Origin: Crocinitomicaceae bacterium
Lineage (GTDB): Bacteria > Bacteroidota > Bacteroidia > Flavobacteriales_D > Parvicellaceae
Assembly (NCBI GenBank): GCA_002723085.1
Contig: PBNK01000025.1
Span: 1-64,000, forward strand
Length of the DNA stretch: 64,000 nucleotides
Direction of reading: 5' to 3'
Below the pieces are notes generated by a model that saw only the letters and a program-made list of their open reading frames with translations, was not told the DNA's origin and made no database searches. A program made the translations under genes and the position numbers. Of this stretch, positions 1 through 64,000 are shown in pieces (position 1 is the stretch's first letter; the number at the start of each line of letters is the position of its first letter).

Positions 1-1086
1 TCTTATTCACATGGATTTAACATAGTTGAGGAAGGAATTGAAATTAGGAAAGACATTACTGTAATTATGGTTGCACCAAAATGTCCAGGAACAGAAGTTC
101 GTCAAGAATATGTAAGAGGTTTTGGTGTTCCAACTTTAATAGCTGTTCATCCTGAAAATGATCCATTATCAAAAGGCTTAGATTATGCAAAAGCTTATGC
201 AGTTGCTACTGGAGGACATAAAGCAGGAGTATTAGAATCTTCATTTGTTGCAGAAGTGAAATCAGATTTAATGGGAGAACAAACTATTTTATGCGGTGTT
301 TTACAAACAGGGTCAATTTTATCTTTCAATAAAATGGCAGAAAATGGAACTGACCCTAGCTATGCTGCTAAATTGATTCAATATGGATGGGAAACCATTA
401 CCGAAGCATTAAAACATGGTGGAATAACCAACATGATGGATAGGCTTAGCAACCCAGCTAAAATTGAAGCATTTCGTTTATCTGAAGAGCTTAAAACAAT
501 TATGACTCCATTGTTTCAAAAACATATGGATGATATAATGACAGGAGAGTTTTCAAAAACAATGATGGAAGATTGGAAAAATGGCGATGCTAATCTATTA
601 AAGTGGAGAGCTGAAACTGGAGAAACTGCATTTGAAAAAACAGAACCGACCAATGAACCAATTATAGAACAAGAATTTTTTGACAACGGAGTTTTATTAG
701 TTGCACTCGTTAGAGCAGGTGTTGAACTTGCTTTTGAAACTATGATTGATGCTGGAATTAAAGATGCTTCTGCCTACTATGAATCCTTACACGAAGCACC
801 ACTAATAGCCAATACAATAGCAAGAAAAAAACTATTTGAAATGAATAGGATCATTTCAGACACTGCTGAATACGGTTGTTACTTATTTGACCATGCATGT
901 AAACCCTTATTGACTGATTTTTTCAATAAAATTGAAAGCAAACACATTGGAAACCCCTTCAGTAATAATAATGATGCTGACAATCAAACATTAATTAAAA
1001 TAAACGATACAATTAGAAATCATCCAGTAGAGATAATAGGAAAAGAATTAAGAGCATCAATGACTGCTATGAAAAAAATAGTCTAA
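1..1086 (+). CDS. ilvC: Ketol-acid reductoisomerase, class II (5' end outside window)
   Basis: This enzyme converts 2-acetolactate to 2,3-dihydroxyisovalerate (and the isoleucine homologue) with NADPH and Mg2+ in branched-chain amino acid synthesis. The reading frame is open from base 1, and [12 protein letters not shown] upstream of the first ATG at 67 is conserved enzyme sequence, so the gene starts outside the window; 361 residues are visible. The metal ligands are present: Asp and Glu in SDLMGEQT, and the Glu pair spaced four apart in VELAFETM. The sequence resembles the long E. coli-type enzyme, whose C-terminal knotted domain is duplicated, and not the short class I form. The stop at 1084-1086 abuts the ilvA start, which indicates one operon. 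The N-terminal NADPH-binding domain cannot be examined here. Confidence 0.96.
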
Positions 1087-2340
1087 ATGAAATTTAAACC
1101 TATTGAAATAAAAGCTATTGAATTAGCTAAAAAAAAGTTACAAGATGTTGTTCTTGAAACTGAACTGCAATACAATGCAAGATACAGCGATGCATTAAAA
1201 TCTTCAATATGGTTTAAGAGAGAAGACTTACAAAAAGTAAGATCATTTAAAATTAGAGGAGCTTATAACAAAATATCTTCACTTAACAATGAAGACAAAT
1301 TAAAAGGTGTCGTTTGCTCAAGTGCTGGCAATCATGCTCAAGGGGTTGCTTTATCTTGTAATAAACTGCAAATTGATGGAGTAATATATATGCCTACAAT
1401 CACCCCAAACCAGAAAATTGAACAAGTTAAAATGTTTGGTGGAAAATTTATTGAAGTAAGGCTTGAAGGAGATACCTATGATGATGCATTTTCAGCTGCA
1501 AAAAAATATTGCGAATTAGAAAACAAATGTTTCATTCACCCTTTTGACGACTTAAAGGTGATTGAAGGACAAGCTACTCTAGCTTTAGAAACTATTTGTC
1601 AATCAAAAAATAAAATTGATTATATTTTTGTCCCTATTGGAGGTGGTGGATTAATTTCTGGAATAATTAGTGTTTTTAAGCAACTTTCACCAGAAACAAA
1701 AATTATTGGAATTGAACCTTCTGGTGCTCCTTCAATGAAAACCTCCCTAGAAAAAAATACAATAGTTACTTTATCTAAAATTGACCCTTTTGTTGATGGT
1801 GCTGCAGTTAAAAAAGTGGGGGAAATCAGTTTTTCATTTTGTAAACAATTTTTAGACGATATAATTCTAGTTCCTGAAGGGAAAATTTGCCAGACTATTC
1901 TTGATATGTATAACAAAGATGCAATAGTTGTTGAACCCGCTGGGGCTATTGCAATTGCTGGTTTAGATTATTATAAAGATGAAATTAAAAACAAAAATGT
2001 AGTCTGTTTAGTTTGTGGAAGTAACAACGACATTACAAGAATGTCAGAAATAAAAGAGAAAGCATTACTTTTTGGAAATTTAAAGCACTACTTTGTTATT
2101 AAACTCCCTCAAAGAGCCGGGGCTCTTAAAGAATTTTTAACTGAAATTCTAGGCCCAAATGACGACATAACACATTTTGAGTATACCAAAAAGAATTATC
2201 GAGAAAAAGGTCATGCGGTTGTGGGGCTTGAAATAAAAAACGAAAAAGACCTTATTCCTCTAATCGAAAGAATGAAAGCCAATGGGTTTTATGACGAATA
2301 CTTAAACAACAAAGAAAGCCTAGGTCAAATTTTAGTTTAA
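1087..2340 (+). CDS. ilvA: Threonine ammonia-lyase (threonine dehydratase)
   Basis: PLP-dependent deamination of threonine to 2-oxobutanoate, the first committed step to isoleucine. The 417-residue protein has the fold-type II PLP core. The Schiff-base lysine is Lys55 in RSFKIRGAYNK, and the phosphate-binding glycine loop is PIGGGGLISGI. The last 90 or so residues form one ACT-like regulatory domain (from HYFVIKLPQRAGALKEF), giving the roughly 400-residue form with one regulatory domain instead of the two in the 514-residue E. coli enzyme. The start ATG follows the ilvC stop with no gap, so translation is probably coupled. Feedback control by isoleucine is expected from the family, not shown here. 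Confidence 0.93.
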   Translation: MKFKPIEIKAIELAKKKLQDVVLETELQYNARYSDALKSSIWFKREDLQKVRSFKIRGAYNKISSLNNEDKLKGVVCSSAGNHAQGVALSCNKLQIDGVIYMPTITPNQKIEQVKMFGGKFIEVRLEGDTYDDAFSAAKKYCELENKCFIHPFDDLKVIEGQATLALETICQSKNKIDYIFVPIGGGGLISGIISVFKQLSPETKIIGIEPSGAPSMKTSLEKNTIVTLSKIDPFVDGAAVKKVGEISFSFCKQFLDDIILVPEGKICQTILDMYNKDAIVVEPAGAIAIAGLDYYKDEIKNKNVVCLVCGSNNDITRMSEIKEKALLFGNLKHYFVIKLPQRAGALKEFLTEILGPNDDITHFEYTKKNYREKGHAVVGLEIKNEKDLIPLIERMKANGFYDEYLNNKESLGQILV

Positions 2341-2342
2341 AG

Positions 2343-3596
2343 CTATATTTCAACCGTTAACATATCTGAAAAACGTGTAGTATAACAAGGCGATAAACGT
2401 TCTTGTTTTAAACGCCATTTACGATCAAAACCTTGTACAGCTAATCTCACCTTATCTCTTCCCATTCTCGTGTTTAACTTATCCATCACATCCATTAAGT
2501 TTTTATGCTTATAAATATTTTTGTTCTCAAACAAACTCAATTGCCTGCTGTAATCCGGAACTATTTCTGAAACTATAACTCCTGCTTTCTTGTAAGTAAA
2601 GCCTGACTTATATATTCTTTGTAAAGCAGATATAGCTGATTTTGTTATCATAACTCCATCATTGGTTGGAACGTCTAGCATTATTTTTTGAGAAGCCCTA
2701 TATTGAGACTCTGAGGTATTAAATGGATTAGTTGTTAAGAAAACTATTACTTTAAATGCCAGGCTTTTTTCTTTTCTTAATTTCATTGCACAACTCGTAG
2801 CATAAGAAGCAACTGCCTCTTTTAGCTCGTCAAAATCCCTAACTTTTCTTCCAAAAGATCTTGATGTGCATATGTTCTTTTTTCGCATAACTGAAGTTTC
2901 CAAATCATAACAAGAAATCCCCTTAAGCTCTTTTAACGTTCTTAATCCATTAATTTTTAAGTTACGTTTAACCCAACATTCACTTTTTTGAGTTAAATCA
3001 TAAGCTGTTATTACTCCGTTACTACACAAAAAAGAAGCATATCTTCTGCCTATACCCCAAACTTCACCAATTGGTATTCGCTTTAACACCTTAAGTGTGA
3101 ATTTAAAATCATTCAACACAAAAACTCCCGTTTTAGTATGTTTTTTAGCCACGTGATTAGCAACCTTAGCTAATGTTTTTGTGGGGCCTATTCCTATAGA
3201 AACTGGAATCCCAGTCCATTTTTTCACCTTATGTCTAATTTTAGCCGCTTGTTTATTGACATCTTTAAATCCTTTAAAACCAAGAAAAGCCTCATCAATA
3301 GAATACACCTCTATTTCTGGAGATTCTTCTTCTAAAATAGTCATTACCCTTTTAGATAAATCCCCATATAAAGCAAAGTTTGAAGAAAATACTTGAACAT
3401 TATTTTTTTCAAATATTTCTTTCATTTTAAATGCGGGAGCTCCCATTTTAACACCTAACAATTTTGACTCATTACTTCTAGCTATAACACATCCATCGTT
3501 GTTTGATAAAACTACAATAGGTTTTTTATCTAAATGTGGTTGAAAAACACGCTCACAAGAGGCGTAAAAATTATTACAATCTACTAAAGCAATCAT
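2343..3596 (-). CDS. umuC: Translesion DNA polymerase V catalytic subunit
   Basis: Y-family DNA polymerase that copies past DNA lesions together with processed UmuD. At 417 residues it is close to the E. coli length of 422. The N-terminus MIALVDCNNFYASCERVF carries the first catalytic Asp and the steric-gate region, and YSIDEAFLGF carries the catalytic Asp-Glu pair. A helix-hairpin-helix thumb follows (IGEVWGIGRRYA), then the little-finger domain. The start overlaps the umuD stop by four bases (ATGA, 3593-3596), so the pair is translationally coupled. It converges on ilvA with only two bases between the stops. Confidence 0.95.
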   Translation of the reverse strand: MIALVDCNNFYASCERVFQPHLDKKPIVVLSNNDGCVIARSNESKLLGVKMGAPAFKMKEIFEKNNVQVFSSNFALYGDLSKRVMTILEEESPEIEVYSIDEAFLGFKGFKDVNKQAAKIRHKVKKWTGIPVSIGIGPTKTLAKVANHVAKKHTKTGVFVLNDFKFTLKVLKRIPIGEVWGIGRRYASFLCSNGVITAYDLTQKSECWVKRNLKINGLRTLKELKGISCYDLETSVMRKKNICTSRSFGRKVRDFDELKEAVASYATSCAMKLRKEKSLAFKVIVFLTTNPFNTSESQYRASQKIMLDVPTNDGVMITKSAISALQRIYKSGFTYKKAGVIVSEIVPDYSRQLSLFENKNIYKHKNLMDVMDKLNTRMGRDKVRLAVQGFDRKWRLKQERLSPCYTTRFSDMLTVEI

Positions 3597-4042
3597 ACCT
3601 TATGAATAACATGAGTTACCACACCCCAAACTTGAAAATCCATTTCCTCATTAATTTGAATAGATTGAAAGTGTTTATTTTCTGGTTTTAAATAAAGCTC
3701 ACTTCCTTTTTTGCAAATCCTTTTCACAGTAAATTCACCATTTAAAACCGCTAAGACTATACTATTGTTTTTAGGCTCTAAGGCACGATCTATCACCATA
3801 ACGTCCCCACTAAAAATACCTGCATTTCTCATAGATTCTCCTGTTACACGAATACAAAAAGTAGCTGAAGGGTGTTTAACTAAGTACTCTTGAAGATTAA
3901 GGTCTAAATCCATAAAATCTTCAGCAGGAGACGGGAAACCTGCTGGAACATTAGACTGGTAAAAAGGAACATCAAGTACATTTTCATTCATAGAATAAAA
4001 ACTTAATTCTTTAACCACTTGTATACGCCTTAATTTTTTCAA
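3593..4042 (-). CDS. umuD: UmuD, self-cleaving S24-family subunit of Pol V
   Basis: A LexA-like S24 protein that cleaves itself on a RecA filament to give UmuD', the Pol V accessory subunit. It has 149 residues. The catalytic dyad is Ser70 (TGESMRNAG) and Lys107 (GEFTVKRI). The predicted cleavage site is Ala34-Gly35 in PAGFPSPAEDF. Spacing from cleavage site to Ser (36) and from Ser to Lys (37) equals that in E. coli UmuD, so the protein looks functional. It lacks a DNA-binding domain, so it is not LexA. The N-terminal arm is about 10 residues longer than in E. coli. It heads a two-gene operon with umuC. Confidence 0.94.
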   Translation of the reverse strand: MKKLRRIQVVKELSFYSMNENVLDVPFYQSNVPAGFPSPAEDFMDLDLNLQEYLVKHPSATFCIRVTGESMRNAGIFSGDVMVIDRALEPKNNSIVLAVLNGEFTVKRICKKGSELYLKPENKHFQSIQINEEMDFQVWGVVTHVIHKV

Positions 4043-4084
4043 TTTTTTTTATAACATAAATCTCTTTACTTTTTAAAGGAAAAC

Positions 4085-4095
4085 AACTACATGTT
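4085..4095. promoter_or_regulatory. Possible operator upstream of umuDC (weak)
   Basis: AACTACATGTT is a perfect AAC-N5-GTT inverted repeat 43 bases upstream of the umuD start, with ACATGT in its centre. The position suits a damage-response operator, and GAAC/GTTC half-sites are typical of several LexA boxes. It is one copy in AT-rich DNA, so this is only a suggestion. Confidence 0.2.
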
Positions 4096-4119
4096 CAAAA
4101 AAAATTATAAACAATTTGA

Positions 4120-5238
4120 TTAATCTTCACTAGCCAATAAAGGACGATCTAATAACTCTTGATCAAAATTTATCTGCGTCTTACCTTCAGAAATCTTAAT
4201 AACATCTTTATCTATTTTTTTAAATTCAGATGAAGATTGGTTGTAATGATTTACAGCAGTTCCTAAAGTTTTGCCAAGTTTATCATGATAAGCCTTGTAA
4301 GCATTTAAGTGGTTACCCAACTTATCTATGTTCTTCATAATATCTTTAATTGAATTTTCAATCTTTAAATTATGTAAAGCCTTAACAGTAATTTGCAACA
4401 TAGGAAACAAACTCATTGGCGATACAATCATAACCTTTTTTGTATAAGCATAAGAAACCAAATCTCTAGAATTAATTTGTAGAGTTCCTACCCTACTGTT
4501 TAAAAGATCTTGATATAATCCATCTGCTGGGATAAACATGTAAGCATAATCCGTGGTTTTTTCATTTGGACGAATATATTTTGCAGTTTCATCTATACGT
4601 AACTTAATGTCTTCTTTAAAACGTTTTTCTAAAGCTGTAACTTCTGCTTTATCAGAACTTTCTACCATTTTATTATAATTATCTAAAGAAAACTTAGCGT
4701 CAACAGGTATTATATACTCACCTACTCTAACAATTGCATCTACAGCCTCCCCGTTGTTAAAGTTATATTGCATTTGAAATAATTCAGGAGGCAATACATT
4801 AGCCAATAAATTTTGCAATTGAATTTCTCCTAAAATTCCTCGCTGTTTTTGATTGCCCAGTATCTTTTCTAAAGTTTTCATTTGATTAGCAAAACTCAAT
4901 ACTTGTTCATTTGTCCCTTTTATTTTCTCCAACTCTTTAGTTACTTCAGTAATTACTTTATTAGAATCTGAAAATTGCTTTTGCATATCAGTTTTTGAAG
5001 TTTTGTGAAATTCATTGATTTCTTTATTTATCCCTGAAAGTTTTTGATCAATTTCTAATCTGCTTTTTTCAGCATCATTACTTAATTCCTTTCTTACCTC
5101 TTGAATTTCTTTTCGAAGTTCAGAATTCAATTGAACTAATAAATCTTGAGATTGACCATTATCATCTTTTTTACGGAGGATTAAAAAAACTACTGCAACA
5201 AGTAAAAGAATGAGTATAACAACTATGATAATTTCCAT
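4120..5238 (-). CDS. rmuC: RmuC-family protein
   Basis: RmuC-family protein, named after an E. coli gene whose loss changes inverted-repeat recombination; the core resembles restriction-endonuclease folds, and the molecular role is not settled. The 372-residue protein has an N-terminal membrane helix (about residues 3-22, IIIVVILILLLVAVVFLIL). A charged coiled coil follows (about 30-130), then the conserved RmuC domain from MKTLEKILGNQKQRG, including VDAIVRVGEYIIPVDAKFSLDNY and YAYMFIPADGLY. Gene order beside umuDC is consistent with DNA maintenance, but 77 bases separate it from umuD and it need not share a promoter. Confidence 0.9.
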   Translation of the reverse strand: MEIIIVVILILLLVAVVFLILRKKDDNGQSQDLLVQLNSELRKEIQEVRKELSNDAEKSRLEIDQKLSGINKEINEFHKTSKTDMQKQFSDSNKVITEVTKELEKIKGTNEQVLSFANQMKTLEKILGNQKQRGILGEIQLQNLLANVLPPELFQMQYNFNNGEAVDAIVRVGEYIIPVDAKFSLDNYNKMVESSDKAEVTALEKRFKEDIKLRIDETAKYIRPNEKTTDYAYMFIPADGLYQDLLNSRVGTLQINSRDLVSYAYTKKVMIVSPMSLFPMLQITVKALHNLKIENSIKDIMKNIDKLGNHLNAYKAYHDKLGKTLGTAVNHYNQSSSEFKKIDKDVIKISEGKTQINFDQELLDRPLLASED

Positions 5239-5321
5239 AAATATTAATATATAACTAAGTTAATTATTTAATATATAAATTAAGTACATAAACAATTTAC
5301 GTATATAAAAGCATCTAATAT

Positions 5322-5966
5322 TTAATTTACAGAAACTAATAAATCTGAATTAAACATTGCTATGGGTGAAATGACCTTTTCATTTAAAGGAACATCATCT
5401 CCATAACGTTTCTTCATGATATTTTTAACTTCAGGACTAGATAAATCAAAATCTTTTAGAAGCTCTAATTTTCCTATATCTATTCCTAGGGCTTCATGGT
5501 AAATTTTCCATACAAGTTCAGAACAATAAATTTCATCATTAGACCAATTAAAAAGAAAATCGTATGGTTTTTTTTCAAAACGATCTCCAACTGACTTCAT
5601 TTTTAAAAGTGCTTCATCATTTAAAATATCATCAGAATTTTTCAATCTTTTTAAAACATAATGACCATCAACACCTCTTTTAATCCAATCTTCAAGTGGA
5701 GTTAATTTAACTGGCCCAACAGCTTCATAAACATAAAATTTATCATCGTTTTCATATATAACACCCATATGGGTATACTTAGACCCAGTAGCTAAACGAA
5801 TGGCTTTGCTTTGTTCATTATTAGATTGATGGAAAATAATATCCCCATTTCTAAATTCATGATTAGCTAATTCATTGATAGAATTAGCATAATCAAAAGA
5901 AAAAAAAGGCAACAAAAAACCAACAAAAATTAATTGATTAATTATGGTTTTTATTGATAAAAACAC
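5322..5966 (-). CDS. YiiX/YebB-like permuted NlpC/P60 cysteine hydrolase, exported
   Basis: A predicted papain-like hydrolase that would cut peptides, amides or esters outside the cytoplasm. Residues 1-28 form a hydrophobic signal-like segment. In this circularly permuted family the His precedes the Cys: His66 is in SKYTHMGVIYEN, an acidic residue follows in YVYEAVG, and Cys148 is in EIYCSELVWKIYHEALG. The segment GDIIFHQSN begins the domain. The start is GTG at 5966; no in-frame ATG is near. It is the last gene of a five-gene minus-strand operon (14 bases after the SIMPL gene) whose first gene is a different cysteine hydrolase. The substrate is unknown. Confidence 0.82.
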   Translation of the reverse strand: MFLSIKTIINQLIFVGFLLPFFSFDYANSINELANHEFRNGDIIFHQSNNEQSKAIRLATGSKYTHMGVIYENDDKFYVYEAVGPVKLTPLEDWIKRGVDGHYVLKRLKNSDDILNDEALLKMKSVGDRFEKKPYDFLFNWSNDEIYCSELVWKIYHEALGIDIGKLELLKDFDLSSPEVKNIMKKRYGDDVPLNEKVISPIAMFNSDLLVSVN

Positions 5967-5980
5967 AACAAATTAAATTT

Positions 5981-6718
5981 TTAATTTTTAACATCATAAC
6001 TCAAATCTATAGTAATGCTGGCTGTTTTCTTTTTAGAAGAAGTGTTAAAAGCTCCTCCCCAAGAATAACTTTCATCACTATTTTGACCTACAATCTGAAG
6101 AACACCCATATCGGCAAAATTTAAATCTCCAAGAGATGCGCCAGACTTTTCAACTATATTTTCAGCTCTAAGTTTAGCGTCTTCAGTTGCTCTTGAAATA
6201 AGATCTAATTTTAAACTTGGCAGTTCACTGTAATAATACCTTGGATTATATGAATAGAACCTTACTCCACTATTTAAAACCTCAGTAATCATTCTTGATA
6301 CTTTCTCAATATTGGCAACATTTTTTGATTCTATCATAACTTCTTGTGTCAAATTGAATGTTTTAAATTCTCTGCCTATAATATCTCCATCGTTAGAATA
6401 TAAAGTCTCAAAAACCTCATCAGTGCTTACTGGTCCAAAAACAATGTTTTCTTTTGAAACACCATTGCTGACTAAAAAGTCTTCAACAATTTGTTTATCA
6501 TTGGTTATGGCAGCATATGCTTCCTTAAGATTTACTTTCTCCCTCTTGTAACTCCCTTCCCAAACAATTAAATCTGATTCGAAATCTTTTTGAGCCATTC
6601 CTTTTACTTCTATTCGTCCGTCATTATTATCTGGATATCTATTTAAATAAGTCCAACAAGATAAAGCAACAGCCAAGATAATTGCGGCTGAATATATGAT
6701 TGCATTTTTATTATTCAT
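5981..6718 (-). CDS. SIMPL (DUF541) domain protein, membrane-anchored
   Basis: This 245-residue protein has an N-terminal transmembrane or signal segment (about residues 5-24) and a SIMPL/DUF541 domain over nearly all the rest. Typical features are the opening IEVKGMAQKDFESDLIVW, the helix with AAITNDKQIVEDFLVSNGV, and a late segment ATEDAKLRAENIVEKSGA followed by the terminal beta strand. SIMPL proteins are periplasmic or surface proteins (BP26 in Brucella forms channel-like oligomers), but no enzymatic activity is known. It lies 10 bases after the next upstream gene in the five-gene envelope operon. Confidence 0.85.
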   Translation of the reverse strand: MNNKNAIIYSAAIILAVALSCWTYLNRYPDNNDGRIEVKGMAQKDFESDLIVWEGSYKREKVNLKEAYAAITNDKQIVEDFLVSNGVSKENIVFGPVSTDEVFETLYSNDGDIIGREFKTFNLTQEVMIESKNVANIEKVSRMITEVLNSGVRFYSYNPRYYYSELPSLKLDLISRATEDAKLRAENIVEKSGASLGDLNFADMGVLQIVGQNSDESYSWGGAFNTSSKKKTASITIDLSYDVKN

Positions 6719-6728
6719 TTTGTATTTT

Positions 6729-8150
6729 TTAGTTGTTTATAGCTAATTGAGAAGACGTTTCATTTCCTAAAGTTTGAATATAAGAAAAAGCCTTTTCTCT
6801 TGGGATATTTACCGAATTAAATTTTACTTTATTTGTAAAAAATTTAGTAACTGTTTCTTTATTTACTTTATTTCTATACTCTTCAGAACTAATGTAGGCA
6901 ACTTTTAAGTCAGGAAGAATTGCAAACAACTCTACATTTTCCTCTGGGAAAAAAGGCACGTCATCCCAATCAGAGTTATTAAATGTAAGTACTCCATTTT
7001 GATCATTTAAAACAACATATAGTTTTACTTTATTAACCATGGGTAAAAATTCATTATCAAAATCAAACTCATAAGTTCCTTTTGCAAATATTTCAGTGTT
7101 CACTAATTTATCGCAATTCCAAATCCCCATGGATTGAATGGAAAATGTATTAACTAAATCGCTTTCTAATTCTAATCTAGCCTCTTCTTGTTCCTTTTTA
7201 GCTAGTAACTCTTCATATTTTTTTAAATTTTTATCATAGCTTTTTATTGCTTTAGCCAATTGCTTGCCTTTTAATGCTGGAACAGCTGTTAATTTAAATC
7301 TTTCTTTTTTCTCTCTCCTTGGGTCACTCAACCAATATTTTTTACTAAAAGAAATTTCAAAAACATTCTTCTCATTGTCTTTTTTTCGAACTTTTATTTT
7401 GTCCCAACCTTTTCTTAATTGATCGTATGGAATTGGCTCATTATTTTCTCTTATCATAACCCAATCCACATCTTTAAAAGATTTTAAATGAGGCGAATTT
7501 TTTAAATCTATTGAAAGAGAAAAAATAAAATCAGAACTATCAGGTTTTGGATCTTCTGGCAAATCAATTGGCGAAGATATAGCTGCTAATGCATTTAATT
7601 TCACCTGATTTGAATCGTTTGAAAACTTTCCCTTTTCAATCCATTCTTCATCGTTTTTTAAATAATAAAGATTAAAACTATCATCAACATCATTAAGAGC
7701 TGCCAAATTTACGCCAATGGATTTTCCTTTTTGTAATTCAAGTTCATAATTTGAACTATAAGCACGTATATCAAACATTCCTCCAGATTGCATGTATTTA
7801 TTTCTGTCATCGTTCATCTGCATTGGAATTCCAGACAACAATATATCTTTAGCCTTGTGAAATTCTTTAAACTTAATAGTTACTTCCCCTTTTACTGATT
7901 TACCAGTTTTATATACAAAAGCATTATTTGGTATTGATAAATGTGTGCCATTTGGGGCGTGGTATTCAAACCCATCGTTTACATCAAAAGTCAACTCTGT
8001 ATATTCAAAATCATTGCCAAACACGGTTTGAATTCCATTTTCATAACTATGCATGTATTTATAATGTGAATAACATGCAAAACTTAATGCTAGAACTGAG
8101 ATAGTTCCTACTATCCATTTTATTTTTTTATTCTTTTTTGAAGTTTTCAT
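6729..8150 (-). CDS. Exported protein with ZU5-like beta domain, unknown function
   Basis: I do not recognise a named family for the whole 473-residue protein. It has a Lys-rich N-terminus and one hydrophobic helix (about residues 10-26), so it is exported or anchored. Residues about 50-110 (APNGTHLSIPNNAF, then VKGEVTIKFKEFHKA) have the pattern of ZU5-like autoproteolytic or structural beta domains seen in Bacteroidota surface proteins. A Lys/Glu-rich helical segment of about 40 residues (KAIKSYDKNLKKYEELLAKK) precedes a C-terminal beta-rich region. It is the middle gene of the five-gene operon, with 26 bases to the upstream gene and 10 to the SIMPL gene. Confidence 0.7.
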   Translation of the reverse strand: MKTSKKNKKIKWIVGTISVLALSFACYSHYKYMHSYENGIQTVFGNDFEYTELTFDVNDGFEYHAPNGTHLSIPNNAFVYKTGKSVKGEVTIKFKEFHKAKDILLSGIPMQMNDDRNKYMQSGGMFDIRAYSSNYELELQKGKSIGVNLAALNDVDDSFNLYYLKNDEEWIEKGKFSNDSNQVKLNALAAISSPIDLPEDPKPDSSDFIFSLSIDLKNSPHLKSFKDVDWVMIRENNEPIPYDQLRKGWDKIKVRKKDNEKNVFEISFSKKYWLSDPRREKKERFKLTAVPALKGKQLAKAIKSYDKNLKKYEELLAKKEQEEARLELESDLVNTFSIQSMGIWNCDKLVNTEIFAKGTYEFDFDNEFLPMVNKVKLYVVLNDQNGVLTFNNSDWDDVPFFPEENVELFAILPDLKVAYISSEEYRNKVNKETVTKFFTNKVKFNSVNIPREKAFSYIQTLGNETSSQLAINN

Positions 8151-8176
8151 AATATATAATTTTAGTGGTTAATGAT

Positions 8177-9850
8177 TTATATTTTTAAACTAGTTAGATC
8201 ATAGCAGATAAGTTTCCCATTGCACTCTACCAATAATTCTTTTTTTCCATCTCTGTCAATATCTTTTACAAGAAGAGGTCCTTCTTCACCTGAAGGTAAC
8301 CTTAAGGTCAAAACTTCAGAATTATCATCTACTTTAAATAATTTAACAATCGATTGCCTGTTCCATTCATCTTTTGATGTATTTGGACCAAATTCCCACT
8401 TCACTAATCTACATGCACCAACATTTGTTTTAATTTTAAAAGGGGAAATTTCAACTGTACCATAATATTCTTCATTTAAATACCCCCAATTGTCCTTAGA
8501 AAACTTATTGAATTGCTTAATAATAGAAACTGTATTGTTTTCAGCATTGTATATGTAAATGGTGTTATTAGACACAAATGCAGCTTCAACATCGTTAATT
8601 TTATAATTATAAACACTAGTTTTCCCCCATGTTCCATTATTAAATTCAAATGAATAAGGAATTCTATTAATTAGTTTTCCTTTGTAATTAAACACCAATA
8701 TCTTTCCTTTTTTATTTTTTGATTCGTTTTCTTCTGAATCAATATTTGGTAACTCTTTAGCATAAGTAAGTACTTTAGTATTTTTTCCTTTACCAACTAC
8801 TAAAGGAGTAGCTTTAGTCATATTAACTTTATATTTTACTTTATTAGTAACATCGTTAAACTCACTTGGAATTTTCCATAAAACTTTTCCATTAATACCA
8901 TTAATGGCTTTTATGTTTGAACCACCATACAATACATCCACAACACCATCTCGATTAAAATCACCTATCCCAGGTTCATGAAAAAAAAGTTCTCCATCTG
9001 TAAAATGAGCCTGAAGTTTAAAAACATAGCGATTATCTCCTTCTTTCCATCCGCTAAATGCCCTATCTCGATGTTGCCAAACAGTATTACCTGTTTTAGG
9101 ATCAACAGCTCTTACTTCACCAGTTTCTGTTGCAAATACAATAAAATTATTTTCTTTGTTTTTTATTAAAGTTGGCTTGTGTTCAACATCACCTGAGACT
9201 GGAATTCTCCAATTTATTTTTCCATTTAAATCCGTTGATATAAATTCATCATTATCATTTCCAAAAAATAAATTCCCGTTATGATACAATAAACCATTAA
9301 CGTCCATATCTCCTAAATTAGCATCACAAAACTTTGATGAAATTTTTCCGTTTTTAGTGTTGATCTTATAAACTCCACTTTTCTTATCAACATGACGCCA
9401 ATCTCTAAAGTGATCACCATTAGAACCAACGTATAAGTAATTTCCAACGAGTTCATAATTTGATCTATAACTCATATTTCCAATATCAACATCCCATTTC
9501 TTTTCCAATACCTTATCGACATCTAAAGGTAATTTTGGATTTTTAACTGCATTAATATTATTCAACACATTATCTACAGCATGCTTTTTAAAATAGGTGT
9601 TTAATTTTCCTTTAAGGGTTGGCTTAACATCTAAAGAAGTTGATTTTTTAGTTAAATCAGGAGTTTTGACGATTTCATTCTTTTTGTGATGTTTAGTATT
9701 GTTTTCTTCAATAGCTAAACTAGTTGAATGTTTATTATCTAAATGTAATGTTTCTCTTTTTGATTCGCTTGTCAATGAATTTGTAAATCCTAACAATCCA
9801 AGAGTTAAAACTCCTACGCTTCCCATTATTATTTTTGTTTTTGTTTTCAT
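8177..9850 (-). CDS. Exported beta-propeller protein with FG-GAP/PQQ-like repeats
   Basis: This 557-residue protein has an N-terminal signal peptide (residues 1 to about 24, IIMGSVGVLTLGLLGF). A polar Lys/Thr-rich linker runs to about 110, followed by a beta-propeller. PQQ-like blades are visible in DPKTGNTVWQHRDR and INGINGKVLWKIPSEF. Two FG-GAP-type calcium loops are present: GIGDFNRDGVVDVLYGG (near residue 295) and VKDIDRDGKKELLVE (near the C-terminus). Such propellers usually bind ligands or scaffold outer-membrane assemblies. It is encoded 11 bases after the TIGR02594-like hydrolase and 26 before the ZU5-like gene, as part of the five-gene operon. Its partner or ligand is not evident. 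Confidence 0.78.
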   Translation of the reverse strand: MKTKTKIIMGSVGVLTLGLLGFTNSLTSESKRETLHLDNKHSTSLAIEENNTKHHKKNEIVKTPDLTKKSTSLDVKPTLKGKLNTYFKKHAVDNVLNNINAVKNPKLPLDVDKVLEKKWDVDIGNMSYRSNYELVGNYLYVGSNGDHFRDWRHVDKKSGVYKINTKNGKISSKFCDANLGDMDVNGLLYHNGNLFFGNDNDEFISTDLNGKINWRIPVSGDVEHKPTLIKNKENNFIVFATETGEVRAVDPKTGNTVWQHRDRAFSGWKEGDNRYVFKLQAHFTDGELFFHEPGIGDFNRDGVVDVLYGGSNIKAINGINGKVLWKIPSEFNDVTNKVKYKVNMTKATPLVVGKGKNTKVLTYAKELPNIDSEENESKNKKGKILVFNYKGKLINRIPYSFEFNNGTWGKTSVYNYKINDVEAAFVSNNTIYIYNAENNTVSIIKQFNKFSKDNWGYLNEEYYGTVEISPFKIKTNVGACRLVKWEFGPNTSKDEWNRQSIVKLFKVDDNSEVLTLRLPSGEEGPLLVKDIDRDGKKELLVECNGKLICYDLTSLKI

Positions 9851-9861
9851 GATTTATGTTT

Positions 9862-10935
9862 TTATTTTTTAGTTAATTTTCTGTATTGAAGAATCCTTTC
9901 TTTTGGAAATGGACTTATTTGAACTTTATCACTTTGATTTCCTCCCAAACAATAGACATAATTTTCGTCCTCTGAAATGAATAATCCTACGTGACCAGCA
10001 GATGACTTTTGACTGTTTCTCCAAAAAACTATAACATCTCCAGGAGATGGACAGTTTGTAAGTTTTCCTGTTGATAACCAAGATTTGGCCCTAAGTCCCG
10101 ATGGGTATTTAGCCCCTATTTGTTTTGCACAATAATTTATAAAAGCAGCACACCAAGGAGTTTCATCATCATTAATGTTTTTATATCCTAATTCATGAAA
10201 TAAATTAACTACATTTTGATTATGACTTTTTCCTGCTGTTTCAGACATTCCATAAAAGCCCGCAACTTTATCTAACATATTGCTTTGCAATTCATTTAAA
10301 TGAATATTAAGTTTAGATTTTATATAGACAGACAAGGAACTTGAACTGAAATATCCATTTATAAATAAATCCTCTATCTCTTGGGCAATATTTAAATACT
10401 TTTTCTTTTCTTTTTTATTGATTTTTTTAGAAACATTTGGTTTAGGAGATGGAGGCAACCAAACAGATAAGTAATCTGTTGAATCGTTAAAGATATCATT
10501 AGCATATTTTAATTTACTTTTGGTTTTATCTAATTTAAAACGAGATTCTTTCTTAGCTAGAGATATTAAATGCTCATGTATGTAATTTAATAAAACGGTA
10601 TCATGATTAGCAATTTCATTTACCAATTTATTAGAATTGAAATTAGAATAGCTTAAATACCGAATTGACCGATCAAATAAATAATCCTTCTTTTTATTAT
10701 CATATAACCTAAAGTAAGACAATGCTAAATAATAGTAAGTAACTCTGTCTATATTTTCCCTACTTAAATTCCTATTTCTACCTATTGTGATACAACGTTC
10801 ATATTTTTGTTTTTCATATAAATGTTGAATTCTTTTCTGATGAAAATTTAGTTTTAGTTTATTGCTTCTCGATTGACCTAAAAATATGAAAGGCAGCAAC
10901 AAAAAAGGCAATGTTATCATATTTCTCGTACTCAT
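9862..10935 (-). CDS. TIGR02594/CHAP-like cysteine peptidase with N-terminal helical domain
   Basis: Predicted peptidoglycan amidase or endopeptidase, first gene of the five-gene operon. Residues 1-21 are a signal peptide. Residues about 35-100 look like helical TPR-type repeats (RVTYYYLALSYFRLYDNKKKD). From about 220 there is a clear TIGR02594-type NlpC/P60 fold: Cys262 in DETPWCAAFINYCAKQ, His315 in SSAGHVGLFISE, and Asn333 in CLGGNQSDKVQIS make the catalytic set. Stand-alone TIGR02594 proteins are usually about 150 residues and often phage- or secretion-linked, so the roughly 220-residue N-terminal extension is notable. The upstream 202-base gap divides it from a divergent nitroreductase gene. 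Confidence 0.83.
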   Translation of the reverse strand: MSTRNMITLPFLLLPFIFLGQSRSNKLKLNFHQKRIQHLYEKQKYERCITIGRNRNLSRENIDRVTYYYLALSYFRLYDNKKKDYLFDRSIRYLSYSNFNSNKLVNEIANHDTVLLNYIHEHLISLAKKESRFKLDKTKSKLKYANDIFNDSTDYLSVWLPPSPKPNVSKKINKKEKKKYLNIAQEIEDLFINGYFSSSSLSVYIKSKLNIHLNELQSNMLDKVAGFYGMSETAGKSHNQNVVNLFHELGYKNINDDETPWCAAFINYCAKQIGAKYPSGLRAKSWLSTGKLTNCPSPGDVIVFWRNSQKSSAGHVGLFISEDENYVYCLGGNQSDKVQISPFPKERILQYRKLTKK

Positions 10936-11137
10936 TATTTTTAATTATCAATAAAATTGGTTGAGTAGAGTTAGCTTATAGGCAGAATTAATTTATTTAG
11001 TTTATACATCTATAACCAAGAATTAAAAAAAGGGTACAAATAATTTTAAAACATACTTATAAATAGAGAAAAGCAAGTAAAAAAAATTAACTTTATAATC
11101 TGTTATTTAGATAATACATTTTACAAAAAGAAAGTAA

Positions 11138-11923
11138 ATGTCAGACAAAAAAAAACCGATTTTAAATAAGCTATTTGAATCAAAAAACACTCATATTGAA
11201 CCTGCTGAAAAAATAAATAAAGAAGAATTTATAAAAACCGTAAAAAGCAGAAGAAGTGTAAGAATATATAATGAAGAACCAATCTCAGAAAAAGACATGA
11301 AAGAATGTCTTGAATTGTCTCTACTAGCCCCAAACTCCTCAAATCTTCAACCTTGGGAGTTTTATTGGGTGAAAAGCAAAACAAAAAAACAAAAACTTAT
11401 AGAATACTGTTTAGGTCAACCGGCAGCAACTACTGCACAAGAGCTAGTGGTGGCAGTTGCCAGACCAGATTTTTGGAAAATTAACCAAAAAAGAATGCTT
11501 GAATTGTTTAATGAAATGGGTGAAAAAACCCCAAAATCAGCCACAACATATTATAAAAAAATAGTTCCTCTTGCCTATAATCAAGGGATATTTTCAATTA
11601 GAGGTTACATTAAAAAGATAGTAATGGAAATACGTGGTCTAAAAACTCCCACTCCTAGAGAACCATATAATAAAAAAGGAATGGCTGTTTGGGCACATAA
11701 ATCAACTGCTTTAGCTTGCGAAAACTTAATGCTTTCTCTCAGAGCATATGGATACGATAGCTGTCCAATGGAAGGAATAGATTCAAGAAAAATTAAAAAA
11801 TTACTAGGTTTGTCTACTCCTGCTGAAATCTCAATGGTTATTAGCGCAGGGAAAAGAGCTACCAACGGTGTTTATGGAAAACAACTTAGGTTTAAAAGCT
11901 ATAATTTTATTCATGAAATTTAA
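11138..11923 (+). CDS. Nitroreductase-family FMN oxidoreductase
   Basis: An NAD(P)H-dependent flavoprotein of the nitroreductase fold; the natural substrate cannot be told from sequence. It has 261 residues. The FMN-binding start of the fold is clear in KSRRSVRIYNEEPISEKD and in LLAPNSSNLQPWEFYWV, and the C-terminal part has the expected ALACENLMLSLRAYGYDSC and a flavin phosphate-binding segment near GKRATNGVYGKQ. A middle insertion of about 60 residues (KRMLELFNEMGEKTPKSA onward) is longer than in the smallest family members. The stop abuts the start of the following DUF1571 gene. The 202 bases upstream hold no gene; TACATTTT at 11115-11122 is a 7/8 match to the -7 consensus. Confidence 0.85.
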   Translation: MSDKKKPILNKLFESKNTHIEPAEKINKEEFIKTVKSRRSVRIYNEEPISEKDMKECLELSLLAPNSSNLQPWEFYWVKSKTKKQKLIEYCLGQPAATTAQELVVAVARPDFWKINQKRMLELFNEMGEKTPKSATTYYKKIVPLAYNQGIFSIRGYIKKIVMEIRGLKTPTPREPYNKKGMAVWAHKSTALACENLMLSLRAYGYDSCPMEGIDSRKIKKLLGLSTPAEISMVISAGKRATNGVYGKQLRFKSYNFIHEI

Positions 11924-12799
11924 ATGAAAAAACAATTCTTATACACTTTAGCATTTATTCTTTTTTTTGTAAAAATTCAATATGCACAAAATCAAAATAT
12001 AGATTTTAAAATTGAAATTATTGAAAAAATGACTAATTCCATTAAAGCACAAAACCAAATGAGTTTTACTATGGAAAAGAAGGAAAGAGATATAAAAGTC
12101 ACAAAATTTCCAAAATTTGTTAGCGGTAAATTTTATGCTAAACTAAATGTTAACCCTTTTAAAATTTACATTAAAAGTTTTCATCCAAGCCCAGGTGCTG
12201 AGATTTTATTCAAAGAAGGATGGAATGATAATGAAGCATTAATAAATCCAAATGCATTTCCATATTTTTCATTATCATTTAAGCCAGAACATAATTTACT
12301 TCTTGCTGGAGGTCATCACTGTTTAAAAGAAGCTGGCTTTAAATTGTTGTGTAAAATGATTGAGCATTATAAGAAAATATATGGTCATAAAGTATATGAT
12401 TTGATTGAGTACAATGGATTTTATTCTTGGAATGATAGAAATTGTCATAAAATAACTATAAAATTTCCTGATTATAAGATTTTAAATTATAAAAGTAAGA
12501 GTGGTGATAACCTTTATAAAATAGCTGATAGGTTACTTATAAATGTAAGTAAACTAAGAGAATTAAATCCAAAAATTGATGACACCGATTTTTTACAGGA
12601 AAATCAAGAGATAATCGTCACCAATCTTTATGCTGAGAAAATAATTTTATATATAGATTCTGAAAACAATTTCCCTATTTATCAAGAAATACATGACAGA
12701 AAAGGACTTTATGAAAAATTTATGTACCTCACATTAGATATTAATAAAGAAATAAATGATGAGGAATTTAGTAGAGATTATAAAAACTATAATTTTTAA
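11924..12799 (+). CDS. DUF1571 protein with internal LysM domain, exported
   Basis: This 291-residue protein begins with a signal peptide (residues 1-21, ending near QYAQ). It has a DUF1571-type, probably LolA-like, beta-sheet domain: TMEKKERDIKVTKFP, KLNVNPFKIYIKSFHPSPGA, and later a Cys-containing NDRNCHKITIKFPDY. A LysM domain (about residues 189-232, SKSGDNLYKIADRLLINVSK and PKIDDTDFLQENQEI) sits inside that domain, because the beta sheet appears to resume in AEKIILYIDSENNFPIYQEI. LysM suggests binding to peptidoglycan. The function of DUF1571 is unknown. The start abuts the nitroreductase stop, so the two are cotranscribed. Confidence 0.78.
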   Translation: MKKQFLYTLAFILFFVKIQYAQNQNIDFKIEIIEKMTNSIKAQNQMSFTMEKKERDIKVTKFPKFVSGKFYAKLNVNPFKIYIKSFHPSPGAEILFKEGWNDNEALINPNAFPYFSLSFKPEHNLLLAGGHHCLKEAGFKLLCKMIEHYKKIYGHKVYDLIEYNGFYSWNDRNCHKITIKFPDYKILNYKSKSGDNLYKIADRLLINVSKLRELNPKIDDTDFLQENQEIIVTNLYAEKIILYIDSENNFPIYQEIHDRKGLYEKFMYLTLDINKEINDEEFSRDYKNYNF

Positions 12800-12816
12800 C
12801 CATTCTATTTAATTTC

Positions 12817-12846
12817 TTTAGAATTTCCATAAATTTTTTACATTTG
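12817..12846 (+). promoter_or_regulatory. Putative panD promoter (Bacteroidota type)
   Basis: TACATTTG at 12839-12846 matches the Bacteroidota -7 consensus TAnnTTTG exactly. TTTA at 12817-12820 is a near match to the -33 TTTG at a spacing of 18. Only four bases separate the box from the panD ATG, which implies an extremely short leader or a leaderless transcript. Confidence 0.45.
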
Positions 12847-12850
12847 CCGC

Positions 12851-13201
12851 ATGCAAATTCAAGTGCTAAAATCAAAAATTCACAGAGTTAAGGTAACAGA
12901 TGCAGATCTTAACTATATAGGAAGCATTACCATAGATAGAAATCTTATGGAAGCTTCTAACCTAATTGCTGGAGAAAAAGTTCAAGTCGTTAATATAAAT
13001 AATGGTGAAAGACTGGAAACTTATGTTATACCTGGAAAAAGAGATAGTGGTGAAATTGCACTAAATGGGCCAGCAGCTAGACGAGTTGCAAAAGGAGATA
13101 TTGTAATAATTATTGCTTATGCTCAAATGGATTTCGAAGAGGCTAAGAACTTTGAACCATCAGTTATTTTCCCAGACGAAACAAACAACACTTTGGTCTA
13201 A
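12851..13201 (+). CDS. panD: Aspartate 1-decarboxylase proenzyme
   Basis: Decarboxylates aspartate to beta-alanine for pantothenate and coenzyme A. The 116-residue proenzyme cleaves itself between Gly24 and Ser25 ([15 protein letters not shown]), generating the catalytic pyruvoyl group from Ser25. Other conserved parts are the Lys at position 9, the [21 protein letters not shown] strand region in shortened form, and [17 protein letters not shown]. Length and motifs are complete. It appears to have its own promoter directly before the start codon. panB and panC are not in the window. Confidence 0.97.
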
Positions 13202-13308
13202 ATCTTTAAAGTTTATTTTCAAAAAACTTACAATCACTAAAACATTCAGTTTTCTTTTGCTATTTTGTTAGTTGTTTTCTATCAACAATAAAAAATTAAC
13301 TTATTATA

Positions 13309-14292
13309 ATGGACAGAAGAAAATTCGTAAAAATAAGCGCCATAGGATCAGCAGCAATTGTTTTAGATCCCTCTAAAGAAGATAAAGTTAAATTAAATAA
13401 CCATTCTTTTACAAAAGGCAATTCAACTGTTATATCTACATGGAAACCAGGGTTAGAAGCAAACAAATTTGCTTGGAAAATCTTAAGTAAAAATGGGAAA
13501 TCAATTGATGCAGTAGAAGCAGGAGTAAGAGTTATTGAATCTGATGCAAACAATAAAAGTGTTGGTATTGGAGGACTCCCTGATAAAAATGGAATTGTTA
13601 CCCTTGATGCCTGTATTATGGACCACAATTACAACTGTGGTTCTGTGGCTTTTTTACAAGACATAGAACACCCCATTTCTGTTGCTAGAAAAGTTATGGA
13701 AGATACACCTCATGTCATGCTTTGTGGCAAAGGTGCTTTAGATTTTGCAATCGAAAAAGGATTTTCAAAAACTAACTTATTAACTCCTGAAGCTGAAAAT
13801 GACTGGAAAAAATGGAAGGAATTACAAACTGAAAAACTTCCTGAAATAAACCACGAAAATCACGACACCATTGGAATGTTAGCCATTGATGAAGATGGTG
13901 ATTTATCAGGTGCTTGTACAACTAGTGGCTGGGCATATAAATTACATGGAAGAGTTGGAGACTCTCCTATTATAGGTGCAGGTTTATATGTTGATAACGA
14001 AATTGGAGCTGCATGCGCAACTGGTTTAGGTGAAGCCATAATCAAAATTTCTGGCAGTCATCTTGTAGTAGAACTAATGAGGCAAGGGCTAAAACCCAAT
14101 GAAGCATGCTATGAAGCTGTTCAAAGAATAAAGAAAACAAATAAAAATCTTAAAGATTTACAAGTTGGCTTTTTAGCTCTTAACAAAAAAGGAGAACATG
14201 CAGGACATAGCATGTATGCAGGATTTAATTATGCTTTAAAAAATTCTAAAACTGATAAATTAATTGATACAAAGTATGAAATGGAATGGTAA
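13309..14292 (+). CDS. N4-(beta-N-acetylglucosaminyl)-L-asparaginase (glycosylasparaginase)
   Basis: An Ntn hydrolase that cleaves the GlcNAc-Asn bond of N-glycans. The 327-residue precursor starts with a twin-arginine signal (MDRRKFVKISAIGSAAIVL), implying Tat export of a folded enzyme. Autocleavage is expected before Thr187 in NHDTIGMLAIDEDG, which then becomes the nucleophile; GRVGDSPIIGAGLYVD and ACATGLGEAIIKISGSH carry the substrate loops. The Flavobacteria enzyme is a known relative. It begins the N-glycan cluster and overlaps the GH20 start. The last step of N-glycan stripping, release of Asn, is its likely job here. Confidence 0.94.
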   Translation: MDRRKFVKISAIGSAAIVLDPSKEDKVKLNNHSFTKGNSTVISTWKPGLEANKFAWKILSKNGKSIDAVEAGVRVIESDANNKSVGIGGLPDKNGIVTLDACIMDHNYNCGSVAFLQDIEHPISVARKVMEDTPHVMLCGKGALDFAIEKGFSKTNLLTPEAENDWKKWKELQTEKLPEINHENHDTIGMLAIDEDGDLSGACTTSGWAYKLHGRVGDSPIIGAGLYVDNEIGAACATGLGEAIIKISGSHLVVELMRQGLKPNEACYEAVQRIKKTNKNLKDLQVGFLALNKKGEHAGHSMYAGFNYALKNSKTDKLIDTKYEMEW

Positions 14293-16513
14293 AAATTACC
14301 TTTTGATTTTTTTTATTGGATTTTGTATTAGTTGTTCAAACGAAACTAAATTCAAAGAATTAAACACAAGTTTAATCCCATATCCAAAAAAATTAACAAA
14401 AAACGATAAGCATTTCTCATCTTCTGAAATTGTTATTTCATTTTCAGAACAATTTCGAAAAGAGGCCATTTATTTGAAAAATGCATTATCTGAATATCCT
14501 GAAATAAAAATAATACTTAGTGATACTAACCTAAAAGGAAACATTCAACTTATTAAGTCCAATCAGCTAGACACAATAAAAGATTACTACGAATTATATA
14601 TAAATCAAAAAGAAGTTTCTATTAATGCACGAAGCAGTGCAGGTATTTTTTATGGGATTCAATCCTTAATTCAATTAACAAAACTTAATAATCAACAAAA
14701 ATCATTAGATCTAATTTATCCTTGTCTTTCGATAAAAGATTGGCCTGAATTTTCTCATCGTGGAATGCTAATAGACTGTTGTAGGCATTTTTTTGAAGTA
14801 TCAACAATTAAAAAATATATTGATCTTTTAGGATTTTATAAAATGAATGTTTTACACTGGCACTTGACTGAAGATCAAGGATGGAGGTTAGCCATTGATA
14901 GGTATCCAAAATTAAATACTATAGGCTCATGGCGAAAAGATAGTTCAGAAATATACGGTGGGTTTTATACTAAAGAAGAAATTAAAGAAATTGTACAGTA
15001 TGCATCTTTAAGGCACATTGAAATAATTCCAGAAATAGAATTACCGGGTCATTCTCAAGCAGCAATAGCGTCTTATCCATATTTATCTTGTAAAGGTGAC
15101 AACGTAAATGTTGCTAATGATTGGGGAGTCTTTAAAGAAATTTATTGTGCTGGAAACGATAGTGTATTTATATTTTTAGAAAACATTTTTGATGAAGTAA
15201 TTGAATTATTTCCTTCCAAATACATTCATATAGGAGGGGATGAAGCTCCAAAAAAAAGATGGGAAAATTGCAAAAAATGTCAAAAAAGAATCAAAGATGA
15301 AAACCTTAAAGATGAACACGAACTTCAAAGGTACTTCATAGAAAGAATTGCAAACCAATTAAAAATGAAAAATAAAACAATAATTGGTTGGGATGAAATT
15401 CTTGAAGGAGGTAATATTGAAGGCGCAATTGTACAGTCGTGGAGAGGTTTTGAAGGAGGAATATCAGCAGTAAAAAAAGGAAATAGAGCTATAATGTCAC
15501 CAACTTCACATTGTTATTTTGATTATGATATAAACACAACAAACTTATATCAGGTATATAATTTTGATCCTATTCCAGAAAACCTATCAAAAAAAGAGAA
15601 AAAACTCATAATAGGTGGAGAATGTAATCTGTGGTCTGAAAGGATTTTAAATGAAAAAGAGTTAGATCAAAAAACGTTTCCAAGACTTTTAGCTATGAGT
15701 GAAGTGCTTTGGACTTATCCACCAAAAAGAGATTCTTCATCTATTGAAAACAGAGTTAACAAACACTATACTTTATTAGAGAATTTAGGAGTTAACTATG
15801 GAATAGCTGTTGAACCTATTGCAATAAAGTGCATCAACAATTCAAATCCATCAAAAGTTAAAATAGTTGCTGGTGAATCATCCTTAAACTTCAAATACAA
15901 ATGGGATACAGATTCAAAAATGAAAGATCTAAATGAAAATAACACTATACAAATTAATCAAACAGGTGTATTATCAATTCAAGCATTTAAAAATGAAAAA
16001 AAATATGGAGCACCTCATTTTCAAAAATTTTCAAAAAACAAAGCCAATGAAGGTATTGTTAAATATATATCATCTTACAGTGAATTTTATGAATCAAATC
16101 ACAATTACACATTAACCGATAGTAAGATTGGGGGATTAAACTTTAAAGATGGAAACTGGCAAGGTTTTTTTGGAAAAGACATTGAATGCATATTGGATTT
16201 ACAAAAGACAATTCCTATATCTTTAATTCAAAGTAATTTTTATCAATACAATAATTCTTGGATCTTTTTACCAAAATATTTAGAAATACATCTTTCTTTT
16301 GATGGTGAAAATTGGGAGAAATTAGAAAAAAAACAATCTATTGGATCGCCTAAAAAAAGAGGACACTTTATTGAAACAATTTCAATAAAATGTAATAATA
16401 AAAATGCAAGATATATAAAATTAATTGCTAAAAATAGAGGACCAGTACCAGATTGGCATGAAGCTGCTGGTTCTAAATCCTGGCTATTTATTGATGAAAT
16501 TATAATAAAATGA
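14276..16513 (+). CDS. Beta-N-acetylhexosaminidase, GH20, lipoprotein
   Basis: Exo-acting removal of terminal GlcNAc or GalNAc. I chose ATG at 14276, not TTG at 14264: it gives a lipoprotein signal (MKWNGKNYLLIFFIGFCISC, lipid Cys20) and a 17-base overlap with the upstream gene. The 745-residue protein has a GH20b N-domain, then the catalytic barrel with NVLHWHLTEDQGWRLAID and the catalytic Asp322-Glu323 in HIGGDEAPKKRW, and a tryptophan at QSWRGFEGG. The last about 130 residues are an F5/8 type C-like module (GNWQGFFGKDIECILDL, WLFIDEIIIK) closely resembling the C-terminus of the GH92 enzyme nearby. It is probably surface- or periplasm-anchored and acts in N-glycan breakdown. Confidence 0.94.
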   Translation: MKWNGKNYLLIFFIGFCISCSNETKFKELNTSLIPYPKKLTKNDKHFSSSEIVISFSEQFRKEAIYLKNALSEYPEIKIILSDTNLKGNIQLIKSNQLDTIKDYYELYINQKEVSINARSSAGIFYGIQSLIQLTKLNNQQKSLDLIYPCLSIKDWPEFSHRGMLIDCCRHFFEVSTIKKYIDLLGFYKMNVLHWHLTEDQGWRLAIDRYPKLNTIGSWRKDSSEIYGGFYTKEEIKEIVQYASLRHIEIIPEIELPGHSQAAIASYPYLSCKGDNVNVANDWGVFKEIYCAGNDSVFIFLENIFDEVIELFPSKYIHIGGDEAPKKRWENCKKCQKRIKDENLKDEHELQRYFIERIANQLKMKNKTIIGWDEILEGGNIEGAIVQSWRGFEGGISAVKKGNRAIMSPTSHCYFDYDINTTNLYQVYNFDPIPENLSKKEKKLIIGGECNLWSERILNEKELDQKTFPRLLAMSEVLWTYPPKRDSSSIENRVNKHYTLLENLGVNYGIAVEPIAIKCINNSNPSKVKIVAGESSLNFKYKWDTDSKMKDLNENNTIQINQTGVLSIQAFKNEKKYGAPHFQKFSKNKANEGIVKYISSYSEFYESNHNYTLTDSKIGGLNFKDGNWQGFFGKDIECILDLQKTIPISLIQSNFYQYNNSWIFLPKYLEIHLSFDGENWEKLEKKQSIGSPKKRGHFIETISIKCNNKNARYIKLIAKNRGPVPDWHEAAGSKSWLFIDEIIIK

Positions 16514-17172
16514 TAATTGAATGCTGTATATCAACTATTGAGGGGGCAAAAGCTGCTCAAAAATGGAAAGCAAATAGAGTTGAGTTATGTAGTGATTTGC
16601 ATAAAGATGGATTAACACCTTCAGAATCAAAAATAAGGTCATGTTCTAAAGCATTTAAAGGAGAAACTCATGTTATGATTAGACCTCATAACAATGGATT
16701 TGTATACAGTGAAAATGAAATTAAATTGATGATTAATCAAATTAAAATAGCTAAAAAATTAAATGCAAAAGGGGTGGTTTTTGGAGCACTAAATGAATTA
16801 AATAAAATAGATATTAACGTAAACAAAATATTGGTCAAGCAAGCAAAAGATTTAAAACTTACATGTACTTTTCATAGAGCTTTTGATTTTTGTCAAGAAC
16901 CAATAAAATCATTAGAAGAAATAATATCATTACACTTTGATTGGCTATTGACTTCAGGTCAAAAAAATACAGCTATTGAAGGAATAAATTTTATTAAAGA
17001 AATAATCAAAATAAGCAATCATCGAATCAATATTTTGGCTGGTAGTGGAGTCAATGCTTCAAATGCGAAAAAATTATCTGAAACTGGTGTTAATGGATTG
17101 CATTTCACCATCGACAAAACAGGGTCAGTAAATGAAAATAAAATTATAGATATCAAAAACACTATTCAATAA
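16510..17172 (+). CDS. cutC: CutC-family TIM-barrel protein
   Basis: Named for a proposed role in copper homeostasis in E. coli, which is disputed. The 220-residue sequence is a full CutC: MIIECCISTIEGAKAAQKWK and ANRVELCSDLHKDGLTPS at the start, HVMIRPHNNGFVYSENE, a GVVFGALNE strand, CTFHRAFDF, LLTSGQKNTAIEG, and the phosphate-binding-like INILAGSGVNASNA. No signal peptide is present, so it is cytoplasmic. It overlaps the GH20 stop by four bases (ATGA), hence is translated with a glycosidase. Its gene neighbours are glycan-degrading enzymes with no copper genes, which favours a role in sugar metabolism; this is inference. Confidence 0.92.
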   Translation: MIIECCISTIEGAKAAQKWKANRVELCSDLHKDGLTPSESKIRSCSKAFKGETHVMIRPHNNGFVYSENEIKLMINQIKIAKKLNAKGVVFGALNELNKIDINVNKILVKQAKDLKLTCTFHRAFDFCQEPIKSLEEIISLHFDWLLTSGQKNTAIEGINFIKEIIKISNHRINILAGSGVNASNAKKLSETGVNGLHFTIDKTGSVNENKIIDIKNTIQ

Positions 17173-20125
17173 CAATTTCATCAAAAAACAACCAAGTTTC
17201 TCCACCATAACCAAGATGCCACTCAGGACATTTCCCAAAATTAGTTGCTTTCACCTTAATGTATTTCGTTGAAATTGGTTTTTCTAAAGAAACCTTAAAG
17301 TCTTTAATAAATGAGCCGTATTCATTTACTGAAAAGTCATTGTTCAACAATCCTATTGATGTAAAGTTTTGACCATCATTTGAAGTAAAAAATTCCACAT
17401 CTTTTGGAAACCATATCCAGGATTTAATATCTTGAATTGATCCAATAGAAACATTAGATATTTGTTTTATACTTCCTAAATCTACTAATGCCTCAAAATC
17501 TTGTCCTTGAAAACCTTGCCAAAAACCAGTTGGATAGCTATTAGGGCCACGAAGCCCATCAATTAAAGCTTCATCACCTCCAGCATTGTACTGATTACTA
17601 TAAGTTGATACAAGCTTAATTTTTCTATTGCCATCTTTTTTAGAGTAAGATGAAAGAACATTATTACTTCTAACATTATTAGAAATGGAGTAAGCCTCTA
17701 TTTTTTTAGAATCATATATGTAAAATGGAGCATTATACACTTGAAAAGCTGGAGCCTTTAAAACATTAAAATCATTGGAGTGATATTCTCTATATAATAT
17801 TTGAGAATTAGCATCTATGCTTTTTAGTGAAACCAACAATGAATCAGAAAAAGAATTAGACGAAGTTTCAAAATAAGGAACAGTGGAAATATTAAGTGTT
17901 GTATCAATACTAGAATTAGGCAAATCATTTATTCCCCAGTTTTCATTTGGTGTATTCCCCATTTCAAATACCAATTCACCACCCTTCATAATTGTAGAAT
18001 GACTTATGTAATTTTTATCGAATGAGTTGCCATTTAGTGAAGCGTTTTGAATGTATATTTGATCACTCTTCTTTTTATTTGTTTTAATAGTAAAAACTTT
18101 TCCATTTTCTAAATGAATTGAAGCTTTTGTAAATAATGGAGATCCTATTGTATAGTAAGGCAATCCAGGTGTTACAGCATAAAAACCTAGAGCACTTAAA
18201 ACATACCAAGATGACATTTGTCCACAATCTTCATTTCCTGAAAGACCATCAGGTTGAGTAGAATATTGTTCTTTTAGAATTTGTGAAACTCTATACTGTG
18301 TTTTATAGGGTTTTCCAATATAATTATATAAATATGCCATATGATGACTAGGTTCATTTCCATGAGCATACTGACCAATCATTCCAGTAATATCAGATTG
18401 ATGTCTGCCAACTAATTTTGAATCTGTTTCAAACAATTGATCTAAAATATTTTCAAAATTATCTTCCCCTTTATGGAGTTTAATTAATCCTTTAATATCA
18501 TGAGGAACAAAAAAGCTGTATTGCCATGAATTGGCTTCTGTATAATTATAATTTACCTCTTCGGGAATGAAACCTAATTTAAAATTCCCATTTAATTTTG
18601 GTTGCATAAAACCTGATTTTGGGTTAAATATATTTTTAAAATTTTGCGCTCTATTTATGTATTTATTAAAATTTAAAGTGTCATTTAATTCATTTGACAT
18701 TTGAGCAATGCACCAATCGTTATAAGAATATTCTAAATTTTTAGAAACAGATTCAGCCTCATCTTCAGATGAAATGTATCCATTATCATTAAATTCAGGA
18801 ATGCCCAACTTATCCCTGTTAGAAACATGTAACATTGCTGGATATAATTCTTTTGCCTTATCCTGGGAAATATTTTTTACATAGGCATCTAAAATCACAG
18901 AAACAACATGATATCCAATCATACAGCCAGTATAATTTGCACAAAGTTCCCATATAGGCAATTGACCTCCATTTTGATATTGAGTCAAAAAAGTATTTAA
19001 AAATTCACTTGTTTTTTTCTGTTCAATAAGAGTAAATAAAGGATGTGTAGCTCTGAATGTATCCCATAAAGAAAAAACAGTATATACAGGAACATTTGAG
19101 TGGTGAACATTAAAGTCAGTTCCTCTGTATGAACCGTCCACGTCACTAATTATATTAGGAGCTATCATAGAATGATATAAAGAAGTATAAAATATTTCCT
19201 TTTCTTCATTAGACCCTCCTTCAATTTCAATTTTACTTAAAGCTTTTGTCCATATTTCTTGTGCTTCATTTTTGTATTTATCGAAAACCCAATGTGTTGC
19301 TTCAGCCATTAAATTAGCTTTGGCATTTTCAGGACTTACAGTAGATACTCCCACCTTAAGCATTAATTTATCAGAATTTAGGTTGCTGAAGATTAGGGCT
19401 AATTTTGTTGAATCTCTTAATTCTAAATCAGATTGTTGATTATAAATTACATTTTCAAAAGGTTGAGAAGTTTGTATACAAAAATAAAAATGTTGATTTT
19501 CAGCCCAAGAACTAGAAATTCTAGACCCCATTATTTCTTTTTTAGAAGTTACATCAAGTTTCCAATCTAATAATCTATCTCTGTGTTCTAAATCAATAAT
19601 GACATGTGCAGCTTTTTTATTTTTAAATGTATACTCATGAATGCCCACTCTTTGAGTGGAAGTAAATTTACAATGGATATTATTCTTGTCTAATAAAACT
19701 TCATAATATCCAGTACTAGCTGTTTCATTAGCTTTTTTAAAAGTTGAAGAATATCCATTTTCAATGCTGTCTTTAAAACCATTGTCAAAACATATATCAT
19801 CTTGAGATGGCATGATTAATAAATCGCAATAATCTGCTATACCAGTTCCGCTTAGATGTGTATGACTGAATCCATAAATGATTGAATCTGTATAATGATA
19901 ACCAGAACAACCATCCCAACCCTCAAGCCTAGTATCGGGACTAATCTGTACCATTCCAAATGGCAACGTTGCACCAGGAAATGTATGGCCATGACCACCA
20001 GTACCAATAAAAACATTTACCAGTTCATATGGTGAAAATATTTTATCTTTTGAAGATGTATTTTCACAACTGACTAAAAAGAAAAAAAATATTAGAACAG
20101 TAAAATATTTATATATAAAATTCAT
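17162..20125 (-). CDS. Alpha-1,2-mannosidase-type GH92 lipoprotein
   Basis: Calcium-dependent exo-alpha-mannosidase, expected to trim mannose from high-mannose N-glycans. It has 987 residues with a lipoprotein signal (FFFFLVSCENTS). The GH92 N-domain starts at YELVNVFIGTGGHGHTFPGA. The catalytic domain has TVFSLWDTFRATHPLFTL, YSYNDWCIAQMS, GNEPSHHMAYLYNY and the hallmark SGNEDCGQMSSWYVLSALGF. A CHB_HEX-like beta domain follows (about 770-850), then an F5/8 type C-like module (TGFWQGFQGQDFEALVDL, WLFFDEIVIE). It converges on cutC with an 11-base overlap of the 3' ends and lies one base after the transporter gene, so both belong to one operon. Linkage specificity cannot be fixed from sequence. 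Confidence 0.95.
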   Translation of the reverse strand: MNFIYKYFTVLIFFFFLVSCENTSSKDKIFSPYELVNVFIGTGGHGHTFPGATLPFGMVQISPDTRLEGWDGCSGYHYTDSIIYGFSHTHLSGTGIADYCDLLIMPSQDDICFDNGFKDSIENGYSSTFKKANETASTGYYEVLLDKNNIHCKFTSTQRVGIHEYTFKNKKAAHVIIDLEHRDRLLDWKLDVTSKKEIMGSRISSSWAENQHFYFCIQTSQPFENVIYNQQSDLELRDSTKLALIFSNLNSDKLMLKVGVSTVSPENAKANLMAEATHWVFDKYKNEAQEIWTKALSKIEIEGGSNEEKEIFYTSLYHSMIAPNIISDVDGSYRGTDFNVHHSNVPVYTVFSLWDTFRATHPLFTLIEQKKTSEFLNTFLTQYQNGGQLPIWELCANYTGCMIGYHVVSVILDAYVKNISQDKAKELYPAMLHVSNRDKLGIPEFNDNGYISSEDEAESVSKNLEYSYNDWCIAQMSNELNDTLNFNKYINRAQNFKNIFNPKSGFMQPKLNGNFKLGFIPEEVNYNYTEANSWQYSFFVPHDIKGLIKLHKGEDNFENILDQLFETDSKLVGRHQSDITGMIGQYAHGNEPSHHMAYLYNYIGKPYKTQYRVSQILKEQYSTQPDGLSGNEDCGQMSSWYVLSALGFYAVTPGLPYYTIGSPLFTKASIHLENGKVFTIKTNKKKSDQIYIQNASLNGNSFDKNYISHSTIMKGGELVFEMGNTPNENWGINDLPNSSIDTTLNISTVPYFETSSNSFSDSLLVSLKSIDANSQILYREYHSNDFNVLKAPAFQVYNAPFYIYDSKKIEAYSISNNVRSNNVLSSYSKKDGNRKIKLVSTYSNQYNAGGDEALIDGLRGPNSYPTGFWQGFQGQDFEALVDLGSIKQISNVSIGSIQDIKSWIWFPKDVEFFTSNDGQNFTSIGLLNNDFSVNEYGSFIKDFKVSLEKPISTKYIKVKATNFGKCPEWHLGYGGETWLFFDEIVIE

Positions 20126-20126
20126 T

Positions 20127-21794
20127 TTATTCCTCTTCTATGCCCTGTAATTTGAGAGCATTTTTTGTTAAAAATGCATACAATAATAGATATACAAAAC
20201 AAATAACAGCAACCCAATATGAAGATTGAATACTGAAAATATCAGCTAATTTACCTTGGATAGGAGGAATAATTGCTCCTCCAAGAATCATCATTACTAA
20301 AAATGCGGAGCCTTGTGATGTATATTTGCCAAGTCCACGAATACTCAGTGAAAAAATACATGGCCACATTATAGAACAAAAAAGCCCTCCAGTCAATAAA
20401 GCAAATAAAGCAACTGATCCAGATGAAAACAATCCAATTAAAATACCAATAATCCCCAAAAGACTGAATATTTTCATTGTTCTTATTGGCTTATCTTTTG
20501 CCATAAAAAATCCAAAAATTTGAACACCAACACAGGAAGAAAAAATAAGTATTTCATTTATGTTATATGAACCAAAATTCACTGCTAAAATCACACCAAA
20601 AGCAATATATGGAACAAGTATATATAACCATCTCTTTAAACCTTTAGATGGATTAAAAACTGTTATTGCCCCTACCCATCTTCCAATCATTAATCCTCCC
20701 CAATATAAAGAGATATAGGGTGCAATTTGAGCATCATCCATTTTTGGCAATCCTAAAGGATTTAAAATACCGTCTTCTGAAAATTTTAATAATTCCCCCA
20801 AATTACTCTGAATCGTAACCTCAACACCAACATAAGTAAAAATAGCAAGCATACCCAAAATAAGTTGAGGCTTTTGCATAGCACCCCAGCCAGACGGATT
20901 TTTTGAAGAACTAAAATAGGCAAGAATTAAAGCTAAAAGAATAGCAACCAAAGCTGCAATTAAATAAAACAATCTTTTATTTTCTAAATCATTTATATTG
21001 ATATTTTCGTTTGAAACATTGTAAGATAAAAAAACACTAACAAAGCATAGAATAATAATCACCGATAAAATAAGAAGTAAAAAAATGGCTTTATTGGCAG
21101 ATTCAAATGAAGATTCTGTTTTACCTTGAGGAAGTTTTTTTGAAAAATAAAAAAGGGATGCTGCTCCCAAAAATAATACAGCTACACCAAGATATAAATT
21201 TTGTAATGTAGATAATTTAATCCCATCATTTTTAATTAAATCGTTCAATTCTTCACCAGATAGAGGGGTTGATCCGAAAATAATTAATGCCACTACAATA
21301 GGCCCAATGGTAGTTCCAAAAGAATTAATGCCTCCGGCTAAATTAAGACGATGAGAACCTTTTGATGGATCACCCAATGATGCTACAAATGGATTAGCTG
21401 CAGTTTGTTGCAATGAAAACCCAAGTCCAACAATGAATAAAGCTCCCAGTACGTAATAAAAAACACTTGCTTCACCAAACTCAGCTCCATTTACAGCAGG
21501 AAACATCAAAAGAGCACCCAAGGAAGATATTATTAAACCATATATAATTCCATTTTTAAAACCCCAATTATTCAAGATATCTTTTCCGAATGCGCTAGAC
21601 AAAACAAAAAGTGCTAAAGCTCCAAAATAGTAAGCCCCATAAAAAGCAAAATCAACCAATTGAGACTGAAACTGATCAATATTAAAATACGTTTTACAAA
21701 ATGGGATAAATACACCATTAGAAGCAGCAATAAAACCCCAAAAAAAGAAAACAGTTACAAGAGTTGATAAAGCAGAATTATTATTATTTGACAT
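20127..21794 (-). CDS. Sugar MFS transporter, FucP/GluP-like
   Basis: Inner-membrane proton-coupled sugar importer. It has 555 residues. The FucP-type opening is clear: [25 protein letters not shown]. Signature segments include [51 protein letters not shown] and a late [22 protein letters not shown]. About 12-14 membrane helices are visible, with an enlarged middle region (about 220-300), as in the larger Flavobacteria homologues. The stop lies one base from the GH92 start; together they suggest uptake of mannose or GlcNAc freed outside. Substrate is inferred from context only. Confidence 0.9.
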
Positions 21795-21937
21795 AATTGT
21801 GTTTTTGATAAGCCATAAAGAAACAATAAATTTTAATTAATGTTTTAAATACACTATGTGTTTTTTTAATTTTCATACTTAATATTTTGTTGCTATTAAA
21901 TTTTTGACAAACAATATTAAATGTAAACTCATTGAAT

Positions 21938-21945
21938 TACCTTTG
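21938..21945 (+). promoter_or_regulatory. Putative -7 element for the mevalonate operon
   Basis: TACCTTTG is an exact TAnnTTTG match, 11 bases before the HMG-CoA reductase ATG. No good TTTG/TTG is seen 17-23 bases upstream, so the -33 element is weak or absent. It fits a short leader for the operon starting at 21957. Confidence 0.4.
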
Positions 21946-21956
21946 CAAAAAAAAAA

Positions 21957-23306
21957 ATGAACAACACTACTGTTAAAGGGTTTTCAAAATTATCAAAAGA
22001 AGGTAAAATTGAATGGATTGTAAACAAATATCTTGGAGGGGATGACAAAAGTGTAGGTCTTCTTAAAAGTTATTGGCACGAAGACGAATCTGTTCAAAAA
22101 ATTCACGATGAATTTATTGAAAACACCATTACTAACTTTTATTTGCCTTTTGGTGTAGCCCCTAATTTTTTAATTAATGGCAGAATTTATTGCATTCCAA
22201 TGGCTATTGAAGAAAGTTCAGTTGTTGCAGCAGCTGCAAAAAATGCTAGTTTTTGGATGAACAGAGGTGGATTTAAATCAGAAGTAATTTCAACAACTAA
22301 AATTGGTCATGTTCATTTTGCTTGGTACGGTGACTTTGAAAAACTTAAAGTTTTCTTTGAAAGCATAAAGCATAAATTTATTGAGGAAACTCAAAACCTT
22401 ACTACCAACATGAGGTCAAGAGGAGGTGGAATTTTAGACATTCAAATCCTAAATAAAACTCATTTAGAACCCAACTATTATCAAATTCAAGCAAAATTTG
22501 AAACTTGTGAAGCAATGGGTGCTAATTTCATTAACAGTCTGCTTGAAGAATTTTCTAAAATTTTTGAAAGAGAATTAAACGAAAGTAACTTTTCAAAAGA
22601 GGAAAAGAAACTTGTTATTCTAATGTGTATTTTAAGCAATTATACTCCAGAGTGTTTAGTAAGGTGCGAAGTAAGTTGTTCTATTGAAGAATTGGCTGAT
22701 GATCCATCTATTGATGTAAATGTATTTGCTAAAAAGTTTGAGCAAGCAATTCACGTAGCTAATATTGAACCTTACAGAGCTACAACCCATAATAAAGGAA
22801 TTTTTAATGGCATTGATGCGGTTATTATTGCAACAGGAAATGATTTTAGAGCTGTAGAAGCATGTGGACATACTTATGCAGCAAAAGATGGTCAATACAA
22901 AAGCTTAACCAATGTAGAAGTTAAAGATGGTCAATTTAAGTTTTGGATTGAAGTTCCCATTGCTGTTGGAACAGTCTGTGGATTAACTTCTCTTCATCCA
23001 ATGGTTAAGTTTGCTCATCAATTATTAGGCAACCCAAAAGCAACAGATTTGATGAAAATTATTGCTGCAGTAGGATTAGCTCAAAATTTTGGAGCTGTAA
23101 GATCATTAGTAACCACAGGTATTCAAAAAGGACACATGAAAATGCATTTGCTAAACATTTTGAATCAATTGGGAGCTAATGAGCAAGAAAGAGAAAAAAT
23201 AAAGTTTCATTTTTCAGATAAAGTTGTTTCTCACAAAGGTGTGGTAGATCAATTTTGCAAACTAAGAGGAATTAAAAACATTTCAGAAATTAATCTTAAT
23301 TCTTGA
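21957..23306 (+). CDS. Hydroxymethylglutaryl-CoA reductase, class II-like
   Basis: Reduces HMG-CoA to mevalonate. The 449-residue enzyme starts with the class II-type FSKLSKEGKIEWIVNKYLGG. It has IAVEESSVVAAAAK in near form (IEESSVVAAAAKNASFW), CEAMGANFINSLLEEF (CoA and substrate site), AVIIATGNDFRAVEACGHTYAA and the C-terminal catalytic-His region TGIQKGHMKMHLLN. No membrane anchor is present, so it is soluble. As the first gene of the mevalonate operon it most likely works in the biosynthetic direction. HMG-CoA synthase is not in the window. The TGA stop overlaps the TTG start of the next gene. Confidence 0.94.
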   Translation: MNNTTVKGFSKLSKEGKIEWIVNKYLGGDDKSVGLLKSYWHEDESVQKIHDEFIENTITNFYLPFGVAPNFLINGRIYCIPMAIEESSVVAAAAKNASFWMNRGGFKSEVISTTKIGHVHFAWYGDFEKLKVFFESIKHKFIEETQNLTTNMRSRGGGILDIQILNKTHLEPNYYQIQAKFETCEAMGANFINSLLEEFSKIFERELNESNFSKEEKKLVILMCILSNYTPECLVRCEVSCSIEELADDPSIDVNVFAKKFEQAIHVANIEPYRATTHNKGIFNGIDAVIIATGNDFRAVEACGHTYAAKDGQYKSLTNVEVKDGQFKFWIEVPIAVGTVCGLTSLHPMVKFAHQLLGNPKATDLMKIIAAVGLAQNFGAVRSLVTTGIQKGHMKMHLLNILNQLGANEQEREKIKFHFSDKVVSHKGVVDQFCKLRGIKNISEINLNS

Positions 23307-24208
23307 AAAGAAATTATGCGAACGGCAAACTATTAATTACTGGAGAGTATCTCATTTTAGAAGGTGCTTACTCTCTAGCTATTCCCTGCTCTAAAGGACA
23401 AAATTTAGAATACATACAGGATAATAATGCAAATGCAATTGACTGGAGAAGCTTAAATTTTGATAACAATGAGTGGTTTTCTACAAAATTTGAATCCGAT
23501 TCTTTTGATATTTTAAATACTTCAGATAAAAAAAAGGCTAAAAATCTTCAAAAAATACTTATTGAAGCTTATAAACTTTCCAACATTAAGCTTATTGGCA
23601 AAATAAATACAGCACTAGAATTCCCAAATGACTGGGGGCTTGGATCAAGCTCTACATTAATTGCCTGCTTGAGTAAATTATTAAAAATTAACCCCTTAGA
23701 ACTTCACTTTAATACTTCAAATGGAAGCGGATACGATGTAGCTTGTGGAATTCACGACAAACCTATTACCTATTTAATAAACAATAAAAAGCCTATAATA
23801 GAAGAAGTAAGTTGGGATATCCCTTTTAAAGAAAACCTCTTTTTTATCCACCTCAATAAAAAACAAAAAAGTGAACTGGAAATAACCAGATTTAAAAATA
23901 AAATTGAAAACAAAAGCATTAATGTAAAGACAATTTCTGATATTACTTCAAAAATAATCACATGTAAAGATGTTCATGTTTTTAATGATTTAATTGAGGA
24001 ACATGAAGAAATAATAGGCTACTACATAGGAAGAAAACCCATTAAAAAAGAACAATTTTCTGATTTTGATGGGGCTGTTAAATCTTTAGGCGCTTGGGGA
24101 GGCGATTTCGTTATGGCTTCTGGAAATGCAAACTGCAATGAATATTTTAAATCTAAAGGTTTTAATACCATTATCCCATTTAAAAACATGATTAAATCAA
24201 TCCCTTAA
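23303..24208 (+). CDS. GHMP kinase of the GYDIA type (mevalonate-pathway kinase)
   Basis: ATP-dependent small-molecule kinase, 301 residues. The opening GKLLITGEYLILEGAYSLAIP, the ATP loop WGLGSSSTLIA and the motif SGYDVACGIHD show a GHMP kinase of the Bacteroidota GYDIA group. It sits between HMG-CoA reductase and MvaD with a second GHMP kinase two genes on, so one of the two should make mevalonate 5-phosphate and the other the diphosphate. I favour phosphomevalonate kinase for this one, as inference. The start is TTG at 23303; no in-frame ATG precedes the conserved strand, and TTGA overlaps the HMGR stop. Confidence 0.85.
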   Translation: MKRNYANGKLLITGEYLILEGAYSLAIPCSKGQNLEYIQDNNANAIDWRSLNFDNNEWFSTKFESDSFDILNTSDKKKAKNLQKILIEAYKLSNIKLIGKINTALEFPNDWGLGSSSTLIACLSKLLKINPLELHFNTSNGSGYDVACGIHDKPITYLINNKKPIIEEVSWDIPFKENLFFIHLNKKQKSELEITRFKNKIENKSINVKTISDITSKIITCKDVHVFNDLIEEHEEIIGYYIGRKPIKKEQFSDFDGAVKSLGAWGGDFVMASGNANCNEYFKSKGFNTIIPFKNMIKSIP

Positions 24209-24269
24209 TGTTGACAACTAATTAGTAATCTAAAAAACCACAATGACTTGTATGCTATTTTAGTAAAAA

Positions 24270-25349
24270 ATGGAAGAGAAAAGTTTTATAAACGTACCAA
24301 AAAATGACACCCCTATTGATGCATCCATAACAATGGAAAGTCCATCAAACATTGCTCTAATAAAATACTGGGGGAAAAAAGAAATTCAAATCCCTACAAA
24401 CCCTTCAATAAGTTTCACTTTAAAAAACTGTAAAACCACTACAACTTTATTTTTAAAAAAAGGCTTGAAAAAATTAAATAATGTTATTGTTGATGGCAAA
24501 ACTAAGCATTCTTTTACTGCTAAAATTGAAAAATATTTTTCTCTAATACAGTCTTATTGCCCTTTTTTGGAAAATTATGAAATAACAATTTCAACTAGCA
24601 ATACTTTTCCTCATAGCAGTGGAATAGCTTCTTCTGCTTCTGGATTTAGCGCATTATCTATGTGTATTGTTCAATTTGAACAAAAGTTATGTCATTATTC
24701 AGATGAATTTAAATTTAAAAAAGCTTCTTTTTTAAGCAGAATAGGTTCAGGAAGTGCATCAAGATCAATTTATGGACCAATGGCTATATGGGGAAAAAAT
24801 AATACTAATAATATTTGTAGCGACTTATATGCTACCCCTCATAACAAAATTCATGATGTTTTTAAAGACTTCCAAGATACGGTTCTTTTGATCGACAAAG
24901 GACAAAAACAAGTAAGCTCTACTGTTGGACACAAACTCATGGTAAATCATCCTTATGCTAAGGAAAGGTTTTCTCAAGCTAAGCAAAACTTAAATTCAAT
25001 TCTTAATATTCTTTGTTCTGGAAACTTGGAAGACTTTATACAACTTGTGGAACATGAGGCTTTATCACTTCACGCAATGATGATGACGTCAAACCCATAT
25101 TTTATTTTAATGAAACCAGGCACAATAGAGACAATTCATAAAATTTGGGAGTTTAGAAAAACTACTAAAACCCCATTATGTTTCACCTTAGATGCTGGAG
25201 CTAATGTTCATTTGTTGTATCCAAAATCGGAAAGTAATCGTATAATGGCTTTTGTTGAAGACCAATTAATTGGTTATTGCGAAAATCAGCAGTATATTTG
25301 TGATGAAATTGGTACAGGACCAAAACTTATAGAGGAAAGCTATGATTAA
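24270..25349 (+). CDS. mvaD: Diphosphomevalonate decarboxylase
   Basis: Converts mevalonate diphosphate to isopentenyl diphosphate with ATP. The 359-residue protein has the signature MESPSNIALIKYWGKKE and PTNPSISFTL near the start, HSSGIASSASGFSAL as the ATP loop, LSRIGSGSASRSIYGP, and a C-terminal TLDAGANVHLLYP with the catalytic Asp. These are diagnostic for this decarboxylase, as opposed to the related kinases. It is preceded by a 61-base gap, the longest gap in the operon, and overlaps the next GHMP kinase by eight bases. Confidence 0.95.
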   Translation: MEEKSFINVPKNDTPIDASITMESPSNIALIKYWGKKEIQIPTNPSISFTLKNCKTTTTLFLKKGLKKLNNVIVDGKTKHSFTAKIEKYFSLIQSYCPFLENYEITISTSNTFPHSSGIASSASGFSALSMCIVQFEQKLCHYSDEFKFKKASFLSRIGSGSASRSIYGPMAIWGKNNTNNICSDLYATPHNKIHDVFKDFQDTVLLIDKGQKQVSSTVGHKLMVNHPYAKERFSQAKQNLNSILNILCSGNLEDFIQLVEHEALSLHAMMMTSNPYFILMKPGTIETIHKIWEFRKTTKTPLCFTLDAGANVHLLYPKSESNRIMAFVEDQLIGYCENQQYICDEIGTGPKLIEESYD

Positions 25350-26283
25350 GGAATCGTTGTATTACGGTAAAATTCTTTTATTTGGTGAATATGGGATAAT
25401 TCAAGATTCAATGGGATTATCAATACCTTATAACGACTATAATGGTAAGTTTTTATATGCTAATGAAAAATCTCCTGAGACTAAAAAATCAAACAAACAA
25501 CTAAGTTTATTCTTAGATCACTTGTTTGAAATGCAAACCATTGATTCTTTACCTTGTCATCTTAACTTATTAAAATTTAAAGAAGACATAAACAACGGTA
25601 TTCACTTTGATTCATCAATTCCTCAAGGATTTGGAATTGGAAGTTCTGGAGCCATTGTTGCTGCTGTTTACGATAGGTATTGTGAACAAAATAAAATAAG
25701 TTCTTCTAAAGAATTATCTAACCACAAAATTTTAGAATTAAAAAAAGTTTTTGGATTACTTGAAGCCTATTATCACGGAACAAGTTCAGGTTTAGACCCA
25801 CTTATTTGCTACCTTAATTTACCTATTTTAATCAAATCTAAAACTGAACTAGGAACAGTTGGTATCCCAAGTTCAAACAAAGGAAAAGGAGCTGTTTTCT
25901 TATTAAACACTGGAGAAGTTGGAAATACACAACCCTTAGTTCAACATTTTTTAGAGCGTTGTAAAGAAGATGGATTTAGAAAAATGTTAAAAGAAAAATT
26001 TAAAAAGTACAACGATGCAAGTATCAATGCTTTTTTAAATAATGAAGGGAAATCATTACTTAAAAATGTTAAATCTTTATCAAAAGTTTTACTTGAACAT
26101 TTTCAACCCATGATTCCTAAACTATATCGAAAATTATGGAAAGATGGCATTGATTCAAATGCTTATTATTTAAAATTATGCGGATCTGGTGGTGGTGGAT
26201 TCATATTAGGTTTTACCGAAGATCTTGATACTGCTAAGAAAAAGTTGTCAGATTATCAACTTGATGTTATCCACAGATTCTAA
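25342..26283 (+). CDS. GHMP kinase, probable mevalonate kinase
   Basis: Predicted to phosphorylate mevalonate. The 313-residue sequence has YYGKILLFGEYGIIQDSMGLSIP at the start, the GHMP ATP loop QGFGIGSSGAIVAAVYDRY, AYYHGTSSGLDPLICYLN (a mevalonate-kinase-like third motif with the Asp base) and the C-terminal LKLCGSGGGGFILGF. The HGTSSGLDP segment is the main reason for choosing mevalonate kinase over phosphomevalonate kinase. It overlaps mvaD by eight bases and the following prenyltransferase start by 20, so translation is coupled. Confidence 0.86.
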   Translation: MIKESLYYGKILLFGEYGIIQDSMGLSIPYNDYNGKFLYANEKSPETKKSNKQLSLFLDHLFEMQTIDSLPCHLNLLKFKEDINNGIHFDSSIPQGFGIGSSGAIVAAVYDRYCEQNKISSSKELSNHKILELKKVFGLLEAYYHGTSSGLDPLICYLNLPILIKSKTELGTVGIPSSNKGKGAVFLLNTGEVGNTQPLVQHFLERCKEDGFRKMLKEKFKKYNDASINAFLNNEGKSLLKNVKSLSKVLLEHFQPMIPKLYRKLWKDGIDSNAYYLKLCGSGGGGFILGFTEDLDTAKKKLSDYQLDVIHRF

Positions 26284-27157
26284 ATCAAATTCTTCTATAA
26301 GCCCATTAGTTAAAATGCTGGCTCTTCTTTCAATTGTAAGATGGTATAATGTATTATTAATCGTTATTAGTTTATATCTGACTCAGATTTTCATATTTAA
26401 CAATGGAGAAAATATTTTAGAAACTTTATTAAACCTTCCAATCCATATTTATACTTTGACAATTGTATTTATAACTATGGGCGGATATTTAATTAATGGA
26501 TTTTATGATTTTGAAAAAGACTTAATAAATCATCCTGAAACTACATATTTTGGGAGATTAGTTAGTAAAAAAACTTGTTTAAACACTTATGTTATATTAA
26601 CTTTTTTAGGGGTTTCAATGGCTGCTTTAATAAGCAAAAAAGTTTTATTATTTAACTTGCTTTTAGCATTTGGATTGTGGCTTTATTCTCATAAACTAAG
26701 GAAAAAACCTCTTACAGGAGAGGTTAGTGCAACCTTTTTAACCATCAGTTCATTTATTGGATTATATGTATTTAATAATCTTGAGTTAAATAAAACACTT
26801 TTATTATTCGTTACCTATATTTTCACTATTGATCTTACTAGAGAAATTATTAAAAAAATGGTTTCTTTAAAAGGAGATTTAATAGTTGGTGAAAAAAGCA
26901 TTCCAATTTTATTTGGGATAAGATTTTCTAAATACATTATTTTATCACAAATGATTTTTTCATTGTTATCCATAATCACAATAATTCCATTTATAATAGA
27001 AAAAAAAATAGCTATATACTTTATAATAGCAATGGGTATTATTTTATTCAGTATTTTTCTGCTATATAAAGCAAAAACACCTTCTCAGTTCAATAAAATC
27101 AATACTGCATATAAAATATTGTTAATGCTAGCTATTTTTTCAATTGTACTATACTAA
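26264..27157 (+). CDS. UbiA-family prenyltransferase (geranylgeranylglycerol-phosphate transferase type)
   Basis: Integral-membrane prenyl transfer enzyme with about eight to nine membrane helices. I chose ATG at 26264 (297 residues) over TTG at 26225; ATG at 26315, after the upstream stop, is also possible because the conserved part begins at MLALLSIVRWYN. The two Asp-rich metal motifs are NGFYDFEKDLINHPE and DLTREIIKKMVSLKGD. Bacteroidota homologues beside mevalonate genes are usually annotated as geranylgeranylglycerol-phosphate geranylgeranyltransferases; the acceptor cannot be proven here. Its place at the end of the mevalonate genes suggests that it uses the polyprenyl products. Confidence 0.82.
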   Translation: MLSTDSKSNSSISPLVKMLALLSIVRWYNVLLIVISLYLTQIFIFNNGENILETLLNLPIHIYTLTIVFITMGGYLINGFYDFEKDLINHPETTYFGRLVSKKTCLNTYVILTFLGVSMAALISKKVLLFNLLLAFGLWLYSHKLRKKPLTGEVSATFLTISSFIGLYVFNNLELNKTLLLFVTYIFTIDLTREIIKKMVSLKGDLIVGEKSIPILFGIRFSKYIILSQMIFSLLSIITIIPFIIEKKIAIYFIIAMGIILFSIFLLYKAKTPSQFNKINTAYKILLMLAIFSIVLY

Positions 27158-27158
27158 A

Positions 27159-29267
27159 ATGAAAAAACAATTATTAATATTATTGGTTTTACTAAACGCT
27201 TGTAATCAAAAACAAATGAGCAAAAAAATTACTCCTCCTATTTGTGAGAAAAAAAACAAAGATTTAACCATACATGAACATGTAAGAACTGACCCATATT
27301 ATTGGTTAAATGATAGAGATAATTCTGATGTTATTGATTATCTCAATAAAGAGAATGAATACACAAAAAAAATACTTGAACCAACCGAAATTTTTCAAAA
27401 AAAACTGTTCAAAGAATTAAAATCAAGAATAAAAGAAGAAGACCAAAGTGTTCCCTACTTTTATAATGGATATGAGTATTGGAGAAAATATTCTAAAGGA
27501 GATGAACATGCAGTACATTTTAGAAAAAAATCAGGAAGCAATAATGATGAAATTATAATTGATGGTAATAAATTAGCTAAAGGTTTTGACTATTTTGACT
27601 TGGGAGATTTTGACATTAGTCCTAACAATGAAATACTTGCCTACTCCTCTGACACTTTATCTAGAAGAATTTATAATATAAATTTTAAAAACCTTTTAAC
27701 TGGTAAATTATTAAATGAAACTATTGAAAACACCACTGGATCAATGGCTTGGGCTAATGACAACAAAACAGTTTTTTACACTAAACAAGATGAAAAAACA
27801 TTAAGATCATTTCAAATTTACAAGCATACTATAGGTACTGATCCAAAAAATGACACATTAATTTTTGAAGAAAAAGATGAAACTTTTTATTGTTATGTAT
27901 ACAAATCAAAATCTGAAAAATATATTATAATTAACTCTTCAAGTACCCTAAGCGATGAGTATAGAATAATTGATGCTGACCAACCTAATGAAGAAGCAAA
28001 AATTTTTCAGCCCAGACAAAGAGGTTTAGAATACAGTATTTTTCATCAGCAAAATAAATTTCTCATTTTAACTAATAAAGATCACTCCAATTTCTCTCTT
28101 ATGAGTTGTAATGCTGAGTCAACAGACACATCTCACTGGGAAACCATTATTGAAGGAAAAGATGATATTCTTCTTGAAGATTTAGAACTTTTTAATGATC
28201 ATTATGTCCTATCTGAAAGATCAAATGGCCTAATGAAGTTGAAAATATACTCTTATAATGAAGATAAATTTCACTACATTGAATTTGATGAACCAACCTA
28301 TGTTATTCAATCAGCAATTAATCCTGAAATGAATACCAACAAACTTAGATTTGGGTACAGTTCTTTGGTGAATTCTGGTTCAATTTACCAATACGATATG
28401 GATTCAAAAGAAAGAAAACTACTCAAACAAAAAGAGGTTGTTGGTGGTTATGATGCCAGTCAATATGAATCTAAAAGATTGTGGACTAAAAGTAGAGATG
28501 GTGTAAACATCCCTATGTCTATGGTATATAAAAAAGGAATTAAGTTAGATGGAAATAATCCACTTTTACTTTACGCCTATGGCTCATATGGTTATAGTAT
28601 AGATCCTTATTTTAGCTCAAACCGCCTATCTCTTCTTAATAGAGGTTTTATTTTTGTTATTGCTCATATTAGAGGTGGTGAAGAATTAGGCAGATCATGG
28701 TATGAAGATGGTAAACTTTTGAAAAAGAAAAACACTTTTAATGATTTTATAGACTGTGCTAATTATTTAATTTTAGAAAAATACACATCATCAGAACATA
28801 TCTATGCAGCCGGAGGAAGTGCTGGTGGATTACTAATGGGTGCTGTTTTAAATATGGAGCCAACTCTTTTTAATGGAATGCTGGCTCAGGTACCTTTTGT
28901 AGATGTAGTTACAACCATGCTTGACGAAAGTATTCCACTAACAACAGGTGAGTATGATGAATGGGGGAATCCCAATAATAAAGAATATTACGATTACATT
29001 TTATCATATTCGCCATATGATAATGTTGAAAAAAAGAATTACACCAACTTATTAGTTACTACTGGACTACATGATTCTCAAGTTCAATATTGGGAACCGG
29101 CTAAATGGGTGGCTAAATTAAGAGATTACAAAACTGATGATAATATATTATTACTTCACACCAACATGAAAGCAGGTCATGGCGGATCTAGTGGAAGATT
29201 TGAATATCTTAAAGAAATTGCGCTAGAATATGCATTTATTATGCATTTAGAAGGTTTATCCAAATAG
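27159..29267 (+). CDS. Oligopeptidase B / prolyl oligopeptidase-family lipoprotein
   Basis: S9A serine peptidase that cleaves short peptides, in oligopeptidase B after basic residues. ATG at 27159 is preferred to TTG at 27144: it lies one base after the UbiA stop and gives a lipoprotein signal (MKKQLLILLVLLNACNQ). Of the 702 residues, the N-terminal 400 form a seven-bladed propeller gate. The catalytic domain has AYGSYGYSIDPYFSS, IAHIRGGEELGRSWY, the nucleophile in AAGGSAGGLLMGAVLN, Asp in TGLHDSQVQYWEPAKW, and His in MKAGHGGSSGRF. GGSAGG with LLMG points to oligopeptidase B. Lipidation implies a periplasmic or surface location. Confidence 0.92.
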   Translation: MKKQLLILLVLLNACNQKQMSKKITPPICEKKNKDLTIHEHVRTDPYYWLNDRDNSDVIDYLNKENEYTKKILEPTEIFQKKLFKELKSRIKEEDQSVPYFYNGYEYWRKYSKGDEHAVHFRKKSGSNNDEIIIDGNKLAKGFDYFDLGDFDISPNNEILAYSSDTLSRRIYNINFKNLLTGKLLNETIENTTGSMAWANDNKTVFYTKQDEKTLRSFQIYKHTIGTDPKNDTLIFEEKDETFYCYVYKSKSEKYIIINSSSTLSDEYRIIDADQPNEEAKIFQPRQRGLEYSIFHQQNKFLILTNKDHSNFSLMSCNAESTDTSHWETIIEGKDDILLEDLELFNDHYVLSERSNGLMKLKIYSYNEDKFHYIEFDEPTYVIQSAINPEMNTNKLRFGYSSLVNSGSIYQYDMDSKERKLLKQKEVVGGYDASQYESKRLWTKSRDGVNIPMSMVYKKGIKLDGNNPLLLYAYGSYGYSIDPYFSSNRLSLLNRGFIFVIAHIRGGEELGRSWYEDGKLLKKKNTFNDFIDCANYLILEKYTSSEHIYAAGGSAGGLLMGAVLNMEPTLFNGMLAQVPFVDVVTTMLDESIPLTTGEYDEWGNPNNKEYYDYILSYSPYDNVEKKNYTNLLVTTGLHDSQVQYWEPAKWVAKLRDYKTDDNILLLHTNMKAGHGGSSGRFEYLKEIALEYAFIMHLEGLSK

Positions 29268-29768
29268 TATTTTTAAAATACTATTCATGACTTTATCTGG
29301 AGATTTATCATTGGTGTTTATAATATATTTTGCTTTATTATAAACTTCTTTTCTATTTGAAATAAGATTTGAAATATCTCCTTTTTTAGAACTAAACAAA
29401 GGTCTTCCTGATTGAATGGGAATTCTTTTTAGGATAGATTGTTCATTAGCCTCTAAATACAATGTAATGCCTAAACGATTTAATTTGGAACTATTATCAT
29501 TATAAATTGGCAGACCTCCTCCAGTTGAGATTACAGCATGCGTTTTAGGTAAATCAGTAATAATATTGCGTTCTAATTTTCTAAAATATGATTCACCTTT
29601 TTGGTTAAAAATGTCATCTACAGACATTCCTTGTTGGTTTTCAATAAGCCGATCGGTATCTATAAAAGTAAAGTTTAAATAAGAAGAAAGCAATTGCCCT
29701 ACTGTTGTTTTGCCACTTCCCATCATCCCAATAAGAATAATATTAGACGTTATACTATTCTTTTTCAA
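29256..29768 (-). CDS. aroK: Shikimate kinase
   Basis: Phosphorylates shikimate in chorismate synthesis. The 170-residue P-loop kinase has IILIGMMGSGKTTVGQLLS (Walker A), FIDTDRLIENQQGMSVDDIF (the shikimate Asp), ESYFRKLERNII (the Arg) and VISTGGGLPIYN (Walker B-like GGG loop), plus the lid Arg in SGRPLF. The start is TTG at 29768 because no ATG occurs before the P-loop strand. It overlaps the upstream gene by 14 bases and converges on the oligopeptidase gene with a 12-base 3' overlap. It is the last gene of the prmC-ligA-unknown-aroK operon. Confidence 0.94.
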   Translation of the reverse strand: MKKNSITSNIILIGMMGSGKTTVGQLLSSYLNFTFIDTDRLIENQQGMSVDDIFNQKGESYFRKLERNIITDLPKTHAVISTGGGLPIYNDNSSKLNRLGITLYLEANEQSILKRIPIQSGRPLFSSKKGDISNLISNRKEVYNKAKYIINTNDKSPDKVMNSILKILFG

Positions 29769-30321
29769 CTGGATTATTTAGCATTTTCAAATAATTAACA
29801 ACTTGAAGTATATATTCGTTATAATCATTTATATCAATGTCAATCATCATATCGTAATAACTTTCATTATATAAAGAATAATTACCTACTTTAAAAGAAG
29901 ATTTTGAATAATGTAAAATAAACCTTAATGGTATAACATCTTCTTTAGACAGGTCCAATAAAATATCAAATCCATCATTAATAAAATTGCGAACTTCAAC
30001 ATTATTTGGGAAACAAAATAAGTTTAAATCATCAATCTTAAAATAATCAAAACCCAATTTACTTTTAAGGTAAAAAGGGTCTTCTTTATATGGAAAATAA
30101 GCAAGAATCTTAATTTCAGGAATTGAAAATTCCTTTTTTAGGAAGTTAATTAGCTTTAAAACTTTATCATAATCTTCTTTATTATTGATTAAGCATAATA
30201 TACCTAAAGATTTAGCATTAAAAATATTACAGGATTTTACTTGTCTTTTAGATGATTTTTTCAAAAGACGATTTAGAACTTTCTGACCAATAAACTTTTT
30301 TAACCCATAAAAAGAATACAT
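29755..30321 (-). CDS. Small Bacteroidota protein of unknown function (DUF6913-like)
   Basis: A 188-residue protein starting at ATG 30321 (a GTG at 30339 would add six residues). I recognise only a likely resemblance to DUF6913. Visible parts are a basic N-terminal helix (FIGQKVLNRLLKKSSKRQVK), a central alternating alpha/beta region with AKSLGILCLINNKEDYDKVLKL and LKKEFSIPEIKILAYFP, then FDILLDLSKEDVIPLRFIL, SSFKVGNYSLYNESYYDMMID and a final helix. No signal peptide or membrane helix is present. It overlaps aroK and follows ligA by 34 bases. No function is assigned. Confidence 0.75.
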   Translation of the reverse strand: MYSFYGLKKFIGQKVLNRLLKKSSKRQVKSCNIFNAKSLGILCLINNKEDYDKVLKLINFLKKEFSIPEIKILAYFPYKEDPFYLKSKLGFDYFKIDDLNLFCFPNNVEVRNFINDGFDILLDLSKEDVIPLRFILHYSKSSFKVGNYSLYNESYYDMMIDIDINDYNEYILQVVNYLKMLNNPVEKE

Positions 30322-30355
30322 AATATTAAGATTATGCACATAAATTTATAAAAGA

Positions 30356-33260
<2,905 letters not shown>

Positions 33261-33300
33261 ATTATAAATAAATGTAAAAATTTTGTGAAATGCGAATCTT

Positions 33301-33317
33301 TTTACAATGCATGCATA
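33301..33317. promoter_or_regulatory. Operator-like palindrome upstream of the acyl-CoA dehydrogenase
   Basis: TTTACAATGCATGCATA contains the perfect palindrome ATGCATGCAT (33307-33316). It matches the site at 35698-35714 at every position except the two central bases (TTTACAATGC-NN-GCATA). It lies 17 bases before the TAAATTTG -7 element of the dehydrogenase gene, covering the expected -33 region, where a bound repressor would block transcription. The MarR gene at 35133-35585 is the obvious candidate regulator. Confidence 0.6.
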
Positions 33318-33333
33318 TGATAAAAATTTTTAT

Positions 33334-33341
33334 TAAATTTG
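33334..33341 (+). promoter_or_regulatory. Putative -7 element, acyl-CoA dehydrogenase gene
   Basis: TAAATTTG is an exact TAnnTTTG match 25 bases before the ATG at 33367. It supports that ATG over the TTG at 33343, which would leave almost no leader. No clear TTTG is found at the -33 distance, where the palindrome lies. Confidence 0.45.
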
Positions 33342-33366
33342 ATTGAATTCAAAACATAAGAATACA

Positions 33367-35130
33367 ATGAACAAAAAAGGAGCTGATTTTCTAACTAAAA
33401 AAACTCTACCATCAGAGGTTTTCATCCCAGAAGACTGGAATGAAGAACAACTGATGTTAAAAGAAATGATTCATGATTTTCTTAAAAAAGAGATTCACAC
33501 CTTACCAGAAGAGCTCGATGCTTCTAAGGACTTAGATTATATTTCTGGACTTCTTGATAAAAGTGCTCAACTAGGCCTTTGCGGATTAGCCATTGAAGAG
33601 AAATATGGAGGAACAGATCTAGACTTTAATACAGGATTACTTTTCACTGAAGCTATGGCCCCGGGTTTTTCATTTGCCACTACAATTGGTGCTCATGTAT
33701 CTATAGGATCACTACCAATAGTGTATTACGGAAATGACGAACAAAAGAAAAAATACTTACCTAAAATTGCTACTGCTGAATACAAAGCTGCTTACGCCCT
33801 TACTGAACCTGGAGCAGGATCGGATGCAAATTCAGGAAAAACTAAAGCTACGTTTAGTAATGATAGAAAATATTATTTATTAAATGGACAAAAAATGTGG
33901 ATTACAAACGCTGGTTTTGCTCATATTTTTATTGTTTTTGCAAAAATTGAAGATGACAAAGATTTATCGGCATTTATTGTAGAAAAAACTTTTGGAGGAA
34001 TCACACTTGGAGATGAAGAAAAAAAGCTAGGAATAAAAGGTTCATCAACTAGACAGGTGTTTTTTAATGAATGTCCTGTCCCGTTAGAAAACTTATTGGG
34101 TAAAAGACAAGAAGGATTTAAAATTGCTTTAAACATTCTTAACTCTGGTAGAATAAAATTAGCTGCGGGATCAATTGGAGGAATAAAATTCGCATTAAAT
34201 AAAAGCATTACTTATAGCTCTGAAAGAATACAATTTGATAAAAGCATAAATAAATTTAGCGCTATTCAACACAAAATTGGAGAAATGGTCAGACTTATTT
34301 TTGCGTCTGAATCTGCTATTTATAGAACTGGAAAGAATATTGATGATAAAGAAAAAGAATTAGAGAATCAAAACCTGCCAAAAAATGAAACCAAACTTAA
34401 AGCATTAAGAGAGTTTGCCATTGAATGCGCTATATTAAAAGTGTACAGCACTGAAGCTTTATCCTATGGAGTGGATGAAACACTTCAAATTTACGGTGGA
34501 ATGGGTTACAGTACTGAAGCTGGTGTTGAAATGGGATATCGTGATGCAAGAATCACAAGAATATATGAAGGGACAAATGAAATTAACCGAATGTTATCTT
34601 TTGCCGAATTGATGAAAAGAGCTTTTAAAAGCAAAGAAATAAACCTACAAAAAGCAGGAAGATCAATTCCTAAAATAGTTTTTAAAAGATCATTGCCATT
34701 TCAAAAATTAACCACTTACAAAATTATTGAAAATTTTAAAATGCTTTTTTTAATACTTACCAGTTATACAGGAAAAGCATTTGGAATGAAGTTGGCTGAT
34801 GAACAAGAAATAGTTATGGACTTAGCAGATATAATGGGAGAAGCATATATAGCTGAGTCTGTATATCTTAGAATTGAAAAATTAAAAGAAAAAAATGTTT
34901 CTCAAAGTGAGATTGAATTAAAGGAAAGTGTACTGAATCTTCAACTTTATGTTGCTAATCAAAAAATTATTCAAAAGGCAAACATCATAATCGACAGCTT
35001 ACCTAACACAAAAAATAGATCATTAAGGTTTATAGTTAAAAGACTCACTCCTCAACTTGCTATAAACCCAACTGAAACAAGAAGAAACATAGCTAAACAT
35101 ATGATAGAAAATGGGGAATACACATGGTGA
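33367..35130 (+). CDS. Acyl-CoA dehydrogenase (long, VLCAD-like)
   Basis: FAD enzyme that makes trans-2-enoyl-CoA in the first step of beta-oxidation. Starting at ATG 33367 gives 587 residues; TTG at 33343 is less likely. The family signatures are YALTEPGAGSDANSGKT and QIYGGMGYSTEAGVEMGYRDARITRIYEGTNEI in part (FAD and substrate contacts). The catalytic Glu is expected in IYEGTNE. A C-terminal helical extension of about 170 residues after the core (from KRAFKSKEINLQKAG) matches very-long-chain dehydrogenases rather than the roughly 380-residue short types. The gene is followed by a convergent MarR gene two bases away and shares an operator-like palindrome with fadA. Confidence 0.93.
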   Translation: MNKKGADFLTKKTLPSEVFIPEDWNEEQLMLKEMIHDFLKKEIHTLPEELDASKDLDYISGLLDKSAQLGLCGLAIEEKYGGTDLDFNTGLLFTEAMAPGFSFATTIGAHVSIGSLPIVYYGNDEQKKKYLPKIATAEYKAAYALTEPGAGSDANSGKTKATFSNDRKYYLLNGQKMWITNAGFAHIFIVFAKIEDDKDLSAFIVEKTFGGITLGDEEKKLGIKGSSTRQVFFNECPVPLENLLGKRQEGFKIALNILNSGRIKLAAGSIGGIKFALNKSITYSSERIQFDKSINKFSAIQHKIGEMVRLIFASESAIYRTGKNIDDKEKELENQNLPKNETKLKALREFAIECAILKVYSTEALSYGVDETLQIYGGMGYSTEAGVEMGYRDARITRIYEGTNEINRMLSFAELMKRAFKSKEINLQKAGRSIPKIVFKRSLPFQKLTTYKIIENFKMLFLILTSYTGKAFGMKLADEQEIVMDLADIMGEAYIAESVYLRIEKLKEKNVSQSEIELKESVLNLQLYVANQKIIQKANIIIDSLPNTKNRSLRFIVKRLTPQLAINPTETRRNIAKHMIENGEYTW

Positions 35131-35132
35131 TA

Positions 35133-35585
35133 TTAACCACTTCTTCTTAACTCATCAACTACATCAGGAATAACATTTATAACTTTAAAAAAAGTTGACA
35201 AATCTTCATCAGATAATTTAGTTTTTATTGCATCTTCAAATGAAAAAAGACGTTTGGAGGCTATATCTCTTAAAGATAAACCATGATCGGTTAAACATAT
35301 AAACACTTTTCTTTTATCATTTTTATCTCTTCTTTTATATATGGCTCCTTTCTTTTCAAGCGATTTCAAAATTCTTGAAAGACTATTAGGCTCCATACTC
35401 ATTCTTGGTGCAATTTTAGTAACAGGTGTTCCATAAGTATCATTAATTGTTAACAAAACAAATGCCATAGACAAAGTTACTCCCCTACTGTTAGCTTGAT
35501 CGTTATATAATTTATATAACTCAAGCCAAGATGATCTTATTTTATTTACAACAACCTTCTCAGCTATTTTTTCATAATTATCCAT
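35133..35585 (-). CDS. MarR-family transcriptional regulator, probable fatty-acid catabolism repressor
   Basis: This 150-residue protein (ATG at 35585; TTG at 35594 adds three residues) has the MarR winged helix. The recognition helix region is TKIAPRMSMEPNSLSRILKS, followed by LEKKGAIYKRRDKNDKRKVF, the beta wing with the conserved basic residues. Helices at both ends form the dimer interface. It lies between an acyl-CoA dehydrogenase and the thiolase/FadB operon, divergent from the latter. Palindromes TTTACAATGC-NN-GCATA precede both targets, and a CAATGC half-site lies in its own upstream region. Control of beta-oxidation, perhaps relieved by an acyl-CoA, is inferred. Confidence 0.88.
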   Translation of the reverse strand: MDNYEKIAEKVVVNKIRSSWLELYKLYNDQANSRGVTLSMAFVLLTINDTYGTPVTKIAPRMSMEPNSLSRILKSLEKKGAIYKRRDKNDKRKVFICLTDHGLSLRDIASKRLFSFEDAIKTKLSDEDLSTFFKVINVIPDVVDELRRSG

Positions 35586-35609
35586 AAAGATCAAATATTA
35601 AAAATTTAA

Positions 35610-35625
35610 TTCACATTGCATTGAA
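35610..35625. promoter_or_regulatory. Possible weak autoregulatory half-site upstream of the MarR gene
   Basis: TTCACATTGCATTGAA contains GCATTG at 35618-35623, which is CAATGC on the gene's own strand, the same half-site as in the two full operators. The second half is not conserved. It lies 25 bases upstream of the MarR start, where autoregulation would act. Confidence 0.25.
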
Positions 35626-35697
35626 TAAATTAAAAAATTAACATATAAATATTTTTTTTCATCTAAAAATTGTTTTTAATTATATAATTTACTTTAC

Positions 35698-35714
35698 TTT
35701 ACAATGCGCGCATA
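35698..35714. promoter_or_regulatory. Operator-like palindrome upstream of the thiolase operon
   Basis: TTTACAATGCGCGCATA contains the perfect palindrome ATGCGCGCAT (35704-35713). Fifteen of 17 positions are identical to the site at 33301-33317; only the central two differ. It lies 41 bases before the thiolase ATG. No exact TAnnTTTG is visible; TATGATCA at 35731, at the same distance as the dehydrogenase -7 box, keeps only the TA. Confidence 0.6.
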
Positions 35715-35754
35715 GTTTAATTAAAAGGAATATGATCACACATTAACAAAAAAA

Positions 35755-37041
35755 ATGAAAGAAAAAATTGTCTTAATAGATGGATGTAGAACACCATTTC
35801 TAAAATCTGAAACTGATTTTTTAAACACAATGACCTATGAATTAGGTCAATTAGCTATTAAAGGTTTGTTAAATAAAACTGGAATTGACCCAAAAATTAT
35901 TGATAGTGTAGTTTTAGGATGTGTCATATCAACTTTAAAAACAAGTAACATTGCTAGAGAAGCAGCTCTTACTGCAGGAATTCCGCATACAACACCATGT
36001 CATACTGTTACACAAGCCTGTATTTCTGCCAATAGAGCAATAGTTTCTGCTATTAATGAAATTTATACTGGACATGCTGAAATCGTAATTGCTGGTGGTG
36101 CTGATAGTGCATCAGAAACACCTATTGGATATAAAAAAGCAATGAGAACAAAACTCATGAAAGCCAATAAAATTAAATCTTTTGGGGACACACTTAAATT
36201 CATAAGTAAACTAAGATTAAAAGATTTTTTACCAGAAACACCATCCATAACTGAATTTACCACAAACCGAACTATGGGTCAAGACTGTGACATAATGGTA
36301 GCAAAACATGGAGTAACAAGAACAGAACAAGATAAAATGGCTATTGTTTCTCATAATTTAGCAGCAAAGGCTTGGGAAGAAGGGCACCATGAAAAAGAAG
36401 TAGTTCCAGTTCAAATACCACCAAAATTTAAATTCATTAATAAAGACAATGGGATTAGGCCAGGTTCAAAAATTGAAAAACTAGCTAAACTAAGACCAGT
36501 ATTTGACAAAAAACATGGAACACTTAATGCCGCAAATTCTTCATTTTTAACTGATGGAAGCGCAGTAGTATTATTAATGACAGAAAGCAAAGCCAAAGAA
36601 TTGGGGCTTAAACCTAAAGCAGAGATTATTGATTATAGTTTTACAGGACAAAGACTTGAAGATGAACTTCTACTAGGTCCAGCTTTTGCAATGTCAAAAG
36701 TACTTGATAATGCTAATTTAAAACTAGAAGATATTGATGTTTTTGAAATTCATGAAGCTTTTGCTGGACAAGTTTTAGCAAATATTAAATGTCTAGACAG
36801 TGAAGATTTTTGTAAAGAAAGATTAAAAAAAGGTGAAAAAGTAGGAAAAATAGATATGTCAAAAGTAAATCAGTGGGGAGGCTCTTTATCTATAGGTCAC
36901 CCTTTTGGAGCAACAGGAGCCAGATTACTTAATACTGCAGCAAACAGATTACATAAAGAAGGTGGTAAATACGCCATATTATCAGCCTGTGCAGCAGGTG
37001 CACATGGACATGCAATGATTATAAAAAAATATGAAGAATAA
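35755..37041 (+). CDS. Acetyl-CoA acyltransferase (thiolase), FadI/FadA type
   Basis: Cleaves 3-ketoacyl-CoA to acetyl-CoA and a shortened acyl-CoA, the last step of beta-oxidation. The 428-residue thiolase has the acylated Cys89 in VTQACISANRAIVSAI, the His region in FEIHEAFAGQVLANI, and the C-terminal SIGHPFGATGARLLNTAA and LSACAAGAHGHAMI with the second catalytic Cys. Length exceeds FadA (387) and fits the FadI type. Its stop overlaps the start of the multienzyme gene by one base (TAATG), so the alpha and beta parts are coupled. An operator-like palindrome precedes it. Confidence 0.94.
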   Translation: MKEKIVLIDGCRTPFLKSETDFLNTMTYELGQLAIKGLLNKTGIDPKIIDSVVLGCVISTLKTSNIAREAALTAGIPHTTPCHTVTQACISANRAIVSAINEIYTGHAEIVIAGGADSASETPIGYKKAMRTKLMKANKIKSFGDTLKFISKLRLKDFLPETPSITEFTTNRTMGQDCDIMVAKHGVTRTEQDKMAIVSHNLAAKAWEEGHHEKEVVPVQIPPKFKFINKDNGIRPGSKIEKLAKLRPVFDKKHGTLNAANSSFLTDGSAVVLLMTESKAKELGLKPKAEIIDYSFTGQRLEDELLLGPAFAMSKVLDNANLKLEDIDVFEIHEAFAGQVLANIKCLDSEDFCKERLKKGEKVGKIDMSKVNQWGGSLSIGHPFGATGARLLNTAANRLHKEGGKYAILSACAAGAHGHAMIIKKYEE

Positions 37042-39167
37042 TGAATAACGATTTTTTTAGACTTGAAATCAAAAATGGAATAGCCACAATTTGGATTGAT
37101 TCCCAAAAAGACAAAATGAACATTGTTTCCCCTAGTTTAATGGGAGATTTTGACCAAATTTTTAATGAGGTTGCTTCAAATGAAGAAATAAAAGGAGCTA
37201 TTTTAATTAGTGCTAAAAAAGATTTTATTGCTGGTGCAGATATAAAATCATTCACAGGCGAAAAAGTAGGGGACTTCCAACCCACTAGCAGAGAAGGACA
37301 TAGTATGCTTAATCTAATTCAACAAAGCAAAAAACCAATAATATCAGCAATAAACGGCACCTGTTATGGACTGGGAACAGAAATTTCTTTAGCATGTCAT
37401 GGAAGAATCTGTTCAGATGATCCGCGAACAAAAATCGCATTGCCTGAAGTAAAGCTTGGTCTACTTCCTGGAGCTGGAGGTACTCAAAGACTTCCGAGAC
37501 TTGTAGGACTTCAAAAATCTCTTGACATAATGCTTACTGGGAAAAACATTTTTCCTTATCCAGCAAAAAAAATGGGGCTTGTAGATGAAGTCGTTAATAA
37601 AAGTAAACTTCACAAAGCAGCCGAAGCTATGATTGAAAAAATCATTACTAAAGGACCTTTGAAAAGAAAAGTAAAAAAATCTTTATTTAATAAGATTTTG
37701 GATCATACTTCAATAGGCAGGTCAGTGGTTTATTCTCAAGCAAGAAAAAAAGTACTTAAACAAACTAAAGGAAACTATCCAGCACCAATAGAAATTATAA
37801 ATTGTGTCGAAACCGGATTAAAAAAAGGATTGAAAGCGGGATACGAAAAAGAGGTTATACAATTTGAACAATTGATGATTTCTGATGTTTCAAAAGCATT
37901 AAGAAATATCTTTTTTACAATGACAGAAAAAAAGAAAAATCCATTCTCTATAAAACCAAGGAATACAGACAGATTTGCAGTTTTAGGAGCTGGATTTATG
38001 GGAGCTGGAATCGCAGAAGTTTCCATAAACAAAGGAATGGATGTTATACTTAAAGATTTAAATGAAGAGGTTGTTAGCAATGCTAAAAAAAACATATGGA
38101 AAACAATTTCAAAAAAAGTTAAGCGTAAACAAATTAAGGAGATTCAAGCAAAATCAATAATTCAAAAAGCAATAGGACAAACAAATTTTGATGGATTTAA
38201 TAACGTTAATATAGTTATTGAAGCTATAGTTGAAAACATGGACATTAAGAAAAATGTAATAAAGCAGCTTGAAGATGAATGTAAAGAGGATTTTATTTTT
38301 GCATCAAATACTTCTTCTTTGCCTTTAACTGAAATGTCAAAAGCTGCTAAAAATCCAAAAAATGTGGTAGGTATGCATTATTTTTCACCTGTTCCAAAAA
38401 TGCCACTTTTAGAAATTATTAAAACAGCTGAAACATCTGAAGAAACATTATCTACTTGTTATGACTTAGGAATCAAGCAAGGTAAAACATGTATCGTAGT
38501 CAATGATATGCCTGGATTTTATGTTAATAGAATTCTTTGTCCTTATTTAATTGAAGCTTTATTAATGATTGAAGAAGGTGTTTCAATTGAAGACATTGAC
38601 GGAGCAATTACCAAACTTGGAATGCCTATTGGGCCAATTACTTTGCTTGATGAAGTTGGAATTGATGTAGGTGCACATGTAATGAGTGGAAATATGGCGG
38701 AACTTCTTAAAGGTCGCAAAGATTTTAAAATAAACCATTCAATGCCCAAAATGTTTGAAGCAGGTCTACATGGAAGAAAATCAAAAAAAGGATTTTATAA
38801 TTATTCCGAGAAAAAAGGAAGACTTAAAAAAAGCTCCCCAAATACTGATGTATATCAATATTTTGGGAATCCAAAACTTACAAAGCGAAGTGAAGAAGAA
38901 ATTAATGAGAGAACTATGCTTATGTTGCTTAACGAAGCTGTTTGGTGTCTTGAAGATAATATAATTGAAAATGCAAAAGATGGAGATATAGGAGCTGTAC
39001 TTGGTGTTGGATTTTTACCTTGGTCAGGTGGTCCTTTTAGCTACATGAATTTATTAGGAATTGACCATATTGTTTCAAGAATGAGGCATTACGCATCTAT
39101 TCATGGTCCAAAATTTAACCCAAGACCAATGTTGATTGAAATGGCTAAAAATGGGACAACATTTTAA
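37041..39167 (+). CDS. Fatty-acid oxidation multienzyme, FadJ/FadB type (enoyl-CoA hydratase / 3-hydroxyacyl-CoA dehydrogenase)
   Basis: Two enzymes in one chain: hydration of enoyl-CoA, then NAD-dependent oxidation. In 708 residues, the N-terminal crotonase has GAILISAKKDFIAGADIKSF and NGTCYGLGTEISLACHGRI with GLLPGAGGTQRLPRLVGL. The Rossmann domain starts at FAVLGAGFMGAGIAEVSIN near residue 310. The 3HCDH motif GMHYFSPVPKMPLLEII and a C-terminal repeat (LLNEAVWCLEDNII, GFLPWSGGPFSYM) follow. Paired with the thiolase it forms the alpha2beta2 trifunctional-type complex. Confidence 0.95.
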   Translation: MNNDFFRLEIKNGIATIWIDSQKDKMNIVSPSLMGDFDQIFNEVASNEEIKGAILISAKKDFIAGADIKSFTGEKVGDFQPTSREGHSMLNLIQQSKKPIISAINGTCYGLGTEISLACHGRICSDDPRTKIALPEVKLGLLPGAGGTQRLPRLVGLQKSLDIMLTGKNIFPYPAKKMGLVDEVVNKSKLHKAAEAMIEKIITKGPLKRKVKKSLFNKILDHTSIGRSVVYSQARKKVLKQTKGNYPAPIEIINCVETGLKKGLKAGYEKEVIQFEQLMISDVSKALRNIFFTMTEKKKNPFSIKPRNTDRFAVLGAGFMGAGIAEVSINKGMDVILKDLNEEVVSNAKKNIWKTISKKVKRKQIKEIQAKSIIQKAIGQTNFDGFNNVNIVIEAIVENMDIKKNVIKQLEDECKEDFIFASNTSSLPLTEMSKAAKNPKNVVGMHYFSPVPKMPLLEIIKTAETSEETLSTCYDLGIKQGKTCIVVNDMPGFYVNRILCPYLIEALLMIEEGVSIEDIDGAITKLGMPIGPITLLDEVGIDVGAHVMSGNMAELLKGRKDFKINHSMPKMFEAGLHGRKSKKGFYNYSEKKGRLKKSSPNTDVYQYFGNPKLTKRSEEEINERTMLMLLNEAVWCLEDNIIENAKDGDIGAVLGVGFLPWSGGPFSYMNLLGIDHIVSRMRHYASIHGPKFNPRPMLIEMAKNGTTF

Positions 39168-39205
39168 ACAAAATTTATAAAATTCGAATAGTAAATTAAT
39201 TAAAA

Positions 39206-39841
39206 ATGAAAAATAAATTAACTTATGTATCAATAGCTTTTATTCTAATTACATTATTTTCTTTTGCTTACAATAAAAACAAAATTATATCAATAGAAAT
39301 AGGAACCAAAGCACCATTATCTGAATTTAAAATGAAAGCCATTTCTGGTGAACATATCTCTTTAAAAGATTTAAATAAAAAAAATGGCTTGTTAGTTATA
39401 TTCAGTTGCAATACTTGCCCATTTGTTGTTGGAAGTGAAAACAATGAAGGATGGGAAAATAGATATAATGAACTATATGAAACATGTGAAAAACACAATG
39501 TAGGGATGGTACTAGTTAACAGCAATGAAGCTAAAAGAAGCGGGGCGGACTCATTTGAAAATATGAAAAATCATGCTTTTGAAAAAAAATATAAATCTGA
39601 ATATGTAATAGACAAAAGAAATAAACTTGCAGATGCATTTGGGGCAAGCACTACACCACATGTGTTTTTATTTAATAACTCATTAGAGCTGGTTTATAAA
39701 GGAGCTATTGATGATAATGTCAGCTCAAGAAAAAAAGTAACAAAAAAATGGACTTTCAATGCCATAACATCTCTTGGTAAGGGGGAGAAAATAACCACAA
39801 ATACTACTAGAAATTCTGGGTGTAGCATTAAAAGGATTTAA
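39206..39841 (+). CDS. Exported thioredoxin-like (redoxin) protein
   Basis: A 211-residue protein with an N-terminal signal or anchor (residues 1 to about 22) and a thioredoxin fold. SEFKMKAISGEHISLKDL and NGLLVIFSCNTCPFVVGSE are typical of the AhpC/TSA-TlpA-like redoxin group; CNTC supplies a CXXC pair. The cis-proline loop is in GASTTPHVFLFN. Late residues include a lone Cys in NSGCSIKRI. This is a thiol-disulphide protein of the envelope, but donor and substrate are not evident. It is downstream of the beta-oxidation genes by 38 bases and is probably separate. Confidence 0.85.
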   Translation: MKNKLTYVSIAFILITLFSFAYNKNKIISIEIGTKAPLSEFKMKAISGEHISLKDLNKKNGLLVIFSCNTCPFVVGSENNEGWENRYNELYETCEKHNVGMVLVNSNEAKRSGADSFENMKNHAFEKKYKSEYVIDKRNKLADAFGASTTPHVFLFNNSLELVYKGAIDDNVSSRKKVTKKWTFNAITSLGKGEKITTNTTRNSGCSIKRI

Positions 39842-39896
39842 TCTCACTTTTTTTAATTTTTATTTTGCATTTTTGTGCCAATAAATTTTAAATCAA

Positions 39897-41096
39897 ATGC
39901 CACAACTATCTTCTAAGTCCATAGCTATGCCTGAATCTCCAATAAGGAAATTAGTTCCTTATGCGGAGGCAGCAAAATCAAAAGGAAAAACTGTTTATCA
40001 TTTAAATATTGGTCAACCAGACATTGAAACTCCAAAAGGTGTGATGACTAGATTAAAAAATTTAGACCTAGAAGTTATTGAATATAGCCATAGTGCTGGT
40101 TTTTTATCCTACAGAGAAGGCCTTTCAAAATACTATCAAAACATAGGAATAGATCTTGATCCCAATAAAGAAATAATGATTACAACTGGAGGATCTGAAG
40201 CTTTGATTTTTGCTTTTCAGTGTTGTTTTGAACCTGGTGACGAAATTATAATTCCAGAACCCTTTTACGCCAATTATAATGGTTTTGCCACCACATGTGG
40301 AATAAAAGTAGTTCCAGTAACTGCGTCTATTGAAAATGGGTTTGCTCTTCCTCCAATTGATGAATTTAAAAAGAAGATAACTTCTAAAACAAAAGGTATT
40401 CTTATTTGTAATCCTGGAAATCCAACTGGTTATCTATATTCTAAAGAAGAACTCCAATCACTTAAAGAAATCATAATTGAAAATGATATTTTCTTATTTG
40501 CAGATGAAGTATATAGAGAATTCTGTTACGATGGAGCGAATCATTTTTCTGCATTAGAGTTAAAAGGCATTGAAGAAAATGTTGTTTTGGTGGATTCTGT
40601 ATCAAAAAGATATTCTATGTGTGGAGCTAGGGTTGGTGCATTAATCAGTAAAAATCACACATTTATGCAGATGGCTTTAAAATTTGGTCAAGCAAGATTA
40701 AGCCCTCCCACTTTAGGTCAAATTGCAGGAGAAGAAGCATTAAGCACACCAAAAAGTTATTTTGATAATGTAAGTGAAGAATATGTGGGTCGAAGAAATA
40801 TTATGGTAGATGGCTTAAATAAAATTGAAGGGGTAATTTGCCCTAAACCACAAGGTGCATTTTATGCAATTGCTCAATTGCCAATTGATGATGCAGATCG
40901 CTTTTGCCAATGGCTTTTAGAAGATTTTAGTTATAATAATCAAACTGTAATGTTAGCACCTGCATCTGGTTTTTACTCAAGTAATTCAGTAAAAAACCAG
41001 GTTAGAATTGCTTATGTTCTAAAGAAGGAGGATTTAGCAAATGCTGTAATTTGTATTGAGAAAGCATTAGAAGAATATCCTGGATTAATCGATTAA
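39897..41096 (+). CDS. Class I aminotransferase (aspartate aminotransferase-like)
   Basis: A PLP-dependent transaminase, 399 residues, fold type I. The PLP lysine is Lys237 in DSVSKRYSMCGARVGALIS. The aromatic stacking region is TTGGSEALIFAFQ, and CNPGNPTGYLYSKEEL and FADEVYREFCYDG carry the Asn, Asp and Tyr ligands. The C-terminal Arg is in VRIAYVL. It resembles prokaryotic aspartate/aromatic aminotransferases of the Ib type (HLNIGQPDIETPKG), but exact amino acid specificity is uncertain. It stands alone on the plus strand. Confidence 0.9.
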   Translation: MPQLSSKSIAMPESPIRKLVPYAEAAKSKGKTVYHLNIGQPDIETPKGVMTRLKNLDLEVIEYSHSAGFLSYREGLSKYYQNIGIDLDPNKEIMITTGGSEALIFAFQCCFEPGDEIIIPEPFYANYNGFATTCGIKVVPVTASIENGFALPPIDEFKKKITSKTKGILICNPGNPTGYLYSKEELQSLKEIIIENDIFLFADEVYREFCYDGANHFSALELKGIEENVVLVDSVSKRYSMCGARVGALISKNHTFMQMALKFGQARLSPPTLGQIAGEEALSTPKSYFDNVSEEYVGRRNIMVDGLNKIEGVICPKPQGAFYAIAQLPIDDADRFCQWLLEDFSYNNQTVMLAPASGFYSSNSVKNQVRIAYVLKKEDLANAVICIEKALEEYPGLID

Positions 41097-41119
41097 TTTT
41101 ATAAACTTTCATTTCTTTT

Positions 41120-41133
41120 ACTTAAATTTAAGT
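41120..41133. repeat. 14-base AT-rich palindrome
   Basis: ACTTAAATTTAAGT is a perfect palindrome 23 bases upstream of the lipoprotein gene at 41157. It could be an operator, but its composition makes chance likely. Confidence 0.3.
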
Positions 41134-41156
41134 GATTTTAAATCATTTAAATTTTA

Positions 41157-41876
41157 ATGTTTAAAAAATATTCATATAATTTATTCATATCAATATTTAT
41201 TATTTCTTTATTTTCTATCACTTGTAAAAAACTTAAGGATTATGAAGGAAATAATATTGAATTTGCTGAAACAACTTTTGAAATAGAAGATGTAATAACT
41301 TACGTTATTCCAAATTCAGATTTAGATTTTTCTCAAATTACAATTGGAGGTATTGACTACAACTTACTTAGTGTTGCTAACTGCATGGAATTAAAAGTTC
41401 CTGCAATTTTAACATTTGGATTAGGTGATATTGATTTCACTATAGATTATGAAGCATTTATTCCAACTACGAATCCAAATCCACTGGCTAACATGGCGCA
41501 TGACATCAAGCCCAAGTCTCTTAAACTAGAACTAACCAATATAACCGATTGTGATTTAAGCATGCTTAAGGAAGTTACACTGTATTTAGTTATGGAAAAC
41601 GTAACTGGATCTTTAAGTGATTTTACTATACAAAATCCAGCAAACCCATCTGAACCTCATAATGCAGTAAAATTAGGTCAATATTTAAATATTCCTGAAA
41701 ATATTGGATCCTCAATGACTCTTGCCATTAATGAGGATGCTGTCTTAGATCAATTTATTCATGCTGGTAATTTCCAAACCTATATGAGTTTAGTATTTGA
41801 CAAAGCCTTTACTGCAAATGAAGCTATTATTAAATCTACAATGAAGTTTGAGGTTACCTTAAACAACGAACAATAA
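41157..41876 (+). CDS. Predicted lipoprotein, unknown function
   Basis: A 239-residue protein with a lipoprotein signal (FIISLFSITCKKLKD, Cys near residue 23). The mature protein is acidic and beta-rich, with repeated strands such as KVPAILTFGLGDIDFTIDYEAF and LKEVTLYLVMENVTGSLSDF. I do not recognise a family. It starts 60 bases after the aminotransferase stop and converges on the Smr gene with a one-base gap. It probably sits in the outer or inner membrane facing the periplasm. Confidence 0.75.
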   Translation: MFKKYSYNLFISIFIISLFSITCKKLKDYEGNNIEFAETTFEIEDVITYVIPNSDLDFSQITIGGIDYNLLSVANCMELKVPAILTFGLGDIDFTIDYEAFIPTTNPNPLANMAHDIKPKSLKLELTNITDCDLSMLKEVTLYLVMENVTGSLSDFTIQNPANPSEPHNAVKLGQYLNIPENIGSSMTLAINEDAVLDQFIHAGNFQTYMSLVFDKAFTANEAIIKSTMKFEVTLNNEQ

Positions 41877-41877
41877 A

Positions 41878-42450
41878 CTACTTTTTTAGCCTTATTTCTG
41901 TAGCGCCCATACCAAATTCTTGATAAGAAGCATCATAATATTCTAAATGACTGTGATTGTAGTTTAATTCTTTTCTAATTTCACTTCTAAGCACCCCCTC
42001 ACCAACTCCATGAATGATAACTATTTTTTTATGTTGTTTATTTATAGATGCATTTAAAAACCTTCGAAAATTAACCATTTGAATATTTAAAATTTGAGCA
42101 TTACTCATACCCCGATGAGAATCAATTAAATTCTCAATATGTAAATCTATAACATCACGATCTTTTACACCATAATGGTCTAAATGCTTAAATTTTTTCT
42201 TTAATTGGTGATCTTGTTTTGCTATGCTATCCGCATTTATTTTAGAAACCACATTTTTATCAAAGGCTAAATTATCTGTTTGATAATCGTCATTTGTTGT
42301 TTCTGATACCAATTCATTGACATTATATACTTCCTCAAAACCATATTCATTCTCAAGCTCAACTTTATAATCATTTATAATTTTAGTAATAATGCCATCA
42401 CCTTCCTCATTTAAAAATCTTACTTTATCGCCTATTTTAAACTTACTCAT
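41878..42450 (-). CDS. Smr-domain protein with N-terminal DUF2027-like barrel, short form
   Basis: Residues 1-50 (FKIGDKVRFLNEEGDGIITK) form a small beta barrel like that preceding Smr in Bacteroidota DUF2027 proteins. Residues about 105-190 are a Smr domain with DVIDLHIENLID (DLHI motif) and VIIHGVGEGVLRSEI (HGxGxG-type loop), found in nucleases and ribosome-rescue factors such as SmrB and MutS2. At 190 residues it is shorter than the DUF2027-Smr proteins I know of, which carry another middle domain. It is the last gene after rimO (16-base gap). Confidence 0.88.
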   Translation of the reverse strand: MSKFKIGDKVRFLNEEGDGIITKIINDYKVELENEYGFEEVYNVNELVSETTNDDYQTDNLAFDKNVVSKINADSIAKQDHQLKKKFKHLDHYGVKDRDVIDLHIENLIDSHRGMSNAQILNIQMVNFRRFLNASINKQHKKIVIIHGVGEGVLRSEIRKELNYNHSHLEYYDASYQEFGMGATEIRLKK

Positions 42451-42466
42451 TTTTAAAAAATAAAAC

Positions 42467-43786
42467 TTATAAATTCAATAATTTGCCATACAAATCATAA
42501 TGATCTGCTTTGATAATTTCAACATCTACAAAGTCACCAATTCGACAATACACATCTTCTTCTTGTTTTATAAGTACTTCATTATCAACATCAGGAGAAT
42601 CAAACTCAGTTCTTCCTACAAAATACCCTCCTTCAGTTTTATCAATTAAAACTTTAAAACATTTTCCAACTTTTTGCTGGTTTAAGTCATATGAAATCCC
42701 TGACTGAAGCTCCATTATGTCATCTGCTCTTTGTTGTTTAACATCTGATGGAACATCATCTTCAAAATTAAAAGCATGAGTGTTTTCTTCATGTGAATAA
42801 GAAAAAATACCTAGCCGTTCAAATTGCATTTCTTCAACCCAATCATACATTTCTTTAAAATCTTCTTGTGTTTCACCTGGATAACCAGCTATTAATGTAG
42901 TTCTAATTGCTATTTCTGGAATTATTTCTCTTATTTCCCTTATAAGTTTTGTAGTTCTTTCACGATTGATTCCTCTACGCATTGCCTTTAAAACATTTGT
43001 AGAACCATGCTGTAATGGTATATCTAGGTAATTACAAATTTTAGGCTCTTGTTTCATCACATGAATAACATCCATAGGAAAACCCGATGGATAAGCATAG
43101 TGCAAACGAATCCAATCTATACCATCAACCTTACATAATTCCTTTAACAATTCAGACAAAGCTCTTTTTTTGTACAGGTCCAATCCATAATATGTTAAAT
43201 CTTGAGCAATTAGCATGATTTCTTTGACTCCTTTTTTAGCTAAAGATTTTGCATGAATTATCAAATCTTCAATAGGTGTAGATCGATGTTTCCCCCTCAT
43301 TAAAGGTATAGCACAAAAAGAACATGGGCGATTACATCCTTCCGCAATTTTTAAATAAGCATAATGCTTAGGAGTAGTTAGCAAACGTTCTCCTAGCAAC
43401 TCATGCTTATAGTCAGCCTTAAGTGTTTTAAGTAAATTTGGCAAATCTCTAGTACCAAAATAGGCATCAACATCAGGAATTTCATTTTCTAACTGATCTT
43501 TATACCGCTCAGATAAACAGCCCGAAACATATACCTTTTCAACACCACCTTGCTTTTTTGCATCTACAAAATCAAGTATGGTATTAATGGACTCTTCTTT
43601 TGCATTATCAATAAAACCACAGGTATTTATTACTACAATTGAGGAATCTTCTTTTACAGATTCGTGTTCAACATCAAACTTATTGGCTTTTAATTGGGCC
43701 ATCATTACCTCAGAATCATAAAGGTTTTTTGAACAACCAAGAGTGACAACATTAACTTTATTTTTCTTAAGGGTCTTGGTTTTCAT
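42467..43786 (-). CDS. rimO: Ribosomal protein S12 methylthiotransferase
   Basis: Radical SAM enzyme that adds a methylthio group to an aspartate of ribosomal protein S12. The 439-residue protein has the UPF0004 domain with Cys18 in VTLGCSKNLYDSEVM and two further Cys (VINTCGFIDNA, VSGCLSERYK) for the auxiliary cluster. The radical SAM motif is GCNRPCSFCAIPLMRGKHRS. A C-terminal TRAM domain (from KCFKVLIDKTEGGYFVGRTE) is present. TLGCSKN is typical of RimO as opposed to MiaB. It lies nine bases after ftsY in the ribosomal-protein/ftsY operon. Confidence 0.96.
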   Translation of the reverse strand: MKTKTLKKNKVNVVTLGCSKNLYDSEVMMAQLKANKFDVEHESVKEDSSIVVINTCGFIDNAKEESINTILDFVDAKKQGGVEKVYVSGCLSERYKDQLENEIPDVDAYFGTRDLPNLLKTLKADYKHELLGERLLTTPKHYAYLKIAEGCNRPCSFCAIPLMRGKHRSTPIEDLIIHAKSLAKKGVKEIMLIAQDLTYYGLDLYKKRALSELLKELCKVDGIDWIRLHYAYPSGFPMDVIHVMKQEPKICNYLDIPLQHGSTNVLKAMRRGINRERTTKLIREIREIIPEIAIRTTLIAGYPGETQEDFKEMYDWVEEMQFERLGIFSYSHEENTHAFNFEDDVPSDVKQQRADDIMELQSGISYDLNQQKVGKCFKVLIDKTEGGYFVGRTEFDSPDVDNEVLIKQEEDVYCRIGDFVDVEIIKADHYDLYGKLLNL

Positions 43787-43795
43787 ACTTACAAT

Positions 43796-44764
43796 TTACG
43801 AATTGAAATTAGACCCTTCAAACATTGCGTCAATAAATGCTTTTTTATTAAACACCTGTAATTGCTCTACTCCCTCTCCAACTCCAATAAATTTTACAGG
43901 TATTTTAAATTGATCTGAAATCCCAATTACTACCCCTCCCTTTGCAGTTCCATCTAATTTGGTTAAAGCTAAAGAATTTACTTCAGTAGCTTTAATAAAT
44001 TGCTCAGCTTGTTCAATTGCATTCTGACCTGTTGAGCCATCCAGAACCAATAGAATTTCATGTGGAGCATCAGGAATAACCTTTTGCATTACATTTTTAA
44101 TCTTAGTCAATTCATTCATCAAATTAACCTTATTGTGTAATCTACCAGCAGTATCAATTAAAACCACATCAGCATTAGAAGCTTTAGCACTTTGAAGAGT
44201 ATCAAAAGCTACAGACGCAGGATCTGAACCCATTCCCTGTTTAACAATGTTAACCCCTACTCTTTCAGCCCAAATAGTTAATTGCTCAACTGCTGCAGCT
44301 CGAAAAGTATCAGCTGCCCCCAAAACCACTTTATATCCTTTTTTGTTATACTGGTGTGCTAACTTACCAATAGTAGTTGTTTTTCCAACACCATTTACTC
44401 CAACTACCATAATAACATGAGGAATATCTCTTTCAGGAACTGTATAATCCGATACATCATCTAAATTATTCTCAATTAATAATTTAGTAATTTCTTGTTT
44501 CAATAATTCATTTAATTGACCGACACTAATATATTTATCTTCCTTTACTCTAATTTCAAGCCTTTCAATAATTTTCAATGTTGTTTTAACACTTACATCA
44601 GAAGAAACCAAAACTTCTTCAAGTTCATCTAAAACTTCATCATCTACTTTTGATTTCCCAGCAACAGTTGAAGCAATTTTAGAAAATAAACTTTGTTTAG
44701 TTTTCTCTAAACCTTGATTCAAATCCTCTTTTTTATCTTTTGTAAAAAAACTTTTCCAACCCAT
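43796..44764 (-). CDS. ftsY: Signal recognition particle receptor
   Basis: SRP receptor GTPase that brings ribosome-nascent chains to the Sec translocon. The 322-residue protein has a short charged N-terminus, the N domain (KTKQSLFSKIASTVAGKSKVD), and the G domain with P-loop GVNGVGKTTTIGKLAHQY, G-II DTFRAAAVEQL, DTAGRLHNKVNLMNEL (G3) and TKLDGTAKGG (G4). It lacks the long acidic A domain of E. coli FtsY, as is usual for short forms. It is downstream of the DUF4295 gene, with a hairpin terminator in between. Confidence 0.97.
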   Translation of the reverse strand: MGWKSFFTKDKKEDLNQGLEKTKQSLFSKIASTVAGKSKVDDEVLDELEEVLVSSDVSVKTTLKIIERLEIRVKEDKYISVGQLNELLKQEITKLLIENNLDDVSDYTVPERDIPHVIMVVGVNGVGKTTTIGKLAHQYNKKGYKVVLGAADTFRAAAVEQLTIWAERVGVNIVKQGMGSDPASVAFDTLQSAKASNADVVLIDTAGRLHNKVNLMNELTKIKNVMQKVIPDAPHEILLVLDGSTGQNAIEQAEQFIKATEVNSLALTKLDGTAKGGVVIGISDQFKIPVKFIGVGEGVEQLQVFNKKAFIDAMFEGSNFNS

Positions 44765-44788
44765 TTTATGTAATTATATAAAATAAAA

Positions 44789-44819
44789 AAGCTTCCCCTT
44801 TAAATAAAAGAAGAAGCTT
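44789..44819 (-). terminator. Hairpin with T run between the DUF4295 gene and ftsY
   Basis: On the minus strand AAGCTTC pairs with GAAGCTT (7 base pairs, 17-base loop), followed by a T run into 44783. It is placed to end or reduce transcripts from rpmG-DUF4295 before ftsY. Read-through may be regulated. Confidence 0.6.
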
Positions 44820-44843
44820 ACAATAAGATTTAATAAACGAAAA

Positions 44844-44990
44844 TTAAAACCAATCTTTAATCTTGGTATTGTGTACAATTTCTTCTTTGAAAGTGTAAGA
44901 GCCAGTTTTAGGTGATTTCACCATTTTAATAACTTTTGAATGTTGTTTACCGCCTCCTTTTTGTAATGATGCTACAGATTTCTTTGCCAT
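44844..44990 (-). CDS. DUF4295 family small protein
   Basis: A 48-residue basic protein, too short for usual gene calls: it begins MAKKSVASLQKGGGKQHSKV and ends VHNTKIKDWF. It contains the features of the Bacteroidota-specific DUF4295 family found after rpmG. With many Lys residues it may bind rRNA or ribosomes, but its function is unknown. It starts eight bases after the rpmG stop, so it is cotranslated with L33, and is followed by a terminator-like hairpin. Confidence 0.92.
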   Translation of the reverse strand: MAKKSVASLQKGGGKQHSKVIKMVKSPKTGSYTFKEEIVHNTKIKDWF

Positions 44991-44998
44991 GACAATTC

Positions 44999-45181
44999 TT
45001 ATTTAATTTCTTTATGAACAGTACTCTTTTTAAGGATTGGATTGTATTTTTTCAATTCAATTCTCTCAGGTGTGTTTTTCCTGTTTTTAGTTGTAATATA
45101 TCTTGAAGTACCAGGCATTCCACTGTCTTTGTGCTCTGTACATTCTAAAATAACCTGAACTCTATTTCCTTTTTTAGCCAT
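44999..45181 (-). CDS. rpmG: 50S ribosomal protein L33
   Basis: Small ribosomal protein of the large subunit. The 60-residue protein is typical: [40 protein letters not shown] and [13 protein letters not shown]. Only one Cys is present, so this is the zinc-independent form. Directly upstream is the best promoter in the window. In related genomes rpmB usually precedes it; here rpmB is almost 4 kb away. Confidence 0.97.
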
Positions 45182-45203
45182 TTTTCTAAAATTTTACGGA
45201 TGG

Positions 45204-45233
45204 CAAAGATAATTTATTTATCGTTATTTACAA
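45204..45233 (-). promoter_or_regulatory. rpmG promoter, Bacteroidota consensus
   Basis: On the minus strand, TTG (45233-45231), 19 bases, then TATCTTTG (45211-45204), an exact match to TTG-N19-TAnnTTTG. It leaves about 17 bases of leader before the rpmG start at 45181, a normal arrangement. Confidence 0.7.
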
Positions 45234-45291
45234 TACAATATTATCATTTTTATTTAATCCTTTATTTTTACCTTTTATGAAGGTTATGCAA

Positions 45292-45299
45292 TATATTTG
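45292..45299 (+). promoter_or_regulatory. Putative -7 element for the DUF4920 operon
   Basis: TATATTTG is an exact TAnnTTTG match ending 17 bases before the ATG at 45317. The -33 element is not clear. It is divergent from the rpmG promoter. Confidence 0.5.
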
Positions 45300-45316
45300 A
45301 ATAAAATTAAACCCAC

Positions 45317-45823
45317 ATGAAAAATACTGTTTTACTTCTTACCTTTTTAATAGTTAACTCCTGTGCTAATGACAAAATCAATTCAAGCACATTAGAAAAT
45401 AATGATCAAAATGCTGTTTCTAAATCTGAAAACTTGACATATTACGGAAAACAAATTTCAGAAGAAGACAATGACGACTACTCAAAAACAAAAGAGTTGG
45501 TTATGCAAAGCGGAAAAGAAAATGCTACACTAACAGGAGAAATAATTGAAACTTGTCAAAAAAAAGGATGTTGGATGAGTTTTGACACCGGCACCGATAC
45601 TCTATTCATAAAATTTAGAGACTATGGTTTTTTTGTCCCAACTTCAGGAGTTGATGGAAAAACCGCTATAGTAGAAGGAGAATTATTTTTAGATACCACT
45701 TCTGTTGAAATGCTAAAACACTATGCTGAAGACGCTGGTAAATCTGCAGATGAAATTGCATTAATTACTGAACCAAGTTATGATGTAAACTTTATTGCAG
45801 ACGGAGTAATAATCAAAGATTGA
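45317..45823 (+). CDS. DUF4920 lipoprotein
   Basis: A 168-residue lipoprotein (MKNTVLLLTFLIVNSCAND, Cys16). The DUF4920 domain includes KENATLTGEIIETCQKKGCW, then MSFDTGTDTLFIKFRDYGFF, and a repeated beta pattern ending in YDVNFIADGVII. Two Cys in CQKKGC could bind metal or form a disulphide. It resembles OB-fold periplasmic proteins (family inference). It leads a three-gene set with a haem-binding candidate and a tandem FGE protein; the next gene starts on TTGA overlapping its stop. Confidence 0.88.
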   Translation: MKNTVLLLTFLIVNSCANDKINSSTLENNDQNAVSKSENLTYYGKQISEEDNDDYSKTKELVMQSGKENATLTGEIIETCQKKGCWMSFDTGTDTLFIKFRDYGFFVPTSGVDGKTAIVEGELFLDTTSVEMLKHYAEDAGKSADEIALITEPSYDVNFIADGVIIKD

Positions 45824-46236
45824 AAAAAATTATTTACATAGCCAGCTTATTACTTTTTTACAATTGCTCTAATCCATTAACTGAAAAAAGTTCACAAATC
45901 ATAATTGACCCCAATCCAACTAGTGAAATGGCTCAACTAATGAGAGACATGACCTTAAAATTAGAAGGCATTAAAACAGCAATTGAAAATAACGAAGTAT
46001 TGGATGAAAATCAACTTGATTTTGCACTAATACACAACCAAAAGCCTACGGACTCTTCGTTTGTAAAACCTCACATCAAACCAATGTCTGAAAACTTTGC
46101 TTATTCAATAGAACAGTTCAATAAAGAACCCAGTTCTAGAAACTACTCAACAATAATAAATAATTGTTTGAGCTGTCATCAGCTATCATGTCCAGGACCA
46201 GTAGTTAGAATTAACCAATTAAAATTAAATCATTGA
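45820..46236 (+). CDS. Monohaem c-type cytochrome-like lipoprotein
   Basis: A 138-residue protein with a signal peptide (LYASLL-type hydrophobic run ending FYNC, Cys16) and a single CXXCH haem motif at residues 116-120 (NNCLSCHQLSCPGP), near the C-terminus. The N-terminal part has several Met residues that could be axial ligands. The late CXXCH is like cytochrome c' or cytochrome c-556-type helical proteins, but the length is short. The start is TTG in TTGA. An electron-transfer or haem-binding role is inferred. Confidence 0.78.
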   Translation: MKKIIYIASLLLFYNCSNPLTEKSSQIIIDPNPTSEMAQLMRDMTLKLEGIKTAIENNEVLDENQLDFALIHNQKPTDSSFVKPHIKPMSENFAYSIEQFNKEPSSRNYSTIINNCLSCHQLSCPGPVVRINQLKLNH

Positions 46237-47852
46237 CATACATTAGATCACTAATTTCCCTAGTTGTCATACTATTTTTTCACTCTTTTTCAACACAATC
46301 CCAAATCAATAAAAAATGGGCAGATTTTGAAATTTTTAATTGCGAACCTATAATAGAAAATTACTTATGGGCTGCAAGAACAGAACTTACTAACTTACAA
46401 TACAAAGAGTTTTTATGGCACGTTAAAAAAGATTTCGGAGACAGCGCACATAGTAAAATGCTTCCAGATACAAACTGCTGGAACAAAAACTCAAGCTACA
46501 ACAACCCATACGTTCATTATTATTTTCAAAACCCAGCATACCATGAATTTCCATTAATTGGAATCACCCACAACCAAGCCAAAGCATACTGCGAATGGTT
46601 AACAAAAATTTTAAACCAAGGATATCAAAAAGATGAAAAACACCCTGTTTATGAATTGGTAGCAAGACTTCCAACTGAAGAAGAATGGATTAAAGCGGCT
46701 AAAGCAGGAAACCCAACAGCTACTTTTCCATGGAAAGGAATAAAACTTAGAAATCAAGAAGAAAAACACAAAGGGGCCATGATGGCTAATTTTGTAAGAA
46801 GTAAAAATCAGTTTCACCCTACAACAGATAACATCAATAAAATAATGGATGTTACTGCAACGGTAAAATCGTATTGGCCCAACGATTTTGGACTTTACTG
46901 CATGAGCGGAAATGTGGCAGAAATGATTGACCAACCAGGCAGAACCAAAGGAGGAAGCTGGGCAAGCAAACCACCATATATAGAAATAAATGCAAAAGAT
47001 GAATTTGAAGGTTGGGAAAAGCCATCTCCAATGATTGGCTTTAGATACTTCATTGAAATAATTGAATTTAAAAACAGCACCAAAAATAAAACCTTAAAAA
47101 TAAATGCTAAATACATAGAATCTTTGCTATCTGAATTAATATATGATAGCATTTATATTGGAAAATTTGAGGTTACAAACCAACTATATCACCAATTTAT
47201 CGGGGAAACAGGTGAAATAAAACATGCCCCACAAAACTTAAAATGGGCTGGAAATATAAAATACCCAATGCGTTTAGTGAGAAATTATTCGAAAAACGAA
47301 GATTATCACAATCATCCCGTAGTAAATATTAGTAAAGAATCAGCCATAAGTTTTTGCAAATGGCTGACAGAAAAATACAATTCATTTGAAAAAAAGAAAT
47401 TAGGAGAACTTACTTTTCAACTACCTACATCAAAACAATGGGAGGATTTTGCCAGAGGAGGTTTAAATAATATTGCATATCCTTGGGGGGGCAAATACTT
47501 AAGAAATAAAAAAGGATGTTTTTTATGCAACTACAACCCCGTTCAAGAACGTTGGATTTTAGATAGTGACGAAAACTTTATAAAACCAGGCATAAGCACA
47601 GAACAAATGAGAGAAGCTGGAAAACTTGATGGATGTGAATTCACTTGTCCTGTAGATAGTTATTTTCCTAACAGTTATGGACTATATTGCATAAGTGGGA
47701 ATGTTGCAGAAATGGTCTCTGATAAACCCATTAGTAAAGGAGGAAGCTGGGGGAGTTTTAGACAAAAAATTCTAATTAAATCAGAAGAAGAATTTTATGC
47801 TCCAAACCCATATACTGGGTTTAGATTTATTGCAAAAAAAACAGTAAATTAA
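46233..47852 (+). CDS. Exported protein with two tandem FGE-sulfatase (SUMF1-like) domains
   Basis: A 539-residue protein starting on TTG (TTGA overlap) with a signal peptide to about residue 23. It has two FGE-type domains. The first runs about 30-275 with RTELTNLQYKEF, FPLIGITHNQAKAYCEWL, LPTEEEWIKAA and GLYCMSGNVAEMI. The second runs about 300-535 with YIGKFEVTNQLYHQF, HPVVNISKESAISFCKWL, LPTSKQWEDFARGG and GLYCISGNVAEMV. The fold occurs in formylglycine-generating enzyme and in gliding proteins GldJ and GldK. Catalytic activity is not assumed. It is the third gene of the DUF4920 operon. Confidence 0.85.
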   Translation: MTYIRSLISLVVILFFHSFSTQSQINKKWADFEIFNCEPIIENYLWAARTELTNLQYKEFLWHVKKDFGDSAHSKMLPDTNCWNKNSSYNNPYVHYYFQNPAYHEFPLIGITHNQAKAYCEWLTKILNQGYQKDEKHPVYELVARLPTEEEWIKAAKAGNPTATFPWKGIKLRNQEEKHKGAMMANFVRSKNQFHPTTDNINKIMDVTATVKSYWPNDFGLYCMSGNVAEMIDQPGRTKGGSWASKPPYIEINAKDEFEGWEKPSPMIGFRYFIEIIEFKNSTKNKTLKINAKYIESLLSELIYDSIYIGKFEVTNQLYHQFIGETGEIKHAPQNLKWAGNIKYPMRLVRNYSKNEDYHNHPVVNISKESAISFCKWLTEKYNSFEKKKLGELTFQLPTSKQWEDFARGGLNNIAYPWGGKYLRNKKGCFLCNYNPVQERWILDSDENFIKPGISTEQMREAGKLDGCEFTCPVDSYFPNSYGLYCISGNVAEMVSDKPISKGGSWGSFRQKILIKSEEEFYAPNPYTGFRFIAKKTVN

Positions 47853-47899
47853 ACTAATGTATAGTTATTGAAAACTAAAAAAACTAAAGTTTGCTTTTT

Positions 47900-48946
47900 A
47901 TGAAAAGATGTATTCTACTTATTATTTATTTATTATTTATATATAATCCATTTTCTGCTCAAGATGTTTATACTAAAGATGGGATTAAACTTGGAGATCG
48001 TTCAGAATTCATTAATTCATGCATTGGTGGATTTGAAAAAGAAACCATTAACTTAAAAGGTATCACTATAAATAAAAAAAATTATTGCTCATGTATGTGT
48101 GATAATTTAATGCCTCAAATCACAAGTGAAGAAATATTACATTTTATGAAAAACAACGACATCATGTCTATTTTTATGAAAGACAAAAATTTTGATTTAA
48201 TAATGGAATGTGTAGAAGATCACATGAAGTTAGAAGATGATTATGTTTTTAAAGAAAATGCCTATTCTGAAAATCAAAAAAAGGTATACATGAAAACGTG
48301 TGTTCAAGAATTTATGAATAATAAAGATGATCAACCTTGGTCAATTAACGAAGCTGAAGAATACTGCGAATGTGCAATGAAAAAACTTTATTCTGAAGGG
48401 TACACTTTTAAAGATTTAATGGAAACCGATGATGAAGACAGTAAAGTGTTTAATGAAATTGTTGTTCCCTGTATATCTGAATTAATCACGACTTCAGATG
48501 AAGAGCAAATTTATCAATTTCCAAATACTTACAACATAAATGACATTGTAGGAAATTCGTATTCATCAGCTATAGAATTAGTAGATTATTTAGGACAAGG
48601 TTACAAGATGAAAATAGAAATAGATGGCGTAGTAAAGTATTTTTTATTTGATACTGGAGCATCTGATCTAGTGATAAATAGAAATATTGAAAGAGATTTA
48701 TTAATAAATGGATCAATTAATAAAAACAGTTATGTTGGAAAAGATTTTTACTTATTAGCTAACAATGAAAAAGTGGAAGCTGACATTGTTTTAGTTAACA
48801 ATTTAAAAATAGGAAACTATACTTTAAACAACGTGTACATAGCAATTATTGATGATGGTGGCATGCTTTGTGGAAAAGGATTATTTGACAAGTTCAGAAC
48901 ATGGGAATTTGAAGAAGATAAAAACAGAATTATTGTGTATAAATAG
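47900..48946 (+). CDS. Retropepsin-like aspartic protease with Cys-rich N-terminal repeats
   Basis: A 348-residue exported protein (ATG 47900; TTG at 47891 adds three residues), signal peptide to about residue 20. The C-terminal clan AA aspartic protease has the catalytic Asp251 in FLFDTGASDLVINR and the flap and second strand features NLKIGNYTLNNVYIAI and CGKGLFDKFRTWEF. Residues 35-195 contain two similar Cys blocks: Cys41, YCSC (63, 65) and Cys104, then Cys134, YCEC (156, 158) and Cys191. The blocks probably form disulphides. The protein likely acts in the periplasm or at the surface as a dimer. It is followed by a hairpin and a bidirectional terminator. Confidence 0.83.
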   Translation: MKRCILLIIYLLFIYNPFSAQDVYTKDGIKLGDRSEFINSCIGGFEKETINLKGITINKKNYCSCMCDNLMPQITSEEILHFMKNNDIMSIFMKDKNFDLIMECVEDHMKLEDDYVFKENAYSENQKKVYMKTCVQEFMNNKDDQPWSINEAEEYCECAMKKLYSEGYTFKDLMETDDEDSKVFNEIVVPCISELITTSDEEQIYQFPNTYNINDIVGNSYSSAIELVDYLGQGYKMKIEIDGVVKYFLFDTGASDLVINRNIERDLLINGSINKNSYVGKDFYLLANNEKVEADIVLVNNLKIGNYTLNNVYIAIIDDGGMLCGKGLFDKFRTWEFEEDKNRIIVYK

Positions 48947-48983
48947 TTATAAAAATCTTAAAAAAATTTAAAACTTTTATTTA

Positions 48984-49021
48984 ATTTTCAATCTCTTAAA
49001 TTGAGATAAAAAATTGAAAAT
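48984..49021 (+). repeat. Interrupted hairpin downstream of the protease gene
   Basis: ATTTTCAAT (48984-48992) pairs with ATTGAAAAT (49013-49021), and an inner ATCTC/GAGAT pair (48991-48995, 49003-49007) forms a second arm. It lies just before the stronger terminator and may add to transcription end or mRNA stability. Confidence 0.4.
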
Positions 49022-49035
49022 AATTTTTATCAAAT

Positions 49036-49070
49036 AAAAAAGCCTTAGCACTAAGTACTAAGGCTTTTTT
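49036..49070. terminator. Bidirectional intrinsic terminator
   Basis: AAAAAAGCCTTAG (49036-49048) pairs perfectly with CTAAGGCTTTTTT (49058-49070) over 13 base pairs around a nine-base loop. The T and A runs on both sides suit termination of the plus-strand protease operon and of the minus-strand rpmB. Confidence 0.88.
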
Positions 49071-49087
49071 GAATATAAATTCAGTAC

Positions 49088-49321
49088 TTATAATTGCCCC
49101 TGAGCTTTTGCTTCAGCTAAAACTGCAGAAATACCTTTTTTATCAATAGTTCTCAATGCAGCTGCAGAAACTTTAAGTGTAATCCACTTGTTTTCTTCAG
49201 GGATGAAAAACTTCTTAGTTTGAAGATTTGGATAGAATTTTCTCTTAGTCTTTCTATTAGAATGAGACACATTGTTTCCCACCATTACTTTCTTTCCTGT
49301 TATTTGACAAACTCTTGACAT
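49088..49321 (-). CDS. rpmB: 50S ribosomal protein L28
   Basis: Large-subunit protein, 77 residues from [20 protein letters not shown]. An in-frame start further upstream (to 49372) would add a 17-residue non-conserved tail and is rejected. Conserved parts are [18 protein letters not shown] and [16 protein letters not shown]. It is separated from rpmG by a plus-strand block of four genes, although the two are usually adjacent. Confidence 0.97.
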
Positions 49322-49341
49322 TTTTAAAAAATTTTGAAGTG

Positions 49342-49373
49342 CAAAATAAGTGTATTTTAAAATGATATACAAA
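49342..49373 (-). promoter_or_regulatory. Possible rpmB promoter
   Basis: TTTG (49373-49370) is followed after 21 bases by TATTTTG (49348-49342), one base short of TAnnTTTG. The leader would be about 15 bases. Confidence 0.3.
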
Positions 49374-49387
49374 TATTAATGCAGTTT

Positions 49388-51310
49388 TTACTTTCTTCTT
49401 TTTTGTTGTTGCTTAGCTATTTCATCCATTCTCTGTTGAAATTTGGATTTTTTCTTAGGTTTTTTCTTGTTCTCTTCTATCTTGAGACGAATCTTATCTT
49501 CATCAATCATATATTTTTTAATAGCCCACATAATCCCCATATTCATCATGTTTCCACATAAATAATAATAACTCAATCCTGACGAATAAGTATTAAAGAA
49601 AAATATCATCATTATTGGAAATAAATACATAATGATTTTCATATTTGGCATTCCAGGTTGTTGAGCACCACTCATTTGGCTACTATTTAAAATAGTATAA
49701 AACAAAGTTGAAACTGCCATTAGAAGAGTAAATAGACTTACATGATCTCCGTAAAAAGGAATTTCAAATCCAAGCTCAAGAATAGAATCGTATGAACTTA
49801 AATCCTCAGCCCACAAAAAACCCTGATGTCTTAAATCAATACTTGATGGAAGAAACCTAAAAACCGCTAATAAAATTGGCATTTGAATAAGTACTGGGAT
49901 ACATCCAGCCATAGGATTAACTCCAGTTTGCTTATACAAAGACATGGTTTCTCTTTGCTTTTTCATAGCCGCATCTTTATCTGTCTTACCCTGATATTTT
50001 TCTGTAATTTTGGCTATTTCTGGTTTTAAAACCTTCATCTTGGCAGATGATGTGTAATTTTTATAAGTAAGAGGAAGAATAATTATTTTAACAAACAAAG
50101 TCAATAATAAAATTATCCAACCAAAACCTATACCCCATGATTTTAAAAAATTAAAAATTGGTTCAATCATTATATTATTTGTCCATCTAAATATTCCCCA
50201 ACCTAAATTGATAATTCCATCCATTTCATTATCATAACTAGCCATCAAGTCATATTCATTAGGCCCAAAGAAAAACTTTAATTTAACTTTATCACTTTTA
50301 GGTAAAATCACGTCAGACTTATACCTAATGGTGTAATCTTCGCTTTGTAATTGTTCTTGAACTAAATAACCAGATTTTATAGGGTTTTCAGAAATTAAAA
50401 TTGATGAGAAAAATTTATGTTTAAAAGCAACCCAGTTAAGATCTCCTTCAATTTTTAGAGGATCATCATTATTAGAAGACCTTTCTGTAATATAATCTCT
50501 ACCTTCATTATTATAGCGATACATTACTGAACATGTCATTCTTTCGTCATCTGCTAATTTTTCAGTAGAAATACCATCCATGCCCCAACGCATACCTATT
50601 TCTTCACTTCTAATTTTATTTTCTAAATTGTGGTAATTGATTTCAAAGTCAACATGATTGGAATCAGGCTCAAGAGTATATGAAAACTCTAAATATTGAT
50701 CAGGGTTATCCGTTTCTAATCTATATGTAATGTTTTTTTCAGAGCTACTTTGTAATTTAAAAAATAAGTCACCAGTTTCAATAGCTTCTTCAAGTTCTTC
50801 ATCAATAATTCTCAAACTTTGAAAAGAATTTTCTTTATTAAAAAGTCGGATAGGATTATTTACGTTATTTACAAAATCAGTATGAGTCTTGTATTTATAT
50901 TCCCCATCTTTATTTAATTCAACAATTTCCGCTGAATTTATTCTTGCACCTTTTGAAGAAAAAGAAAGTCGAATTTTCGAATTCTGAAGAAAATCTTCTT
51001 GATCTATACCATCCGCTCCTTTATAAAACAACCCATATTTTTTTCTATCATCTTGTTCTTCAATAAGTTTAATATCAGCATTTGACAATGCATTATCAAT
51101 AGAATTATTAACAATTTCTTTATTGCTTGAATCTTGAGAAACATCATTAATTAGCTCAGGGTCTTCAGAATCAACATTTTTATTTGCTTCATTAGATTCA
51201 ATTTGATTGGATTCGTTTGGTTTTTCAACATCATTTGTTCTGTTTAAATACAAAAAAGCCATTAAAACAGCTCCAATCAATAAAAAACCTGTTGTTGTAT
51301 TCTTGTCCAT
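49388..51310 (-). CDS. yidC: Membrane protein insertase YidC
   Basis: Inserts and folds membrane proteins with or without SecYEG. The 640-residue protein starts at ATG 51310 (MDKNTTTGFLLIGAVLMAFLYL, the N-terminal helix); a TTG at 51352 would lengthen it needlessly. A large periplasmic P1 domain (about 60-360) precedes the core, which begins with NFLKSWGIGFGWIILLLTLF and includes a conserved PLTYKNYTSSAKMKVLKPEI and cytoplasmic loop, then GCIPVLIQMPILLAVFRFLPSSI. A Lys-rich tail ends the protein. In many relatives pyrG precedes it; here it does not. Confidence 0.95.
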   Translation of the reverse strand: MDKNTTTGFLLIGAVLMAFLYLNRTNDVEKPNESNQIESNEANKNVDSEDPELINDVSQDSSNKEIVNNSIDNALSNADIKLIEEQDDRKKYGLFYKGADGIDQEDFLQNSKIRLSFSSKGARINSAEIVELNKDGEYKYKTHTDFVNNVNNPIRLFNKENSFQSLRIIDEELEEAIETGDLFFKLQSSSEKNITYRLETDNPDQYLEFSYTLEPDSNHVDFEINYHNLENKIRSEEIGMRWGMDGISTEKLADDERMTCSVMYRYNNEGRDYITERSSNNDDPLKIEGDLNWVAFKHKFFSSILISENPIKSGYLVQEQLQSEDYTIRYKSDVILPKSDKVKLKFFFGPNEYDLMASYDNEMDGIINLGWGIFRWTNNIMIEPIFNFLKSWGIGFGWIILLLTLFVKIIILPLTYKNYTSSAKMKVLKPEIAKITEKYQGKTDKDAAMKKQRETMSLYKQTGVNPMAGCIPVLIQMPILLAVFRFLPSSIDLRHQGFLWAEDLSSYDSILELGFEIPFYGDHVSLFTLLMAVSTLFYTILNSSQMSGAQQPGMPNMKIIMYLFPIMMIFFFNTYSSGLSYYYLCGNMMNMGIMWAIKKYMIDEDKIRLKIEENKKKPKKKSKFQQRMDEIAKQQQKRRK

Positions 51311-51333
51311 TACCTTAAATAAATTTGAGACGA

Positions 51334-51341
51334 CAAATATA
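51334..51341 (-). promoter_or_regulatory. Putative -7 element for yidC
   Basis: TATATTTG on the minus strand is an exact TAnnTTTG match, leaving about 18-20 bases of leader. It supports ATG 51310 over TTG 51352. The -33 element is poor. Confidence 0.4.
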
Positions 51342-51472
51342 TTTTTTATCAAGTAATTTAATACTATATACCTAATTTATATTGCATATTTTTTGTAAAC
51401 AAAAAAAAACATCGTTAATAACTTTGTGGAAAACCATATTTAGCTACCCTTCGTTTTTTTTAATTCAACAAA

Positions 51473-51480
51473 TATTTTTG
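51473..51480 (+). promoter_or_regulatory. Putative -7 element for the gene at 51496
   Basis: TATTTTTG is an exact TAnnTTTG match ending 15 bases before the start codon. No -33 TTTG is seen. Confidence 0.35.
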
Positions 51481-51495
51481 TTATAAAGATTTTTA

Positions 51496-52050
51496 ATGTT
51501 ATCAACTCTTTTTAGAAAAAGAAAAATTACAGAATCTCAACTGGCTCAGACTTTTGTTAATATAACAATAAGCGCTATTGATGACTCATTTCCGGATATA
51601 ATTGATGCCATAAAAAATGATTCTGAATTAACGTCTTGTCCTTCACTAAATCAAAGAGATATTGACAAATTCACCTTCATAGTATTGGCGGGGAATCTTA
51701 AAACCATTGAAAGGTTTCTTCCGGCAAGCGAAGAAATTTCATTAAATGGGCTTATCACTGAAAAAATTGCTGAAATATATAATTCAGATTACAACACCAT
51801 AAAAAGCTACTTAGAAGAATATTCATCATATATCTCTAGAGTAAACCATCCTTCAAAAAATATTCTATATGGAATGTCTAAAGCTGTGTTTTTTAAATTT
51901 GAACTTGGCAAACATCAAGAAGATTATTTTGCTCAACTGAATTCACCAAATCCTATTTTCTTGAAAAGGATTGATAATATTATGGAGAATTATTTATGGG
52001 ATTGGAATAGTTTATTTAATAAACATAAAATAACTCAAAATATATTTTAA
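51496..52050 (+). CDS. Hypothetical helical protein
   Basis: A 184-residue protein with no signal peptide or membrane helix. It starts at ATG after a putative promoter and is predicted to be all helical, with NITISAIDDSFPDIIDAIKN, DKFTFIVLAGNLKTIERFL and EEYSSYISRVNHPSKNILYG as notable parts. I do not recognise a family. It converges on lhgO with a one-base gap. Codon and base use are like those of its neighbours. Confidence 0.75.
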   Translation: MLSTLFRKRKITESQLAQTFVNITISAIDDSFPDIIDAIKNDSELTSCPSLNQRDIDKFTFIVLAGNLKTIERFLPASEEISLNGLITEKIAEIYNSDYNTIKSYLEEYSSYISRVNHPSKNILYGMSKAVFFKFELGKHQEDYFAQLNSPNPIFLKRIDNIMENYLWDWNSLFNKHKITQNIF

Positions 52051-52051
52051 C

Positions 52052-53269
52052 CTAAAAGTTAAATTGTTTAATAGCCATTTCTTTTACTTCGTCTCCTATA
52101 GCTAATGCAGCAGTAGCAGCTGGTGAAGGTGCATTTAAAACATGTATACTATTTTGTTTGTACTCTATTCTAAAATCATCTCTAGTATCTCCATCTTGAC
52201 TTAACAGCAATGCACGAACACCAGCTCTTCCTGGACGTAAATCGTCCATAGTTAATGAAGGAATTAACCTTTGTAAGGTTTTTAAAAATAATTTCTTAGA
52301 AAATGCCCTTCTATATTCATCAACTCCAAACTTCATATTTTTAAAAAACAAATTCCATGTTCCTCTGTAAGATAGGGCATCAACAGTATCTTTAATGCTA
52401 AAATCTGTCTTTCCATACCCTTCTCTTTTAAAAGTAAAAACAGCATTTGGACCACATTCAATATCTCCATTAACCATTCTTGTAAAATGAACACCTAAAA
52501 AAGGAAATTCTGGATTTGGAACAGGGTAAATTAAATTTTTTACTTTGTGTTTAGCATGATCATTCAATTCATAATAATCACCTCTAAAACCTACTACTTT
52601 TTCTTTTAAACTAACACCATCACTTTTAGCTAATCTATCTGCTTGTAAACCACCACAAACTATTAAAAAGTTAGATTTTATAACTTGCTTTGAAGTATGA
52701 ATAAGCTTAATATCTCCATCTTGAGTAAAGTTTTTTACTTCTTCACCTAATATTAGACTGCTTTTCTCATTAATTCCACAAGCTATTTCTGCCATTTTTT
52801 TTGTAGCTCCAACATAATCAATTATTCCCGTGCAAGGAACCCAAATGCCTGCAATTCCATTAACATGAGGCTCAATCTCCTTAATTTGATCAGCATTTAT
52901 TTTTTCAATTCCTTCCGTATTATTTGCAACTCCATTATCAAAAATTTGATCCATGAATTTGAATTCACTTTTATCTGTTGCAACAACAACTTTTCCACAA
53001 ACATCATGGGCAACATTATGTTCTTTTGCAAAAGCGACCAGTTCATGGCGGCCATTAACACAGTTTTTTGCCTTCATTGACCCTGGTTTATAATATAAAC
53101 CCGAATGAATAACCCCAGAGTTATTCCCTGTTTGGTGATGGGCTAAATCTTTTTCTTTTTCAATTAATACTAAAGACTTTTTAGGAAATTGTTTTTGAAG
53201 TTTATAAAATGTAGCTGTACCTACAATTCCGCCTCCAATTATAGCAATATCATATATCTTTTCGTTCAT
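52052..53269 (-). CDS. lhgO: L-2-hydroxyglutarate oxidase
   Basis: FAD enzyme that oxidises L-2-hydroxyglutarate to 2-oxoglutarate with electrons to the quinone pool. ATG 53269 gives 405 residues; TTG at 53299 would overlap the upstream gene. The FAD loop is IAIIGGGIVGTATFYKL. HHQTGNNSGVIHSGLYY and KAKNCVNGRHELVAFAKEH are diagnostic, and the C-terminal region contains GRAGVRALLLS and HVLNAPSPAATAALAIGDE. It follows the MFS gene after seven bases in the same direction. Confidence 0.93.
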   Translation of the reverse strand: MNEKIYDIAIIGGGIVGTATFYKLQKQFPKKSLVLIEKEKDLAHHQTGNNSGVIHSGLYYKPGSMKAKNCVNGRHELVAFAKEHNVAHDVCGKVVVATDKSEFKFMDQIFDNGVANNTEGIEKINADQIKEIEPHVNGIAGIWVPCTGIIDYVGATKKMAEIACGINEKSSLILGEEVKNFTQDGDIKLIHTSKQVIKSNFLIVCGGLQADRLAKSDGVSLKEKVVGFRGDYYELNDHAKHKVKNLIYPVPNPEFPFLGVHFTRMVNGDIECGPNAVFTFKREGYGKTDFSIKDTVDALSYRGTWNLFFKNMKFGVDEYRRAFSKKLFLKTLQRLIPSLTMDDLRPGRAGVRALLLSQDGDTRDDFRIEYKQNSIHVLNAPSPAATAALAIGDEVKEMAIKQFNF

Positions 53270-53276
53270 GCAATAT

Positions 53277-54581
53277 TTATTTTTCTTCTTTAGGAACAAA
53301 GAACATCAAAAGTAAACCAATTACAAAAAACAACACTAAAGCAACAATAGAATTTCTCATATTACCAGTTAATTGTTCAATGAAACCATATGATGCCATT
53401 CCTATAACAATACCTAACTTTTCAGCAACATCAAAAAAAGAAAAAAAGGATGATGTATCAACTGTATCTTGAGGAATAAATTTAGAATAAGTAGATCTTG
53501 ATAAGGATTGAACACCTCCCATAACTAAACCTACTATTGCGGAAATAATATAAAAATCAAACGGTGAAACAACAAAATAGGCATATAAGCATAAGACAAT
53601 CCACAATACAAGAACAATTTTAAGAGCATTTAAATTACCTATTTTAAAAGATAGTTTGGATAACAATAAAGAGCCTAAAATCGCTAACAATTGAATCATT
53701 ATTATAGCTATAATTAATCCTGTTGATTTTTCTTCATCACTTGACCAATTAATCTCTTTTGTTCCAAAATAAATAGCCATTATCATAATGGTTTGAACAG
53801 CCATACTATAAACAAAAAAACTTGCTAAATATCTTTTAAGGCGGACTGTTTTCTTAATCTTTCCATAAACAAGTTTTAACTCCTTAAAACCATTCCATAT
53901 TACTGACCTATCTACTTTATTTTTCACATTAGATTTTGGTAACCAATAATATGTTATATGACTAAACCCAAACCACCAAATTCCAGTAAATACAAAACAC
54001 CATCTTGTTGCTTCAGCTCTTGCATCTCCCTCTTGAGACATCACTAAAATTAGACATATCACTAACAAAAATACAGAACCAATATAACCAAGAGAAAAAC
54101 CTTTAGCTGATAAAGAATCATGTTCTTCTAAGGGCGCTATTTCTGGTAAATAAGCATTATAAAAAACCAAACTGCTCCAAAACCCTATTCCAGCAATAGC
54201 AAACACCAACATGCTTAGTTCAAGATGATTTACATCAAAGAAATATAATCCAACACATGCTAGTGACCCTAAATAACAAAAAGATCTTAAAAAGGTTTTC
54301 TTTTTTCCAGCATAATCAGCAATACCTGAAAGTAAAGGCAAAACAAAACACAACAATAAAAAATAACTTGAAGTAATAATTGAAACTAAAGCAGTATTAA
54401 TTACTTCCCAACCAAAAAAAGATACTATTTTATTTTCAGTTCCATCAATAAGAATAGTTTTATGGACTGCATAATTTTCATAAAATAAAGGAAAAATAGC
54501 AGTTGTAATCACTAAAGGATAAACAGAATTAGCCCAATCATAAAATGCCCAAGCATTTTTAAGCTTTTTGTTTCCTTTCAT
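53277..54581 (-). CDS. MFS transporter, UMF1/Atg22-like
   Basis: An integral-membrane protein of 434 residues with about 12 membrane helices. The opening NAWAFYDWANSVYPLVITTAIFP is the hallmark of the UMF1 group of MFS proteins, related to the yeast vacuolar amino acid effluxer Atg22. Later segments include LPLLSGIADYAGKKKTFLR and VMGGVQSLSRSTYSKFIP. The bacterial substrate is unknown. It lies between an OmpA-like gene (12 bases) and lhgO (seven bases) on the minus strand. Confidence 0.9.
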   Translation of the reverse strand: MKGNKKLKNAWAFYDWANSVYPLVITTAIFPLFYENYAVHKTILIDGTENKIVSFFGWEVINTALVSIITSSYFLLLCFVLPLLSGIADYAGKKKTFLRSFCYLGSLACVGLYFFDVNHLELSMLVFAIAGIGFWSSLVFYNAYLPEIAPLEEHDSLSAKGFSLGYIGSVFLLVICLILVMSQEGDARAEATRWCFVFTGIWWFGFSHITYYWLPKSNVKNKVDRSVIWNGFKELKLVYGKIKKTVRLKRYLASFFVYSMAVQTIMIMAIYFGTKEINWSSDEEKSTGLIIAIIMIQLLAILGSLLLSKLSFKIGNLNALKIVLVLWIVLCLYAYFVVSPFDFYIISAIVGLVMGGVQSLSRSTYSKFIPQDTVDTSSFFSFFDVAEKLGIVIGMASYGFIEQLTGNMRNSIVALVLFFVIGLLLMFFVPKEEK

Positions 54582-54593
54582 TATAAATATTCC

Positions 54594-55775
54594 CTATTGA
54601 ACTGCTTTAAATTCAACCCTTCTATTTTTTGCTAAACTTAACATAGAAAAGCCTTTAAAAGCAGGTTGATCAGAATTAAAACTTTTAATAATTAATCTGT
54701 CGGATTCAACACCCTTAGATGAAAGTGCATTAAAAATGGATTTAGCTCTTAATTCAGCAAGGTTAATTAATTGTTGATTTTCAGGATCTTCTTGAATGGC
54801 ATCGTGCTCTGCCTGATCTGTATGGCCATGAATTTCAAGTTTTAAATTTTTATTACTCTTCATTAATTCAGCAATACTGTTAATGGATTTTAAAAACATA
54901 TTATCAATCTTATCACTTTCTACATCAAAATATACAGTAGCTCTTTTTAATTGAACTTCAATAGAAATATCTGACCCATCAGTTGGGTAATCTCTATGAT
55001 ATACAATAGACTCTCTTTTAATTCTATTTTGACCTGAACAATTGCATTCAGAAATGTTCTCAATTAAAAACACTTCAACATTATCAACATAATAATAAGC
55101 AGAAGGAATTTGAGTACCAGGAAAGTTTTCTAATTTTTTTAATTTTTCAAACTTGGTATCTTTATTATTGAAAAAATTACCAATAGTTATAAAACTTTCT
55201 TTGCCATCAGCTTTATAAATTCCACATACAGTTTCCCAATTATACCTAGCGTTAAAAGTTTTATTTCCACCGTCTCTAATTACGCTTGAAAATTCATCTG
55301 ATTTATTAAAAATTATATCCCCTTTACCATCAAGGGAAAGTGGGTCAACGCCAAAATGTAACCCAATATTATTAACTGCATATTTACTTAAATCTGAAAG
55401 GCTTACCCTAAACTTTACACAATAATCTAAACCAGCAGTTAATGGATTTAATAATTGTGTTTGAATATATGTTCTAGGTGACTTATTATTATATGAATAC
55501 AATAAAATTCCAGCATAATTATTTCCATCTTTTGGAAATTCTTTTCCATACATGTTTTCTGGAGCATGAACTGGAGCGTCTTTCTTTTTTGAAAATAAAT
55601 CTGCTTTTAAAGCTGTTGGAGAGCTCCAATGTTTAGCCACATTTATTTGTTTAAGTTTTTTAAGTTTTCCATCAAGAACTTCAAAACTTGGATTTGGAAC
55701 TAAATTTTTATCTTCCTGACCAAATACAAGAAGAGAAATTAGCATTGGAGATATTAAAATTAATTTAAAATTCAT
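54594..55775 (-). CDS. OmpA-family outer-membrane/peptidoglycan-linking protein
   Basis: A 393-residue exported protein, signal peptide to about residue 19 (LISPMLISLLVFG). Residues about 20-230 form a jelly-roll-like domain (NLVPNPSFEVLDGKLKKL, then YCVKFRVSLSDLSKY), common in Bacteroidota surface proteins. The C-terminal OmpA domain runs about 275-393: ATVYFDVESDKIDNMF, KLEIHGHTDQAEHDA, NLAELRAKSIFNALSSKG and LAKNRRVEF, including the peptidoglycan-binding Asp and Arg. It lies three bases after hemE on the minus strand. Confidence 0.92.
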   Translation of the reverse strand: MNFKLILISPMLISLLVFGQEDKNLVPNPSFEVLDGKLKKLKQINVAKHWSSPTALKADLFSKKKDAPVHAPENMYGKEFPKDGNNYAGILLYSYNNKSPRTYIQTQLLNPLTAGLDYCVKFRVSLSDLSKYAVNNIGLHFGVDPLSLDGKGDIIFNKSDEFSSVIRDGGNKTFNARYNWETVCGIYKADGKESFITIGNFFNNKDTKFEKLKKLENFPGTQIPSAYYYVDNVEVFLIENISECNCSGQNRIKRESIVYHRDYPTDGSDISIEVQLKRATVYFDVESDKIDNMFLKSINSIAELMKSNKNLKLEIHGHTDQAEHDAIQEDPENQQLINLAELRAKSIFNALSSKGVESDRLIIKSFNSDQPAFKGFSMLSLAKNRRVEFKAVQ

Positions 55776-55778
55776 TGT

Positions 55779-56813
55779 TTAATTATTTTTATGATAGGCT
55801 TTAACTGCATTTATAAAACATTTAACATTATCTGGATTTATATCCGGATATAAACCATGGCCTAAGTTAGCAATATGTCTACTGTTACCAAATTTATTTA
55901 GCATAAGATTGGTTTTATCTTCAATAGTTTTAAAATCAGAATAAAGAGCACATGGATCAAGATTACCTTGAAGTGTCTTAGTATTGCCAAAAATATTTTT
56001 AGCATTTTCAATATCCATATTCCAATCCAGACCTATTGTATTGCAATTCAAATTAGCCATATCTGAAAGAGCAAAATAAGCACCTTTCGAAAAAACGGTA
56101 ATAGGCACTTCATCAATAGCGTTACAAATTCTTTTAACATATTTCATGCCAAATTCTAAATATTGTTCCTTATTTAAAATACCTGCCCATGAATCAAAAA
56201 TTTGAACCATATCAACTCCTGATTTAATTTGACATTTTAAATAAAGAATAGTTGTTTCAGTAATTTTATTTAATAAATCATGAGAAAGTTTAGGGTTTTG
56301 ATATAAAAGTTTTTTTGCCTTGCTAAATGTTTTTGACCCTTGACCTTCAGTCATATAAGAAAATATAGTCCATGGTGCTCCAGCAAAACCAATTAAAGGA
56401 ACTCGTCCATTTAATTCCTTTTTCGTAATTTTTATCGCATCAAAAACATAAGATAAATTATCTTCAATATCTGGAATTTTAATACTATTTAAATCTTTTT
56501 CTTTTTGAATAGTATTTCTAAATAACGGTCCTTTTTTTTCAATCATTTCATAACTTAAGCCCATTGCATCAGGCACAACAAGAATATCTGAAAAAATTAT
56601 AGCTGCATCTACATCTAAAATATCAACTGGTTGAATAGTAACCTCTGCTGCAAGATGCGGGGTTTCTACTAACTCTTTAAAACCACTCAAAGAGTTTCTT
56701 ATTTTCCTATACTCAGGTAAAATTCTACCAGCTTGCCTCATAAGCCAAACAGGTGTTCTTTCCACTTTTTGACCCTTAGCAGCTTTAATTATTAAATCAT
56801 TGCTTAAATTCAT
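55779..56813 (-). CDS. hemE: Uroporphyrinogen decarboxylase
   Basis: Decarboxylates uroporphyrinogen III to coproporphyrinogen III in haem synthesis. ATG 56813 gives 344 residues; a longer start at 56843 is not conserved. Signatures are [20 protein letters not shown] near the start, [40 protein letters not shown], and a C-terminal [19 protein letters not shown]. The Asp-rich active site is complete. A TACATTTG box lies only four bases upstream of the ATG. Confidence 0.97.
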
Positions 56814-56817
56814 AGAA

Positions 56818-56844
56818 CAAATGTATAAAAACAGTATTTTCAAA
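56818..56844 (-). promoter_or_regulatory. Putative hemE promoter, almost no leader
   Basis: TACATTTG (minus strand, 56825-56818) is an exact -7 match, four bases from the ATG. TTTG (56844-56841) lies 15 bases upstream of it, a little closer than the usual 17-23. The same octamer and distance occur before panD. Confidence 0.4.
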
Positions 56845-56858
56845 TCAGATATTTTTTA

Positions 56859-57791
56859 ATGATATTATTAAACTCTACATTTTTCGCATCAATTATTCTG
56901 CTACTTAGTTCATCTTGTCTTGCATTAAACACAAGTAAAATCAATAATTTAACTAATGAAAAAAATCAGTTTATATCAGATACTATTGTTGTAATTGTTA
57001 AAAAAGATTACTCAGAAATAAGAGGAATACTTATTTCTGAACATAGAACAAAGCTTGTTGTAAAATTAGGAGATGAAAATGTTATTTTTTTTAAAAATGA
57101 AATAGTTGGATTTCGTTTTATAACTAGTGAGGAAATTAAATCAAAAACACAGTTTGAATCTCCTAACTACAATTACACTAGATACTGTTTTTTTCCTTCT
57201 GCTTTTACAACAAAAAAAGGTGAAAGCAACTCATATTCTCATTACTTTACTACAGCAAACCTAAAAATTGGATTATCTGATAACTGGGAGTTTTCTATTG
57301 GTAGTATTTTTATAAATTCCGGCTTAGCATCTGTTAGCTATTCTAAACCTATTTATAAATCCGTAAGGGCAGCTGTAAGTGTTTATGGTGGTTATGTTTT
57401 CTATTTCCCTAATAACCCAGGAGATAACCAAAGAGGCATTGGATTTATCCCAAGATTATCTTTTGGAGATGAAAATCAAAACATTTCAATGGGTTTAATA
57501 ACAACTAAAGTTTCATATTTCAATGAATGGATTTATGGAAGTTATTTAGGTGCCCAACAAAAAATAAAGGAAAGATTAACCTTGTCTGGTGAATTAAGTG
57601 GACTTACAGTTGATTCTCACAACATTTTACTCCTTGGAGATGTTACATTAAACTGTACTACTAGAAGGGGATTTGAAGTGATTTCTTTTGGAATAATTGG
57701 AATTAATACTAATACTCAAAATTTTGTTGGAATTCCGCTACCTAACCCTTTTATTCCGATTCCTTACATTGGTTATCAAAGAATATTTTAG
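56859..57791 (+). CDS. Exported protein, probable outer-membrane beta-barrel
   Basis: A 310-residue protein with a signal peptide (to about residue 23, with SSCLALN possibly a lipobox). Residues about 45-100 form a small beta domain (DTIVVIVKKDYSEIRGILISE). From about 105 there are repeated amphipathic strands, for example YFTTANLKIGLSDNWEFSIG and AAVSVYGGYVFYFP, as in outer-membrane barrels, ending in an aromatic residue (YQRIF), a feature of barrel insertion signals. I do not recognise a family. It is divergent from hemE and converges on the large adhesin gene without a gap. Confidence 0.75.
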   Translation: MILLNSTFFASIILLLSSSCLALNTSKINNLTNEKNQFISDTIVVIVKKDYSEIRGILISEHRTKLVVKLGDENVIFFKNEIVGFRFITSEEIKSKTQFESPNYNYTRYCFFPSAFTTKKGESNSYSHYFTTANLKIGLSDNWEFSIGSIFINSGLASVSYSKPIYKSVRAAVSVYGGYVFYFPNNPGDNQRGIGFIPRLSFGDENQNISMGLITTKVSYFNEWIYGSYLGAQQKIKERLTLSGELSGLTVDSHNILLLGDVTLNCTTRRGFEVISFGIIGINTNTQNFVGIPLPNPFIPIPYIGYQRIF

Positions 57792-60700
57792 CTACTTAGC
57801 TTTTAAGACAAAACCATTGTAATCAATTATTTCACCTGATATTTTATTTCTAGCCTTAACTTTCCATAAATATACTCCGTTTTGAACATAATCAACACCT
57901 GCTTTATCTTTTCCATCCCACCCTAAATAAGGGTCATCAGAAAAGAAAATCAATTCACCCCATCTGTTAAAGACTTCTAAACTAAAATTACTTAGCCCAA
58001 TATTTTCTCCTACAACTTTAAAAACATCGTTTTTACCATCTCCATTAGGGGTAAAAGTATTAGGCAAATAAATAGCATAAAAACCGTTAATAACTTGCAA
58101 TCCATATGTTGTATCAGTGCAACCATTTTGGTTTGTAACTACTAATTCTACTTTATAATTTTGAGCAGCATCTTCTGAAAAAGTGATATTTGGATTTTCA
58201 TCATTACTTGAAGCTACAACATTATTTACACTATCCATAAATATCCAAGAAAAGGAAACAACATCATTCGAAGAAGAATCTGTAAACTGAACTGTTGGTG
58301 TTAAAATTTGAGCAGGATTAGGGTAGGATGAAAAAGCAGCTTGTGGGTAATCATACACTTCAACTAAGTCCGTAAAAATAGAATCATTTTCACAACCCTC
58401 TGGACTTATTACAGACAATTGAACATCGTATGTTCCAGGATTATAATATGTATTTTGAATTGTGCCGCAAACAGTACTTGTGTCACCATTTCCAAAATCC
58501 CAAAAACAATCTTGAACCATTGAAGAAGATGTTGTATTTGTAAAATCAACAGTGATAGGATAACAACCAGTATTTCCAATTACAGACAAATCAACAGCAG
58601 GTAATGGGTACCATAAAACTTTCACAGAATCTGTCATAGGTGGAGTTTCGCAATTATCTTCTACGGTTACATAATACCATGTTGAACTAGAAGTTGGTAT
58701 TGTCGTAATAGAATCTAATGAACCTACAGTAAATCCATTTTCATCAACCCAAGAATAAGTATATGGAAATCCCATTCCACCAGATGCTGAAGCAAATAAA
58801 CTAACCTGATCATAAGGACAAACTGTATCTTCAGGGCACATAGTTGTTAAAATTGGTGGGTTTAAAGCAACCATTATAGAAGATGATTGAGAAGTACATC
58901 CTGCAGAATCAGTTGCTGAAATAGAATAAAATTGAGTGAATTGCGGGGAAACAACATGTGGCCCATTTCCTGATAACCCTGCAATATTTAATCCAGGTAC
59001 CAAAGTATCATAGTCTTCCCAATTTAAAATATAAGGGGCAGTACCTCCAGAGATATTGGCAGCAATTGTAGCAGAACCCCCAGAACAAATAATTGTATCA
59101 TTTGAAGTAGTAACAACCATGGGAATACCAGGAGGTATAGTAATTAAAGTATCTGCATAGCAACCAGTAGTATCAATTGACCTTACAGAATAAGTTCCTG
59201 AACTTAAACTATCAAAAAAGAATGAAGTAGTTACATTACTATCAACAGCATATAAAGCTCCAGATGACGGATCAACCAATTGTAAAATCCAAGGAGGGCC
59301 ATCCGTACCACCAGGGACACCAGTGATAGAACCGTCATTGCCACCATAACATGTTACATTAGTGAAAGTAGGAATTGGTGCGTCACATGTATCACATAAT
59401 ACATTAATCATTAAAGAAGTTGAATCTGAACACCCTCCACTGATATCAGTAACTACTGCTGAATAATTTGTAGTTACCATTGGAATAGCGAAAGGGTTTT
59501 GAGCTGTATTGCTTGACAAGAATGTATTTGGGAACCATTGATAAGTGTAGTTGTTTGGATCTGGAATAGCTGGGCATGTATTAAATCTTGTCACTGGACG
59601 ATTATTTGATGTAGTTGGAGCACCAGTATAAGGACAAGCAGGAGTTAAGTCACTTCTAAAGTATAAAACTGACGTAAAAGCGGTTTGACAATATGGAGTT
59701 GACCAATTTCTTGTGTAATTTGAACTCAAATTATCATAACATACTTCAATAATCAAATTAGAAATCCCATCCCACTCATAAGCAGTTGTTAACTGAAAAG
59801 TATTCCAACCCAATACAACGTTTATGTTTTGAGGAGAAAAAACAGTAGTTAATCCAGTAGCCCAAGTAGTTAATGAATTATTTGATGTATAACCCATTTT
59901 AATTGTATAACCATTAAAGGTTGTTGTTGCTGTGTTTTGAGCTGTAGTTTCCCAAGACAATTCTGTTATAATTCCACCAACAAAACCAGATGCTTGCAAC
60001 TCAGCTGCAGTATATAAAAATTGATGTTTTGCATTTCTATACCAATTTCCAAAAACAGCTGGAAATGCAGTTGCAGTATTGGATCCTGATGAATTAGTGC
60101 ATAAAGTATTTTGAGTGAAAGGTCCGGCAAAAGAAGTTAAATTACTTGGCCCTGAAACAGCAGGGATACCGCCACCAAGATCAATATCAAAAAACACACT
60201 GTCTCCACATAAAATATTTGTATCACTTGCTGACAAAGTAATATTAGGCGAATATGCAGCAACAACATCAACATTTAGTGTGTCAACTTTAACACAACCA
60301 AGAGAACTAGTAATAGTTAATTCCAAATCAAAATTACCAGGGACAGTAGAACTAAATGTAGGATTAGGAATAGTATCTGAATTTAAATTTGCAGCTGGCG
60401 TCCATAGATAAGAATATGTTCCTGGAGGATTAGGAGTAGTATTAAATTGAACAGTTGAGTTTAAACATGTTCCAGAGGATGATTGAACTGAATAATAAGT
60501 GAAGTCAGGAACTACTGTTACTTCAATGGTATCTGTATTTGTACATCCACCTGAAAGATTGCTCGTAACTTCGTAAATAGTAGTGAAAGCAGGATTTGCA
60601 ATAGGATTTGGACAATTGTTACAAGAAAAATTAGTACCCACATTTATGGGGTCTCCCGAAATTACAGACCAAACAAAATTTGAACCTCCTGTTGAATTCA

Positions 60701-61949
60701 ACTGGGTGCCAACCCCCTGACACATAGTAACATCATTCCCAGCGTAAGTACTAGAAATTACAGTAACCCCAACAGCTGCTGAAGTAATTCCAACAATTGG
60801 ACAAGCATTATCATTAACGTCAAAACTAATGGTTGAAAAAGGGTTTGCACCAGGTAATACATCAAAACAGACTGTGGCTGATGCTGGGGAAAAAAATGTA
60901 TTTTGAATCATTGTTCCTCCTGGAAATATTTGATCAACATTTGAACTTATGTATATAGAATCTATAGTTCCGTTTACAGAAACAGAATCAGTAAACACAA
61001 TATCAAAACAAACATTATCCCCTTCACATGCTTGTATAGAATAAGGGCCAGACAGAACAGCTGTACTGTTAAAATTACTCAACCCCCCTGCAGGTGGAGA
61101 AGGATTATTATTACCACATCCAGCAACATTTACAATTTCAAATTGAAAATCTTGAATAATACTTCCTACTAAATTTCCATTAGCATCAAACTCTTCAATT
61201 AGAACAGCAACAACAAAATTACCAACCATGGTTGGAGTAAAAGTAATTTCACCAGTTGAAGGGTCTATATTAATTCCATTTATTGGAGATGCGCCAGTAT
61301 AACCAGGCTGATAAGGAGTGGACGCACCAGGTCCAGTAAGTGCGTTGATTAATGAATAAACCAAAGAATCTCCATCTGGTTCAACAACACCAAAATTATA
61401 TACAACTGGTTGATTTACACAATAATAAGGAATTGGTTGAGAAGTAATTTGAGGAGAAGTATTACATGCAGCAGTATTGCTATTCAGGACAGATTCCCAA
61501 TAATAATCACTACTAGTTCCTGTTAAATTATTAGACGCATTTCTGCAACAAGAACTATAAGAAAAAACCCAACTGTCACAAGGACCAGGTAAGGTAATTG
61601 TATCTTGCCAAACATGCATATATACACCTGGTAACTGACCTCCATTACACTCACTTGCAGGTAATGATGCAGCACACAATTGGGAAACTTCTTGTTGAAA
61701 AATAATATTTGGCAAACTTATAGTTGCTGAAAAATTCAATCCACAATTATTAGTTATATCAATAGTCTCAGGAAAATTACTAGTAAAAGCTGTACCACAA
61801 TCTTCAAATAAAGTAAGAGTTATAACATAAGTGTTAGGTCCTATACATTCATAAGTAATATTGCCTCCAGGGACATGAGAAGCTTTTGAAGAAAATGGAA
61901 TAAATAATAATAAAGCTAATAATAACTTAAGTAGTCTTCTATTTAACAT
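57792..61949 (-). CDS. Large type IX-secreted adhesin-like protein with Ig/PKD repeats and gliding-motility C-terminal domain
   Basis: A 1385-residue surface protein (ATG 61949; TTG 61985 gives a poorer signal). The signal peptide is LNRRLLKLLLALLLFIPFSSKA. The next domain, ASHVPGGNITYECIGPNTY, is common in Bacteroidota adhesins. Many Ig/PKD-like repeats follow (DVTMCQGVGTQLNSTGGSNF, CYGGNDGSITGVPGG, DCFWDFGNGDTSTVCG). Residues about 605-800 hold a separate domain, EWDGISNLIIEVCYDN, inserted in one repeat. The end carries the type B sorting domain (YLPNTFTPNGDGKNDVFKVV, FNRWGELIFFSDD, GWDGKDKAG). Export through the type IX system is expected; ligand unknown. Confidence 0.92.
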   Translation of the reverse strand: MLNRRLLKLLLALLLFIPFSSKASHVPGGNITYECIGPNTYVITLTLFEDCGTAFTSNFPETIDITNNCGLNFSATISLPNIIFQQEVSQLCAASLPASECNGGQLPGVYMHVWQDTITLPGPCDSWVFSYSSCCRNASNNLTGTSSDYYWESVLNSNTAACNTSPQITSQPIPYYCVNQPVVYNFGVVEPDGDSLVYSLINALTGPGASTPYQPGYTGASPINGINIDPSTGEITFTPTMVGNFVVAVLIEEFDANGNLVGSIIQDFQFEIVNVAGCGNNNPSPPAGGLSNFNSTAVLSGPYSIQACEGDNVCFDIVFTDSVSVNGTIDSIYISSNVDQIFPGGTMIQNTFFSPASATVCFDVLPGANPFSTISFDVNDNACPIVGITSAAVGVTVISSTYAGNDVTMCQGVGTQLNSTGGSNFVWSVISGDPINVGTNFSCNNCPNPIANPAFTTIYEVTSNLSGGCTNTDTIEVTVVPDFTYYSVQSSSGTCLNSTVQFNTTPNPPGTYSYLWTPAANLNSDTIPNPTFSSTVPGNFDLELTITSSLGCVKVDTLNVDVVAAYSPNITLSASDTNILCGDSVFFDIDLGGGIPAVSGPSNLTSFAGPFTQNTLCTNSSGSNTATAFPAVFGNWYRNAKHQFLYTAAELQASGFVGGIITELSWETTAQNTATTTFNGYTIKMGYTSNNSLTTWATGLTTVFSPQNINVVLGWNTFQLTTAYEWDGISNLIIEVCYDNLSSNYTRNWSTPYCQTAFTSVLYFRSDLTPACPYTGAPTTSNNRPVTRFNTCPAIPDPNNYTYQWFPNTFLSSNTAQNPFAIPMVTTNYSAVVTDISGGCSDSTSLMINVLCDTCDAPIPTFTNVTCYGGNDGSITGVPGGTDGPPWILQLVDPSSGALYAVDSNVTTSFFFDSLSSGTYSVRSIDTTGCYADTLITIPPGIPMVVTTSNDTIICSGGSATIAANISGGTAPYILNWEDYDTLVPGLNIAGLSGNGPHVVSPQFTQFYSISATDSAGCTSQSSSIMVALNPPILTTMCPEDTVCPYDQVSLFASASGGMGFPYTYSWVDENGFTVGSLDSITTIPTSSSTWYYVTVEDNCETPPMTDSVKVLWYPLPAVDLSVIGNTGCYPITVDFTNTTSSSMVQDCFWDFGNGDTSTVCGTIQNTYYNPGTYDVQLSVISPEGCENDSIFTDLVEVYDYPQAAFSSYPNPAQILTPTVQFTDSSSNDVVSFSWIFMDSVNNVVASSNDENPNITFSEDAAQNYKVELVVTNQNGCTDTTYGLQVINGFYAIYLPNTFTPNGDGKNDVFKVVGENIGLSNFSLEVFNRWGELIFFSDDPYLGWDGKDKAGVDYVQNGVYLWKVKARNKISGEIIDYNGFVLKAK

Positions 61950-61955
61950 AACAAA

Positions 61956-61986
61956 CAAAAATAAACTAATTGATATACAATTCAAA
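61956..61986 (-). promoter_or_regulatory. Putative promoter of the adhesin gene
   Basis: TTTG (61986-61983), 19 bases, then TATTTTTG (61963-61956) on the minus strand match both consensus boxes. Only six bases remain before the ATG at 61949, so transcription would start at or next to the ATG. Confidence 0.45.
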
Positions 61987-62119
61987 CGACTAATCTACAT
62001 ATGGGTTGCCAAACAAAGGAATTATTTTTTTGGACTTTCTTCTATTGCTACTTTCTTTTTTATTAATGTGCCTTCAACAATCTGCTATTAAAACTGTGAT
62101 ATGTAGATCTTAAATGGTT

Positions 62120-64000
62120 TTATAAGTTTAATGCTAATGCATTATCGTAAATTTCTTTACAAAAACTTACTGACCCAAATGATTCATTATCAATGATAAA
62201 ATCATTTTCAACAACTTTACCTATGTTTTCATATGGAACATTAAATGATTTTAATAAAGAAGAAAAATCTTCTTGCATATCATTTGATACTGAAACCACA
62301 ACCCTTCCTTGAACTTCACCAAACAAATATGCATCTTTTCTAAAATTAGAATTGATATTTATTTCAAATCCTAAATCTGATGTCATACCCATTTCTGCCA
62401 GAGTTATAAAAAGCCCACCATCAGCACAATCATGAGCAGCATTTATTAAAGAATTTTTAATAAGCTTCTGAACTAGAGTGTGTAGTTCAAACTCCTCATC
62501 TAAATTAAAATAGGGAGCAGTTGAAGATTTCACATTATGATAATTGTATAAATATTCAGATGATGAAATGTCATTTTTACAATGACCAAGTAAATATATG
62601 GAGTCCCCAACATTTTTAAAATTCATTGACATTGCTTTTTCAACATCATCTACTAAGCCAATCATACCAATTGTTGGTGTTGGGAAAACAGGAACCTCTT
62701 TACCGTCAACTATAGATTGATTATAAAAACTAACATTTCCTCCAGTAACAGGTGTAGAAAACTTTTTACAAGCAGCTGACATTCCTTTTATTGCACCAAC
62801 AAATTGCCAATACGATTCAGGATGATAAGGATTTCCAAAATTTAAGCAATTAGTAACCGCAGAAGGGTTACCACCAGAAACAACTATATTTCTTGCAGCT
62901 TCTGAAACTGCTATAGATGTTCCAATCTCAGGATCAGCATTCACATATCTAGAATTACAGTCAACTGTCATAGCTATTCCCTTTTTAGTTCCTTTAATCA
63001 AAGCAATACCAGCATTTGAAGGAGAATTGGTGCTTATATTGTTGGTTCCAACCATACTATCATACTGTTCGTAAACCCATTTTTTAGAACAAATATTTGG
63101 CTGCTTTAATAAGAAATGGCCCACTTCAACTAAGTTTTTAGGGACTTCAATATCTTCAATTTTAAATTTTTTAAATTCATTATAATAGGCAGGTTCTTTA
63201 TACTCTCTATTATACTGAGGAGCCCCTCCACCAAGAACTAAAGATTTAGGCGATAAACTTGCAATTAATTCTCCGTGCTGAAAAAACTCAAGTTTATCTC
63301 CTTGTGTAACTTCACCAATTTGTTCACAATTTAAATCCCACTTATCAAAAATAGCTTTTACCTCATCTTCTTTTCCTTTTTCAACAACAACAAGCATTCT
63401 TTCTTGAGATTCTGAAAGAAGAATCTCCCATCCTTTCATATCATCTTGTCTTGTAGGAACTTTATCTAAATCTATTTTCATTCCAACTCCACCTGCAGCA
63501 CTCATTTCAGATGATGAACAAGTAATTCCTGCAGCGCCCATATCTTGCATTCCAACAATAGCATCAGATTTAGAAAGTTCTAAAGATGCTTCCAATAATA
63601 ATTTTTCTTGAAATGGATCTCCAACCTGAACAGCAGGCAAATCATCCATTGAATCTTCAGTTATATCTTTTGAAGCAAAGGCAGCACCATGAATACCATC
63701 TTTTCCAGTTGAAGAACCAACAATAAAGACTGGGTTTCCAGGACCAGAAGATGTTGCTGAAATTAACTCATCAACTTTCATAATACCAGCTGAAAAAGCA
63801 TTTACTAAAGGATTTTGATCAAAACTATCGTCAAAGAAAACTTCTCCACCCAAAACAGGGATACCAAATGAATTTCCATAATCTCCAATTCCCTTAACAA
63901 CTCCTTTCAAAAGCCATTTAGTTCTATCTTTTTTAATGTCTCCAAAACGCAGCGAGTTTAACTGAGCAATTGGTCGAGCTCCCATGGTGAAAATATCTCT
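62120..64000 (-). CDS. purL: Phosphoribosylformylglycinamidine synthase, small PurL type (5' end outside window)
   Basis: ATP-dependent formation of FGAM in purine synthesis. The frame continues to base 64000 (RDIFTMGARPIAQLNSLRFG), so the N-terminus is outside; 626 residues are visible of an expected roughly 730-750. Conserved parts include VVKGIGDYGNSFGIPVLGGE, GSSTGKDGIHGAAFAS, VGMQDMGAAGITCSSSEMSA and HDCADGGLFITLAEM. No glutaminase domain is attached, so this is the PurS/PurQ-dependent type rather than the 1300-residue E. coli type. The 170-base gap after the gene holds the adhesin promoter and no clear terminator. Confidence 0.96.
   Translation of the reverse strand, partial: RDIFTMGARPIAQLNSLRFGDIKKDRTKWLLKGVVKGIGDYGNSFGIPVLGGEVFFDDSFDQNPLVNAFSAGIMKVDELISATSSGPGNPVFIVGSSTGKDGIHGAAFASKDITEDSMDDLPAVQVGDPFQEKLLLEASLELSKSDAIVGMQDMGAAGITCSSSEMSAAGGVGMKIDLDKVPTRQDDMKGWEILLSESQERMLVVVEKGKEDEVKAIFDKWDLNCEQIGEVTQGDKLEFFQHGELIASLSPKSLVLGGGAPQYNREYKEPAYYNEFKKFKIEDIEVPKNLVEVGHFLLKQPNICSKKWVYEQYDSMVGTNNISTNSPSNAGIALIKGTKKGIAMTVDCNSRYVNADPEIGTSIAVSEAARNIVVSGGNPSAVTNCLNFGNPYHPESYWQFVGAIKGMSAACKKFSTPVTGGNVSFYNQSIVDGKEVPVFPTPTIGMIGLVDDVEKAMSMNFKNVGDSIYLLGHCKNDISSSEYLYNYHNVKSSTAPYFNLDEEFELHTLVQKLIKNSLINAAHDCADGGLFITLAEMGMTSDLGFEININSNFRKDAYLFGEVQGRVVVSVSNDMQEDFSSLLKSFNVPYENIGKVVENDFIIDNESFGSVSFCKEIYDNALALNL

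Follow-up and report, generated by a model that had tools for sequence, protein, structure and literature searches.

Two 17-base palindromic sites flanking a MarR-type gene (marR1) in a beta-oxidation locus of a marine flavobacterium (Crocinitomicaceae bacterium) were identified as probable operators of the protein that this gene encodes. In the favored reading, to which we assign a probability of about 0.85 on sequence evidence, MarR1 would repress the adjacent fadE and fadIJ genes, be released by a ligand, regulate its own gene, and be kept apart from the circuit of a paralogous regulator, MarR2. The window, meaning the whole 64,000-nucleotide stretch of DNA analyzed, contains the following features of this locus:

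33301 to 33317, plus strand: predicted operator before fadE, TTTACAATGCATGCATA
33306 to 33317: core of this operator, AATGCATGCATA, with half-sites CAATGC and ATATGC
33334 to 33341, plus strand: candidate -7 box of the fadE promoter, TAAATTTG, about 22 bases from the operator centre
33367 to 35130, plus strand: fadE-type acyl-CoA dehydrogenase, 587 aa (Pfam PF00441/PF02771/PF02770; NCBIfam NF058590 above cut-off)
35133 to 35585, minus strand: MarR1, winged-helix regulator, 150 aa (PF01047, E=9e-14, above the gathering score)
35610 to 35625, minus strand: putative autoregulatory site before marR1, TTCAATGCAATGTGAA on the marR strand, with one consensus half, CAATGC
35698 to 35714, plus strand: predicted operator before fadI, TTTACAATGCGCGCATA
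35703 to 35714: core of this operator, AATGCGCGCATA, with half-sites CAATGC and CTATGC
35755 to 37041, plus strand: fadI-type 3-ketoacyl-CoA thiolase, 428 aa (Pfam, NCBIfam)
37041 to 39167, plus strand: fadJ-type enoyl-CoA hydratase / 3-hydroxyacyl-CoA dehydrogenase, 708 aa (Pfam, NCBIfam), its start overlapping the fadI stop

The preliminary description had placed a MarR gene between the two sites, and the Pfam assignment bears this out: MarR1 scores 51.5 bits for PF01047, where the cut-off is 24.6. The protein falls far under all NCBIfam equivalog cut-offs, including that of FabT (NF050133, 22.9 bits vs a cut-off of 200). The monomer model (pLDDT 89.8) shows a normal MarR chain with helices and a wing (E82-86/E94-98), and its recognition helix, residues 66-78, carries Asn67. 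The best PDB matches to the model are MarR proteins, among them HpaR, MepR-DNA, FabT-DNA and CouR. No relatives of MarR1 were found in viral contigs.

The two 17-base sites are identical at 15 of 17 positions, as had been described, with the mismatch confined to the two centre bases, and each contains a perfect palindrome. Neither TTTACAATGCATGCATA nor TTTACAATGCGCGCATA has a further exact copy in the window or in the 2.43 Mb host genome. Among matches with up to two mismatches elsewhere in the genome, eight lie inside genes and were rejected as operators, the exception being the marR2 site (L005). The match between the two copies is itself weak evidence, because AT-rich gaps often yield such similarity: 15/17 identity was reached in 34 of 300 first-order simulations of the two gaps. 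Two WATGCNNGCATW sites occurred per 64 kb window of like composition in 15/300 simulations, and counts of the 17-mer pattern with up to three mismatches showed no excess over chance. Since chance can produce a 15/17 match, the case must rest on comparative data.

Conservation of the sites provides this comparative evidence. In related genomes, orthologs of MarR1 (46-100% identity) are likewise encoded between fadE and fadI, giving 18 MarR1-linked loci with each contig counted once. The exact palindrome ATGC-NN-GCAT is present upstream of fadI in 15 of the 18, and upstream of fadE in all 12 for which the fadE upstream DNA is covered. The three loci lacking an exact fadI site retain a version with one mismatch (G033) or half-sites only (L052, L055). 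The operator persists across genera while the flanking intergenic DNA varies. By contrast, none of 20 promoters (15 fadI and 5 fadE) from FadI/FadE relatives without MarR1 carries the palindrome, a difference that is partly confounded by ancestry because the MarR1-less loci are phylogenetically more distant. The preliminary description had proposed a search of related genomes for the motif upstream of orthologous genes, and it is indeed kept at fadE and fadI, co-occurring with this MarR.

Genome-wide distribution is similarly specific. The host genome contains 10 WATGCNNGCATW sites, six of them within genes, and a reversed control pattern yields none. The four intergenic sites precede fadE, fadI, the marR2 operon and a membrane 4Fe-4S protein operon, so that all four lie at beta-oxidation-related promoters and the random scatter that would have spoken against a regulon is not seen. 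In six MarR1-bearing relatives, the promoters of fadE, fadI, marR2, etfB and the Fe-S operon account for 23 of 27 intergenic sites; once the host is added, 27 of 31 intergenic sites in the seven genomes are upstream of beta-oxidation or electron-transfer (ETF) genes. One of the remaining intergenic sites, TTATGCAAGCATAC (L212:980-991, in G021), lies 16 bases upstream of a pyruvate carboxylase gene, which suggests lineage-specific recruitment of an anaplerotic gene.

The preliminary description had predicted a local MarR regulon. The tie between the sites and MarR is supported, but the circuit exceeds the locus, extending to a paralogous regulator, to etfB and to the membrane Fe-S operon. MarR2, the second MarR protein of the host, is about 41% identical to MarR1, and the two fall into separate clades (support 100/97). 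Its gene heads an operon encoding a 3-hydroxyacyl-CoA dehydrogenase (hcd), a thiolase and an acyl-CoA dehydrogenase, preceded by the operator GTATGCATGCATAC. The two targets of this wider set in the host genome are:

G000:C3:25650 and L210:201-6033: predicted operator and marR2 operon, a second complete beta-oxidation operon
G000:C4:64140 (L209:2455-4595): site before the Fe-S operon, encoding the membrane 4Fe-4S protein and an Fe-S partner

The marR2 promoter carries a site in 16 of 16 near-relative loci, the host's own included, and in 27 of 30 loci sampled across the class, with a single mismatch in two of the remaining three. Some marR2 promoters (L030, L034, L035, L037, L216) contain two operators about 30-40 bases apart, an arrangement that suggests cooperative or graded repression. 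Sites resembling TTATGC-NN-GCATAA are also present at the etfB promoters of 20 of 30 relatives (L148, L125, L174 and 17 further); the host's own etfB (L189) has none. The Fe-S partner looks like a CCG-domain protein, and the operon as a whole appears to resemble ETF:(methyl)menaquinone oxidoreductases; its product is possibly an ETF-to-menaquinone electron carrier. Its site is kept in just 4 of 30 relatives, which makes this operon a lineage-specific target. Taken as a family, these regulators have predicted operators at several beta-oxidation promoters, as expected of regulators of fatty-acid degradation: fadE and fadI for MarR1, and the hcd operon, etfB and the Fe-S operon for its paralogue.

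Covariation between the regulators and their sites distinguishes the two target sets. Residue 67, in the recognition helix, is Asn in 12 of 12 MarR1 proteins and Arg in 20 of 21 MarR2 proteins. Half-sites at MarR1-linked (N67) promoters carry C or A at position -6 in 41 of 44 cases and MarR2-type targets carry G or T in 68 of 70, counts in which the half-sites are not independent of each other, so that the Fisher values serve as a rough guide. The same relationship appears within MarR2 itself. In a sample of 49 MarR2 genes and 56 sites, all 100 half-sites associated with Arg67 proteins have G or T at -6, and 9 of the 12 associated with Thr67 proteins have C or A, again non-independent half-sites; the tree requires at least two changes to Thr67. 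One Thr67 exception (L036) retains T at -6. Within a single family (f17), one Arg67 species has T/G at -6 and Thr67 species have C at most half-sites. The correlation is chemically sensible, since G and T offer Arg a keto oxygen that C and A do not, although this rationale for the pairing is our inference. All four half-sites of the window carry C or A at -6 and hence the MarR1 code. The covariation supports linking the window sites to MarR1 rather than to its paralogue.

These comparative data bear on two competitors of the favored reading. Chance similarity in AT-rich intergenic DNA could explain the repeat as far as the simulated frequencies of 15/17 matches and paired palindromes go; it was rejected, and we give it practically no credence, because the same promoters keep the site in many genera, the sites are specific genome-wide, and protein and DNA covary. 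A second possibility is that MarR2 binds the window sites, or that both regulators share them, so that the two beta-oxidation operons are integrated and MarR1 only fine-tunes the response. The operators of both paralogues share the core ATGCNNGCAT, and the right half of each window site resembles MarR2 targets in having T at -5, which makes cross-binding by MarR2 conceivable. The C/A bases at -6 in the window nevertheless stand against the invariant G/T of Arg67 half-sites, and loci lacking MarR1 have no fadE/fadI sites, in a comparison that scored the presence of MarR1 alone. Shared or MarR2-dominated control is consequently judged rather unlikely.

The position of the operators relative to the promoter bears on the mode of action. 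The flavobacterial -7 box has the consensus TAnnTTTG (PMC9723704). The preliminary description had assigned a promoter to the first site, and TAAATTTG is present downstream of it; at the fadI promoter of the window, no well-spaced TAnnTTTG is evident. Of 58 operators, 35 have a TAnnTTTG at a distance of 17-26 bases from their centre, compared with a mean of 7.3 and a maximum of 14 in shuffled sequences, and the preferred spacing places the centre 17-19 bases upstream of the box. From this spacing, the operator would cover the -33 region and the spacer. Because operators mostly cover the -33 region, the usual position for a repressor, MarR1 most likely acts by repression at fadE and fadIJ. An activating or mixed role was also considered, given that some MarR proteins activate and that activators can work from positions around -30 to -40; the clustering of operator centres at the usual repressor distance, together with the fadI site found directly ahead of the start codon in genus g9, makes such a role improbable. 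In that genus (L043, L045, L049), the fadI operator is located about 16 bases upstream of the start codon, so overlap with -33 is not universal. There, rather than covering the -33 region, the operator may lie across the transcription start or obstruct elongation.

A third site was analyzed upstream of marR1 itself. The CAATGC half-site previously noted at 35618-35623 is present and proves to be part of a longer 16-base block, TTCACATTGCATTGAA. The block TTCACATTGCATTG is conserved upstream of marR1 in four genera (g1, g4, g7 and g9). This conserved block is asymmetric, with a single consensus half; as CAATGCAATGTGAA, it is inverted in the intergenic DNA of L052. The block upstream of marR1, one half of which is weak, probably serves in autoregulation.

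Returning to the repressor reading, the following circuit is proposed. At both the fadE and the fadIJ promoter, a MarR1 dimer would bind the palindrome CAATGC-NN-GCATWG across the -33 region and spacer and repress transcription; in the marR1 promoter, a related site with a single good half would probably confer autoregulation. MarR1 would be freed by a ligand that forms in the presence of fatty acids, with an acyl-CoA as the likeliest candidate; CouR offers an analogy that makes such release plausible. MarR2, the more widespread Bacteroidia paralogue, would recognize KTATGC-NN-GCATAM and control the second beta-oxidation operon, as well as etfB in many relatives and sometimes a membrane Fe-S electron carrier. 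The exchange of Arg67 in MarR2 for Asn67 in MarR1, combined with the outer operator bases, would separate the circuits. By extension, we lean towards a class-wide fatty-acid-oxidation regulon in Bacteroidia, in which duplicated MarR repressors use a one-residue code (Arg67 vs Asn/Thr67 at -6) to maintain two insulated circuits per cell.

Flavobacteria form a major part of both marine and freshwater ecosystems. One of them, the fish pathogen F. psychrophilum, strongly induces its beta-oxidation genes on exposure to fish mucus and plasma, according to a transcriptome study whose main text nowhere mentions MarR (PMC9723704). A search of the open-licence literature, where absence is not proof, returned no description of the regulon or motif or of a fatty-acid-degradation regulator in Bacteroidota. 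MarR-controlled catabolic regulons are a known type; this instance is apparently undescribed, as we found no paper on it. The data supply operators that can be tested, a regulon and a code for telling the targets of the two paralogues apart, which should be useful for annotating many genomes.

The control of fatty-acid degradation is known in detail for Proteobacteria: FadR (GntR) and PsrA and FadP (TetR) govern regulons over beta-oxidation genes including fadIJ, in a review that describes them for this group alone (PMC5343134). The MarR1 circuit shares with them the control of beta-oxidation genes, but those regulators belong to other protein families with other operators, whereas MarR1 is of the MarR type and found in Bacteroidia. 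Within the MarR family, FabT of streptococci (PDB 6jbx) also regulates fatty-acid metabolism; it is a repressor of synthesis, while MarR1 is associated with degradation genes. CouR (PDB 5cyv, 6c2s) has the same fold and responds to p-coumaroyl-CoA, providing a precedent for a CoA-thioester-binding MarR protein, although it is only about 20% identical to MarR1 and serves an aromatic acid pathway. The closest comparison is with MarR2, uncharacterised and encoded upstream of Bacteroidia beta-oxidation operons, which has its operator core and pathway in common with MarR1 and differs in carrying R67 rather than N67 and in outer operator bases that are G/T then T rather than, mostly, C then A.
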